A stretch of 46,790 nt of DNA, taken from contig JANXNS010000253.1 of NCBI GenBank assembly GCA_025353965.1, forward strand, positions 1 to 46,790, read 5' to 3'. Under the pieces are notes generated by a model that ran no database searches, had not been told where the DNA came from, and saw only the letters and a list, made by a program, of their open reading frames with translations. Positions 1-46,790 of this stretch are shown here, piece after piece. Numbering within the stretch: the stretch's first letter is position 1; each line of letters begins with the position of its first letter. The DNA is from Aquihabitans sp. (GTDB lineage: Bacteria > Actinomycetota > Acidimicrobiia > Acidimicrobiales > Iamiaceae). The translations under genes and the position numbers were made by a program.

Positions 1-670
1 AGAACACGAAGGTGGGGTTTGACCCGTAGTGGTCACACAGGCGGCGAAGCCGGCGCAAGAGGTGGGCAACGTGGGTGCCGAACACCCCGCGAAGCACGTG
101 AAGCTCATCTATGACGACGTAGCGCAAACGCATGAGGAACGTGTCCCAGCGGCCATGGTGAGGCAGCAGACCGTGGTGGAGCATCTCCGGGTTGGTGAGG
201 ATCACGTTGGCATGAGTTCTGGCCCAGGTTCGTTGGGCGGCGTCGGCATCGCCGTCGTAGGTGGCGGGGACAAGGCCGGGCATGGAGAGGTGGCCGAAGG
301 CGCGGAGCTGGTCCTGGGCCAGGGCCTTGGTGGGAAAGAGGGCGAGTGCGGTCCCAGGGTGGATCGGGTGGGCGATGGCCTCGGCGATGGGAACCTGGTA
401 GCAAAGCGACTTCCCTGAAGCCGTGCCGGTAGCGATCACGGTTGAGCGTCCCGCTCGGAGGTGGTCCATGGCCTCGGCCTGATGGGTCCAGAGGCCATCG
501 ATCCCGAGTTCGTCGAGTCGGCTGCCGATCGCCGCGGGTAGGGAACGGCTCAGTTCAGCTGTTTCGGCGGGATGGGGTGGAAGTCGTTCGAGGTGGACCA
601 GGCCCGCGCCGAGCCGACCCCGGAGGGTTTCGACATAGGCGTCGACCGGATCTGATGAGGTCAGGGCCAT
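1..670 (-). CDS. DEAD/DEAH-box helicase, N-terminal part (cut by window edge)
   Basis: The first 223 residues of a superfamily 2 helicase read leftward from ATG at 670 and run off the left end with no stop. Visible motifs are [11 protein letters not shown] (Q-motif-like, residues 61-71), Walker [10 protein letters not shown] (80-88), [13 protein letters not shown] (motif Ia, 112-124), LTNPEML (158-164) and motif II DELH (188-191), followed by [15 protein letters not shown]. This pattern matches the actinobacterial Hrq1/YprA(MrfA)-like helicases that usually carry a C-terminal DUF1998 zinc domain and act in DNA repair. The C-terminal half is outside the window, so the subfamily is inferred. 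It is divergent from the STAS gene, with about 115 bp between them. Confidence 0.85.
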
Positions 671-749
671 TGGTGGGTAGCCGGACGAGAGGGAACAGGC
701 GTTCGGAGTCTATGGCGTCGTCCGGTCGAGCGAGGTGGTTCTCGGGCGG

Positions 750-771
750 TAGGTTGTAGGCCTACGCAACC
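750..771 (+). promoter_or_regulatory. Candidate promoter and palindrome before the STAS gene
   Basis: A TAGGTT -10-like hexamer (750-755) is followed by the perfect 10-bp palindrome GTAGGCCTAC (756-765), flanked by GGTT and AACC arms. The site lies between the divergent helicase and STAS genes, and the Shine-Dalgarno GCAGGAG follows just before ATG 785. It could be an operator or an RNA hairpin in the leader. Nothing identifies the regulator. Confidence 0.35.
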
Positions 772-784
772 TGCAGGAGCCTGG

Positions 785-1120
785 ATGGACCTTCGACTCG
801 ACGTGAGTGAGCGCGACGGCTGGTCTGTTCTCCAGGTTGGCGGTGAGATAGATGTAGCCACCGCCCCAAGGCTCCGTGAGCAACTGATCAAGCTGGTCAA
901 CGACCAGCGATTCATGATCGTGGTGGACCTTGGTGCGGTCGATTTCATTGATTCCACCGGCCTTGGTGTCCTGATCGGCGCGCTCAAACGGGTCCGCACC
1001 CACGACGGAAACTTGGCCTTGGTCTGTACCGAGCCTCGCATCGTCAAGGTGTTCGAGATCACAGGACTCAACCAGGTTTTCCAGATTTTCCCTTCGGTCG
1101 ATGCTGCGGTGATCACGTGA
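785..1120 (+). CDS. STAS-domain anti-sigma factor antagonist
   Basis: A 111-residue single STAS domain, the normal length for SpoIIAA/RsbV proteins. The phosphorylation loop reads [17 protein letters not shown]; Ser57 (with Thr58) is the residue that a partner kinase would phosphorylate. In this family the unphosphorylated form binds the anti-sigma kinase and releases the sigma factor. The kinase is the next gene, 35 bp downstream, so the two are a natural pair. The start has a Shine-Dalgarno GCAGGAG 5 nt upstream. No sigma factor gene lies nearby, which is unlike the rsbV-rsbW-sigB order. The target sigma factor is therefore unknown. Confidence 0.9.
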
Positions 1121-1155
1121 TCTCCGGCGCTCGCAGGCTGTCCTGATCAGTCGGC

Positions 1156-1641
1156 ATGGATCAGCCCGTTGTGCCTACCGATCTTGGTGAGTTCGTGGAG
1201 TTGGAACTACCGGCGCGGCCGGAGGTGGTGGCCTTGGCTCGGTTGGTCGTGGGCGCGGTGGCTGCAGTTGAGCCGCTGTTCGATGAGGCCCGCGGGGCAG
1301 ACCTTCGGCTGGCGGTTTCGGAGGCCTGTACCAATGCCATTCAGGCCCAGCTCGCGGGCCGCGAGGGCTCAGATCGCGATGCCCCCATTGTGTTGCGGTG
1401 CTCGGTAAAGGACGGAAAAATTAAGCTGGCGGTGCAAGACCACGGTGGCGGGTTCGACCCCAAAGGTCTTCCCGAACACCCGGCGGTCACCGATCCTGCT
1501 CGGCTGGATTTTGAAGGGGGCCTGGGCATACCGATCATCCGACTGCTGGCCGATGACCTTCAGTTCCAAGCATCGCCGGGCGGGACCACCGTGGTGATGA
1601 CCTTCGGTCCGCGAGTGGCGACCGAGCAGCCCTTTCTGTGA
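1156..1641 (+). CDS. RsbW-like anti-sigma factor / serine-protein kinase (HATPase)
   Basis: A 161-residue GHKL ATPase-fold protein of the HATPase_c_2 type. The N box is SEACTNAI (residues 55-62, Glu56 and Asn60), the G1 box is DHGGGFD (95-101), and the G2-like glycine-rich loop is GGLGIPII (121-128). The family binds a sigma factor and phosphorylates its STAS antagonist. The adjacent upstream STAS protein is the probable partner. The stop codon overlaps the GTG start of nhaA by 4 nt, so the antiporter is probably translated by coupling, which suggests stress-linked expression of all three genes. The sigma partner is not in the window. Confidence 0.87.
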   Translation: MDQPVVPTDLGEFVELELPARPEVVALARLVVGAVAAVEPLFDEARGADLRLAVSEACTNAIQAQLAGREGSDRDAPIVLRCSVKDGKIKLAVQDHGGGFDPKGLPEHPAVTDPARLDFEGGLGIPIIRLLADDLQFQASPGGTTVVMTFGPRVATEQPFL

Positions 1642-2981
1642 CCTCCAGGGCATCAGATCCGCTGCCCTCGCCCGGTCCCGAGCCGTGGTTACGTAGCGAT
1701 GGACCACTGGCGCGCCGCGTGGCGCGCCCGCTCCAGGGGTTTCTTGGCATCGAGGCTGCCGGCGGGCTGGTTCTGCTGGCGGCCACGGTGGCCGCATTGG
1801 TATGGGCCAACTCCCCGTGGCGGCAGTTGTACATGGATTTGTTCCATACCGAGATGGTGGTATCGGTTGGCGGGCATGTCCTCCAGGAGGACCTGACCCA
1901 TTGGATCAACGATGGCCTCATGGCCATTTTCTTTCTGGTTGTGGGCATGGAGATCAAGCAGGAGGTTGTCTCCGGTGAGCTGCGCGACCGGCGCGCCGCC
2001 GTCCTTCCCGCCTTTGCCGCGGTGGGCGGAATGGTGGTTCCCGCCGCCTTGTACCTAGCGATCAATGCCGGTGGGCCCGGTGTGGATGGGTGGGGTATCC
2101 CCATGGCCACCGATATTGCCTTCGCCCTTGGTGTGGTGGCGTTGCTTGGATCTCGGGTCCCTCCCCCGCTCAAGGTCTTTTTGCTCACGTTGGCGGTGGT
2201 CGACGACATCGGTGCCATTGCCGTGATCGCCGTCTTCTATACCGAAGCGATCAGCTGGGCCTGGTTGGGTGGAGCAGCCGCAGTACTTGTTGTGGTGGTG
2301 GTCTTTCGTCGAGCACGGGTTCGGTACCTGCCGGTCTACGTGGGGTTGGGGACGGTCCTGTGGCTTTGCCTCTTCGAATCTGGCGTTCATGCAACGCTGG
2401 CTGGCGTCAGCCTTGGCTTGCTCACGCCAGCGCTCCCACTGTTGGGTGGGGTCGATAAGGCCCACGTTGTGGCCCGGCTTCCCGGTCGCCATGATCGCTC
2501 GGCGGCAGACGTGCAAGACGTCGGCTTTCTGGTTCGGGAGTCGGTCTCGCCAGCGGAACGAATTACCCATGCGCTGCACCCGTGGAGTGCGTTCGTGATC
2601 GTCCCTCTGTTTGCCTTGGCCAACGCGGGTATCGAGGTGTCGGCCAAGGCGATTACGTCCCCGGCCACGGTCACGGTCGGTGTCTTAGGTGGGTTGGTGG
2701 TCGGGAAGACGGTGGGGATCACCGTGTTTTCTTGGGTTGCCGTTCGGCTTGGGTTTGGTGTGTTGCCAGCGGGGGTTCGGTTCGTACAGCTCGCGGGCGT
2801 TGCCGCCATTGCTGGCATCGGGTTCACGGTGTCGTTGTTTGTGGCCGGGCTGGCTTTTCCCGATGCGCCGGGTTTGGTCAACGACGCCAAGATTGGGATC
2901 TTGGTTGCTTCTGGGGTCGCGGCCCTCGTGGGTGCGCTGGTCTTGATCCTGTCGGCGCCGTCGCCTCGGTCTGAGAGTTAG
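1638..2981 (+). CDS. nhaA: Na+/H+ antiporter NhaA
   Basis: 447 residues with about 12 hydrophobic segments. NhaA exchanges cytoplasmic Na+ for external H+ in the inner membrane. Family signatures are GMEIKQEVVSGELRD (103-117), ATDIAFALGV (157-166, with the TD pair of the discontinuous helix) and VVDDIGAIAVI (187-197), whose Asp189-Asp190 correspond to the paired ion-binding aspartates of E. coli NhaA. It is slightly longer than the E. coli protein because of an N-terminal extension and a charged cytoplasmic loop (about 275-305). The GTG start overlaps the anti-sigma gene stop. The 3' end overlaps the convergent P450 stop by 4 bp. Confidence 0.95.
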   Translation: MTSRASDPLPSPGPEPWLRSDGPLARRVARPLQGFLGIEAAGGLVLLAATVAALVWANSPWRQLYMDLFHTEMVVSVGGHVLQEDLTHWINDGLMAIFFLVVGMEIKQEVVSGELRDRRAAVLPAFAAVGGMVVPAALYLAINAGGPGVDGWGIPMATDIAFALGVVALLGSRVPPPLKVFLLTLAVVDDIGAIAVIAVFYTEAISWAWLGGAAAVLVVVVVFRRARVRYLPVYVGLGTVLWLCLFESGVHATLAGVSLGLLTPALPLLGGVDKAHVVARLPGRHDRSAADVQDVGFLVRESVSPAERITHALHPWSAFVIVPLFALANAGIEVSAKAITSPATVTVGVLGGLVVGKTVGITVFSWVAVRLGFGVLPAGVRFVQLAGVAAIAGIGFTVSLFVAGLAFPDAPGLVNDAKIGILVASGVAALVGALVLILSAPSPRSES

Positions 2982-4324
2982 GCCCGGCGTCGGTACGCCA
3001 CCGGCGTCGGCCGATCAGCCCGGGCGACGCCACCGATTTGGCGGGTGAGGGGGCCGGGGCGGTCGAACTGCGGGGTGAGTTCGTAGCACTCAAGCAGGGC
3101 CCGGATGGCGGTACGGATGACCGAGACGGAGAAACGTTGGGCGGGGCATACATGGCTGCCATGACCGAACGTGCTCACCAGTTCCTTGGCCGGGAGCTCG
3201 GCCGCCAGGGCGAGGTTGCGGCCGTCGTAATGGTTCACGTCGAAGGCCGCCAGGCGTGGATCCGCCGTGGTGTTGGTGACCGAAAGCATGGTGGTAATGA
3301 GCACACCCGGTTTGAGGTGATAAGTGCTGCGATCGGTTTCGAAATCGATGGGCCGAAGCACCTGGCGCATGGTGATGGAGCGCTGGGCCACGCGGATGGA
3401 TTCGTAGGTATAGCGATCGAGCAGACCGTCGTCGCCGCCAATGACCGCGGCGAGGGCCTCGGGGCACTGGAGCACGTTCACGAGGGTCCAGGCCAAGGCC
3501 GCGAAAAGGTTCGACTGCGAGCCCAGATGGAGCACGATCACGTCCCGGGCGACGAGTTGATCTCGGCGGGGCTGTTCGACGTCGGCGAACGATTCGTCGA
3601 TTGTGTCGAGAAAGTCGCCGGGACGTTGGTCGGGGTGGCGTCGGCGATCGCGCAGAATGGTGGCGATGATGGCTTCGATCTGAGCCATAGCCTTACGTTC
3701 ATGGGCCTTCCGGGTGGCGAGGGTGACCACGGTACGTAGGGGGTGGACGAACGATTCCGAGGTATCGAGGCGGTCGAGGGCATCAATGAGCGGCTCGATG
3801 TAGGTGGCCGATGCCGCCTCGTGCCCGGCCCAGGAGGCCAAGCCCAGGCGGTGGCCGATCCGCCGGGATTCGCCGAAGGCGTCGAATGTCCCCGTGGGGC
3901 CGAGCACGTCGAGCTCCGCGGCCATGGCCTGATCGAGGTTGGTCAGGTAGCCCTCGACCCGCTGGTTTCCGAAGAGCTTGTGAGGCGGGTTGCGAATATC
4001 GGCGAAGAGATCGTCGGGGACCTTCGTCCGGATCATGGTGTAGGTGGCGAGCCCGAATGATGCTTCCCGTTCAGGCGCGGCGTACAGGTTGGCCACGCCC
4101 ACCGGCCCGAACACACAGAAAAACCGATGGGCTAGCGCATCGACCACGAAGGTGTCTCCGTGGATCGCCCGTTGGCGGGTGAACCAACCTGTTGGGTTCC
4201 GCAACAGCCCTGGGGCGGCGCCAATCCACGGCACACTGCCGCCTACCGCGGCGGGCATAGGCGTGACCGCTGGCATCACCTTCGGCTTCAACCCCTGCAG
4301 TTTGGTGAGCACAGTTCCTCCCAT
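2978..4324 (-). CDS. Cytochrome P450, CYP7/CYP8-like I-helix
   Basis: A 448-residue haem-thiolate monooxygenase-type protein without a membrane anchor. The K-helix ExxR is E308-S-I-R311. The haem loop is FGHGSHVCPAQRF with proximal Cys393. The I-helix reads LHLGSQSNLFAALAW (266-280): the usual [AG]Gx[DE]T is replaced by GSQSN, with Asn272 in place of the oxygen-activating Thr. As recalled, CYP7A1 and CYP8A1 (sterol 7-alpha-hydroxylase, prostacyclin synthase) share this Asn. The start ATG directly follows the vapC stop with no gap, so it is probably co-transcribed with SDR-vapB-vapC; an internal Met17 is an alternative start. Substrate unknown; a sterol or lipid is suggested by the I-helix and the upstream operator. 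No ferredoxin partner is adjacent. Confidence 0.9.
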   Translation of the reverse strand: MGGTVLTKLQGLKPKVMPAVTPMPAAVGGSVPWIGAAPGLLRNPTGWFTRQRAIHGDTFVVDALAHRFFCVFGPVGVANLYAAPEREASFGLATYTMIRTKVPDDLFADIRNPPHKLFGNQRVEGYLTNLDQAMAAELDVLGPTGTFDAFGESRRIGHRLGLASWAGHEAASATYIEPLIDALDRLDTSESFVHPLRTVVTLATRKAHERKAMAQIEAIIATILRDRRRHPDQRPGDFLDTIDESFADVEQPRRDQLVARDVIVLHLGSQSNLFAALAWTLVNVLQCPEALAAVIGGDDGLLDRYTYESIRVAQRSITMRQVLRPIDFETDRSTYHLKPGVLITTMLSVTNTTADPRLAAFDVNHYDGRNLALAAELPAKELVSTFGHGSHVCPAQRFSVSVIRTAIRALLECYELTPQFDRPGPLTRQIGGVARADRPTPVAYRRRA

Positions 4325-4720
4325 TCAGGCGGCGACCAACTCGATCGATGCCCGGTGTCCGGGCGCTGCTGCGAGTTTGCGGTCCATGGTGAGCAGCGAG
4401 AGTCCGAGCGCCTCGGCGAGGGCAACATAGATCGCGTCGTACGCGGTGAGATGGCCCTTCAGCTCCCACATCCGAGGCAAAAGCAGCTCATGTTCGTGCC
4501 GTTGAAATGGCAACTGCTGCAGTCGCCCGAGCAACTTCCGCCCGCGGTCATCCGAAATGGCGCCGACCATGGTCAACCTGCGGACCACATGAGCGGTCTC
4601 AACTGTTGCCAGATGTGGGGCATGCGCCTGCCCCTCGGCTTGCCAGCGCCGGCCAATGGCGCGTCCCTCCGGGGTGCCCAGGAGCAACTCGACGAGCGCG
4701 GACGAGTCGAGGACGATCAA
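4325..4720 (-). CDS. vapC: VapC-type PIN-domain toxin
   Basis: A 131-residue PIN-domain ribonuclease, the normal VapC length. The four acidic metal ligands are present: Asp5 (MIVLDSSALVE), Glu41 (ATVETAHV), Asp95 (TAYDAIYVALAE) and Asp113 (LLTMDRKLA). The TAYDAIY and LTMDRKL motifs are typical. VapC toxins cut RNA until bound by VapB. The start overlaps the vapB stop by 4 nt. The P450 start codon abuts its stop codon exactly, an uncommon arrangement for a toxin gene. It appears intact and functional. Confidence 0.92.
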   Translation of the reverse strand: MIVLDSSALVELLLGTPEGRAIGRRWQAEGQAHAPHLATVETAHVVRRLTMVGAISDDRGRKLLGRLQQLPFQRHEHELLLPRMWELKGHLTAYDAIYVALAEALGLSLLTMDRKLAAAPGHRASIELVAA

Positions 4721-4944
4721 AGGGGTCCGCGCCGTTCGCGCACGATCGCAGCAGTATCGATCTCCGTATCGATGGGCCCGTCCTCGGAGGCGAGAGCGAG
4801 CGCTTCCTCGACGCTGATGCGATCGGCCGCTAGCCGTAATTCCGTGAGCGCATATTCCGACAGGCTCTGCCCATGCGCCTCTGCCTTAGCTCTGAGCTTG
4901 GCATGGACCTCGTCGGGGACGTTCCGAATCTGGATCGGGGGCAT
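4717..4944 (-). CDS. vapB: VapB/FitA-type ribbon-helix-helix antitoxin
   Basis: 75 residues. An N-terminal ribbon-helix-helix (IQIRNVPDEVHAKLRAKAEA, residues 4-23) is followed by a C-terminal acidic and then basic tail likely to wrap VapC. An upstream in-frame ATG at 4986 exists, but ATG 4944 is preferred: it begins the conserved MPPIQIRNVPDE sequence and lies 7 nt after a TAGAGT -10 box. The antitoxin would neutralise VapC and, with it, repress its own promoter at the palindrome at 4973-4990. Confidence 0.88.
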   Translation of the reverse strand: MPPIQIRNVPDEVHAKLRAKAEAHGQSLSEYALTELRLAADRISVEEALALASEDGPIDTEIDTAAIVRERRGPL

Positions 4945-4951
4945 GAGCTGA

Positions 4952-4990
4952 ACTCTACCGAAGAGATGCATGCAATGTGCATGCACATTG
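4952..4990 (-). promoter_or_regulatory. vapBC promoter with an 18-bp perfect palindrome operator
   Basis: On the minus strand a TAGAGT -10 box (4957-4952) ends 7 nt before the vapB start. Upstream, 4973-4990 is the perfect palindrome CAATGTGCATGCACATTG, and an additional TGCATGCA copy sits at 4967-4974. The palindrome covers the expected -35 region, which is where VapBC complexes usually bind to autorepress. Confidence 0.6.
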
Positions 4991-4997
4991 GGAACGG

Positions 4998-5759
4998 TTA
5001 GGCGGTTACGGCGTGATCGATGGGGATGACGGCGCCGTTGATGCCGCTGGCCTCATCGGACGACAGGAACGCGATCAGCGCGGCGGGGTCGTCGGGGGAG
5101 AGCATTTTGTTGTCGACCGCCATGGTCTTGGAGATGAGGCCGAAGTCGATCCCCTCGGGGAAGTCCACATGGCCCGTCATCGGGGTAGCGACACCGCTGG
5201 GCGAGATGGCGTTCACCCTGATGTTGCTCTTGATGTATTCCCAGGCCAGCGACTTGGTCATGAGCACCACGCCGCCCTTGGAAGCGCAGTAGTGGGCCAT
5301 GTAGGCCTGGCCGAACATGCCCGCTGAGGACGCGACGTTGGTGATCACGCCGCCGCCGTTTTCCAGCATCGACGGGATGACGGCCCGAGCCATGAGGAAG
5401 GGTCCCTTGAGGTTCACGTCGATCAGGAGGTCCCACTCCGAGACGGCCATCTCGTGGGTATGGGCGAAGCGCAGAACTCCAGCGACGTTGGCCAGGATCC
5501 GAGTGGGGCCAAGTTCTTTCTCGACGGCGGCAACGGCGGCGGCGACGCTGTCCTCTTGGCGCACGTCGACGTTGGCCGCGGTGGCCGTGCCCCCTGCGGC
5601 CCGGATCTGGGCGACGGTCTCCTCTACGGCCTCGGCCTGGTCGAGGCAGCCCACGTGGGCGCCGTCGGCAGCCATGCGCAGGGCGGTGGCCCGGCCGATG
5701 CCGGACGCGGCGCCGGTCACGATTGCGGTGCGTCCGTCGAAGCGAGTTCCTACGGCCAT
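4998..5759 (-). CDS. Short-chain dehydrogenase/reductase (classical SDR)
   Basis: A 253-residue classical SDR oxidoreductase. The cofactor loop is TGAASGIG (residues 15-22); the acidic residue after beta-2 (CLDQ) favours NAD(H). The NAG-type motif reads NVAG, the catalytic Ser is in VASSAG, and the catalytic YxxxK is in HYCASKGG. The C-terminal IPIDHAVTA matches the family's usual GxxxxVDGG-like end only loosely. It is the first gene of a leftward unit with vapB, vapC and the P450, behind a KstR-like box, so a hydroxysteroid or hydroxyacyl substrate is plausible but not shown. A GGAGA Shine-Dalgarno precedes ATG 5759. Confidence 0.9.
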   Translation of the reverse strand: MAVGTRFDGRTAIVTGAASGIGRATALRMAADGAHVGCLDQAEAVEETVAQIRAAGGTATAANVDVRQEDSVAAAVAAVEKELGPTRILANVAGVLRFAHTHEMAVSEWDLLIDVNLKGPFLMARAVIPSMLENGGGVITNVASSAGMFGQAYMAHYCASKGGVVLMTKSLAWEYIKSNIRVNAISPSGVATPMTGHVDFPEGIDFGLISKTMAVDNKMLSPDDPAALIAFLSSDEASGINGAVIPIDHAVTA

Positions 5760-5797
5760 GTGGTGAGTCTCCGTGCTTGTCCCGTTGATGTCGGGCG

Positions 5798-5826
5798 ACC
5801 TTACCGGTAAAATAAGAACACGTTCT
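5798..5826 (-). promoter_or_regulatory. SDR promoter with KstR/TetR-like operator
   Basis: The inverted repeat AGAACACGTTCT (5815-5826) matches the core AACnnGTT of KstR-type TetR operators (TnnAACnnGTTnnA), though the outer T and A are absent. It overlaps the expected -35 of a promoter whose -10 is TAAGGT (minus strand 5803-5798). A second small palindrome, TTACCGGTAA, lies at 5801-5810. Regulation of the SDR-vapBC-P450 unit by a TetR repressor is inferred. Confidence 0.5.
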
Positions 5827-5839
5827 CGTTTGGTGGCGC

Positions 5840-6256
5840 CTAGCCATCTCCGCGCGGAGTCCGTCGGTTGGCCTTGGTCTGCGATCGTTCCTTCTTCGAT
5901 TTCAACCGACGTTCCTTGGCCCCTCGGCTGGGCTTGGTGGCCCGGCGTGGGGGATCAACATGGAGGGCCGAGGCCAGGCGGGCCACGAGACGTTTCTCGG
6001 CCAGCGCTCGGTTGCGGAGTTGGCTGCGCTCGTCATCCACCACGATCCGCACCGTCGGCCCGAGTCTTTCGATGACCCGTTCCTTTTGCCGCGGCAGCAG
6101 CGACGGCGAACCCTCCACATCGAAGGTCAGCTCAACCCGGGTAGCGGCCTTGTTGGCGTGCTGGCCACCAGGACCGCCGGACGCGCTGAAGCGAACCTCG
6201 AGCTCGGCGAGGGGAATCTTCACGGAGCGGTTGACCCGGAGGTCATCTTCGGCCAC
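5840..6256 (-). CDS. arfB: ArfB/ICT1-like peptidyl-tRNA hydrolase (ribosome rescue)
   Basis: A 138-residue class I release-factor-like protein with the catalytic GGQ in ASGGPGGQHANKAATRVEL (residues 25-43) and a basic C-terminal tail (about 108-134, rich in Lys and Arg). This is the ArfB layout: the tail enters the empty mRNA channel of a stalled ribosome and GGQ hydrolyses the peptidyl-tRNA. Length is normal. The start is GTG; there is no better in-frame ATG upstream. The gene is divergent from the META gene and upstream of, but probably not co-transcribed with, the SDR gene, which has its own promoter. Confidence 0.93.
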   Translation of the reverse strand: MAEDDLRVNRSVKIPLAELEVRFSASGGPGGQHANKAATRVELTFDVEGSPSLLPRQKERVIERLGPTVRIVVDDERSQLRNRALAEKRLVARLASALHVDPPRRATKPSRGAKERRLKSKKERSQTKANRRTPRGDG

Positions 6257-6379
6257 ACCTCAATGCTCGCGTACGCGGCGCGCCGCCGGCCGCCCGGTTG
6301 TTCCATCGTCGGGAACCAAAGTGGCCTGCCGTTCGTCGTAACGGGGTCGGCCTCCTTCTAAGGTCGCTGAGGGAGCACC

Positions 6380-6973
6380 ATGGACCAGGGTTACCAACAC
6401 GATGCGAGTGAGCGGTCCCGTCGCTCACTCGGCGTTGCCGTTGCGCTGCTGCTGATGGTGGGCCTGCTCGCCGCTTGGTACGTCGCTGGCCGCCATGCCG
6501 GTGAGGTCTCCACTGGGGCTTCGGGCGGTACCCCCAGGGCCGCAGCCACGGCGTTTTGGGGTCACCGTTGGCAGCTGGAAACCCGGTCCGACCGCTCGCA
6601 CGAGGCCTCCACCTTCGCTGGCCTCGACGGCCGGTATGTCCTGGATACGACCAGGCCGGGCCGGGTGTCGTTCACCGGCTGCAATGGCGGCTCGGGTTCG
6701 GCCAGTAGCAAGGGCCTTCGCTTGGTGGTCGGCGACATATTCATGACCGAGATGGCCTGCGCCGACGCCGACGGCGAGGCGTTGATGGCGTTCGACAGCT
6801 GGATGAGCACGTTCTTGTCGTCCGGGCCAACGATCTCGGTCGACGGCAACCGCCTCACCTTGACCACCAACGCGTCCCGCGCGGTCTTCCGAGGCCTCGG
6901 GCCAGCAGCGCCGACCTCCTCGACCACGCCCGGGTCGCCGGATGAACCCGTCAGCAACACGCCGTCTTCTTAG
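6380..6973 (+). CDS. Membrane-anchored META (HslJ-like) domain protein
   Basis: 197 residues with one N-terminal transmembrane helix (about 17-37) and an extracytoplasmic domain that resembles META/HslJ domains: a W-x-L opening strand, FTGCNGGSGS (98-107), ...TEMACADADGEAL... and a final LTLTTNASRAVFRG strand. The Cys in GCN and the Cys in MAC are the family's paired cysteines. A Ser/Thr/Pro-rich tail follows. HslJ is linked to novobiocin and heat stress in E. coli; the role here is unknown. A TAAGGT -10 (6359-6364) and GAGGGA Shine-Dalgarno precede it. The 3' end overlaps the convergent next gene by 4 bp. Confidence 0.75.
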   Translation: MDQGYQHDASERSRRSLGVAVALLLMVGLLAAWYVAGRHAGEVSTGASGGTPRAAATAFWGHRWQLETRSDRSHEASTFAGLDGRYVLDTTRPGRVSFTGCNGGSGSASSKGLRLVVGDIFMTEMACADADGEALMAFDSWMSTFLSSGPTISVDGNRLTLTTNASRAVFRGLGPAAPTSSTTPGSPDEPVSNTPSS

Positions 6974-7491
6974 CCGCCGGTTGTTTCGCTGGGCAGAAGG
7001 TCGGGGCGGTGTTTCCGCACCTGGGTGGCTAGTGGACCCTTGGGCCAGCTCGGTTCGAACTCGTCGATGGGGATGATTCGATCCCACCCGCGTTGGGTCA
7101 CCTGTTGGCGGATCTGCGGGGTGTGAGTCCAGCGGAGGGCTGAGCGAGACAACACGAGCGCTTGGGTTGGACCTGACGGGAGCGTTGCTTCGCCGACCTT
7201 GGCGATGTCGGTCCAGGTAGTGCGGAGGACGAAACTGCCAGCCTCGTACTGGATACCAGCCTCGTCGATCCGCAGGACCGATGTTCGTTGCTGGCGGACG
7301 CCGAAGAGGAGCACGCCCGTCTGGACCACGGTGTAGAGCACCGCAACCCACCAGTTCACGATGATGACGAGTACGGCGGCGACGGGCACGGCCGCCGCCA
7401 GGAAGAGCAGCCCCAGGCGAACGAGACGGTCCCGCTGCGAGCGGGTCGAGGGGGTGAGCACCAGGGACACGGCCTCCTGGTTAGTGCCCAT
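6970..7491 (-). CDS. PH-like domain membrane protein, function unknown
   Basis: 173 residues. Two closely spaced membrane helices (about 25-64) are followed by a beta-rich cytoplasmic domain that begins VLRIDEAGIQYEAGSFVLRTTWTDI and contains a TxxW strand, the pattern of bacterial PH-like (bPH/DUF304-type) membrane proteins. These are common in Actinobacteria and rarely characterised. The gene is convergent with the META gene and divergent from the ceramidase-like gene. No catalytic motif is seen. Confidence 0.6.
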   Translation of the reverse strand: MGTNQEAVSLVLTPSTRSQRDRLVRLGLLFLAAAVPVAAVLVIIVNWWVAVLYTVVQTGVLLFGVRQQRTSVLRIDEAGIQYEAGSFVLRTTWTDIAKVGEATLPSGPTQALVLSRSALRWTHTPQIRQQVTQRGWDRIIPIDEFEPSWPKGPLATQVRKHRPDLLPSETTGG

Positions 7492-7598
7492 CGCCCTGCC
7501 GGGGCCACCTGAGGCTGGTCGGCGACGCGGAATCGTCGGAACGAGCGGGTCCTAGCGGACCGTAGGGTCGTCGAGTTCGACGGCACAGGAGTTTGCCC

Positions 7599-9605
7599 AT
7601 GGTTTCCGGACCAGAGACAGAGAAGTCGCCTTTGGCGGCGTTTTTGGATGGCACTGCCAAGCGCAGTCGGTTTGGCGTCCGGCCTCGGCCGCCGGTGGTC
7701 TTGCCCGTGGTTGAGGCACTGCTGGCCGGCGCGGCGGAGGTAGACATCACGCCGCCTCCGGGGATGCCCAAGGCGGGTTACTCGACCAATGCCCATGACG
7801 GGAATGGGTTCCGCACGCGGCTCCGGGCCCGGGTCATGCATCTCCGCTCGGGTCAGTCGTCGTTAGCGATCGTGCAGCTTGATCTGCTCGGCGGTTCCTC
7901 CGTGCTCCAGCACCTGGTGGCCGACGCCGTCGCCGATCGCACCGATATACCGCTCGCTGGTATCTGGATTGGGGCAACTCACACCCACGCGGGGCCCGGC
8001 CAGTTTCTTGGCACGGATTTTTACAATCAGCATGCTTCCAACCGGGCCGGCTTCGATCCGGCCTGGACTTCGTTTCTGGTCGAACGGATTGCCGGCGCGA
8101 TGGTTGAGGCGTACGAGAACCGGGTTCCCGCTCGGGTCGCCGTGGGCAGTACGGAGGTGTGGGGTCTCACCCGTAACCGCTCGCACGAACCCCACATCCA
8201 AAATGCCACGGTCACGGACAAGCGCCAGGACCCTCAGCGCAAGTGGGTTGCGGTCAACCCGTTGCTGCATCTCATTCGTGTGGACCGGATAACCCCATCG
8301 GGAGGAAACGTGCCGCTGGCGGCGGCGGTGGTGTTCTCCATCCACGGCACCGGCATCTCCCAACATGCCCACGAGTACAACGCCGATGTGTGGGCGTACC
8401 TGGTCGGTGAGCTCCAGCAGCAGATCGAGAACCGGCATGGCGAGCGACCGGTCGTGGGCGCCATGGAGGGCACCCACGCCGACGTTGCGCCCGCGCTTCG
8501 CCCCGGCCTGGCCGGTCACCGCGAGGCGGGTCGCATTGGGCGGGGGATTGGCGCTGAGGCGGCGGACCTCTACGACCGGCTGTCCCCCGAGTTGTCCGAG
8601 CGAGTGGCGCTCGATGCTGGTCTTCGCGAGGTTGACCTTGGCCTGGATTCGTCGGTCGACGGTATTGCGTTGGCGGATCGGCCGGCGGTGGGCGCGGCGC
8701 TGGTGGCCGGGGCCACGGAGAATCTGACGCCGGTGATCCATCGCCTCCCGCCGTTCAAGGCCGGGTTCCCCAAGCGTTGGGGCCGAACCAATGCCCAGGG
8801 TGAGAAATGGGTTCTCGGTTCTCGTTGGCTCCAGCCCCTCCTGACGCCCAAGAAGGGTTTCCCCCGGATTCTCAGCGTGCAGGCCTTGCGGGTGGGTTCA
8901 ACGGTGTTGATCGGGCTTCCGTTTGAGATCACGGTTGAGTCGGGCCGTCGTATCGGAGCGGCGGTGGCGAGCGAGGTGTTCGATCGGGGAATCGATCGGG
9001 TCGTCGTCTCATCGGTCGTCAACGAATATTGGGGCTATGCGGCGACGGCCGAGGAGTACAGCCGGCAGTTCTACGAGGGCGGTCACACGCTGTACGGCCC
9101 GAACACTCAGCGATTTTTGGCGGCGCATGCTCGTCGGCTGGCAGGGGCAACGGTGGGTGGAGGGGTGTTTGCCGACGTCGCGACCGAGCGCGTGTGGGAC
9201 TTGGCCACCAAGCGGTACTTGCCGGAGACACCCACTGGCGTGGCGCCCACCCGGGGGTGGGAAGGCAAGGCTTCGTTCACGGATCCGACGAGCGAGGTGG
9301 ACGGGTATTGGGAGCAATCCTGGATCGACGTCGCCCCGGGCGGGCTGCACTGGCATGAACCGATGGCCCGGGTGGAGTCGTCCGACGACAACGGTGCAAC
9401 GTGGGAGTTGGCGGTCGATCATGGCCGCCGTGTGGATGATCAGGGTTGGTCGCTGGAGCTGTCTCACCTCGGTGGTGACGACAGCGATCGCCATCACTAC
9501 CGGCTCCGCTGGTATGACGCCACCAACCGCGTGGGCCGCCGCCATCGGTTTGTGCTCAGCGAGAACCATGACCGTCCCGAACTGCTTGGTGAGCCGTTCG
9601 ACTGA
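7599..9605 (+). CDS. Neutral-ceramidase-fold hydrolase with altered active site
   Basis: 668 residues matching the neutral/alkaline ceramidase family. The N-terminal domain starts GAAEVDITPPPGMPKAGY. The zinc site is recognisable: THTHAGPG (127-134), IHGTG (248-252), NEYWGYAATAEEY and YEGGHTLYGPNT, which align with the His, His, Glu and Tyr ligands of the Pseudomonas enzyme. The segment equivalent to the catalytic GDVSPN hexapeptide reads ADVAPA (294-299), so the proposed nucleophilic Ser is Ala297. No signal peptide is visible, unlike secreted bacterial ceramidases. A C-terminal beta domain follows (about 520-668). ATG 7599 is chosen over TTG 7593 because of the AGGAG at the right distance. 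Ceramidase activity is doubtful; amide or ester hydrolysis of another lipid is possible. Confidence 0.82.
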   Translation: MVSGPETEKSPLAAFLDGTAKRSRFGVRPRPPVVLPVVEALLAGAAEVDITPPPGMPKAGYSTNAHDGNGFRTRLRARVMHLRSGQSSLAIVQLDLLGGSSVLQHLVADAVADRTDIPLAGIWIGATHTHAGPGQFLGTDFYNQHASNRAGFDPAWTSFLVERIAGAMVEAYENRVPARVAVGSTEVWGLTRNRSHEPHIQNATVTDKRQDPQRKWVAVNPLLHLIRVDRITPSGGNVPLAAAVVFSIHGTGISQHAHEYNADVWAYLVGELQQQIENRHGERPVVGAMEGTHADVAPALRPGLAGHREAGRIGRGIGAEAADLYDRLSPELSERVALDAGLREVDLGLDSSVDGIALADRPAVGAALVAGATENLTPVIHRLPPFKAGFPKRWGRTNAQGEKWVLGSRWLQPLLTPKKGFPRILSVQALRVGSTVLIGLPFEITVESGRRIGAAVASEVFDRGIDRVVVSSVVNEYWGYAATAEEYSRQFYEGGHTLYGPNTQRFLAAHARRLAGATVGGGVFADVATERVWDLATKRYLPETPTGVAPTRGWEGKASFTDPTSEVDGYWEQSWIDVAPGGLHWHEPMARVESSDDNGATWELAVDHGRRVDDQGWSLELSHLGGDDSDRHHYRLRWYDATNRVGRRHRFVLSENHDRPELLGEPFD

Positions 9606-9650
9606 AGTGCCGGGCCACCGCGGCGGGGGCAGGCGTGCTAGCCCGTAGCG

Positions 9651-10460
9651 GTGCCGTTCGCCCCCCTGCTCCTCTCCATTCCGAGTCCGTCGTTCAATAC
9701 CGTCGGGCCGTTTCGGCTCTATGGCCTGTGTATCGCCCTTGGGGTGATTGCCGCCGTCACCATCTCGTCGCGGCGTTGGGAGGCCCGCGGTGGCAACCCC
9801 GACGACATCAGCACCATCGCCATCTGGGCGGTTCCGGCTGGCGTGATCGGTGCCCGGATCTACCACGTGGCGACAGACTGGAAGACGTACGAGCACGACT
9901 GGGTGGGGGCCCTCAAGATCACCAACGGCGGGCTTGGTATTCCCGGCGGGATCTTCTTTGGGGTGTTGGCGGGAATCATCGTGGTCCGGGTCAAAAAGCT
10001 TCCCCGCCTCGAACTCATGGACGTAGTTGCCCCCGCCCTCCCTATTGCTCAGGCCATCGGGCGGTTTGGGAACTGGTTCAACCAGGAGGTTTACGGTCGG
10101 CCCACAACGTTGCCGTGGGGCCTGAAAATCGACCCCACGGTGAGCGCAGAGGCGGCCAACTATCCGATCGGCACGCTCTTTCACCCGACATTTCTGTACG
10201 AGGGCCTCTGGAATGTGGGCCTGGCGTTGCTCCTCATCTGGATTGAGCGCCGCAAGAAGCTGCGGTCCGGTGAGCTGTTTGCCCTCTATGTGCTCGGCTA
10301 TTCCGTTGGCCGTCTCTGGGTCGAGTCGCTTCGCTCGGACCATGCTTCGCTGATTTACGGCGTTCGGATCAATATTTGGATGAGCATCATCGTGGGGCTG
10401 TTGGCCCTGGCGTGGCTGGTACGGAACCGCCTGCGCCCCGCTCAGGATCAGCCTGGGTGA
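9651..10460 (+). CDS. lgt: Prolipoprotein diacylglyceryl transferase Lgt
   Basis: A 269-residue polytopic membrane enzyme that transfers diacylglyceryl from phosphatidylglycerol to the lipobox Cys of prolipoproteins. Diagnostic sequences are FRLYGLCIALG (first helix), GGLGIPGG (about 90-97), the signature AQAIGRFGNWFNQEVYG (with the essential Arg and Asn residues) and HPTFLYEG. Length fits the family. The start is GTG 9651. The gene ends 13 bp inside the convergent XRE-cupin gene. Confidence 0.96.
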   Translation: MPFAPLLLSIPSPSFNTVGPFRLYGLCIALGVIAAVTISSRRWEARGGNPDDISTIAIWAVPAGVIGARIYHVATDWKTYEHDWVGALKITNGGLGIPGGIFFGVLAGIIVVRVKKLPRLELMDVVAPALPIAQAIGRFGNWFNQEVYGRPTTLPWGLKIDPTVSAEAANYPIGTLFHPTFLYEGLWNVGLALLLIWIERRKKLRSGELFALYVLGYSVGRLWVESLRSDHASLIYGVRINIWMSIIVGLLALAWLVRNRLRPAQDQPG

Positions 10461-11047
10461 CTGGCCGTGCTGGGGTCTAGCACGGGTGGTTGGATGACCA
10501 CGAGCACCACTTCCAGCGCCCGTTTGTGGGCGTTGATGTAGCTGTGGGGACGATCCGCGTCGAACATGACGGCGCCACCTGGGGGGACCTGGTGGACCTC
10601 GTCGCCCACTTCCAGCGTGAGCGTTCCGGCCTGGACGGAGATGAGTTCGCGCGTGCCTTCAGCGTGCCCCTCGGAGTCGTGGCGGTCGCCAGCCGCTAGG
10701 TGCCAGCGCCAAAGTTCGACGTGTTCACTTCGGTCGGTACCCACGAGGAGGTCCCCGGTGGAGCCCTCCGCCCCGGTCCACAGCCGTACGACCTCAGCTG
10801 GTTCGACCACGCGGACGCTGGCGCCGTCAGCCAATTCCACCAACTGGGCGAGGGTGACCCCGAAGGCATCGGCGAGCCGGCACAGGGTGGCGATGCTCGG
10901 GTTGGTGCGGGCCTGCTCGATCTGAACCAGCATCCCCTTGCTCACGCCCGACCGCCCCGCGAGTTGGTCCAGCGTCCAGCCGCGGCCGCTCCGAAGGTCT
11001 CGGGCGTTGCGGGCAATAGCGGCGGCAACTTGGTCGGCATCGGGCAC
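10448..11047 (-). CDS. XRE-family regulator with C-terminal cupin domain
   Basis: 199 residues. The helix-turn-helix spans about 10-66 (GWTLDQLAGRSGVSKGMLVQIEQARTNPS contains the DNA-reading helix), and a cupin_2 barrel spans about 110-190 (ELISVQAGTLTLEVGDEVHQVPPGGAVMFDADRPHSY). Such regulators usually sense a small molecule in the cupin and control a neighbouring gene. It is divergent from an EamA transporter, with paired repeats between them, so it probably regulates that transporter. The GTG start lies 6 nt after a TAGCGT -10 box, indicating a leaderless mRNA. Confidence 0.9.
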   Translation of the reverse strand: MPDADQVAAAIARNARDLRSGRGWTLDQLAGRSGVSKGMLVQIEQARTNPSIATLCRLADAFGVTLAQLVELADGASVRVVEPAEVVRLWTGAEGSTGDLLVGTDRSEHVELWRWHLAAGDRHDSEGHAEGTRELISVQAGTLTLEVGDEVHQVPPGGAVMFDADRPHSYINAHKRALEVVLVVIQPPVLDPSTASHPG

Positions 11048-11053
11048 GGCCTC

Positions 11054-11083
11054 ACGCTACCCAAGTGGCTGGTGGGGGGGGGG
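11054..11083 (-). promoter_or_regulatory. Leaderless promoter of the XRE-cupin gene with a 10-C tract
   Basis: On the minus strand TAGCGT (11059-11054) ends 6 nt before the GTG start. An uninterrupted run of ten G on the plus strand (11074-11083, C10 on the coding strand) sits in the -35 region. Slippage there could change promoter strength. Confidence 0.45.
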
Positions 11084-11110
11084 TCCAGGCTCATGCACCC
11101 AACCCCTTAC

Positions 11111-11184
11111 AGCATCATGATGCTCTAGCTGGATCATTGTAGTGATATAGCTCTATACTGGTCTAGCTGGGTCATCAGAATGAC
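11111..11184 (+). promoter_or_regulatory. EamA promoter with palindrome and paired operator repeats
   Basis: AGCATCATGATGCT (11111-11124) is a perfect palindrome. Two related 22-bp repeats follow at 11124-11145 and 11162-11183, both beginning TCTAGCTGG; each contains an inverted repeat, ATCATTGTAGTGAT (11133-11146) and GTCATCAGAATGAC (11171-11184). A TATACT -10 box (11154-11159) lies between them, so one copy covers the -35 region and the other the start of transcription. This is a typical repressor layout and suits the divergent XRE-cupin protein. Confidence 0.55.
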
Positions 11185-11206
11185 CGACTCTCCCGAAAGG
11201 TTTGAC

Positions 11207-12049
11207 ATGACCGTGGTTCTTGCGCTCGGTGCCGCCGCGTTCTACGGGGCAGGCGACTTTGTTGGTGGGTTAGCGGCGCGCCGCAATGCGGTGCTGGCCG
11301 TTGCCCTCGGTGCCCAGGTGGCTGGCTTGCTGGTCCTCCTTGTTTCCCTCCCGTTTCTGGGATCAGCCACCGTTGTCCCGTCCGATGTGTTCTTCGGCGC
11401 GGTGGCCGGGGTCTTCGGCGGACTGGGTCTCGTCGTGGTCTATCGGGCATTGGCGGCGGGCCCGATGAGCGTGGTTGCCCCCACCACCGCGCTCAGTGCC
11501 TCGGCCGTTCCGGTTCTAGCGGGGTTGGTGCTGGGTGAGCGCCCAGGCTTCTCCGCCCTAGCGGGGATCGTCGTTTCATTCTTGGCCGTTGTCCTGATCA
11601 CTCGGGAGGCCAAGGGGGATACGCCGACCCCGGTAGCCATGGCGGCGCGTGCGCTGCTCCCCGCGTTGGGCGGCGGTGCCATCTTTGGTCTCTTCTTTGT
11701 GTTCCTGCACCAGACCGGTGGTCAGGCTGGGCTCTGGCCGCTGCTTGCGGCTCGCCTCACCTCCGTCCCGATCTTGGCGATGCTGGTGGTGAGTCGTCGT
11801 GTCCCGGTTGGTCGTGAACTGGGGTTGCTCGGTGCCGTGCTGGTGAGTGGCGTGCTCGATATGGCGGCCAACATTTTGTATCTGCTGGCGGCCCGCAACG
11901 GGATGTTGGCCGTGGTGGCCGCCCTCACCGGGCTCTACCCCGCGTCCACGGTGGTGCTGGCCCAGACCCGCCTCGGTGAGCGGATGCAGCCTGTTCAGTT
12001 GGTAGGTCTCGGGGTTGCCGCGGTGGCAGCCGTGATGGTGGCCACGTAG
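11207..12049 (+). CDS. EamA/DMT-family transporter
   Basis: 280 residues forming about ten transmembrane helices in two EamA halves, typical of drug/metabolite transporters that export amino acids or metabolites. The first half ends with AGLVLGERPG and the second with LAQTRLGERMQPVQLVGL, the conserved ExP-type and LGE turns. An in-frame ATG at 11180 exists, but ATG 11207 is preferred: GAAAGG lies 7 nt upstream, and the 11180 start would sit inside an operator repeat. The substrate is unknown. Likely control is by the divergent XRE-cupin protein. Confidence 0.85.
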   Translation: MTVVLALGAAAFYGAGDFVGGLAARRNAVLAVALGAQVAGLLVLLVSLPFLGSATVVPSDVFFGAVAGVFGGLGLVVVYRALAAGPMSVVAPTTALSASAVPVLAGLVLGERPGFSALAGIVVSFLAVVLITREAKGDTPTPVAMAARALLPALGGGAIFGLFFVFLHQTGGQAGLWPLLAARLTSVPILAMLVVSRRVPVGRELGLLGAVLVSGVLDMAANILYLLAARNGMLAVVAALTGLYPASTVVLAQTRLGERMQPVQLVGLGVAAVAAVMVAT

Positions 12050-12104
12050 CCAGCGGCATCGCCGACGGCTTTCTTGGCCGGAGCCGAGGGCGGTTGACGG
12101 CGAT

Positions 12105-12929
12105 TCAGCCGAAGAGATCCTTGCGGGGGTTGTCGGTGTAGGAGGGCTGGCGGCCGTCGGCAAAAGCGCGCATGGCCTCGGGGAGATTCTCGGTGAAGCC
12201 GAGCATGAGTTGGTTGCGATCCTCGAGCGCGATGGCCGCTTCTAGGCTGGGAGTCTCCAGGTTTGCCCAGAGCACTTCCTTCGTCATGGAGAGTCCGTAG
12301 CCGCTGTAGCGAGCCATGTCGGTGGCCGCGGAGATCGCGGTTTCGAGCAATGCGGCGCCAGGCAGGACCCGGGACACAAGCCCCATCCGCCAGGCTTCGT
12401 CGGCGCCAACGACCCGGCCCGTCAGCAGAAGATCATTGCTGTGGGCGGCGCCGACCAGGCGGGGCAGCAGCCACGACGCACCCATCTCGGTGCTGGTGAG
12501 ACCGTTGACAATTCCGGTGGCATTGAATTCCGCCTCGCTGGCCGCCAGCCGGAGGTCCGCCCCGAGTGCGAGGCACATGCCGCCGCCGTAAGCGGGGCCG
12601 TTGACGGCCGCGATCACCGGTTGCGGCATACCCCGCATGATGGGCACGATGCAGGAGTAAGCCGCCATGGACCGTTGTGCAATGCGCCCCATGGACAGGC
12701 CATCGATGCCGGGTAGAACGCCGTGATCCTTGAGGTCTAGGCCCGAGCAGAAGGACCGCCCTTCGCCGGTGAGTACGACCACCCGGCAGGTGTTGTCGGT
12801 GGCGATGGCTTCAAACGCTATGGCCAGCTTGAGGATCAGCTTGATCGACATGGCGTTGAGCACTTCTGGGCGGTTCAGGGTGACGACGGTGACGTGCGGC
12901 GCTGGTTTGTCGACATTGATGACCGACAT
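12105..12929 (-). CDS. Enoyl-CoA hydratase/isomerase (crotonase) family protein
   Basis: A 274-residue crotonase-fold protein. The oxyanion-hole segments are FCSGLDLK (about 60-67) and AVNGPAYGGGMCLALGADLRLAA (about 108-130), and the later catalytic region reads TSTEMGASWLLPRLVG, which keeps a Glu. These features support CoA-ester hydratase or isomerase activity, perhaps in fatty-acid or sterol side-chain breakdown. It is not in an obvious operon. A GAGGGG Shine-Dalgarno precedes the ATG. The exact substrate cannot be read from the sequence. Confidence 0.9.
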   Translation of the reverse strand: MSVINVDKPAPHVTVVTLNRPEVLNAMSIKLILKLAIAFEAIATDNTCRVVVLTGEGRSFCSGLDLKDHGVLPGIDGLSMGRIAQRSMAAYSCIVPIMRGMPQPVIAAVNGPAYGGGMCLALGADLRLAASEAEFNATGIVNGLTSTEMGASWLLPRLVGAAHSNDLLLTGRVVGADEAWRMGLVSRVLPGAALLETAISAATDMARYSGYGLSMTKEVLWANLETPSLEAAIALEDRNQLMLGFTENLPEAMRAFADGRQPSYTDNPRKDLFG

Positions 12930-13020
12930 GAGAATTCCCCTCGGCGGCCCGGCGCCGCGACCCTCGTTCCTAGTCGAAGAACTGACGGGTCATCAGAAAC
13001 ACGCAATTACGTCGGCTCGG

Positions 13021-13026
13021 TAGACT
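13021..13026 (+). promoter_or_regulatory. -10 box for the small acidic protein
   Basis: TAGACT ends 8 nt before GTG 13035, which suggests a leaderless or near-leaderless transcript and supports that start. Confidence 0.4.
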
Positions 13027-13034
13027 CACTAGTC

Positions 13035-13298
13035 GTGTCCGATACCTTCCATTCTCCAGAGTCCGCCGCCGCTGGCCACGAGGTGGAGATCGACCTGGCC
13101 GACTTCCTGCCGGAGGGGTCCGAAATGGCGGCCCAGCCAGCGGCGCCGGCCGAGCAGCCGCCCGCGGTAGACCTCGCAGCCCTCACCCGGATTGAGGCCG
13201 AGTTGGCCGCGGTCGACGCGGCGCTGGTCGCCATCGACGAGAACGACGTGACGCGGTCGCCCCTACTCAGTTCCCTCAGGGGTGACAGCGTCATCTAG
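13035..13298 (+). CDS. Small acidic protein, DksA/TraR-like hairpin without zinc finger (tentative)
   Basis: 87 residues, acidic and Ala-rich. The region LAALTRIEAELAAVDAALVAID (about 48-69) resembles the helix before the zinc finger in actinobacterial TraR/DksA proteins (RIEAELxxVxxALxxLxxGTYG), but the sequence ends shortly after with no cysteines at all. It may be a truncated relative or an unrelated coiled-coil protein. GTG 13035 is chosen because it follows a TAGACT box. Its last 36 bp overlap the convergent YgjP-like gene. Confidence 0.5.
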   Translation: MSDTFHSPESAAAGHEVEIDLADFLPEGSEMAAQPAAPAEQPPAVDLAALTRIEAELAAVDAALVAIDENDVTRSPLLSSLRGDSVI

Positions 13299-13790
13299 CG
13301 GGTCGGCGGAGGGGCTGGTCAGGCCGGACTTGGCGATGAGATAGCCCTCCGCCCGCTCGGCCCACCGGTAGCGGGCTACGAGTTCCGCGAAGCGGGCGTT
13401 ATGGCCATGCTCCACCAAATGGGCCAGTTCATGGACGATGACGTAGTCGATGACCCAGACCGGGAACGGCGCCAGCCGGTCTGAGAGGCGAACGACCCCT
13501 GTGCTGGGGGTACACGAACCCCACCGGGCGGCCTGATTCGACACCCAACGGATCTCGGTGGGCGCGGGGAGATCGTGTGCTCGGGCCAGACGTTGTGCCC
13601 GCGCAGCCAGATCGACGGCCTCGCCCGCGATGGACCGTTCGAAGCGGGCTTGGAAGAGTTTGATCAGCCGGGCCTCCTCGGCCTTGGACGACCGGCCGGG
13701 AATGCGCAGCTCCAGGTGGCCGTCGACCAAGCGGGCTTGCGCGGTCTTCCGACGTTTCGGGCTGCGGATCACCCGGACTTCTACGCCCAT
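13263..13790 (-). CDS. YgjP-like (SprT/WLM-type) zinc metallopeptidase family protein
   Basis: 175 residues from ATG 13790. The zinc-binding motif is VIVHELAHLVEHGHNARF (HExxH followed by a downstream His), preceded by WGSCTPSTGVVRLS, the typical YgjP/UPF0 signature. An N-terminal strand region VRVIRSPKRRKTAQARLVDG matches the family. Substrates of this family are unknown. The start overlaps the stop of the upstream histidine phosphatase gene (TGATG), so the two are translationally coupled. Confidence 0.88.
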   Translation of the reverse strand: MGVEVRVIRSPKRRKTAQARLVDGHLELRIPGRSSKAEEARLIKLFQARFERSIAGEAVDLAARAQRLARAHDLPAPTEIRWVSNQAARWGSCTPSTGVVRLSDRLAPFPVWVIDYVIVHELAHLVEHGHNARFAELVARYRWAERAEGYLIAKSGLTSPSADPLDDAVTPEGTE

Positions 13791-14425
13791 CAGATGCGGT
13801 CGGCCTCGATGACCAGCGTGTCGGCTGGGTCTATGAGCGACAGCCGCTCGCCAAGCTTGAATCGGCCGCCATCGACCTCGATCCACGTGGCATCAAGGTT
13901 GGCCAAACGGCCGCGATCGGGCCCGCCCAGTTGCCGCTCAACGGCGTAGATCACGCCGCCGTGAGTGATGACCACTACCTCCCCCTCGGGCACCATCCGC
14001 CCGATCGCCATGAGGGCGACTTCCACGCGCTCCCAGAGGTCCGCGTCGGCTTCCCAGTCGCTGGGCCAGCGCGGCTCTCCGTCCTCGTGAGGCTCGAAGC
14101 CCCCGGGATCGTCCGGAAGCAGACCCGGGAATCGCGCGTAAATCTCGGTGCGGGTCAGACCCGACAGCGAACCGGCATCGCGTTCTCGGAGTAGGGGCTC
14201 GGTGGCCAGGTGGTCCAGGCCCAGGGCGCGGGCCAGGATGGCTCCCGTGTCTGCGGCCCGCTCGAGGTCAGACGTGATGATGGCGTCGACGGTCCCGATG
14301 GCGCTCGCCGCGCTCATGGCCTGCTGACGCCCCCTGTCGGTGAGCGGGGGGTCTGCCTGGCCTTGCCAGCGGCCATCTGCGTTCCATAGGGACTCTCCGT
14401 GGCGCACGAGCAGGATGCGGGTCAT
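13790..14425 (-). CDS. Histidine phosphatase family protein (phosphoglycerate-mutase-like)
   Basis: 211 residues beginning MTRILLVRHGESLWNADG, with the RHGE motif whose His is phosphorylated. The second catalytic His is in VVVITHGGVIYAVER (about 157-171), and the acid residue is likely in LLRERDAGSLSGLT. The branch-2 members are phosphatases for sugar phosphates or cobalamin precursors (CobC/GpmB-like). A much longer open frame extends upstream to 15967, but the conserved start is at 14425, 9 nt after a TACGGT box (minus strand 14440-14435). It is coupled to the YgjP-like gene and divergent from the MoaD-like gene. Confidence 0.9.
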   Translation of the reverse strand: MTRILLVRHGESLWNADGRWQGQADPPLTDRGRQQAMSAASAIGTVDAIITSDLERAADTGAILARALGLDHLATEPLLRERDAGSLSGLTRTEIYARFPGLLPDDPGGFEPHEDGEPRWPSDWEADADLWERVEVALMAIGRMVPEGEVVVITHGGVIYAVERQLGGPDRGRLANLDATWIEVDGGRFKLGERLSLIDPADTLVIEADRI

Positions 14426-14531
14426 GGGTCGATCACCGTACCTGCCGTTTGGCCCCGCTCGACCCGGTGAAGGGGTCGTCGGGCGGCGGCTGGGGTCAGA
14501 TCCCATTCCACCGGTAGCATCACTGACCGTC

Positions 14532-14777
14532 ATGGCTGTTCTCCGGCTCTTTGCCGCTGCCCGCACCGCGGCCGGAATCACCCGAGATCTTGTCCCGGGG
14601 GAAACGGTCGCCGAGGTGCTCGATACTGCCGTCGCCCGATACGGCGGCGATTTCGCCGCGGTCTTGCCCAGTTGCGCGGTCTGGGTGAACGGTGAACCGG
14701 CGGACCGAACGACCCAAGTAGGCGAGCACGACGAGGTCGGGGTCCTTCCGCCGGTCTCCGGTGGAGCATGCTGGTGA
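14532..14777 (+). CDS. MoaD/ThiS-like sulfur carrier with C-terminal extension
   Basis: 81 residues with a ubiquitin-like beta-grasp pattern: AVLRLFAAARTAAG at the N-terminus and DEVGVLPPVSGG near the C-terminus. MoaD proteins normally end exactly at Gly-Gly, which is adenylated and thiocarboxylated. Here Gly77-Gly78 are followed by Ala-Cys-Trp and a stop. It may need trimming, as the QbsE-type carriers do, or may have lost carrier function. No MoaE, MoeB or JAMM-type protease gene lies in the window. The stop overlaps the next start by 10 bp. Confidence 0.75.
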   Translation: MAVLRLFAAARTAAGITRDLVPGETVAEVLDTAVARYGGDFAAVLPSCAVWVNGEPADRTTQVGEHDEVGVLPPVSGGACW

Positions 14778-15883
14778 CGCCGCAGGAACCCGTGCCCCCG
14801 CGCCCACCGGGCCCCCGTCGTCCGCCCCGGCCTCCGGCGGCCGCGCCTGCCCCCGCTGGGCCAACGGGGCGGACCCGCGGTCCGCGCCGTCCCATTCCCC
14901 AGGCCCCGGGCCCGCGTCCCGAGCAGCCCCCTTCCCCGCGTGCGCCCCGGGCACCGCTTCCCCCGGTTGTTTCCGCCGTCACCTTTCGCGAGGTCACCGG
15001 AGCAGTGCCGGTGGCGGAGGCCGCACTGCCGGAGCCCGCTGCCCCCATTGAGCAGGCGGTGCCGGGCGAGCAGGTGCCGTTTGCGCCATCGCCGCGCACC
15101 GCCTTTCGGACGCGTTACGGCGTGGTCTACGACACGCAGGGTCCGCGAATTCGCCTGGGGGTCCTGTGGGTGGTCTTGGTGGTGGCCTCGCTTGCCATTG
15201 AGTCGCTTCGCCCCTATGGCCTCGCCACGCTTTATGCGGTGGTGGCAGGGGCCGCGGCGCTTCAAGTGATCGACGCGTTGTACACGGTCCGAACCGGCGC
15301 TGATCGTTGGGTGGCCGCCCTGGGGGCTTCTTGCTTGCCCGTCTTGGCGACTATGGGCGTGCGGCCGCTCGGTGCCGCGCTCCTGGGTATCGTTGTGGTC
15401 GCCGTGGCGGCTGCGGCTCTGGGTCACGATCAAGAGATGCCGTTGCTGGCTGCTGCTGGCCATACGGTCCTGGCGGCGGGCGTCTGCGGCGGCGCCGTGG
15501 CCGCCTTGGTGCTGTTGGCTGACTATGAAATTGGCGCCGTCATCATCTTGTTGGTGTTCCTCATGGTCTATGACGCCAGCGACTACTTGGTTGGGTCCGG
15601 GGCAACCAATGGGGTCGAGGGCCCAATTGCCGGTGGCCTCTTCATCGCGGCGGTCACCGTCTTGTTCGTGGTCACCAAGGTGCCACCGTTTCATGGCGTC
15701 GACATTGTGAGCTTCGCCATGCTCGCCATCGTTGCGTGCCCCGCCGGGCAACTTCTGGCTTCGGCGATGTTGCCGCGGGCCGATGCCCGGGCCCCCGCTC
15801 TTCGTCGGCTGGACTCCCTGCTCATCGTCGCCCCGGCCTGGGCAGGACTCCTCGGGCTCTACCTGCAGAACGCAGCGCGCTGA
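14768..15883 (+). CDS. Polytopic membrane protein resembling CdsA, with proline-rich N-terminus
   Basis: 371 residues. The first ~115 are a Pro/Ala/Arg-rich, probably disordered cytoplasmic segment; about eight membrane helices follow. The C-terminal part (VYDASDYLVGSG...GPIAGGLFIAA... then SAMLPRADARAPALRRLDSLL) resembles the end of phosphatidate cytidylyltransferases, but the CdsA signature SxxKRxxxxKDxGxxxPGHGGxxDRxD is not intact: the KR, KD and HGG elements are missing. It is therefore either a distant relative or a non-catalytic CdsA-like protein. The start overlaps the MoaD-like stop. Confidence 0.6.
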   Translation: MLVTPQEPVPPRPPGPRRPPRPPAAAPAPAGPTGRTRGPRRPIPQAPGPRPEQPPSPRAPRAPLPPVVSAVTFREVTGAVPVAEAALPEPAAPIEQAVPGEQVPFAPSPRTAFRTRYGVVYDTQGPRIRLGVLWVVLVVASLAIESLRPYGLATLYAVVAGAAALQVIDALYTVRTGADRWVAALGASCLPVLATMGVRPLGAALLGIVVVAVAAAALGHDQEMPLLAAAGHTVLAAGVCGGAVAALVLLADYEIGAVIILLVFLMVYDASDYLVGSGATNGVEGPIAGGLFIAAVTVLFVVTKVPPFHGVDIVSFAMLAIVACPAGQLLASAMLPRADARAPALRRLDSLLIVAPAWAGLLGLYLQNAAR

Positions 15884-15965
15884 GCGCAGCGCGTGGTTGG
15901 GCCCCGATTGAGGGACTACAGTCGGGGGCGGCCGGTGCAGGCCACGTCGATGTTGCGAAGGACAC

Positions 15966-16520
15966 ATGGACCGAGAGCTTGAACGGATCCTGGACGACGG
16001 TTACCTCACCGGATTGCCCGATCGGTCCGTCGCCGAGCTGAGAAGTGTCCGCGCCCAGTGCCAGTCGCTGGAGACCAAGCTCTCGTACCTTCGCCGGTTG
16101 GCGCAGGGTCGCCACGACATCGTCACCGGCGAGATCGAGCGTCGGCGCCATGGCGGTGATCCAGATGACGTGGCCGGGTTGGTCGAGCGTCTGCCGGAGA
16201 TACTGGCTGACCGAACTCGTGGGACTGGTCCTGGCCGGTTGTCCACGACGCTTGAACCAGGTGAACTCTCCGGCGTGCTGGTCGACCGGTTCGAGGCCAT
16301 TGCTGAGGCCATTCCGTTGGATGCGCCCGATGCCATCACCGATGCCCACTTGGCGGAAGCGGCGGAGCAGTTGGTTGCGCTGGAAGGCGAGGTCTCGGGC
16401 CTTCGTCGAGCCATGTTCGAACGAATCGATACGGTTGAGGCAGAACTCACCCGGCGCTATCGGGATGGCGAAGCGCAGGTAGACGACCTGTTGGCCAGCG
16501 CCGTGGCCGAGGAGTCTTGA
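15966..16520 (+). CDS. rsiG: RsiG-like c-di-GMP-responsive anti-sigma factor
   Basis: 184 residues, mostly two long helices. Residues 36-51 match the RsiG c-di-GMP motif E(x3)S(x2)R(x3)Q(x3)D exactly: Glu36, Ser40, Arg43, Gln47, Asp51. A second copy lies at 140-155 with Glu140, Ser144, Arg147, Asp155, but Phe151 replaces the Gln. The SYLRRLAQGRHDI block is typical of the aerial-mycelium-formation family. In Streptomyces, RsiG bound to c-di-GMP sequesters sigma WhiG. This protein probably binds a flagellar-type sigma factor encoded elsewhere. The Shine-Dalgarno is GAAGGA, and an upstream TACAGT -10 lies near 15915. Confidence 0.85.
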   Translation: MDRELERILDDGYLTGLPDRSVAELRSVRAQCQSLETKLSYLRRLAQGRHDIVTGEIERRRHGGDPDDVAGLVERLPEILADRTRGTGPGRLSTTLEPGELSGVLVDRFEAIAEAIPLDAPDAITDAHLAEAAEQLVALEGEVSGLRRAMFERIDTVEAELTRRYRDGEAQVDDLLASAVAEES

Positions 16521-16532
16521 CCCTCGGGTCAA
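16517..16532 (+). terminator. Hairpin at the rsiG stop codon
   Basis: TTGACCC and GGGTCAA form a perfect inverted repeat around a short CUCG-type loop, and include the rsiG stop codon. There is no U-tract, so it is at best a weak terminator or an mRNA 3'-end stabiliser. Confidence 0.35.
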
Positions 16533-16662
16533 CCTGGATCCGCCCAGGCGATGTAGCCCATCGCCCCTAGAGCAGCAGTTCAGAGCATGGATTGGCCGGG
16601 TTTTCGCTAGCCACAGGCTCGGAAATGCTCGCGTCAGTTGTGCTGCATGGGCAGAGGCGGCG

Positions 16663-16668
16663 TAGCCT
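16663..16668 (+). promoter_or_regulatory. Leaderless -10 box for the XRE regulator
   Basis: TAGCCT ends exactly 6 nt before ATG 16675. A TTGTGC that could serve as -35 lies at 16638-16643 (19-bp spacer). Confidence 0.5.
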
Positions 16669-16674
16669 TTTCCC

Positions 16675-17148
16675 ATGGCAGCAGCCGAGGAAATTGAGAC
16701 GCGGTGGCACGACCTGGGTGAGTTCATCCGGGAACAGCGTCGAGTCGGTCATCTGTCGTTGCGGAAACTGTCGGAGATGGCCGGGATCTCCAACCCCTAC
16801 CTCAGCCAAATCGAGCGTGGTCTCCGGAAGCCGTCGGCCGAGATTCTTCAGCAGATCGCCCGAGCTTTGGAGATCAGCTCCGAAACGCTTTATGTGCGAG
16901 CGGGCATTTTGGAAGCCCGAGAGGGCGATACAGATCTCATCACGGAGATTCGGCGTGACCCCTGGCTCCATGAGGAGCAAAAGAAGACCATCGTGCAAAT
17001 TTATGAATCGTTCCGAGCGGAGCGGAAGGCGGCAGGCTTCGTGCCCTTCGGCATGGCGGACCCCAGCGCTGAATCGGGTGAAGAAGCCGCAGGTGAGAAA
17101 GATGATCTAGTCGATCAGGAATCTGAGGCCCTCGCTGGACGTTCGTAG
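16675..17148 (+). CDS. XRE-family transcriptional regulator (Rv0474-like)
   Basis: 157 residues. The helix-turn-helix (about 14-72) reads LGEFIREQRRVGHLSLRKL, then SEMAGISNPYLSQIERGLRKPSAEIL, which is highly conserved in an actinobacterial family that includes, as recalled, Mycobacterium Rv0474. An acidic tail (about 125-157) ends the protein. Its regulon is unknown. It directly precedes mshA, 7 bp away, and the mshA Shine-Dalgarno lies at its stop codon, so it is probably co-transcribed with mycothiol synthesis. The start is set by the TAGCCT box 6 nt upstream. Confidence 0.85.
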   Translation: MAAAEEIETRWHDLGEFIREQRRVGHLSLRKLSEMAGISNPYLSQIERGLRKPSAEILQQIARALEISSETLYVRAGILEAREGDTDLITEIRRDPWLHEEQKKTIVQIYESFRAERKAAGFVPFGMADPSAESGEEAAGEKDDLVDQESEALAGRS

Positions 17149-17155
17149 GAGGGTC

Positions 17156-18370
17156 GTGGCCGAACTCGCTGTTCTCTCCTTACATTCCTCGCCTCTCGCC
17201 CAACCGGGTACGGGAGACAGCGGGGGGATGAATGTGTACGTGCGTGAGCTGGCGGCTGCCCTGGCCCAGGCCGGCGTGGGTACAACCGTGTATGTGCGGC
17301 GCTGGGCAGATGGATTGCCCGACGAAGTTGCGGTTGAACCGGGTTTTCGGGTCGTGCACCTCGACGCTGGTCCGGTGAATCTGCCCAAGGAAGCGCTCCC
17401 GGACACGGTCGATACGTTTACCGATGCCCTTGTCGGCCGCCTCCGCCGGGACCCAGTGGACGTGATCCATGCCAATTACTGGCTCTCGGGCGTGGTCGGG
17501 CACCGGGTCAAGCACCGGTTAGACCTCCCCCTCGTTTCGACCTTCCATACGTTGGCCCGCGTGAAGGCCGAGACGGGAGACCCCGAGCCAGACCGACGGG
17601 TAGACGCGGAGTCCGAGGTCATTGGCTGTTCGGACGTAATCTTGGCTAACTCGCTGGAGGAGCGTTCTCAGCTCGAGCGGCTTTACGGCGCTGACCCGAG
17701 CCGTATCCAGATCGTGCCGCCCGGTGTGGAGCATGCGTTCTTTTCGCCGGGGGATCAGGGCGGTGCCCGCCGAGCCCTCGGGCTTGACCTCCATGCGCCC
17801 ACGCTTCTTTTTGTCGGTCGCATCCAGCCGCTCAAGGGTCTCCAGGTAGCTGTCGGCGCGTTGGCCGCCCTGGGCCGCAACGATGCCCGTTTGGTTGTCG
17901 TGGGCGGGCCCAGTGGCGCGGAGGGGGCCCAGGAACTGGCGCAGGTCCTGGCTTTGGCGTCGTCGCTCGGTGTGGCCGACCGGATCCAGTTTGTTCCGCC
18001 CCAGCCCCACCACCTTCTGTCGACCTGGTACCGGGCGGCAGATGTCGTTTTAGTTCCGAGCCGCTCAGAGTCATTCGGGCTGGTGGCCTTGGAGGCCGCC
18101 GCCTGCGGTACCCCGGTGGTGGCCGCCGCGGTAGGCGGGTTGCGCACGCTGGTGGTGCACGGCCAGACCGGGCTGCTGGTGGATGGCCGGGATCCGTTGG
18201 CGTTCGGTGCCGCTACGGCCGAGGTGCTCGACCGGCCCGGCTTTGGCCGCCAATTGGGCCATGCCGCAGCCGCGAGGGCCAAGGACTACACCTGGTCAAC
18301 CGCGGCGGCGCGATTACGGCGGGTCTATGCGGATTTGGCGGCGGCTGCGCTGGTGGATTGCGCGGCCTGA
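17156..18370 (+). CDS. mshA: MshA-like D-inositol-3-phosphate glycosyltransferase
   Basis: A 404-residue GT4 glycosyltransferase (two Rossmann domains). MshA joins UDP-GlcNAc to inositol-3-phosphate, the first step of mycothiol synthesis in the cytoplasm. The N-terminal HSSPLAQPGTGDSGGMNVYV is the MshA hallmark, and the donor-site ExxxxxxxE is in SRSESFGLVALEAAACG (about 301-317). Other GT4 features are FVGRIQPLKG and NSLEERSQL. The GTG start has AGGAGGG just upstream. The next gene encodes a YbjN protein, the same neighbour as in Mycobacterium (Rv0486-Rv0487), which supports the assignment. Confidence 0.92.
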   Translation: MAELAVLSLHSSPLAQPGTGDSGGMNVYVRELAAALAQAGVGTTVYVRRWADGLPDEVAVEPGFRVVHLDAGPVNLPKEALPDTVDTFTDALVGRLRRDPVDVIHANYWLSGVVGHRVKHRLDLPLVSTFHTLARVKAETGDPEPDRRVDAESEVIGCSDVILANSLEERSQLERLYGADPSRIQIVPPGVEHAFFSPGDQGGARRALGLDLHAPTLLFVGRIQPLKGLQVAVGALAALGRNDARLVVVGGPSGAEGAQELAQVLALASSLGVADRIQFVPPQPHHLLSTWYRAADVVLVPSRSESFGLVALEAAACGTPVVAAAVGGLRTLVVHGQTGLLVDGRDPLAFGAATAEVLDRPGFGRQLGHAAAARAKDYTWSTAAARLRRVYADLAAAALVDCAA

Positions 18371-18396
18371 CCCTGCCCCTTCAGCGGGAGCGCCGG

Positions 18397-18402
18397 TAGC
18401 GT
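18397..18402 (+). promoter_or_regulatory. Leaderless -10 box for the YbjN gene
   Basis: TAGCGT ends exactly 6 nt before ATG 18409, giving the YbjN gene its own probable leaderless transcript despite its closeness to mshA. Confidence 0.5.
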
Positions 18403-18408
18403 TTCACG

Positions 18409-18894
18409 ATGGGCACCTCTCCCGCATCCCCCGACGAGCTGGACCGCATCGAAGCGCAGATAGATGCCTATCTGGCCAGGGAGCTTCGCGAGAGCGAGAT
18501 CATGTTGGCGGTGGACCGGGCTGAACCCGGCCTTCGGCGCTGGTATGTGCGGCTGAAGGGCGAGGAGAAGGACTTCACCACGGTGTGGCTCACCATCCAT
18601 CAGCGCACGTTGCACTACGAGACCTACGTTTTGTCCGCTCCGGAGGAGAACCACGCCCAATTCTATGAGCACCTGCTTCGGCGCAATCTCGGTTTCAATG
18701 GCGCCGCGTTTGCCATCGGTGCGGAAGATGGGGTGTTCTTGCGGGGTCAGATCCCGGTTGATTCGGTGACCGACGAGGAACTCGATCGGATCCTCGGATC
18801 GCTCTATGCCTACGTTGAGCAGTGCTTTCGACCGGCTTTGCACATTGCTTTCGAGTCGCGTGTCGCCGCCTTTGCCCCCAAACGTGACATATGA
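18409..18894 (+). CDS. YbjN domain protein
   Basis: 161 residues with a YbjN-type fold (related to type III secretion chaperone folds): an initial helix DELDRIEAQIDAYLAREL, strands with RWYVRLKGEEKDFTTVWLTI, and FYEHLLRRNLGFNGAAFAI. The molecular role is unknown; the family is stress-associated in enterobacteria. The mshA-ybjN adjacency is conserved in Actinobacteria. Start supported by the leaderless -10 box. Confidence 0.8.
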   Translation: MGTSPASPDELDRIEAQIDAYLARELRESEIMLAVDRAEPGLRRWYVRLKGEEKDFTTVWLTIHQRTLHYETYVLSAPEENHAQFYEHLLRRNLGFNGAAFAIGAEDGVFLRGQIPVDSVTDEELDRILGSLYAYVEQCFRPALHIAFESRVAAFAPKRDI

Positions 18895-19073
18895 CACTCT
18901 TTGGCGGCTTTTCGTTTGTTGTCCGGTGACCTAAAGTCCCAGCGCTGGCCAAGCGAGACATCGGGAAGGTGACCCGCAGTCAGCCTCGTCGGACCGCAGT
19001 CGATCCTCCCCTCCCCCTGGGTCGGCTGCGGGCCGTCCCTCGCGGTTGTCTGGGACCGGTCGTTGGCGTGCCG

Positions 19074-19079
19074 TAAGTT
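19074..19079 (+). promoter_or_regulatory. Leaderless -10 box for proC
   Basis: TAAGTT ends exactly 6 nt before ATG 19086. The 190-bp gap 18895-19085 holds nothing else recognisable. Confidence 0.5.
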
Positions 19080-19085
19080 GCGCTC

Positions 19086-19868
19086 ATGAGCGAGCTTGTA
19101 GTGGTCGGTGGCGGGAAAATGGGTGAGGCGCTGGTCGGCGGGTTGATCGCCGCGGGCTGGTCTTCGGCCTCGGCCATCACCGTGGTCGAGCCCGACGATG
19201 CGCGGCGAGCAGAACTGGCCGATCGGTTCATCGGCCTCGACGTTTCGGCTGTCCCGGTGGCGGCGAACGGTGCCCTTGTTGCGGTCAAGCCGCAGCACGT
19301 TGCTTCGGTCTGCCGGTCGCTGGGCCAGCTTGGGGTTACGCGGGTCTTGTCGATCGCCGCCGGGGTCCGCATTGCGGCCATGGAGGCAGAGTTGCCATTG
19401 GAGGTTGCGGTGGTGCGGGCCATGCCCAACACGCCAGCGCTTGTCGGCGCAGGGGCTGCGGCTATTGCCGGAGGGACCAATGCGGCCGAGACGGATTTGG
19501 TCTGGGCCGAGGGGATTCTCGGCGCGGTGGGCACGGTGGTCCGGGTAACCGAGGAACAACTCGATGCGGTTACCGGTCTGTCCGGTTCTGGTCCGGCCTA
19601 CGTATTTCTGGTAGCCGAGGCACTCATCGATGCCGGGGTGCGGCAAGGCTTGGCCCGTCCCGTGGCCACCGAGCTCACGGTGCAGACCCTTCGCGGCGCG
19701 GCGGAGTTGCTGGCTACGGGTCAGTCCGCCGCAGAGCTTCGGGCTGCGGTCACCTCGCCGGGGGGAACCACCGCCGCGGGCCTGCATGTGCTCGAATCGG
19801 CTGCCGTTCGGGCCGCCTTCGCCGACGCGGTCGCTGCCGCAGCGGACCGCAGCCGCCAGCTCGGGTGA
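19086..19868 (+). CDS. proC: Pyrroline-5-carboxylate reductase
   Basis: 260 residues, the usual ProC length. It reduces pyrroline-5-carboxylate to proline with NAD(P)H. The N-terminal Rossmann loop is VVGGGKMGEALVGG, the middle carries AVKPQHV and RAMPNTPALVGAGAAAI, and the C-terminal signature is LDAVTGLSGSGPAYVFLVAEAL and SPGGTTAAGLHVLE. All expected motifs are intact. Single-gene transcription from its own promoter is likely. Confidence 0.96.
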   Translation: MSELVVVGGGKMGEALVGGLIAAGWSSASAITVVEPDDARRAELADRFIGLDVSAVPVAANGALVAVKPQHVASVCRSLGQLGVTRVLSIAAGVRIAAMEAELPLEVAVVRAMPNTPALVGAGAAAIAGGTNAAETDLVWAEGILGAVGTVVRVTEEQLDAVTGLSGSGPAYVFLVAEALIDAGVRQGLARPVATELTVQTLRGAAELLATGQSAAELRAAVTSPGGTTAAGLHVLESAAVRAAFADAVAAAADRSRQLG

Positions 19869-19954
19869 GGGTTGCAGCCTGTCCGATCGGTGGGGCCAGG
19901 CCGTAGGGTCGGAGTCGCCCGCAGTTGGCGGGTCCTTCGCCACCAGAACGCATC

Positions 19955-20824
19955 GTGACCACCTACGACACTGTTTCCTTCCTGTCCGATTACGGCACTG
20001 TCGACGAGTTCGTTGGCGTGGTCCATTCGGTGATCCGCCAGCTGGCCCCGGCGGCGGTGGTGATCGACGTGACGCACCAGGTCCCGGCTCACGACATTCG
20101 CGCTGGCGGGTTGGCCCTGGCTCGGGCGGCCCAGTACTTGGCCCCGGGTGTTGTGCTCGGCGTCGTCGACCCTGGGGTCGGCACGGCCCGGCGAGCGGTG
20201 GCGATCGAGGTAGGCGATGGCGAAGCCATCTTCGTCGGACCAGACAACGGTCTGTTGGCGCCAGCCGTCGCCATGGTGGGCGGGGCAACTCGTGCCGTAG
20301 AGCTCACCAACCCGACCTATCAATTGGGGGCTCCTGGGCCAACGTTTGCGGGGCGAGATGTGTTTGGTCCGGCCGCCGCCCATCTTTGTAGTGGGGTCGC
20401 GCTCACCGATCTGGGACCAGAGATAGCCACGGGAGGGCTCATGCCTGGCATGATCCCGATCACTCGCCTGGAGGCCGACACGCTCTACGGCGAGGTGCTC
20501 TGGACCGATCAATACGGCAACCTCCAGCTCAACGTGGACCCCGCAGAGATCGAGGCGTTCGGCCCGCGGATTGAGCTTCGTTTCGATGGCAAGGTCCGCA
20601 CTGGCGTGCGCCACCACACCTACGGAGATGTGCCCACCGGAGAAATCGGCCTGGTGGTGGACTCCTACGGCCTGGTGTCCATCGCCATCGATCGTGCGTC
20701 GGCGGCGGAGGATCTGCGTCTGGGCACCGGGGCTGAGGTTGCCTTGGTGGCCCTGGCCGACGACGGTCGGCCTGTAGGCGTAAGTACGCCCGTTCATCTA
20801 GGCCAGAAGGAGGCCCAGCCGTGA
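19955..20824 (+). CDS. SAM hydroxide adenosyltransferase (DUF62) family protein
   Basis: 289 residues from GTG 19955. The family, related to fluorinase and chlorinase, hydrolyses S-adenosylmethionine to adenosine and methionine. Signatures are FLSDYGTVDEFVG (N-terminal Asp), VIDVTHQVPAHD, GVVDPGVGTARRAVAI and FVGPDNGLL, then a C-terminal beta domain with WTDQYGNLQLN. A TTG at 19925 is in frame, but the homologous part begins at the GTG. A TAGGGT -10 (19904-19909) is upstream. The start remains uncertain. The stop overlaps a 28-residue membrane peptide gene. Confidence 0.86.
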   Translation: MTTYDTVSFLSDYGTVDEFVGVVHSVIRQLAPAAVVIDVTHQVPAHDIRAGGLALARAAQYLAPGVVLGVVDPGVGTARRAVAIEVGDGEAIFVGPDNGLLAPAVAMVGGATRAVELTNPTYQLGAPGPTFAGRDVFGPAAAHLCSGVALTDLGPEIATGGLMPGMIPITRLEADTLYGEVLWTDQYGNLQLNVDPAEIEAFGPRIELRFDGKVRTGVRHHTYGDVPTGEIGLVVDSYGLVSIAIDRASAAEDLRLGTGAEVALVALADDGRPVGVSTPVHLGQKEAQP

Positions 20825-20907
20825 GGCAGGGAACCACCATCGTCCTCGCGGTGCTGCTGGCGATCATTCTCATCGCCGCCACCTTCCAACTCGTGCTGCT
20901 GGCCTAG
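20821..20907 (+). CDS. 28-residue single-helix membrane peptide
   Basis: GTG at 20821 overlaps the stop of the SAM hydrolase gene (GTGA) and opens a 28-codon frame: a short basic start (MRQGTT) followed by about 20 hydrophobic residues rich in Val, Leu, Ile and Ala. The 4-nt overlap and the clean membrane-helix composition suggest real, coupled translation. No homology is claimed. It ends 18 bp before the convergent ABC permease gene. Confidence 0.5.
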   Translation: MRQGTTIVLAVLLAIILIAATFQLVLLA

Positions 20908-20925
20908 GTCCGCGTGCCCGGTAGG

Positions 20926-21767
20926 TCAGAGGCGGGTCGCCATGGTGTCGCGGGCGTAGGCGCGTGCCCCCCGGATGTTGAGCCAAATGGCGATGGCCCA
21001 CAACACGATGCCGGCGCCGAAGGCCACCTTCGGCCCGGCCAGTAGCAGGCCGGTGGTTTGGCCGACCGCCAATATGACGAGCGGTAACACCACGGCGCCG
21101 CCCAGTTGCTGGGCCTCTTGTGTGTTGTTCACGCGGATCGATACGCGGACCATGATTCCGAGGCCAATGGCGGCCACCGCCGGCGCCAACCACAAGATCA
21201 CGATCATCCAGAGCCAGGTGGGCAAGAAGAGCCGATGCATCACCGGCCAGCACACGATGTTTGAGATGACAGCGAAGATCACAAAGCCGCTCCAGGCCAC
21301 CGCCGTTGCGGGGATAAAGCCCCCGAGCAGCTTGGCGATGTAGAGATCTCGGTCCCGAACGGGTAGGTGCAGCAGTGTCTCGAGTGTGCGGCGCTCCTTC
21401 TCTCCAGCGAAGGTGTCGGCAGCGGTCACGGCGGAGATCATGAGCGGCACGATCAAGAACAGCGGCGCAACCAAGTAGCCGAGGACCAAGATCACCAGGC
21501 GTTCCTGAGGCGGGTGGGCCATAACGGGTGCAGCCAGGGCCGAGGGCAGCATGTCGACGAAGCGCTCAACGCGCAACTGCTTGCCGTTGGCGGCCAAGCC
21601 AATGGCCGCCGGGAGCAAGACCAGCAAGACCAGTGGGAGGGCCAACATCGGAAGAATCAGAGCCTTGGACCGGACGATCGCGCCCAAGTCCCGGCCAAGC
21701 ATCACCCGGACGACGCTCCAGTTCACCCGCTCCCGCTCGACGGTGGCGACGCGCGCAGTCGAGTCGG

Positions 21768-21771
<4 letters not shown>
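20926..21771 (-). CDS. ABC-2 type transporter permease
   Basis: 281 residues with six predicted membrane segments. After a short cytoplasmic N-terminus it contains the ABC-2 hallmark TFAGEKERRTLETLLHLPVRDRDLYIAKLL (about 133-162), the coupling-helix region of NatB-type exporters. The last segments carry NTQEAQQLGGAVVLPLV, also typical. It overlaps its ATPase gene by 4 nt (ATGA) and surely works with it. An in-frame extension upstream to 22047 lies inside the ATPase gene and is rejected. The exported substrate is unknown. Confidence 0.9.
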
Positions 21772-22730
<959 letters not shown>

Positions 22731-22811
22731 GGTTTGCCCAGTGTTGCATCCCGTTGGGTGGGCGCCGGGCCACCGTCAGTGCGGCGGTGCCAAATCAGAA
22801 ACAGGCGCGGG

Positions 22812-24332
22812 ATGATGGGGTGTGATCCACTAGTGACCGTGAACCTGGCCTCGATGCTCGATCCTCACCCTGCCGACGCCACTGCGCTGATCAGCCGGGG
22901 GCGGACCACCGACTACGGCACCCTGCGTGAACAGGTGGCCGGGTTGCGAGGCGGCTACGTCGGGCTCGGGATAGACCCCGGCGATCGCGTGGGCATTGTG
23001 TGTGCCAACAACTGGTACTTCGTGGTCAACTACCTGGCCATTCTGGGCGTGGGTGCCATTGCGGTGCCGCTCAACCCGTTGAGTCCGCCCAAGGAACTGG
23101 AGCGAGAGCTCGCCGCCGTCGGCGCCCGAGCCCTCGTGGCGGGGCCTTCTGGTCGGGGCACGGTCGATGGCATCGATCGCAGCGCGTTGCCGGTGCTCGA
23201 GTTTGTGATCTTTAGCGAGGGTTTTGCCGGCGAAGGCGTTGTGCAGCTCGACGACCTGTTGGGCACCGCTCCGACTCCCATCGTGGACCGAGCCGACGAT
23301 GACCTCGCCGTCTTGATGTTCACCAGCGGGACCGCCGGGTCGCCCAAGGCAGCCATGCTTTCCCACGGCAATCTGCTCGCCAATATCGACCAGGTCCTTG
23401 CCCTTCGTGGTGACGGAGGGGATCCTGCTGATGTGGGCTTCGCGGTGCTCCCCATGTTCCACATTTTCGGGCTGAACGTAGTCCTCGGTACGTCGCTTCG
23501 AGCGGGTGCCTCGGTGTTGTTGGTGGAGCGGTTCGATCCCATGTCGGCGATCGAGGCCATTGAGAAACATGGTGTGACGGTGCTCGCTGGCGCACCCACT
23601 ATGTGGGCGGCATGGGCGGCCATGCCCGATCTCACTGCAGAGTCGTTCCGAAGCGTCAAGGTGGCCACCTCCGGTGCGGCCCGGCTCGATACCCACGTGG
23701 CCGAGACGGTCAAGGCGCGCTTTGAAATCGAGATCGGCGAGGGTTACGGCCTTACCGAAGCATCGCCGGTCGTCACGGCGTCGATCGGACTCCCGGTCCG
23801 CCCCGGGTCGGTCGGTGCGCCAGTGGACGGGTTAGAGGTTCGCCTGGTGGATCTCGACGGGGAGGATGCTCTGATTGGTGACCCCGGCGAGATCTGGGTC
23901 AAGGGCCCCAACGTCTTCCAGGGCTACTGGAACGATGCCGCCGCCACCCGTAACTGTATGAACGAGGACGGCTGGCTCCGCACCGGCGATATCGCCCTGG
24001 TGGATGAAGAAGGCTTTCTGTACCTCGTTGACCGGGCCAAGGATTTGGTTATCGTCTCGGGCTTCAATGTGTTCCCCGCTGAAGTCGAAGAAGTCATCCT
24101 CTCCATGGATGGTGTGCGGGAGTGCGCCATCGTTGGCGTGCCCCACCCCCATACCGGAGAAGCGGTCAAGGCGTTCGTGGTCGGGGCGGAAGGCGTTTCG
24201 CTCGATGAAGACGCGATCATCGAATACTGCGCCAAGCAGTTGGCCCGCTACAAGTGCCCACAGAAGGTGAACTTCGTCGACGAACTCCCCGTCAACGTAA
24301 GCGGCAAAGTGCTCCGCCGGGCCCTTCGCTGA
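22812..24332 (+). CDS. Acyl-CoA synthetase / AMP-forming ligase
   Basis: 506 residues of the ANL superfamily, which activates carboxylic acids as acyl-AMP and then acyl-CoA. The P-loop is LMFTSGTAGSPKAAMLSHGN, A5 is GEGYGLTEASPV, A7-A8 is WLRTGDIALVDEEGF and YLVDRAKDLVIVSGFNVFPAEVE, and the catalytic Lys is in NVSGKVLRRALR at the C-terminus. GTG at 22833 is an equally good start; neither has a strong Shine-Dalgarno. The profile suits a medium- or long-chain fatty acyl-CoA ligase, but the substrate is not determined. It stands alone, upstream of rex. Confidence 0.93.
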   Translation: MMGCDPLVTVNLASMLDPHPADATALISRGRTTDYGTLREQVAGLRGGYVGLGIDPGDRVGIVCANNWYFVVNYLAILGVGAIAVPLNPLSPPKELERELAAVGARALVAGPSGRGTVDGIDRSALPVLEFVIFSEGFAGEGVVQLDDLLGTAPTPIVDRADDDLAVLMFTSGTAGSPKAAMLSHGNLLANIDQVLALRGDGGDPADVGFAVLPMFHIFGLNVVLGTSLRAGASVLLVERFDPMSAIEAIEKHGVTVLAGAPTMWAAWAAMPDLTAESFRSVKVATSGAARLDTHVAETVKARFEIEIGEGYGLTEASPVVTASIGLPVRPGSVGAPVDGLEVRLVDLDGEDALIGDPGEIWVKGPNVFQGYWNDAAATRNCMNEDGWLRTGDIALVDEEGFLYLVDRAKDLVIVSGFNVFPAEVEEVILSMDGVRECAIVGVPHPHTGEAVKAFVVGAEGVSLDEDAIIEYCAKQLARYKCPQKVNFVDELPVNVSGKVLRRALR

Positions 24333-24337
24333 GGGCT

Positions 24338-24355
24338 TTGTGATCTTGTGCACGA
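24338..24355 (+). promoter_or_regulatory. Candidate Rex operator before rex
   Basis: TTGTGATCTTGTGCACGA fits the Rex consensus TTGTG-n8-CACAA at 9 of 10 outer positions (one change, A to G, in the right half). It lies 22 bp before the rex start, so rex would repress itself and the following haem genes when NADH is high, as in Streptomyces rex-hemACD. Confidence 0.6.
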
Positions 24356-24377
24356 GGCAACTAGCGTTTCGTGATGC

Positions 24378-25025
24378 ATGTCTGATCGCACTCGCCGCAT
24401 CCCTGAGGCCACCGTGGCGCGGCTGCCGGTTTACCTGCGGAGCCTGGCCGAACTGGTTGGGGACAAGACGGCAACCGTGTCATCGGAGCGCCTAGCGGAG
24501 ATGGCGGGCGTCAACGCCGCCAAGGTGCGCAAAGATCTTTCCTACCTCGGCTCCTACGGCACCCGCGGTGTGGGGTACGACGTGGAGTATCTGGCCTTCC
24601 AGATGAGTCGCGAACTTGGTCTCACCCACGACTGGCCCGTGGTGATCATTGGCGCCGGAAACCTAGGCCAGGCCCTCGCCAACTACGGCGGATTTCGTGA
24701 CCGGGGCTTCCCGGTGGCCGCGTTGATAGATGCGAACCGCGAGAAGGTTGGCGGCCACGTTCATGGGGTGCCGGTGCACCACATCGATGACCTACCCCGA
24801 CTGGCCAAAGACCTCGGTATCGCCATTGCCGTGATCGCCACTCCTGCCGGGGCCGCCCAATCGGTGGCCGACGTGCTCGCCGAGGCCGGGATCCGTTCGA
24901 TCCTGAACTTTGCACCCACGGTCATCTCGGTCCCGGAGGGCACGTCTTTGCGCAAGGTCGACCTCGCGCTGGAGTTGCAGATTCTGAGCTTTTACCAGGC
25001 CCATCGCACCCCCGAGGGTCCCTAA
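24378..25025 (+). CDS. rex: Redox-sensing transcriptional repressor Rex
   Basis: 215 residues. The N-terminal winged helix (RRIPEATVARLPVYLRSL...VNAAKVRKDLSYLGSYGTRGVGYDV) recognises DNA, and the Rossmann domain (VVIIGAGNLGQALANYGGF, about 90-108) binds NADH or NAD+. The C-terminal helix LELQILSFYQA supports domain-swapped dimers. Rex leaves its operator when NADH rises. It heads the tetrapyrrole cluster, as in Streptomyces, and has a candidate operator in its own promoter. A second, stronger site lies before the cytochrome bc operon in this window. Confidence 0.95.
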   Translation: MSDRTRRIPEATVARLPVYLRSLAELVGDKTATVSSERLAEMAGVNAAKVRKDLSYLGSYGTRGVGYDVEYLAFQMSRELGLTHDWPVVIIGAGNLGQALANYGGFRDRGFPVAALIDANREKVGGHVHGVPVHHIDDLPRLAKDLGIAIAVIATPAGAAQSVADVLAEAGIRSILNFAPTVISVPEGTSLRKVDLALELQILSFYQAHRTPEGP

Positions 25026-25039
25026 AGAATTGGCGTCGA

Positions 25040-25045
25040 TAGGGT
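25040..25045 (+). promoter_or_regulatory. Leaderless -10 box for the DUF1269 gene
   Basis: TAGGGT ends 7 nt before ATG 25053. It overlaps an alternative GTG start at 25044, which argues against that start and for 25053. Confidence 0.45.
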
Positions 25046-25052
25046 GACGGAC

Positions 25053-25685
25053 ATGAGCGAGTCGAACGATCCAACTGTCCCGGCCGTGATCGGTGTAGGC
25101 CCCGCTGCCGCGGAACTCGGCGTCACTACCGATCACATCATCGGGATGTCGTTCGACAAGACCAGTCGGGCAGAAGAAGTCCTTCTGAACCTGGCCCACC
25201 TGGCCCGCGAAGGACAGATCACCCTCACCGATGCGGTGGTGGTCTACAAGGGCGACGACGAGAAGGTTCACGTGCGCCAGACGGTGGACACGTCCCCTGG
25301 GCGCGGCGCCATGAGCGGCGCTATCTGGGGCCTGCTCATCGGCTCCCTGTTCGGCCCCGCCGGGTTCATCATCGGCGCCGGTGCTGGGGCGGCAAGTGGT
25401 GGCCTGGCCGGGAAATTGATCGATGTTGGCCTGGACGACAACTGGGTCAAAGAGGTCGGCAACTGGATAGATCCCGGTACCTCTGCCCTGCTCATCTTGG
25501 TGTCCGAAGGGGTCCGCCCCACGGTGCTTCGTGAGCTCAGCCGGTTCGAGGGCAACGTGTTGTACTGCACCTTCCCCGATGCCGTGCGCCATGAGTTGGA
25601 GCGGGCTCTCGGCCATTCCAGCGGAGACCGGGCCGACACCGGCGCGCAAGATTCCGGCGTCGTGGTCGACGAACCTCGGGCCTGA
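25053..25685 (+). CDS. DUF1269 family membrane protein
   Basis: 210 residues. The N-terminal ferredoxin-like part (IIGMSFDKTSRAEEVLLNLAHLAREGQITLTDAVVVYKGDD) is followed by a Gly/Ala-rich membrane hairpin (about 92-128) and a soluble C-terminal part LLILVSEGVRPTVLRELSRFEG. This is the DUF1269 arrangement (COG4803), of unknown function. It lies between rex and the haem genes, where it is not expected. ATG 25053 is chosen over GTG 25044 because a -10 box overlaps the latter. Confidence 0.8.
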   Translation: MSESNDPTVPAVIGVGPAAAELGVTTDHIIGMSFDKTSRAEEVLLNLAHLAREGQITLTDAVVVYKGDDEKVHVRQTVDTSPGRGAMSGAIWGLLIGSLFGPAGFIIGAGAGAASGGLAGKLIDVGLDDNWVKEVGNWIDPGTSALLILVSEGVRPTVLRELSRFEGNVLYCTFPDAVRHELERALGHSSGDRADTGAQDSGVVVDEPRA

Positions 25686-25698
25686 TCGGCCGAAGCAC

Positions 25699-26325
25699 GT
25701 GTCCCCCCGCTACCCCGTCCTCCTCGATATGGCCGGCCAGCCCTGCCTGGTCGTTGGTGGTGGCGCGGTTGCGGAGCGGAAGGTTCTTGGGCTGCTCGGC
25801 GTTGGAGCGATCGTGACCATGATCGCGCCCGAGGCAACGGAGGTTCTGGCGGCAACGGCAGCCTCCGGCGACGGAACGCTTCTCTGGCACGAGCGTCGTT
25901 GGTCTCCAGCCGATTTCACCTCTGTGGCCTGGCGGTTCGTGGTGGCGGCAACGGACGACGCTGCGCTCAACCGTGTCGTGAGCACCGCGGCCGCCGATCG
26001 GGGCGTGTGGGCCAACGATGTGTCGGAACCCGATGGTGGGGCCGCCGCCTTGCCTGCTGTCCACCGCGATGGCCCCATCACTCTTTCGGTGTCTACTGGC
26101 GGCGTTCACCCGGGCGCCGCCACCTGGCTCCGAGACCTGGCGGTGGGGGCCATTGCTCCGGAACACCTGACCGCTCTGGATCTCGTGGCCGAGGTACGGG
26201 CCGCTTCGCCACAAGCCTCCCGTCCCGATTGGCGGCAAGCGGTGGATTCGGGAATGCTTGACCTCATCCGCGAAGGCCGTGTGGCCGAAGCCAAGGAGCG
26301 CCTGAAGGCGTGTCTGTCGTCGTAA
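25699..26325 (+). CDS. Precorrin-2 dehydrogenase (SirC / CysG N-terminal domain type)
   Basis: 208 residues starting YPVLLDMAGQPCLVVGGGAVAERKV, the NAD-binding loop of the Met8p/CysG N-terminal domain. It oxidises precorrin-2 to sirohydrochlorin with NAD+ on the way to sirohaem. The central region has FVVAATDDAALNRVVS and the mid-domain LSVSTGGVHPGAATWLRD, both typical. It lacks the methyltransferase half, which is supplied by the cobA-hemD fusion downstream. It overlaps hemA by 16 bp, so translation is coupled. Confidence 0.9.
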   Translation: MSPRYPVLLDMAGQPCLVVGGGAVAERKVLGLLGVGAIVTMIAPEATEVLAATAASGDGTLLWHERRWSPADFTSVAWRFVVAATDDAALNRVVSTAAADRGVWANDVSEPDGGAAALPAVHRDGPITLSVSTGGVHPGAATWLRDLAVGAIAPEHLTALDLVAEVRAASPQASRPDWRQAVDSGMLDLIREGRVAEAKERLKACLSS

Positions 26326-27575
26326 TCGGACTGAACCACCGAACCATGCCGCTCGACCTGTTCGAGCGAATGACCATCGATGGCGCCCGCCTGCCCAAGG
26401 CGCTGCATGACCTTGCGTCGCGTGAGCACTTGGGCGAGGTCGTCGTCCTCTCCACCTGTAACCGCACCGAGGTCTATGCCCTGGCCGAGCGGTTCCACGG
26501 CGCCTATGGCGACGTACGCAACTTCCTGGCTGAGTTGGCCTTTGTCACCCCAGTCGAGTTCGCCGATCACCTCTATGTTCACTATGACACCGAGGCGGTT
26601 CGCCACCTTTTCTCTGTCGCCGCCGGTCTGGATTCCGCGGTCCTGGGCGAGGCAGAAATCCTGGGTCAGGTTCGCAATGCCTGGGAGCGCGCTGGCGAGG
26701 AAGGAACCGCTGGTCCCGTCCTGAACCTCCTCTTCCGCCACTCGTTGGAGACCGGCAAGCGGGCCCGGACCGACACTGATATAGCCCGGGGTACTGCGTC
26801 GGTTTCGCACGCGGCGGTGGAGATGGCGGCGGAGCGGCTCGGAGATTTGGTGGGCAAGCGGGTGCTGGTCATGGGCGCGGGCGAGATGGCCGAAGGCATG
26901 GCCACCGCCCTGCAGCGAGCTGGCGTCACCGATGTGTTCGTGGCCAACCGCACCTGGCGCAAGGCCCGGGCCTTGGCTGACCGCATTGGCGGGACCGCTG
27001 TTCGCCTGTCAGACCTCCCCCTAGCGCTGCTGGAGATTGATCTCCTGCTCACCTCCACCGGGGCAACGGTTCCGGTGGTTGAGCACGACGACTTTGCCCT
27101 GGTCATGGCTGAGCGGCAGGGTCGAGAACTGTTGATCGTCGACATAGCGGTGCCGCGCGATGTAGACCCCACAGTCCGCGAGCTTGACGGCGTCACCCTT
27201 CTTGACATCAACGATCTGCGCACGTTCGCTCAGGCCGGTATCGAGCGTCGCTCCGGTGAGCTCGCCGCGGTAGAAGCCATCATCGAGGACGAACTCGATC
27301 GCTTCCGCAGCGCAGCCTCAGATCGTTCGGCGGCCCCGGTCGTTGGCGCCCTGCACCGCTGGGCCGACGAGGTCCGAGACGCGGAGCTCAGTCGGTTCGA
27401 TGCCCGGCTGGATGGGCTGACCGATCGCCAGCGCGAAGCGGTCGACGCCCTCGCCAAGGGCCTGGTGAACAAGCTTCTGCATCGGCCCACCATGGCCCTC
27501 AAGGAGCATGCCGGGTCACCCACCGGCGACCGCTTGGCGGAGGCCATGCGGCAGCTCTACGACCTAGATGACTGA
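26310..27575 (+). CDS. hemA: Glutamyl-tRNA reductase
   Basis: 421 residues. It reduces Glu-tRNA to glutamate-1-semialdehyde, the committed step of C5-pathway haem synthesis. The catalytic Cys is in VVVLSTCNRTEVYAL (about 44-58), the NADPH-binding loop is VLVMGAGEMAEGMA, and the C-terminal dimerisation helix carries LVNKLLHRPTMALKE. GTG 26310 is the start, beginning MSVVVIGLNHRTMPLDLFER, inside the end of the sirC-like gene. The stop overlaps hemC by 8 bp. Confidence 0.97.
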   Translation: MSVVVIGLNHRTMPLDLFERMTIDGARLPKALHDLASREHLGEVVVLSTCNRTEVYALAERFHGAYGDVRNFLAELAFVTPVEFADHLYVHYDTEAVRHLFSVAAGLDSAVLGEAEILGQVRNAWERAGEEGTAGPVLNLLFRHSLETGKRARTDTDIARGTASVSHAAVEMAAERLGDLVGKRVLVMGAGEMAEGMATALQRAGVTDVFVANRTWRKARALADRIGGTAVRLSDLPLALLEIDLLLTSTGATVPVVEHDDFALVMAERQGRELLIVDIAVPRDVDPTVRELDGVTLLDINDLRTFAQAGIERRSGELAAVEAIIEDELDRFRSAASDRSAAPVVGALHRWADEVRDAELSRFDARLDGLTDRQREAVDALAKGLVNKLLHRPTMALKEHAGSPTGDRLAEAMRQLYDLDD

Positions 27576-28482
27576 CCCGCCTTCCACCACGACGCTCCGG
27601 GCGGCCACCCGCCGGAGCCCGCTGGCGATCTGGCAGGCCGAGCACGTCCGTGCCCTCCTCCAACTAGCCCACCCCGGGTTGACGGTGGAGCTGGTGGGTC
27701 TGGAAACCGAAGGCGATCAGCGGCTCGATGTTGCGATCTCGGCTATCGGCGGCAAGGGCGTTTTCGCCAAGGAGGTCCAACAAGCGGTGCTGGCCGGCCG
27801 GGCAGACTTCGCCGTCCACTCGGCCAAGGACCTGCCTGCGGTGACCGTCGATGGGCTGACGCTGGCCTCGGTCCCCCCCCGTGGGGATGCCCGAGACGCG
27901 CTGGTGGGGGCGACGCTCCAGGCGCTCCCGCATGGGGCAACGGTGGCCACAGGGTCCCAGCGCCGCCGGGCGCAACTGGCGCGTGTGCGTCCGGATCTGG
28001 TCTTCGCTGAGCTGCGGGGCAACATGGCGTCGAGGTTGTCCAAAGTGCCCGACGGCGGGGCCATCGTGGTTGCGGCCGCCGCGTTCCAGCGTCTGGGACT
28101 CGACCGACACTTGACGCAGGTATTCGAAGTCCGCGAGATGATCCCGCAGGTCGGTCAAGGGGCCCTGGCTATTGAATGCCGGAAAGACGATCAGACCACC
28201 ATCAACGTGCTGGCGGCCATCGAACATCAGCCATCGCGCCGGCTGGTAGATACCGAGCGGGCGTTCCTGGCGGAACTCGGTGGGGACTGCGACCTGCCGG
28301 CCGGTGCCCACGCCCGCTTCGACGGAGTACGCGATGATGGCATCTTGATCCTGGATGCGTTCCTGGCCAGCGACGGAACTGCGGCGGCCCGTTTCCAGAG
28401 CCATCGGGCATCAGGCGAAGACCCGGAATCACTGGGCACATCGGTAGCCCGGCACCTGCGCGCCGCCCTTGGTCCGACCTGA
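27568..28482 (+). CDS. hemC: Porphobilinogen deaminase (hydroxymethylbilane synthase)
   Basis: 304 residues. It polymerises four porphobilinogens into hydroxymethylbilane. RAATRRSPLAIWQAEHV, DFAVHSAKDLPA (with the catalytic-loop Asp region), GSQRRRAQL and ELRGNMASRLSK are intact. The dipyrromethane cofactor Cys is in LGGDCDLPAGAHA (about 239-251). It is coupled to hemA by an 8-bp overlap and followed, after 40 bp, by cobA-hemD. Confidence 0.97.
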   Translation: MTDPPSTTTLRAATRRSPLAIWQAEHVRALLQLAHPGLTVELVGLETEGDQRLDVAISAIGGKGVFAKEVQQAVLAGRADFAVHSAKDLPAVTVDGLTLASVPPRGDARDALVGATLQALPHGATVATGSQRRRAQLARVRPDLVFAELRGNMASRLSKVPDGGAIVVAAAAFQRLGLDRHLTQVFEVREMIPQVGQGALAIECRKDDQTTINVLAAIEHQPSRRLVDTERAFLAELGGDCDLPAGAHARFDGVRDDGILILDAFLASDGTAAARFQSHRASGEDPESLGTSVARHLRAALGPT

Positions 28483-28509
28483 CCGTTCGAAGCGTCCTCG
28501 GTCAGTCGT

Positions 28510-28515
28510 TACCAT
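28510..28515 (+). promoter_or_regulatory. Internal leaderless -10 box for cobA-hemD
   Basis: TACCAT ends 7 nt before GTG 28523. It suggests a second, internal promoter in the haem cluster and helps choose the start. Confidence 0.35.
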
Positions 28516-28522
28516 CGAGCGC

Positions 28523-30004
28523 GTGACCGTGTACCTCGTGGGCGCTGGGCCTGGTGATCCTGGATTGCTGACCCGTCGTGGGGCCGAACTGCTGGCTAAG
28601 GCCGATGTTGTCGTCCACGACCGTTTGTCGGCCACGGAACTCCTCGACTTGGCTCCGGCGTCGGCCGAGCGCATTGACGTGGGCAAAGCCCCCAAGCACC
28701 ACCGCATGACGCAGGAGCAGATCAACGCCCTCCTGGTGGAGCGGGGCTTGGCCGGGCAGATGGTGGTTCGGCTTAAGGGTGGGGACCCATTTGTCTTTGC
28801 CCGTGGAAGCGAAGAAGCTCAGTCGTTGATTGATGCCGGGGTGCCCTATGAGGTGGTGCCGGGTATTACCTCCGCTCTGGCGGTGCCGGCCTACGCAGGC
28901 ATTCCGGTCACCCAACGGTTCTCGTCCACGTCGTTCACCGTGGTCACTGGCCACGAGGATCCGTCCAGCGGAGACGGGACGGTGGACTGGGACGCGGTTG
29001 CCCGAGTGGGCGGCACGATCGTGATCTTGATGGGGGTCGGTCGTTGGCCACAGATCGCTGCTCGACTGCTGGCTGCCGGGCGCAGCCCGGACACGCCGGC
29101 GGCGGCCGTTCGCTGGGGAACCCGGCCGACCCAACACACCACCCGCGCCACGCTGGCCACCTTGGCGGATCACCCGCTCGATGCGCCATCAGTGATCGTG
29201 GTCGGTCACGTTGCCGGCCAAGATCTGGCTTGGTACGAGCGGCGCCCGCTGTTCGGCCGGAAGGTGGTGGTCACTCGGGCGCGCTCACAAGCATCGGCGC
29301 TGTCTGATCGGCTGCGTGAGCTTGGCGCGGAGGTGGTGGAGTCGCCCGCTCTTGCGGTGGTGGACCCTACCGATGGTGGTATCGCGTTGCTGGCGGCATT
29401 GGCCGATGTGGCGGCGGCCGATTGGCTGGTCTTCACCTCGCCCAACGGCGTGGACCGTACGTTTGCTCACCTGCCGGATGCCCGGGCGCTAGCCGGTGTA
29501 AAGGTGGCAGCGGTGGGGACCGGTACGGCCGAGGCTTTGGCAGACCGACGAATCGTGGCCGATCTCATTCCACCGCGATTCGTGGCCGAAGGTTTGCTGG
29601 AGGTGTTCCCCCCTCCCCCCTCGGGCGGGGGTCGGGTGGTCCTGGCCGCCGCCGCCGCGGCCCGGCCGGTGCTACCTGATGGCCTACGAGCCGCGGGGTG
29701 GGAGGTCGAGGTAGTCCCTGTGTACGGAACGGTTCCTGTCACCCCGGACCCTGCGACCTTGGCCCAGATCGAAGACGCCGATGCGGTGACCTTCACGTCG
29801 TCATCCACCGTCACCAACTTTTGCCAGGCGGTAGGGCCAGACCGGGTCCCGCCCGTGGTTGCCTCGATCGGGCCGGTCACCTCGGCCACGGCCCGAGACC
29901 TTGGCTTGTACGTGGATGTGGAGGCCAGCCCTCACACCATCGATGGCCTCGTCGATGCCCTCGTTGTGGCGTTGGCTCGGACCGGGCGTGTCAGACTCGA
30001 CTGA
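28523..30004 (+). CDS. cobA-hemD: CobA-HemD fusion: uroporphyrinogen-III methyltransferase / synthase
   Basis: 493 residues. The first ~245 are the SAM-dependent uroporphyrinogen-III C-methyltransferase: VYLVGAGPGDPGLLT, VVRLKGGDPFVFARGSEE and TVVTGHEDP. The rest is uroporphyrinogen-III synthase, which closes hydroxymethylbilane: KVVVTRARSQASALSDRLRELGAEV, WLVFTSPNGV and AVTFTSSSTVTNF. Such fusions occur in Actinobacteria (for example Mycobacterium Rv0511). The protein serves both haem and, with the SirC-like enzyme, sirohaem branches. GTG 28523 is preferred over the upstream frame because of the TACCAT box. Its stop overlaps the next small gene (TGATG). Confidence 0.94.
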   Translation: MTVYLVGAGPGDPGLLTRRGAELLAKADVVVHDRLSATELLDLAPASAERIDVGKAPKHHRMTQEQINALLVERGLAGQMVVRLKGGDPFVFARGSEEAQSLIDAGVPYEVVPGITSALAVPAYAGIPVTQRFSSTSFTVVTGHEDPSSGDGTVDWDAVARVGGTIVILMGVGRWPQIAARLLAAGRSPDTPAAAVRWGTRPTQHTTRATLATLADHPLDAPSVIVVGHVAGQDLAWYERRPLFGRKVVVTRARSQASALSDRLRELGAEVVESPALAVVDPTDGGIALLAALADVAAADWLVFTSPNGVDRTFAHLPDARALAGVKVAAVGTGTAEALADRRIVADLIPPRFVAEGLLEVFPPPPSGGGRVVLAAAAAARPVLPDGLRAAGWEVEVVPVYGTVPVTPDPATLAQIEDADAVTFTSSSTVTNFCQAVGPDRVPPVVASIGPVTSATARDLGLYVDVEASPHTIDGLVDALVVALARTGRVRLD

Positions 30005-30252
30005 TGCCGGCCGTACCCCTCGATGACCTGCCCGATCGAATTTTTCCTGCCACCGTGGCCGTGGTGAACGGCGTCGTGCGTATCGGCTTGGATGACGCCG
30101 CGCTCCGAGTGATCGCCACCTCCGACGAGGTCGTGAAGGCGAGCAACCGCGGTCACCGGCAACGGTGCCCGTCCGCCAGCTCGCAACGAACCGTGGAGGT
30201 TTCGTGGGTAACCCATTGCCTGATGCCGTTGTCTTCGATTTCGACGGTCTGA
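30004..30252 (+). CDS. Small uncharacterised gene between hemD and the HAD gene
   Basis: 82 codons starting at an ATG that overlaps the cobA-hemD stop. The first ~47 residues (PLDDLPDRIFPATVAVVNGV, then VRIGLDDAALRVIATSDEVV) look like normal protein; the last ~35 are low-quality, Arg/Ser-rich sequence that runs in another frame into the HAD gene (49-bp overlap). It may be a short coupled protein or the remnant of a longer gene disrupted by a frameshift. No family is recognised. Confidence 0.35.
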   Translation: MPAVPLDDLPDRIFPATVAVVNGVVRIGLDDAALRVIATSDEVVKASNRGHRQRCPSASSQRTVEVSWVTHCLMPLSSISTV

Positions 30253-30878
30253 TCTTTGATAGCGAGACCCCGATCTACCGAGCTAGCGCCAACGCGCTGG
30301 CCCTCCTTGGCTACGACCTCACCATCGAAGGATGGGCGACGGTGGTCGGCCACGGCGATGCCGAGGGGTGGGCCGCGCTCCAGATAGCGGTGGGTTCCGA
30401 GCTCAACCGGGTGGCCTACGACGAGGCCTACGAGGCCCAGGACCGATCATGGCGTGATACCCAACCGGCCTTGCCGGGCGTGGTTGCACTCCTAGATGCG
30501 CTTGGATCTGCTGGGGTGCCCATCGGGATCGCATCGAGCTCTCCGTCGGCCTGGATCGAGGGCCACTTGGGCCGCCTGGGTTTGCGTGATCGCTTCGCCA
30601 CCATTGCCAGCGAGGACCGCGTCGGCGGTGAGGCCAAACCGGCGCCGGACACCTACCTGTTGGCCTGCGCAGACCTCGGTGTCAGGCCCGCTCGCTCGAT
30701 TGCGCTGGAGGACTCCTCACCCGGTGTGGCCGCGGCCAGGGCTGCAGGCCTCAATGTGGTTGCGGTGCCCAACGAGATCACCCGCCATAGCGATGTATCC
30801 GCCGCGCACCGAATCGTGGCGAGCCTGGAGGACCTGGTGGTGGCGGACCTCGCCCACCTGGTGGCCAACCGCCCGTAG
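30204..30878 (+). CDS. HAD-superfamily hydrolase (beta-phosphoglucomutase-like)
   Basis: 224 residues. Motif I is VVFDFDGLIFDSE (nucleophile Asp and the acid/base Asp two residues on), motif II is IASSSPS, motif III Lys is in GGEAKPAPDTYL, and motif IV is ALEDSSPGVAAARAAG. The four-helix cap identifies subclass IA, with phosphatase or phosphoglucomutase activity on an unknown small phosphate ester. GTG 30204 is chosen because GGAGG lies 5 nt upstream. Its stop codon TAG is part of the hemB -10 box. Confidence 0.9.
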   Translation: MGNPLPDAVVFDFDGLIFDSETPIYRASANALALLGYDLTIEGWATVVGHGDAEGWAALQIAVGSELNRVAYDEAYEAQDRSWRDTQPALPGVVALLDALGSAGVPIGIASSSPSAWIEGHLGRLGLRDRFATIASEDRVGGEAKPAPDTYLLACADLGVRPARSIALEDSSPGVAAARAAGLNVVAVPNEITRHSDVSAAHRIVASLEDLVVADLAHLVANRP

Positions 30879-30881
30879 GCT
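30876..30881 (+). promoter_or_regulatory. Leaderless -10 box for hemB, overlapping a stop codon
   Basis: TAGGCT starts with the TAG stop of the HAD gene and ends 7 nt before GTG 30889, so one trinucleotide is both stop codon and promoter element. Confidence 0.45.
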
Positions 30882-30888
30882 GGTCAGC

Positions 30889-31863
30889 GTGTTCCCGCAG
30901 CGCCGCCTCCGTCGGCTCCGTCGCACGCCGGCCCTGCGCCGGATGGTGGCCGAGACCCTCCTCACCCCCAACGATCTGATCGCCCCATTGTTCGTGCGGG
31001 AAGGGATCCGTGACCCGCAGCCCATTGCTTCCATTCCGGGTGTCTCGCAGCACACCATTGCGTCGTTACGGCAGGAGGTGCGGGAGTTGGTGGACCTCGG
31101 CGTGCCAGCAGTGATCTTGTTTGGCGTGCCTGAACACAAAGATGCGGAGGGCTCCGGGGCCAGTGATCCGTGCGGCATCGTGCAGGTCGCCCTCAAAGAC
31201 CTCCGAGACACATTCGCCGACGACATCGTGCTCATCGCAGACCTGTGTCTCGACGAATACACCGACCACGGCCATTGCGGCCTCCTCACCGCGGAGGGCC
31301 TGGTCGACAACGACACGACCCTCGATCGGTACGCCGAAATTGCGGTGGCCCAGGCCGATGCCGGCGTCGACATCGTCGCTCCCTCCGGGATGATGGACGG
31401 CCAGGTCGCCGCCATCCGCGACGAGCTGGATGAGCACGACTGGGTCGACGTGTCGGTCATGGCCTACGCCGCCAAGTTCGCCTCCGGGCTGTACGGCCCG
31501 TTCCGGGATGCGGTCGACGTGGAAATCGTCGGCGGTGGGGACCGAAAGGCCTACCAGCAAGATTTCCGTAACGCCCGGGAAGCCTTGGAAGAGGTTCGGG
31601 CCGATGTGGCCGAGGGGGCAGATATGATCATGGTCAAGCCGGCACTGGCCTACCTCGACATTGTCGCCAAAGTTCGGGCCGAGCACGACCTTCCCTTGGC
31701 CGCCTATCACGTTTCTGGCGAGTATTCGATGATCAAGGCGGCCGCCGCCAACGGGTGGATCGACGGGGATCTGGTCGCCCTCGAGCACCTCACGGCTATC
31801 AAGCGCGCCGGAGCAGACGTCATTCTCACGTACCTGGCCAAAGAGGTTGCCGCCGTGCTCTAG
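30889..31863 (+). CDS. hemB: Delta-aminolevulinic acid dehydratase (porphobilinogen synthase)
   Basis: 324 residues. HemB condenses two 5-aminolevulinates into porphobilinogen. The active-site lysines are in VMAYAAKFASGLYGPFRDA and DMIMVKPALAYLD. The metal-binding loop is ADLCLDEYTDHGHCG: two of the three zinc cysteines are kept and the middle one is Asp, a type seen in Actinobacteria. GTG 30889 is the start, set by the TAGGCT box. The longer upstream frame overlaps the HAD gene and is not used. It is followed, after 72 bp, by hemL. Confidence 0.96.
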   Translation: MFPQRRLRRLRRTPALRRMVAETLLTPNDLIAPLFVREGIRDPQPIASIPGVSQHTIASLRQEVRELVDLGVPAVILFGVPEHKDAEGSGASDPCGIVQVALKDLRDTFADDIVLIADLCLDEYTDHGHCGLLTAEGLVDNDTTLDRYAEIAVAQADAGVDIVAPSGMMDGQVAAIRDELDEHDWVDVSVMAYAAKFASGLYGPFRDAVDVEIVGGGDRKAYQQDFRNAREALEEVRADVAEGADMIMVKPALAYLDIVAKVRAEHDLPLAAYHVSGEYSMIKAAAANGWIDGDLVALEHLTAIKRAGADVILTYLAKEVAAVL

Positions 31864-31935
31864 GCGGAGGTGCAGATTTCCGCAGGCCAGGGCGTACGGT
31901 GGCTTCATTGCACGACGGAAGTACGAAGGAATGAC

Positions 31936-33234
31936 GTGACCACCAACTCCGAGCTGTTCGAGCGGGCACAGCGGGTCATTCCCGGCGGGGTCAACTCCCC
32001 GGTCCGGGCATTCCGGTCCGTCGGGGGAACCCCGTATTTTGTGGCCCGAGCACAGGGGCCACGGGTATGGGATGTCGAGGGTACGGAATACCTAGACCTG
32101 GTGCAGAGCTACGGGGCCATTATCGGCGGTCATGCTCACCCCAAGATTATTGAGGCGGTTCGGGCGGCCGCGGGCGACGGCACCTCCTATGGGGCACCCA
32201 CCGAGCGCGAAGTGTTGTTGGCCGAGGAAATTTCCCGTCGGGTTCCGTCGTGTCAGAAGGTGCGCCTGGTAGCCAGCGGCACAGAGGCAACCATGACTGC
32301 GCTCCGTTTGGCCCGGGGGGCGACCGGCCGGACCAAAGTCGTGAAGTTCGCCGGGAACTACCACGGTCACGGCGACGCGCTGCTGGCCGAGGCCGGCTCC
32401 GCCGTTGCCCTGCTAGACCGAGACTCGTCGCCTGGTGGCGTGCCCGGTTCGGCGGGAGTACCGCCCACCGCAGTCTCAGAAACCATTGTGGTTCCCTACA
32501 ACCAGGTTCCGACCCTGGACGACACCGTGGCCTGCGTGATCGTGGAACCGGTGGCCGCCAATATGGGCCTGGTCGCACCGGCCGAGGGGTTTCTCGCTGG
32601 CCTTCGCGCTGTATGCGATCGCGTTGGCGCCCTGCTGATTTTCGACGAAGTGATCACCGGGTTCCGGCTGGCGTTCGGCGGGGCCCAGGCGCTGTATTCG
32701 ATCACCCCGGATCTGAGCTGTTTCGGCAAGGTGATCGGTGGGGGGCTCAATGTGGGAGCGTTCGGTGGACGGGCCGACCTCATGGATCAGCTCGCTCCGC
32801 TCGGCCCCGTTTACCAAGCGGGCACGCTTTCTGGAAACCCGCTAGCCACCGCCGCTGGCCTGACGGCGCTCTCCCTGCTGGACCACCAGGCGTATGAGCA
32901 ACTCACGGCCACCGCCACCCGCCTGGCTGCGGGCCTTGAGTCGGCGCTGCTGGGCGCGGGCCTCACCGGGCGGGTACCGCAGGTTGCCTCGCTGGTGGGT
33001 CTCTTCTTTGGGGCCGAACTTCCCACGGACTACGTCACCGCACGAGCCACCGACGAGAGGGTCTATGCCCATTTCTTCCACGGTCTGTTGTCTCGCGGTG
33101 TGGCCCTGGCGCCCGGTGCGTACGAGGTCATGTTCCCTGGCCTGGCCCATGACGACGCGGTGATCGACCGCATTGTTGCGGTGGCGGCCGAGGCCGCTCA
33201 GGCCACGGTTGTGGAGCGGGAACGGCTGCAGTGA
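31936..33234 (+). CDS. hemL: Glutamate-1-semialdehyde 2,1-aminomutase
   Basis: A 432-residue PLP enzyme that converts glutamate-1-semialdehyde to 5-aminolevulinate. RVIPGGVNSPVRAF, LVASGTEATMTALRLARG, KFAGNYHGHGDALL, LIFDEVITGFRL and the PLP lysine loop FGKVIGGGLNVGAFGG are intact. GTG 31936 follows GAAGGA; an ATG five bases earlier is out of frame. With hemA, hemB, hemC and hemD it completes the route to uroporphyrinogen III. The stop overlaps the GGDEF-EAL gene start (GTGA). Confidence 0.96.
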   Translation: MTTNSELFERAQRVIPGGVNSPVRAFRSVGGTPYFVARAQGPRVWDVEGTEYLDLVQSYGAIIGGHAHPKIIEAVRAAAGDGTSYGAPTEREVLLAEEISRRVPSCQKVRLVASGTEATMTALRLARGATGRTKVVKFAGNYHGHGDALLAEAGSAVALLDRDSSPGGVPGSAGVPPTAVSETIVVPYNQVPTLDDTVACVIVEPVAANMGLVAPAEGFLAGLRAVCDRVGALLIFDEVITGFRLAFGGAQALYSITPDLSCFGKVIGGGLNVGAFGGRADLMDQLAPLGPVYQAGTLSGNPLATAAGLTALSLLDHQAYEQLTATATRLAAGLESALLGAGLTGRVPQVASLVGLFFGAELPTDYVTARATDERVYAHFFHGLLSRGVALAPGAYEVMFPGLAHDDAVIDRIVAVAAEAAQATVVERERLQ

Positions 33235-35771
33235 CCGAAATTGTGGGCGTTGATCTGCCCGCAGGGGTGGACCTGGCCCGTCTGGTGGGCCAGATGCCGG
33301 ACGCCCTGGTCCTGGTCAGGTCGGACGGCATCATTTGTTGGGCTGCTCCGTCGATCACGGGCATGCTCGGCTGGGGGACAGATGAATTGGTGGGCCTGTT
33401 GGCCTTTGACCTCTTCGCGAAGAGCGTCAACCGCCCGCTTCACGACGAGGCCTTCGAGTGGGTGCTCTCGGCCCCTGGCCTCCATGGGCCCTTCGAGGTG
33501 ACCATCGTGGGCGCGGACGGAAGTCTCCATGAAGTCGAGCTCATGGTCACCAATGCCCTGCTCGATCCCGACCTTGGGGTCCTGGTGGCATCGTGTCGAG
33601 AAATCACTGATCGCGATTCCGATCTCGAGGAGCTTCGACAGAGCGAGGCTTGGGCCACCAGCCTGCTCCGGGGGGCAACCGACCTCATCGTGGTCTGTGA
33701 TCGCGTTGGGCGCATTGTCTATATGGGTCCGTCGACCCAGCGGATTCTCCATCGTGATCCAACCTCCATGGTTGGTCGGATCATCACCGACTACGTCCAC
33801 GCCGATGACGTGTTGCAGGGTGCGGTGGAGGTCAGCTCCGTAGACCAGCTCTTGGGCACCGGGCTTGGCCGCCGCCCGCTGGTTCGCTTCCAACACGCCG
33901 ATGGTTCGTGGAAACGGCTTCGGGTGGAGCGGTCGGTCACCGAGCCCGTCTCGGAACACGCGATCTTGCTCACTGGTCGTGATTTGGATGAGGACGCAAG
34001 AGCGGCGGACCTCCTGAGTGAGCAGACCGTCCTACTCGAGCGCATCGCCCGGGGTGCTCCGGTGACCGACACCCTCCGATCGATTGAACGTCTCGCTGCG
34101 GCCCGGCTAGGCGATGGGCATCTCATAATCGGCTTCTTCGACCCAAGCGGAGACTTCAGAAGTCAGGCCGATGCGGTTGATCAGGACCTGATCGGCATCC
34201 TCGAGCGGACGGGGATCATTCGCCCGACGGGCCATCCGGATGATGCTGAGGCGATCTTGTCCTTTCGTCACGACGAAGGGTGGGACGCGGTCCTATGGGC
34301 GGCATCGGGGAACCTCTACCGGACGGCGTGGGTGTGTGATCTTGAGGCGGCCGACGGGAACCGTTCCGGTCGGCTTACCCTTTTGCGCCATCACCCGGCC
34401 CCGTTGACCAACGAAGAACTCGACATGCTCGGGTTGGTGGCGGACCTCGCCACCATTGCGATTGAACGCCACGACCTCCAGGCTCGGTTGGCCTACGGCG
34501 CCATGCATGACGAGCTCACTGGCCTCCCCAACCGTCGTCTCTTGCTGGCGCGCCTCAGCGAGATGTTCTCGACGCCGGAGTCCAAGGGCGGCCTGCTGTT
34601 CGTCGATGTCGATCGCTTCAAGCTCATCAACGACAGCCTCGGCCACGACGCGGGAGACCAATTACTGCAGGAAATTACGGTGCGGTTTGTCCGCACCCTT
34701 CGCCCGGCGGACCTTGTTGCTCGGGTCGGTGGCGACGAATTCGTTGTGCTGTGTCCGGACCTGGAAGACGTCGACGCGGTCGCTCGGGTGGCGGAGCGGC
34801 TCATGGCCACCCTGAGCGAACCGGTAGATCTGCCTGGGGGTCGGGTGGTGGTGTCGGCCAGCATCGGCGTGGCCCACCGGCGGGGTGGAGCTGAGCCCAC
34901 GGCGGTCCTCCAAGACGCGGATATGGCCATGTACGAGGCCAAGCAGAAGGGCCGGAACCAGGTCGCCCTGTTTCATGCTGGGCTCCGGGAGCGGGCCGTT
35001 GCCCGTCTTGAGGTGGAGAACGCGCTCCGCGACGCCATTCGCTTCGACGAAATGCAACTGCATTATCAACCGGTCATTCGCCTTCGTGATCGGCGCATGG
35101 TGGGCGTCGAGGCGTTGCTGCGGTGGCAGCGCCCGGGCCTGGGCATGGTCCAGCCCAATGCCTTCGTCCCGGTCGCCACCGACACGGGCCTGATCTTGCC
35201 GCTCGGCCGATGGGTGATCGAGCAAGCGGTTGAGGCCGCGGCCCGGTGGCCGGACCTCGAGGTGGCCGCCAACCTTTCGGCTCGCCAACTTACCGACGCC
35301 GATTTGGTCGACTTCGTGGCCGAGGTGCTGGAGCGGGAAGGCGTGTGGCCGGGGCGGCTATGCCTGGAGGTGACCGAGGCAGACCTCATCACCGACACCC
35401 CGCTGGTGGTGGACCAACTGGCCCGGTTCAAGAAGCTCGGCGTCCGCTTGGCCATCGATGATTTCGGTACGGGCTTTGCCACCCTTGACTACCTGCGGCG
35501 CTTTGCTTCGGCCGACATCTTGAAAGTCGACGCGTCGTTTGTTGCGGGCGTGACCGATCCCTCCTCGCACGACCTTGCCATCGTCTCGGCGGCCATGATC
35601 CTGGCCGACAACCTCGGGTTCGATGTGGTGGCCGAAGGGGTCGAGACGGAGGAGCAGCGCGAGGTTTTGGAGCGTCTCGGATGCGGGATGGCCCAGGGCT
35701 ATCTCTTCAGCCGGCCGGTCGCCGCCTCAGAGATCGACGAAATGCTGCGCATCCGCGACTTGCCGCTGTAG
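33231..35771 (+). CDS. PAS-PAS-GAF-GGDEF-EAL cyclic-di-GMP enzyme
   Basis: 846 residues without membrane helices. Two PAS domains (about 15-130 and 140-260) and a GAF-like region (about 275-425) precede GGDEF and EAL. The GGDEF active site is intact (RVGGDEF, 500-504), and an inhibitory RxxD site lies five residues before it (Arg491, Asp494). The EAL domain has GVEALLRW (EAL 627-629), ANLSARQL, LEVTEADL, IDDFGTG (Asp743-Asp744), LKVDASF and EGVETEEQ, so both synthesis and hydrolysis of c-di-GMP are possible. PAS or GAF domains could bind haem or flavin. The GTG start overlaps the hemL stop, an unusual coupling to haem synthesis. Confidence 0.94.
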   Translation: MTEIVGVDLPAGVDLARLVGQMPDALVLVRSDGIICWAAPSITGMLGWGTDELVGLLAFDLFAKSVNRPLHDEAFEWVLSAPGLHGPFEVTIVGADGSLHEVELMVTNALLDPDLGVLVASCREITDRDSDLEELRQSEAWATSLLRGATDLIVVCDRVGRIVYMGPSTQRILHRDPTSMVGRIITDYVHADDVLQGAVEVSSVDQLLGTGLGRRPLVRFQHADGSWKRLRVERSVTEPVSEHAILLTGRDLDEDARAADLLSEQTVLLERIARGAPVTDTLRSIERLAAARLGDGHLIIGFFDPSGDFRSQADAVDQDLIGILERTGIIRPTGHPDDAEAILSFRHDEGWDAVLWAASGNLYRTAWVCDLEAADGNRSGRLTLLRHHPAPLTNEELDMLGLVADLATIAIERHDLQARLAYGAMHDELTGLPNRRLLLARLSEMFSTPESKGGLLFVDVDRFKLINDSLGHDAGDQLLQEITVRFVRTLRPADLVARVGGDEFVVLCPDLEDVDAVARVAERLMATLSEPVDLPGGRVVVSASIGVAHRRGGAEPTAVLQDADMAMYEAKQKGRNQVALFHAGLRERAVARLEVENALRDAIRFDEMQLHYQPVIRLRDRRMVGVEALLRWQRPGLGMVQPNAFVPVATDTGLILPLGRWVIEQAVEAAARWPDLEVAANLSARQLTDADLVDFVAEVLEREGVWPGRLCLEVTEADLITDTPLVVDQLARFKKLGVRLAIDDFGTGFATLDYLRRFASADILKVDASFVAGVTDPSSHDLAIVSAAMILADNLGFDVVAEGVETEEQREVLERLGCGMAQGYLFSRPVAASEIDEMLRIRDLPL

Positions 35772-35797
35772 AAGGGGTGGGGCCTCCGCGGCCTTCT
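35770..35797 (+). terminator. Possible terminator after the GGDEF-EAL gene
   Basis: AGAA and GGCC arms pair with GGCC and TTCT around a short loop, with an unpaired stretch on the 5' side. It sits right at the stop codon and before pgi. There is no U-tract, so the call is tentative. Confidence 0.3.
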
Positions 35798-35826
35798 GCC
35801 GTCAATTTGTTCAGGAGCACCATTTC

Positions 35827-37401
35827 ATGACCACTGCCGGATTCCGTCGAGAGCGCCTCGGGGCCCTGCAGCCAGGGGTAGACGCGGTCCTGGCGGACCT
35901 GTCCGATAAAGACGCGGTTGCCCGGCTTTGGGGCCGTGATCACACGTTGTGGGCTCATGATCCGACCGAGATCAGCGACCGGATGGGCTGGCTTGAGGTC
36001 ACCGCCGATATGAGCGCGGCGGCGGAGCGGCTCAACGCCGTGGCGGCGCGGGCCTTGGCCGATGGCTTCACGCACCTCGTCGTCATGGGCATGGGTGGCT
36101 CGAGCCTGTTCCCGGAGGTGCTGGCCCGGACGTTTGGCCAGGAGGCTCACGGCCTCCATCTCACCGTGCTCGACAGCACCGATCCTGCGGCGGTAGCCCG
36201 GGTGTTAGTGCAATCCCCGCCGGAGCACACCTTGTTCTTGGCTTCTTCCAAGTCGGGCGGCACGGTCGAAACCCGTAGCCACCTGGACTTCTTCTGGGAC
36301 CGCATCGATCGGCCCGAGCAGTTCGCCGTGGTGACTGATCCTGGGTCTGCCCTCGGAAAATTGGCGAGCGAGCGGGGCTATCGCGAGATTTTTGAGAACC
36401 GCGCCGACATCGGTGGCCGGTACTCAGCCCTCAGCTTCTTTGGCATGGTCCCGGCCGCCCTGGCCGGGATCGACTGGCAGGCGCTCGTGGCCAGCGCGGA
36501 TGGCGTTGCGCCCTCGCTGCGCAGCAACGACCCAACGGTCAACGCCGGTCTTCGGCTGGGTGCGGTCCTGGCCGCCGCGGTCAAGGCGGGCCGGGACAAG
36601 GTGACGTTCTTGATCGTCCCGCGGATCGAGACGTTTGGGCTTTGGCTGGAACAACTGCTGGCGGAGTCCACCGGCAAGCACGGCACGGGAACGGTCCCCA
36701 TCGTGGACGAGCCTCTCGGTCCGAGCGACCTCTACGGCGCCGATCGCCTGTTCATCGCCATTGGCGAGGTCGACCAGGAAATTGGCCTTGACGTGTTGGC
36801 GGCGGAGGGCCAGCCGGTGGTGGAACTCGCTTTTGGCCCAACAACCGACCTCGGGGCCCAAGTGTTGCTCTGGGAAGTTGCGACTGCGATCTGTGGCGCC
36901 GCCCTTGGTATCAACCCGTATGACCAGCCGAACGTGGCCGAGGCCAAAGAAGCCACCAACGAAGTGCTGGCCTCGGGTCGGCCTGAGCTGCCGGCGGTTG
37001 CACTGGCAGATGTCCTGGCGCAGGTACGACCTGGCGACTACATCGCCGTTCAGGCCTACATGGAATCGTTCGACCCTGCCGTTGAACAGCTCATGGAGAT
37101 CCGCTTGGCCTTGTTAGATGAGTTCAAGGTGGCTACAACCTTCGGCCTGGGGCCGCGGTTCCTCCACTCGACCGGCCAGCTCCACAAGGGTGGCCCGTCA
37201 ACGGGTGTGTTCCTCCAGGTGGTGGGCGATGACCCGTCCGACGCGGCCATTCCGGGCCAGACCTTCACCTTCTCCGAGCTCAAGCATGCGCAGGCCGATG
37301 GGGATCTGGCGACCTTCCAGCGTCATGGCCTCCGCGCCGTTCGCACCACGCTGGCCGAACTCACGGCTCGGTCAAACCTTCAAGGAGGAGCACCCACATG
37401 A
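35827..37401 (+). CDS. pgi: Glucose-6-phosphate isomerase, Tal-Pgi C-terminal-half type
   Basis: 524 residues with two SIS domains. It interconverts glucose 6-phosphate and fructose 6-phosphate. Motifs include VVMGMGGSSLFPEVLART, LASSKSGGTVETRSHLDFFW, GGRYSALSFFGMVPAAL and FGLGPRFLHSTGQLHKGGPS. The sequence style matches the isomerase half of transaldolase-isomerase fusions rather than E. coli Pgi, but here it stands alone. ATG 35827 follows AGGAG. It overlaps gnd by 4 bp, and the gnd Shine-Dalgarno AAGGAGGA lies within its end: pgi-gnd-zwf is one unit. Confidence 0.93.
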   Translation: MTTAGFRRERLGALQPGVDAVLADLSDKDAVARLWGRDHTLWAHDPTEISDRMGWLEVTADMSAAAERLNAVAARALADGFTHLVVMGMGGSSLFPEVLARTFGQEAHGLHLTVLDSTDPAAVARVLVQSPPEHTLFLASSKSGGTVETRSHLDFFWDRIDRPEQFAVVTDPGSALGKLASERGYREIFENRADIGGRYSALSFFGMVPAALAGIDWQALVASADGVAPSLRSNDPTVNAGLRLGAVLAAAVKAGRDKVTFLIVPRIETFGLWLEQLLAESTGKHGTGTVPIVDEPLGPSDLYGADRLFIAIGEVDQEIGLDVLAAEGQPVVELAFGPTTDLGAQVLLWEVATAICGAALGINPYDQPNVAEAKEATNEVLASGRPELPAVALADVLAQVRPGDYIAVQAYMESFDPAVEQLMEIRLALLDEFKVATTFGLGPRFLHSTGQLHKGGPSTGVFLQVVGDDPSDAAIPGQTFTFSELKHAQADGDLATFQRHGLRAVRTTLAELTARSNLQGGAPT

Positions 37402-38300
37402 AGCTCGGCATGATCGGTCTCGGAAAGATGGGCGGCGCGATGGCGGAACGCCTGGAACGCCACGGCCACCAGGTCGTCGGCATGGATCCCGGCAAGCCGG
37501 AGGCAGATGCGCAGACCCTCGAGCAGTTGGTGCCGTTGCTGGCGGCCGAGGGCCAACCGAAGGTGGCCTGGAGCATGGTCCCCGCTGGCGCAATCACCGA
37601 TGGAACGATCAAGACCCTGGGCGGGCTGCTCGCCCCGGGTGACCTCGTGATCGATGGGGGCAACTCCAACTACCAGGACTCCATTCGCCACGGCCGAGAG
37701 CTGGCGGCCCAGGGCATCCACTTCGTGGACTGCGGTACGTCCGGTGGGGTGTGGGGGTTGGACAATGGGTATGCGCTCATGGTGGGCGGCACCGATGAAT
37801 CAGTGGCCATTGGTCAGCCGATTTTCGACGCATTGTCGCCGGAAAAGGGCTTTGCCCATGCGGGCCCGATTGGTGCCGGGCACTACGTGAAAATGGTCCA
37901 CAACGGCATCGAATACGGGCTCATGCAGGCCTATGCGGAGGGCTACGCCATCCTCGAGGCGTCGCCGCTCGGCATCAATGTGGAAGCAGCCATTGGATCG
38001 TGGCAGGAAGGGAGCGTGGTTCGCTCCTGGCTGCTCGATCTGTTGATCAAGGCCTTGGCCGAGTCGCCAGGTCTGGACGGCATTGCGTCGGTGGCGGCGG
38101 ACTCCGGTGAGGGTCGTTGGACGGTCAACGAAGCGGTGGCCAACGGTGTGTCCGCCCCCGTGATCTCCGCGGCACTGTTCGCCCGGTTCACCTCGCAACA
38201 CCGCGAGGACGACAAGACTATGAAGGTCGTCTCCGCGCTGCGCAACCAGTTCGGTGGCCACGCCATGGAGAAGAACGCCCCGACTGGAGAGAAGTCCTGA
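37398..38300 (+). CDS. gnd: 6-phosphogluconate dehydrogenase, short (GntZ/YqeC) type
   Basis: 300 residues, the compact form of decarboxylating 6-phosphogluconate dehydrogenase, about two-thirds the length of the E. coli enzyme. The Rossmann loop is [11 protein letters not shown], the substrate site has [12 protein letters not shown] and [13 protein letters not shown], and the catalytic Lys-Asn region is [21 protein letters not shown]. It makes ribulose 5-phosphate. The Asp after beta-2 (GMDPG) favours NAD over NADP, which is known for some short forms. It overlaps zwf by 1 nt (TGATG). Confidence 0.94.
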
Positions 38301-39709
38301 TGGCGGCGGCTCGTACCCGGTCCGACGCCCTGGTGCTATTCGGTGCAACCGGTGATTTGGCGTACAAGAAAATCTTCCCGGCGGTCTACCAAATGGAGGC
38401 CGCCGGCGGGTTGGACGGTCGGGTGATTGGCGTCGCCTCGTCCGACGGTGACGACACGTTCCTGCGGGGGCGCGTGCGTGACTCGATCACGGAATTGGTG
38501 CCGAACTTTGACCAGGCCGTGCTGGATCGACTGCTGGCGCAGGTCCACTACGTGTCCGGCGACTACCGCGAGGAGCAGGTCTACCAAGACCTTGCCCAGG
38601 TCCTCAAACACTTCGAACGCCCGCTTTTCTATCTCGCCATCCCGCCCGCCTTGTTCGACGATGTGATCACCGGGCTCGAACATTGTGGCGTCGCCAGCAA
38701 TGGGCGGGTCGTGGTGGAGAAACCCTTCGGCCGAGACTCGGCCAGTGCCAAGGAGCTCAACGATGTCCTCCATAAGAGTTTCACGGAGGACGAGATCTTC
38801 CGGATCGACCATTACCTAGGCAAGGAATCCATAGAGAACCTGCTGGTGTTCCGCTTTGCCAACTCCATGCTCGAACCCATCTGGAACCGTAACTTCATTG
38901 CCAGCGTGCAGATCACCATGGCGGAAGACTTCGGCGTCGGCAGCCGCGGCAAGTTTTACGAGAGTGTGGGCGCCCTTCGCGACGTGCTCCAGAATCACCT
39001 CCTGCAAATCGTTGCCCTGCTCGGTATGGAGCCACCGGCCGGTGCCGATGCCGCGTCGTTGCGCGACGAGAAGGTCAAACTGCTGCGCCAGGTCCGCACC
39101 ATCGAGCCCGGCAACCTCGTACGCGGCCAGTACCGCGGCTACATCGACGAAGAGGGCGTAGACGGCGGATCGGACATTGAGACCTACGCGGCTGTTCGGT
39201 TCGAGATCGACTCCTGGCGGTGGGCCGGTGTGCCGTGGCTCATTCGGACCGGTAAGGACCTCACCAGCACGGCGACGGAGGCCATCATCACCTTCAACGC
39301 CCCGCCGCGATTGCTGTTCACTCCGAAGGGCTCGCCCGAACCGGGCCCCAACCTCCTCCGCTTTCAGCTGGGTAAGCAGGACGGCGTCAAGCTGCATCTC
39401 CACGCCAAGAAGCCCGGCGAAGACCTCATCCCCGAGCCCATTGATCTTGAAGTCTCCTACGCCAAGGCCCTAGGCCCGCGGGAGGAGGCCTATCAGCGAC
39501 TCCTCGACGATGCCATGGATGGCGATGCCCGCCGCTTTGGTCGAGAGGACGCGCTGGATGAGCAGTGGCGCATAGTGGAGCAGGTGTTGGAGCACCACGA
39601 AGAAGTCCACCTCTACGCCCACGGCACCATGGGACCCAAGGAGGCCGATCGCCTAGCCGCCGACGTGGGCGGATGGCTCGACCCCGTACCGCCTGTCTCT
39701 GCCCCTTAG
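38300..39709 (+). CDS. zwf: Glucose-6-phosphate 1-dehydrogenase
   Basis: 469 residues. It oxidises glucose 6-phosphate to 6-phosphogluconolactone. The cofactor loop is [22 protein letters not shown] is conserved, and the catalytic site is [21 protein letters not shown]. Length and motifs are normal. The start codon shares its A with the gnd stop. It is the last gene of pgi-gnd-zwf; the lactonase, transketolase and transaldolase are not in the window. Confidence 0.96.
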
Positions 39710-39737
39710 ATAGAGTTTCCGGGCTTTTCCATTGCAG

Positions 39738-39757
39738 TAGCTACCAGGGTATGGCTA
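39738..39757 (+). promoter_or_regulatory. Imperfect inverted repeat before a small ribbon-helix-helix-like gene
   Basis: TAGC-TACC and GGTA-TG-GCTA arms face each other around AG. It directly precedes a small protein resembling an antitoxin and would suit autoregulation. Weak evidence. Confidence 0.25.
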
Positions 39758-39768
39758 TCCTCAAACTC

Positions 39769-39882
39769 ATGCCCGTGAAGAAACTGTCCATCGCTCTACC
39801 GGCTGATGTCGCCGCAGCCGTAGCTGACATCACGAAGCTGGTGGATGCCCTAGGCCAAACCGTGGCCATAGCACGCATCTGA
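39769..39882 (+). CDS. Small ribbon-helix-helix-like protein or antitoxin remnant
   Basis: 37 codons from ATG 39769 (or 43 from ATG 39751). The start VKKLSIALPADVAAAV looks like the beta-strand and first helix of a ribbon-helix-helix antitoxin, but the protein ends after only one more possible helix, and no toxin gene follows. It may be a remnant of a toxin-antitoxin locus or a very small DNA-binding protein. Confidence 0.35.
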   Translation: MPVKKLSIALPADVAAAVADITKLVDALGQTVAIARI

Positions 39883-39908
39883 CCCCCGCCGGGGCGTTGC
39901 GGACCCGG

Positions 39909-41168
39909 CTAGGGGAGCGGGTCTGGGACTCGCTTCACGATGGCGGCGGCCATGGCGTAGGCCGCCTCGGCCGGGCCGATCTCATCGGGCTGGAGCAAGT
40001 TGGCCATGATCCGCAGCACCCAATCCATGAGGCTCCGCGACCGGATGCCCACGCGGGTGAGCTCCCGCATGATCAGGGGCTGGCCGATCACCTTGGCGAA
40101 CAGCCGGGCCACCTTGAAGTAGAGGCCATATTCCGCCTCGAGCCACTTGGGGTACTGCTGGAGATACATACCGTCACCCGTGGTGAGCGCTTCGCTGAGC
40201 AGCCCGGACACATGACGGCCCGTCTCGTAGGCGTAGTCGATGCCCTCGCCGTTGAAAGGGTTGACCGAGCCGCCGGCATCGCCGACCACGGCCCAGGTAG
40301 GCCCGACCTTGGGGTTGACCGATCCGGCCATGGGGATCCGGCCGCCGGTTGGCGGCTGGCACGGGTTCTCGGCGTCGATCTTCCAGTAGTCCGGCGCGGT
40401 GACGGCCCACTCCTTCATGAGGTGAGAAGTGTTGACCTCCCGCCAGTCACGGAAGGTGGACAGCAGGCCGATGCCCACGTTGATGGTGCCGTCACCCACC
40501 GGGAAGATCCAGCCGTAGCCGGGCAGCGAGTTGCCGTTGCGGTCCCGTACGTCCAGGCAGCTTTCTATCCACGGTTCGTCGTGCAGCGGGCTCTCGTAGT
40601 AGGTCCGGATGGCCATGCCCTGTGGGTACGTACGGTTGCGGGCGGTGCCCAAGGCCCGACCGAACCGTGAGTTGGCCCCATCGGCAATGACCACGTAGCG
40701 GGCACGGATCTCGCGGGTCTCCCCGGTGTCCTTGCTTTTGACCACCGCACCGGCCACCAGACCGCCTTCGACGATGGGGGCGACCGCTTCGGTGGCCTGA
40801 TGCAACTCTGCCCCCGCGGCGCCGGCGTGGTCGAACACCAGTTGGTCCAGGTCCCGACGCCGGACCACGAAACCGTGATCGGGGTAGATCGGGTGATTGG
40901 GCCAGGCCAGCTCAAGCGTCACACCGTGGGCCAGGGCCCGCAGTCCGGTGTAGCGGTGGTAGGGGAGCAGGGCGTCGTAGAGGCCCATGTCGGCCAGTTG
41001 TTTGACGGCCCGAGGGGTGAGGCCGTCGCCGCAGGTTTTGTCCCGGGGAAACGTCTTGCGTTCGACGCACACCACTCGGTGCCCAGCCTTGGCTAGCCAG
41101 TAGGACGTGGCCGATCCGGCTGGGCCACCACCCACCACCAACACGTCGGCACGATCAGCGGTCTTCAT
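39909..41168 (-). CDS. menJ: Geranylgeranyl reductase family protein, MenJ-like
   Basis: A 419-residue FAD-dependent reductase. The FAD loop is VLVVGGGPAGSATSYWLAKAGHRV, the family motif is FPRDKTCGDGLTPRAVKQL, and the second FAD site is WAVVGDAGGSVNPFNGEGIDYAYETG. MenJ (Mycobacterium Rv0561c) saturates one isoprene unit of menaquinone; related enzymes reduce archaeal or chlorophyll prenyl chains. Its position between zwf and a cytochrome c / bc complex region fits a role in preparing the quinone for respiration. It lies 58 bp downstream of the cytochrome c gene on the same strand. Confidence 0.85.
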   Translation of the reverse strand: MKTADRADVLVVGGGPAGSATSYWLAKAGHRVVCVERKTFPRDKTCGDGLTPRAVKQLADMGLYDALLPYHRYTGLRALAHGVTLELAWPNHPIYPDHGFVVRRRDLDQLVFDHAGAAGAELHQATEAVAPIVEGGLVAGAVVKSKDTGETREIRARYVVIADGANSRFGRALGTARNRTYPQGMAIRTYYESPLHDEPWIESCLDVRDRNGNSLPGYGWIFPVGDGTINVGIGLLSTFRDWREVNTSHLMKEWAVTAPDYWKIDAENPCQPPTGGRIPMAGSVNPKVGPTWAVVGDAGGSVNPFNGEGIDYAYETGRHVSGLLSEALTTGDGMYLQQYPKWLEAEYGLYFKVARLFAKVIGQPLIMRELTRVGIRSRSLMDWVLRIMANLLQPDEIGPAEAAYAMAAAIVKRVPDPLP

Positions 41169-41185
41169 GATTCGCAGTCTGGCCC

Positions 41186-41214
41186 GCGCTTGCGCTGATT
41201 ACACACCCAAGCGC
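41186..41214 (-). terminator. Hairpin between cytochrome c gene and menJ
   Basis: GCGCTTG (41186-41192) and CAAGCGC (41208-41214) form a 7-bp stem with a 15-nt loop in the 58-bp gap. It could be a partial terminator that sets different expression of the two genes. No U-tract is present. Confidence 0.3.
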
Positions 41215-41226
41215 CGGTGGATGTGG

Positions 41227-42042
41227 CTATTTGCCGCGAGCGACGCCAGACAGGTCGGGGTCGCCACCAGCGCCGAGGGCAATGACGGCGGTGACCTCCG
41301 TTGCTAGGGCGGTTGGCGCCGCAGCAAACGCTTCTGCGGTGAAGCCTTGCTCGGCTTTGGGGTCATACTTGTCGGCCCCGAATTCGGTTCGGACGTAGAT
41401 CACCACCGCGGCCAGTTCTTCTGGCGAGAGTGCCGGAAAGGCGGGCATGTTGCTGGGAAGTGTTGCCGTGTTCATGGCGCCACCCGGCCGTTTGGGGTCG
41501 CCGTAGCTTCCGTCGGCTCGGGCGCCGTCCTGGTAGCCAAAGTGGATCCAGTGGACCATGGCCAGTGGGTCCTTGAACGTGGTGATGGCGTGGCCAGCGT
41601 TGAGCTGCTGACCAGCGCCCCCTTCGGAGGCGCCAGCGCCATTGGTGAGGTGACAAGACTGGCAGTTGCCGGCGTAGACCTCTTTGCCAATGACCAGAGG
41701 ATCGTTTTCTCCCGCTGGCGGGGGCTGGACGGCGGAGACATAGATGAAGGCCCAGAGGGGAAGCAGGGCCAGGACTGAGGCGGCCCAATACGGGACCCGC
41801 TTGCGGGTCTTCGCCGCGGCCACCACGGCAATGTCGGGCTTGACCACAACAGGCTCGGCATCGAGCGTGGGGAGTGGTGCCCTCGTCTTGGCCGGCGTGA
41901 TGGCGGCGGCGGGCGCGGCGCCCGAGGCCGCGGCGGCCGCTGGGGCCGCGTCGCCAGCCGGAGTAGCGGCGGCGTCGCCACCGGCCATGGCAGCACGACG
42001 CTCGGCGGCACGCTTGAGTAGGTGCTCGGGGATTTCAGTCAC
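41227..42042 (-). CDS. Membrane-anchored monohaem cytochrome c with IPEHL N-terminal motif
   Basis: 271 residues. The cytoplasmic N-terminus begins TEIPEHLLKRAAERRAAM, then an Ala/Pro-rich linker, one membrane helix (about 85-104), and an outer cytochrome c domain with CQSCH (Cys127, Cys130, His131) and the probable axial Met199 in LPSNMPAFPALS. Electron transfer outside the membrane, probably from the adjacent bc complex to an oxidase, is inferred. GTG 42042 is chosen because GGAGGA lies 5 nt upstream; a longer frame to 42105 is less likely. The first 19 residues nearly repeat the start of subunit IV encoded across the divergent promoter. Confidence 0.9.
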   Translation of the reverse strand: MTEIPEHLLKRAAERRAAMAGGDAAATPAGDAAPAAAAASGAAPAAAITPAKTRAPLPTLDAEPVVVKPDIAVVAAAKTRKRVPYWAASVLALLPLWAFIYVSAVQPPPAGENDPLVIGKEVYAGNCQSCHLTNGAGASEGGAGQQLNAGHAITTFKDPLAMVHWIHFGYQDGARADGSYGDPKRPGGAMNTATLPSNMPAFPALSPEELAAVVIYVRTEFGADKYDPKAEQGFTAEAFAAAPTALATEVTAVIALGAGGDPDLSGVARGK

Positions 42043-42103
42043 GGACGTCCTCCGGCGGGCGGTTCGGTGGGCTTGCGGCGGCGGCCGAAAGCGGAACGGC
42101 GTC

Positions 42104-42109
42104 ACTCTA
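42104..42109 (-). promoter_or_regulatory. -10 box for the cytochrome c gene
   Basis: TAGAGT on the minus strand (42109-42104), about 60 nt before GTG 42042, in the 288-bp divergent region 42043-42330. Apart from this and the Rex-like box, no other feature is seen there. Confidence 0.35.
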
Positions 42110-42296
42110 GGCCTGGTCTCCCGGAACGGGCCAAGCCGTGAAACGACAAAGAGTCTGTACCGTCATCCAGGCGTCCAGACCGTGCCCGGGAAACAGGTGC
42201 GGAAGACCCGCTCGCAAATGTGTGGATCCTGAGGTCGCGTGCTAAACCGTCAACTGGAGCCGGTAGCGACAGCAGCGCTGGCCTCCACTTACATCA

Positions 42297-42314
42297 TTGT
42301 GAACAAATTCACGA
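42297..42314 (+). promoter_or_regulatory. Rex operator before the cytochrome bc operon
   Basis: TTGTGAACAAATTCACGA matches the Rex consensus TTGTGAA-n4-TTCACAA at all but one position. It ends 16 bp before ATG 42331 and overlaps the likely start of transcription, so bound Rex would block the operon when NADH is low. The rex gene itself is in this window (24378-25025). Confidence 0.75.
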
Positions 42315-42330
42315 GGAGGCAGCAGGACCG

Positions 42331-42825
42331 ATGATCATCGCCGCATCGTTCTTGGAGCAGGTCAGGCACGTCATTGGCTCCATCTTGTTGGGGTTCGCCA
42401 ATGTCGCCTTCACCGGATCGCTCCTCCTCTCGTTCGCGCTTGTGGGTGCGGTCGTCATGCTCTCCAAGCGCCGTCCCAAAGATGCACCGCTCAGTTGGGG
42501 CCAGGCCATGTTCGCGGCCATGTATGTGACCTTCACCTTGTTCTGGTTCTTCGGTGTGGTCCCGGACCGCTGGCTCAACTACGCCCAGGGTTCGCTTGGC
42601 ATGCGCTCGGACGCCATCCTCGCTGGCCCCGGTTCCACCGGTTGGTTCAAAAACATCCCGGTCGTCATCTCCAAGTCCACCATCGCCGATATCGTCACCA
42701 CGGTGATCTACGGAGTCGGCTTCACGCTCACCGTGTCCCTGTGGGCCCTCTGGCAGAAGCGCGGGCAGGCCGTCACCGAAGAGATCGAAACGTCCCCCTA
42801 CGGCCGTCCGCTCGTGAAGGCCTGA
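42331..42825 (+). CDS. Three-helix membrane protein of the bc operon, unknown
   Basis: 164 residues with membrane segments near 15-44, 57-77 and 118-143, and a short polar C-terminus. No haem ligands in a CxxCH pattern and no known family are recognised. It is the first gene of the respiratory operon, 7 bp before the dicluster ferredoxin gene, so it may anchor that ferredoxin to the membrane or to the complex. ATG 42331 is used because the Rex box and GAGGAGG lie just upstream; the longer frame from 42220 would run through the operator. Confidence 0.75.
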   Translation: MIIAASFLEQVRHVIGSILLGFANVAFTGSLLLSFALVGAVVMLSKRRPKDAPLSWGQAMFAAMYVTFTLFWFFGVVPDRWLNYAQGSLGMRSDAILAGPGSTGWFKNIPVVISKSTIADIVTTVIYGVGFTLTVSLWALWQKRGQAVTEEIETSPYGRPLVKA

Positions 42826-42832
42826 TCGTCTC

Positions 42833-43249
42833 ATGACCAAGACCGACGCCAACCCCCCAATGCCGGAGTTCCTCACGAACTACGCCTTGGTTGAGGTAGA
42901 TGCGGACTACCTGGCGAAGGCAGTCAAGCCCAAGCAGTTCATTCACATCGATCAGTCCGAATGCATCATGTGCGAGGGTTGCGTCGATATCTGCCCGTGG
43001 AAGTGCATCCACATGGTGGATCCCGGCTCCATCGCCACGGCGGAGGGGACCGAGCGCCCGGGGGTAGACCCCAGTGACCAGGTGATTTTCCTGATCGACG
43101 ACGACGTTTGTACTCGCTGTGCGCTCTGCGTCGACCGGTGCCCCACCGGCGTGATCATCCTCGGCAAGATCGGGGACCCTGCGGCCAATGGAGACGGGCA
43201 CCAGCGCACCAATACCCACGGGTACGGCTACGGAATGCGGCTCGGATGA
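42833..43249 (+). CDS. Dicluster [4Fe-4S] ferredoxin
   Basis: 138 residues. Two full cluster motifs are present: CIMCEGCVDICP (Cys44, 47, 50, 54) and CTRCALCVDRCP (Cys93, 96, 99, 103), separated by a ~38-residue insertion containing VDPGSIATAEGTERPGVDP. A Gly/Tyr/His-rich tail follows. The protein would shuttle electrons at the cytoplasmic face. Its place between an unknown membrane protein and cytochrome b6 suggests it is a subunit or electron donor or acceptor of this bc complex. A ferredoxin inside a bc operon is not the standard actinobacterial arrangement. Confidence 0.93.
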   Translation: MTKTDANPPMPEFLTNYALVEVDADYLAKAVKPKQFIHIDQSECIMCEGCVDICPWKCIHMVDPGSIATAEGTERPGVDPSDQVIFLIDDDVCTRCALCVDRCPTGVIILGKIGDPAANGDGHQRTNTHGYGYGMRLG

Positions 43250-43308
43250 TGGCGCCACTCGCAGGACAATTCACTTCGGATCCCCGCCAATACGATCGGG
43301 AGAAGTAG
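43249..43308 (+). CDS. 19-residue open frame between ferredoxin and cytochrome b genes
   Basis: An ATG overlaps the ferredoxin stop (TGATG) and opens a 19-codon frame (MAPLAGQFTSDPRQYDREK). The peptide is polar, not a membrane helix. Its last codons hold the GGGAGAAG Shine-Dalgarno of cytochrome b, so its main effect may be to couple translation. Existence as a stable peptide is unproven. Confidence 0.25.
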   Translation: MAPLAGQFTSDPRQYDREK

Positions 43309-43314
43309 GCACTG

Positions 43315-44088
43315 ATGGCTAAGACCATGCAAAATAAGGGGTCCGCCAAGCTCGGCGAGATCACCGACAAGATGCAGGCTTCTCAAGCCTGGAACTCCAT
43401 CTTCCGTCCCGGCTCGATCTTCCGTAAGGGCTACACCGATAGCCCCCGGAACCGGTCCTACGTGATTATGAACTCGGTGCTCTACCACCTGCACCCGGTC
43501 AAGGTGAAGCGCCATGCCGTGAAGGTGAGCTACACGCTCTGCCTAGGCGGGTTGAGCTTCTTCCTGTTCATCCTGCTCACGGTCACCGGCATCTTCTTGA
43601 TGTTCTTCTACCGGCCCACGGCCGCACAGGCCTGGAACGACATCTACACGTTGCAGACCTCAGTCACCTTTGGCCTCCTCGTGAGAAACATGCACCGGTG
43701 GTCCGCCCACCTCATGGTGCTTACGGTCTTCCTGCATATGGCCCGCGTTTTTTACCACGGCGCCTACAAGCCGCCACGTGAGTTCAACTGGGTCATCGGC
43801 ATCGTATTGTTGCTCCTCACCTTGCTGCTCTCCTTCACCGGTTACCTGCTCCCCTGGGATCAACTGGCGCTGTGGGCGGTGACCGTAGGAACCAACATGA
43901 TGGGCTACACCCCCGTCTTCGGAAATCAAGTGCGCTTCGTGCTGCTGGGCGGCTCGGAGATAGGCACCGACACGTTGTTGCGCTGGTACGTGCTGCATGT
44001 GTTGATGCTCCCGTTCGTCATCGTGATCTTTATGGCCATCCACTTCTGGCGTGTCCGCAAAGACGGCGGCATCAGCGGTCCGCTTTAA
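43315..44088 (+). CDS. Cytochrome b6-type subunit of a menaquinol:cytochrome c reductase
   Basis: 257 residues, four membrane helices: the N-terminal half of a split cytochrome b. Haem ligands are His127 and His141 (14 apart) and His228 and His243 (15 apart); 15 in the second pair is the b6-type spacing. RNMHRWSAHLMV, SFTGYLLPWDQLALWAVTVGTNM and FWRVRKDGG are family features. Cys76 in TLCLGGLS aligns with the Cys that binds the extra haem ci in b6f and Bacillus-type complexes, so a third, covalent haem is predicted. Mycobacterium and Streptomyces use a fused QcrB instead. Confidence 0.93.
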   Translation: MAKTMQNKGSAKLGEITDKMQASQAWNSIFRPGSIFRKGYTDSPRNRSYVIMNSVLYHLHPVKVKRHAVKVSYTLCLGGLSFFLFILLTVTGIFLMFFYRPTAAQAWNDIYTLQTSVTFGLLVRNMHRWSAHLMVLTVFLHMARVFYHGAYKPPREFNWVIGIVLLLLTLLLSFTGYLLPWDQLALWAVTVGTNMMGYTPVFGNQVRFVLLGGSEIGTDTLLRWYVLHVLMLPFVIVIFMAIHFWRVRKDGGISGPL

Positions 44089-44106
44089 GGACTTGGAGGA
44101 ATCGGT

Positions 44107-44865
44107 ATGACTGAGATCCCAGAGCACCTACGCAAGCGAGCCGAAGAGGCCCGGGCGAAGGCTGCAGCCGCCAAGGCTGAGCCAGAGGCCGCCGCCGCGG
44201 CCGCGCCTAGCGAGGCCGAGAGCAAGATCCCCGCGCATTTGTTGGAACGAGCTAAAGCGGCCCGATCCAAGGCGGCAGGCACCGGAGATGTCGGGGAGTC
44301 CGTCGCCGCCGCTTCGGGTGGCGGCACCGCGCTGGCCACCGCCGCACCCCCGGTTGCTGCTGGCCCCGGCGGTCACACGCAACGCCTCCTAACGGTGGTC
44401 AAGTCGGGCTCCATCCAAGACGTCAAGGCCAGTCCTCAGGACAAGGTCCACGTGTGGCCCCACTTGCTCTCCATTGAGTTCGTTGCATCGCTGTTGTGCA
44501 TTGGCTTCGTACTGATCTTCTCGATCTTTGTGAATGCGCCGCTGCTGGAACTGGCCGACATCAACAAGACGCCAAACCCGTCCAAGGCGCCCTGGTACTT
44601 CCTCGGTCTCCAGGAAATGCTTTCCATGTTCCACCCGATGGTGGCCGGTGTATTGCTGCCTGGCCTCGGGCTGGGGGGGCTCATGCTTGCCCCCTACGTG
44701 GACCGCAACCCGTCGATCAAGCCCGAGGATCGCAAGTTCGCCATTTCGCTGTTCACCGTGTTCCTGATGTCGTCTGCAGTGCTCACCATTATCGGCTCGT
44801 TCTTCCGAGGCCCCGGGCAGTTGTTTGTCATGCCTTGGGTCCAGGGCCTCTTCTTCGAGCTGTAA
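44107..44865 (+). CDS. Cytochrome b subunit IV-type protein with N-terminal IPEHL repeats
   Basis: 252 residues. The N-terminal ~90 are soluble and Ala/Glu/Lys-rich, with two copies of an IPxHL motif (TEIPEHLRKRAEEARAKA at 2-19 and KIPAHLLERAKAARSKA at 40-56). The membrane part has three helices (about 122-143, 178-198, 212-232) and carries the Qo motif KAPWYFLGLQE (160-170), where APWY stands in place of PEWY. It completes the split cytochrome b and contributes the quinol oxidation site. It starts 18 bp after cytochrome b6, with GGAGGA upstream. Confidence 0.9.
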   Translation: MTEIPEHLRKRAEEARAKAAAAKAEPEAAAAAAPSEAESKIPAHLLERAKAARSKAAGTGDVGESVAAASGGGTALATAAPPVAAGPGGHTQRLLTVVKSGSIQDVKASPQDKVHVWPHLLSIEFVASLLCIGFVLIFSIFVNAPLLELADINKTPNPSKAPWYFLGLQEMLSMFHPMVAGVLLPGLGLGGLMLAPYVDRNPSIKPEDRKFAISLFTVFLMSSAVLTIIGSFFRGPGQLFVMPWVQGLFFEL

Positions 44866-44881
44866 GGAAAGGAAAACAGAA

Positions 44882-45733
44882 ATGGGATTCGTCGTCGTCT
44901 TCATCCTGGTGCTGGTCGCGTTTGCCGGCCTGCTGATTGTTTCGACCCTCCGTAACCGCGAGTCGGAGGCTGCTGGCAGCCTTTCCCGCGAGACCCGCAG
45001 CCGTGATCGCAAGTCCCGCAAACCGACGCCGCTGCTAGAAGGCACGTCAGGCAAAGATGTCGAGCGGGCCGCCCAGCTGGCCCGCAAGGGCGGAGAATTG
45101 GTGCCGGTAAGCGAACCGGCCCCGCCGGTTGCCTACGTCGCCCCCGATTTGGAAGAGATCGGGGTAGCCCGTCGCCAGTTCCTCAACCGTTCGTTGGTGG
45201 GCGGCATGCTCTTGAGCATCGGTACCTTTGGCGGTGGTGTGCTGGCCTTCCTGTGGCCGGGGTCCACCGGTGGTTTCGGCTCCAAGATCACCGTCGGCAA
45301 GATCGTCGACATCGAAGCCGCCATTCAGGCCGGGAACGGGTTTGCCTACTACCCGGAGGGCCGCATGTGGATCACGGCGTATCCGCAGGGCGCCCTGGAA
45401 AAGGCCCGCAAGGTCTACAGCCCGGGAGAATTGGCCGGCATGGAAAAGGGCGTCATTGCCCTCTACCAGAAGTGTGTGCACTTGGGCTGTCGGGTGCCGT
45501 CGTGCGCAACCTCTCAATGGTTCGAGTGCGGCTGCCACGGATCCCAGTACAACCAGGTTGGCGAGAAGAAGGGAGGCCCGGCTCCCCGAGGCCTCGATCG
45601 CTTCACCATGGCCGTGTCCGGCGGATCATTGAGTGTCAACACGGGAGCTATCATTCAAGGCCCCCCGATCGGCACCAACACCACCGGCCAAGAGGCCGAG
45701 GGTCCCCACTGCGTCTCTGGTGGTCACAAGTAA
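44882..45733 (+). CDS. Rieske [2Fe-2S] iron-sulfur protein
   Basis: 283 residues. An N-terminal membrane helix (2-20) and a second one near 105-125, which follows a twin-arginine-like ARRQFLNRSL, anchor a C-terminal Rieske domain. Cluster ligands are Cys198 and His200 (CVHLGC) and Cys216 and His219 (CGCHGS); Cys203 and Cys218 would form the disulfide. It takes electrons from quinol at the Qo site and passes them to cytochrome c. ATG 44882 is chosen because AAGGAAAGG precedes it and it begins the first membrane helix. The stop overlaps the next start by 1 nt. Confidence 0.95.
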   Translation: MGFVVVFILVLVAFAGLLIVSTLRNRESEAAGSLSRETRSRDRKSRKPTPLLEGTSGKDVERAAQLARKGGELVPVSEPAPPVAYVAPDLEEIGVARRQFLNRSLVGGMLLSIGTFGGGVLAFLWPGSTGGFGSKITVGKIVDIEAAIQAGNGFAYYPEGRMWITAYPQGALEKARKVYSPGELAGMEKGVIALYQKCVHLGCRVPSCATSQWFECGCHGSQYNQVGEKKGGPAPRGLDRFTMAVSGGSLSVNTGAIIQGPPIGTNTTGQEAEGPHCVSGGHK

Positions 45734-46790
45734 TGCTCTTTGCTGCCAGCACCCAGACCTCGGTTGGGTTCATCATTTTGTTCGTGGCGTTCGTTGTCGG
45801 CATCACCTATGCCGCAGTGAACATCCGCCAAGCCAAGCCAGAAATCGGCTCGGAAATTGAGCTTGCCGCCAACCGTAAGCCCTACCTCCCCGATGCCGAG
45901 CTGGAAGGGCGCAAGCTCGATCGCACCCTCAGCCTTGGCTTGTTGGGCCTCTTCATCGTGGGCATCGGCCTGCCGCTCTACTGGCTCCAGGAGCCAGGCC
46001 GCCAGACCAACGAAATCGGTAACCTGCACCGCAAGTTTGTTGACCGCGGCGCAGCCATGTTTGCCCCCACTGAAGCGGGTGGCTTCAACTGCGCCTTCTG
46101 CCATGGCACCAACGGGGTCGGCGGCGTTGCGCCCTACACAATCACCGATGCAGAAGGCCGCTTCGTGAAGCAGGTCGACTGGAAGGGCCCGGCACTCAAC
46201 ACCGTGCTCCTGCGATACACCCGAGATGAGGTTCGCTACGTGCTTGAGTACGGGCGCCCGTTCTCGCCCATGCCCGCCTGGGGCTCCAAAGGTGGCGGCC
46301 CACTCACCGAGCAGAAGCTCCAGAACCTGATCGACTATCTCGAATCGATCCAGATCACCCCGGCCGAGTCTCAGAAGCAGGCTGCTACTCAGCTGGCCAA
46401 GATGATGAAAACCAAAGATGGCACCTGCATCAAGGCGCTCACGCAATCGGCCAAGGACGGCCTCACCGGAGATGCGCTGACCACATTCGATCCCACTTCG
46501 GTCAACACAAGTTCTTGTCCGCCTCGGTGGAAGAGCGAAGGAGAAGCCCTGTTCAATATGGGCTACGACGACGGGTTTGCTGGCGGTGCGTATTCCTGCG
46601 GTCGCTGTCACACCACGAGCTGGTCTTACGGCGAGAAGGCAGTCGATGGAAGTGGCGCCTTTGGACCGCCACTCACCAACGTGCTCCAGCAGTTCCCTGG
46701 CGGGTCCGTCGGGTTCGAGCAGCAAGTGGACTTCATCTGTAAGGGGAGCGCCAACGGCGCCCGCTACGGCAAGAGCGGCATGGGTAGCGG
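45733..46790 (+). CDS. Membrane dihaem cytochrome c of the bc complex (cut by window edge)
   Basis: 352 codons are visible; the frame is open at the right edge. Two membrane helices (about 8-28 and 66-86) come first, then two cytochrome c domains with CAFCH (120-124) and CGRCH (289-293). FSPMPAWGSKGGGPLT carries a probable axial Met180. Between the haem domains are two extra cysteines (232 and 262) that could form a disulfide. A dihaem c subunit parallels actinobacterial QcrC, but here it follows the Rieske gene instead of preceding it. The ATG overlaps the Rieske stop (TAATG). Confidence 0.92.
   Translation, partial: MLFAASTQTSVGFIILFVAFVVGITYAAVNIRQAKPEIGSEIELAANRKPYLPDAELEGRKLDRTLSLGLLGLFIVGIGLPLYWLQEPGRQTNEIGNLHRKFVDRGAAMFAPTEAGGFNCAFCHGTNGVGGVAPYTITDAEGRFVKQVDWKGPALNTVLLRYTRDEVRYVLEYGRPFSPMPAWGSKGGGPLTEQKLQNLIDYLESIQITPAESQKQAATQLAKMMKTKDGTCIKALTQSAKDGLTGDALTTFDPTSVNTSSCPPRWKSEGEALFNMGYDDGFAGGAYSCGRCHTTSWSYGEKAVDGSGAFGPPLTNVLQQFPGGSVGFEQQVDFICKGSANGARYGKSGMGS

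Follow-up and report, generated by a model that had tools for sequence, protein, structure and literature searches.

A twin-motif RsiG of the Acidimicrobiales with a recurrent phenylalanine at the stacking position of its second c-di-GMP motif

The RsiG-WhiG pair has been described as the sole known case of a sigma/anti-sigma pair targeted by c-di-GMP (PMC8325347). In the solved complexes, the Gln of the RsiG motif E(x3)S(x2)R(x3)Q(x3)D stacks on guanine, a role of which His is also considered capable, and Lys57, Gly61 and Arg62 of WhiG contact the ligand (PMC8325347). Both RsiG motifs were found to be strikingly well conserved, the sole exception being a Gln to His change in motif 1, in a sample drawn mainly from the Streptomycetaceae, Pseudonocardiaceae and Geodermatophilaceae; twin-motif RsiG was present in three of four Acidimicrobiales (PMC8325347). 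Published c-di-GMP affinities of RsiG-WhiG pairs lie between 0.4 and 2 uM (PMC8325347).

Here we present an rsiG gene from an Aquihabitans sp. of the Acidimicrobiales, located at 15966..16520 on the + strand of a 46,790-nucleotide stretch of DNA, the whole of which is referred to below as the window. The genome to which it belongs (G000) is 3.18 Mb in size and 99% complete. The open reading frame starts with ATG and encodes 184 aa, a predicted twin-motif c-di-GMP-dependent anti-sigma factor. The Pfam RsiG family, PF22802, matches the protein in two stretches with an E-value of 1.5e-24, above the curated cut-off, and the S. venezuelae RsiG structure 6pfj matches residues 16-177 with an E-value of 5e-17, so that homology to RsiG is established independently of the motif; the sequence-only reading of this DNA, which had called the protein an RsiG, is borne out by both matches. 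In the AlphaFold model two long helices are predicted, at residues 22-62 and 126-166. A Foldseek search with this model gave 6pfv and 6pfj as top matches (E 5e-5 to 2e-4, TM-score 0.51-0.68), and S. venezuelae RsiG structures were the only matches at E < 0.001. The model is ligand-free, draws its alignment rows from Streptomyces only and is of moderate confidence (pLDDT 75, pTM 0.67), and at that level it predicts the antiparallel coiled-coil fold of the RsiG family.

Motif 1 (ETKLSYLRRLAQGRHD, residues 36-51, 16071..16118, + strand) lies in helix alpha1 and fits the published pattern exactly, with Gln47 as its stacking residue and Glu, Ser, Arg and Asp at positions 36, 40, 43 and 51. Motif 2 (EGEVSGLRRAMFERID, residues 140-155, 16383..16430, + strand) lies in helix alpha5 and keeps Glu140, Ser144, Arg147 and Asp155, with Phe151 in place of the Gln; the translated frame thus agrees with the earlier description of one exact motif and one with Phe at the Gln position. 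Two such E/S/R/D frames arose in only ~4.5e-5 of 200,000 shuffles of the protein. Because of Phe151, the strict published twin-motif consensus, with Gln or His at both stacking positions, does not describe this protein. That consensus is a narrow description, unnecessary for membership of the RsiG family: homology, E/S/R/D in each motif helix, the coiled-coil fold and a cognate WhiG with Lys/Gly/Arg are all found here, and by its sequence the protein is a two-motif RsiG of the ordinary kind, typical of the Phe group.

Of 90 RsiGs of the order, 55 carry His and 35 carry Phe as the motif 2 stacking residue, with Gln in none (0/90), whereas all 80 of the 80 Streptomyces RsiGs have Gln. Fifteen families contribute Phe forms, among them the window's own, all 13 of whose RsiG sequences carry Phe. 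Every one of the 35 Phe forms retains Glu, Ser, Arg and Asp in motif 2. With one sequence taken per family, these four columns are 100% conserved in the Phe forms as compared to a median of 47% for the other alpha5 columns, a figure to be read with the bias towards intact motifs that comes from choosing the motif windows by score; the two motifs consistently lie ~100 residues apart. With the trait column left out of tree building, parsimony gives 14 changes between Phe and His; well-supported branches require at least six of these, and the clade in which they occur consists wholly of twin-motif forms. Elsewhere in the phylum, Phe is present in family f75 (5/5), Leu, Ile or Met in f90, f104, f123 and one f76 sequence, and His or Gln in f67, f102 and others. 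The motif 1 stacking residue stays Gln or His, with two exceptions in the order and phylum samples. Since E/S/R/D are kept while Phe, His, Gln, Leu, Ile and Met alternate, motif 2 is not degenerate; only its stacking position varies, and the remaining contacts are under constraint. The presence of Leu, Ile and Met in other families suggests that the alpha5 stacking place may need a hydrophobic residue, with the aromatic ring dispensable. Because the same residue recurs in many related bacteria, Phe151 looks like a tolerated variant and not a halfway form, and the alignments point to Phe as a late, recurrent substitution within twin-motif RsiGs.

Three RsiGs of families f14 and f7 (L131, L138 and L143, from genomes G036, G029 and G089) combine a Glu to Ala change in motif 1 with an Asp to Asn change in motif 2. 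The two changes would share one end of the c-di-GMP site in an antiparallel pair, so this end may be missing or altered in these proteins; WhiG is still present.

The window's genome encodes two sigma factors that exceed the FliA/WhiG cut-off, one each on contigs C135 and C118. The C135 protein scores 267 bits, has S. venezuelae WhiG as its best PDB match (E 2.5e-89, 62% identical) and has Lys57, Gly61 and Arg62 in place; its gene has a pair of genes for DprA and a tyrosine recombinase on one side and an M23 peptidase gene on the other. The WhiG/FliA-type sigma factor that the sequence-only reading had proposed to look for in the genome is therefore present, as a strong WhiG with the c-di-GMP-contacting residues. 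The C118 protein (L186, G000:C118:24386-25048), a second sigma of the FliA/WhiG clade, scores 199.6 bits and has Arg-Phe-Gln in place of Lys57/Gly61/Arg62, for which reason it was rejected as the RsiG partner. Sigmas that fall in the C118 class by score are widespread in the order and also occur in genomes without RsiG. A scan of viral contigs with WhiG returned two relatives.

Co-occurrence was counted over 148 genomes of the order, among them that of the window: 85 have RsiG together with a strong WhiG, 12 RsiG only, 3 WhiG only and 48 neither, giving an odds ratio of 113 and a Fisher p of ~1e-23, a value that ignores relatedness and includes some incomplete genomes among the 15 discordant ones. 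Within the window's own family, 14 genomes are near-complete, and these divide evenly: 7 have both genes and 7 have neither. Ser at WhiG position 61 accompanies only His-form RsiGs (6/20, versus 0/10 for Phe forms), counts made by eye and too small to claim coupling. With regard to c-di-GMP enzymes, nine GGDEF matches were found in the window's genome. One is within the window, in a protein with Pfam PAS, GGDEF and EAL domains and intact GGDEF and EAL signatures (33231..35771, + strand); its gene is not adjacent to rsiG, and the protein is a possible source or sink of c-di-GMP. This gene sits in a stretch (26310-39709) that carries hemA, hemC, hemD, hemB and an aminotransferase gene (likely hemL), then directly the PAS-GGDEF-EAL gene, and then glucose-6-phosphate pathway genes.

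Downstream of rsiG on the same strand are genes for a Cro/C1-type helix-turn-helix (HTH) protein (16675..17148, +; Pfam HTH_3, E 2e-13) and an MshA-like glycosyltransferase (17156..18370, +; TIGR03449, 410 bits, below the 462.5 cut-off). Same-strand neighbours of these types are found at 64/90 and 76/90 of the rsiG loci of the order, respectively.

As for what WhiG controls, no FliF was found in the window's genome, and a pattern scan of that genome for the flagellar/WhiG promoter consensus, allowing up to one mismatch, gave zero matches. Among 12 genomes of the genus, just two contain exact matches; within the window and at a pilus cluster on contig C4, matches were at chance level only and no regulon was identified. 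The pilus cluster (L324, 5037-10340) is type IV pilus-like and encodes a PilB-like ATPase with an MshEN domain, a PilC-like protein and pilin-like proteins with N-methylation signals. MshEN is a known type of c-di-GMP-binding domain. PilM_2 was undetected in the window's genome, and the conclusion that type IV pili are absent, which might be drawn from this, was rejected on account of the PilB/PilC/pilin cluster. In Rubrobacter, the RsiG-WhiG switch has been proposed to control type IV pili; by analogy, the C4 pilus genes are candidate WhiG targets, although no promoter of the WhiG type was seen at this cluster. The GGDEF/EAL genes are further candidates.

In the reading that we consider probable, the RsiG is a twin-motif monomer whose two long helices would pair as an antiparallel coiled coil that displays both motifs. 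By homology, the motifs would jointly bind two c-di-GMP molecules, and at high c-di-GMP the complex would clamp the C135 WhiG and hold it away from RNA polymerase. Phe151 would take the place of Gln or His by packing its ring on guanine, which would keep motif 2 functional. We infer the binding, the anti-sigma action, the monomeric state and the stacking role of Phe151 in this way. General chemistry makes an aromatic ring such as that of Phe well suited to stacking; against this, Phe cannot make the side-chain hydrogen bonds open to Gln or His, and our literature search found no published structure or binding assay of a Phe-containing motif. A changed affinity for c-di-GMP, as the sequence-only reading had suggested, is possible. 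It is rather unlikely, in our estimate, that motif 2 is instead off the ligand at the Phe side, with weak or asymmetric binding through motif 1 and the E/S/R/D residues of motif 2 and a switch tuned to higher c-di-GMP. Asymmetric binding of this kind would fit the recurrence of hydrophobic Phe, Leu, Ile and Met solely in motif 2, with Gln or His almost everywhere in motif 1, and the Rubrobacter complex grips one end of the c-di-GMP dimer less tightly (PMC8325347); yet none of the Phe forms has lost the guanine-reading Asp or Arg of motif 2, and the ring itself should stack well. A more general proposal, which we advance only tentatively, is that chemical asymmetry has evolved many times among twin-motif RsiGs, alpha1 keeping Gln/His and alpha5 being free for Phe, Leu, Ile or Met, with a shift in the c-di-GMP threshold for WhiG release. 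If this is true, a single alpha5 position tunes the switch in different lineages. We regard it as very improbable that the protein is an RsiG-like coiled coil with another target, such as the C118 sigma, or one that works independently of c-di-GMP: the same genome does hold a second sigma above the FliA/WhiG cut-off, but the ligand-contacting residues of that sigma are replaced and its class extends to RsiG-free genomes, whereas strong WhiG tracks RsiG.

The sequence-only reading had gone further and suggested a possible intermediate form with changed affinity or stoichiometry. In such a form, motif 2 would be under assembly, or decaying, between the single-motif homodimer and the twin-motif monomer. 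One strict motif does stand beside one that departs from the published consensus, in an order that branches more deeply than Streptomyces by published phylogeny. However, the window alpha5 falls in one clade (SH-aLRT 99) with every other sampled twin-motif alpha5 (65 in the tree) bar that of L301, in a single-helix tree of only 46 columns whose inner order is unresolved. Since the twin-motif alpha5 helices form one group, the duplication that gave rise to alpha5 predates Phe. Single-motif RsiGs of the phylum-wide sample are mostly open frames of 83-163 aa with one helix and lack the second helix, as also described in PMC8325347, whereas the window RsiG has a full alpha5. Together with the forced Phe/His changes inside the all-twin-motif clade and the undecayed E/S/R/D of the 35 Phe forms, this placement speaks against the intermediate, to which we give hardly any likelihood: Phe arose late and repeatedly.

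The exception in that tree, L301 (G253:C2:238730-239164), is a 174-aa RsiG whose two motif helices are 52% identical (other twin-motif RsiGs have a median of 26%), and both are closest to L244, a single-motif RsiG of the same family. L301 seems to stem from an intragenic duplication of its own, of later date, and would suit the role of an intermediate better than the window RsiG does. More than one RsiG-like gene per genome was seen in G208 (L302, L308, L309) and in G253 (L310, L314), and G253 has two further motif-like pairs within or beside other reading frames.

The new element here is a natural variant of the c-di-GMP site that recurs and is conserved, and of which our literature search found no description; the RsiG-WhiG pair itself is already known. 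Sampling of deeper lineages reveals that the stacking residue of motif 2 varies widely while the other contacts are nearly fixed, and the RsiG recognition motif is corrected at this position. The natural motif 2 variants also provide a test set for how the RsiG-WhiG switch is tuned, and the question is raised of what WhiG does in a bacterium in which a flagellar basal body was not detected.

Compared to the monomeric, twin-motif RsiG of S. venezuelae (6pfj, 6pfv), the window RsiG is of the same length class, has its motif helices likewise ~100 residues apart, shares the C-terminal RRYRDGEAQVDDLL block and is ~36% identical in structural alignment, and Lys57/Gly61/Arg62 are common to the WhiG partners of both. 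It differs in having Phe151 where the S. venezuelae motif 2 has Gln. At Streptomyces rsiG loci, the HTH and MshA-like neighbours usual in the window's order were not found, bar three distant HTH matches, and the cellular output of the window RsiG is, as far as known, something other than sporulation. The single-motif, homodimeric RsiG of Rubrobacter radiotolerans (7lq2-7lq4) matches only residues 16-62 of the window protein, the motif 1 helix, with an E-value of ~1e-4. It lacks the second helix that the window RsiG has, and with this helix present the latter would need no dimerisation. The 90 RsiGs of the order share the twin motif with it and have His or Phe and no Gln at the motif 2 stacking position, often with HTH and MshA genes adjoining; from these the window RsiG differs by ordinary sequence divergence only.
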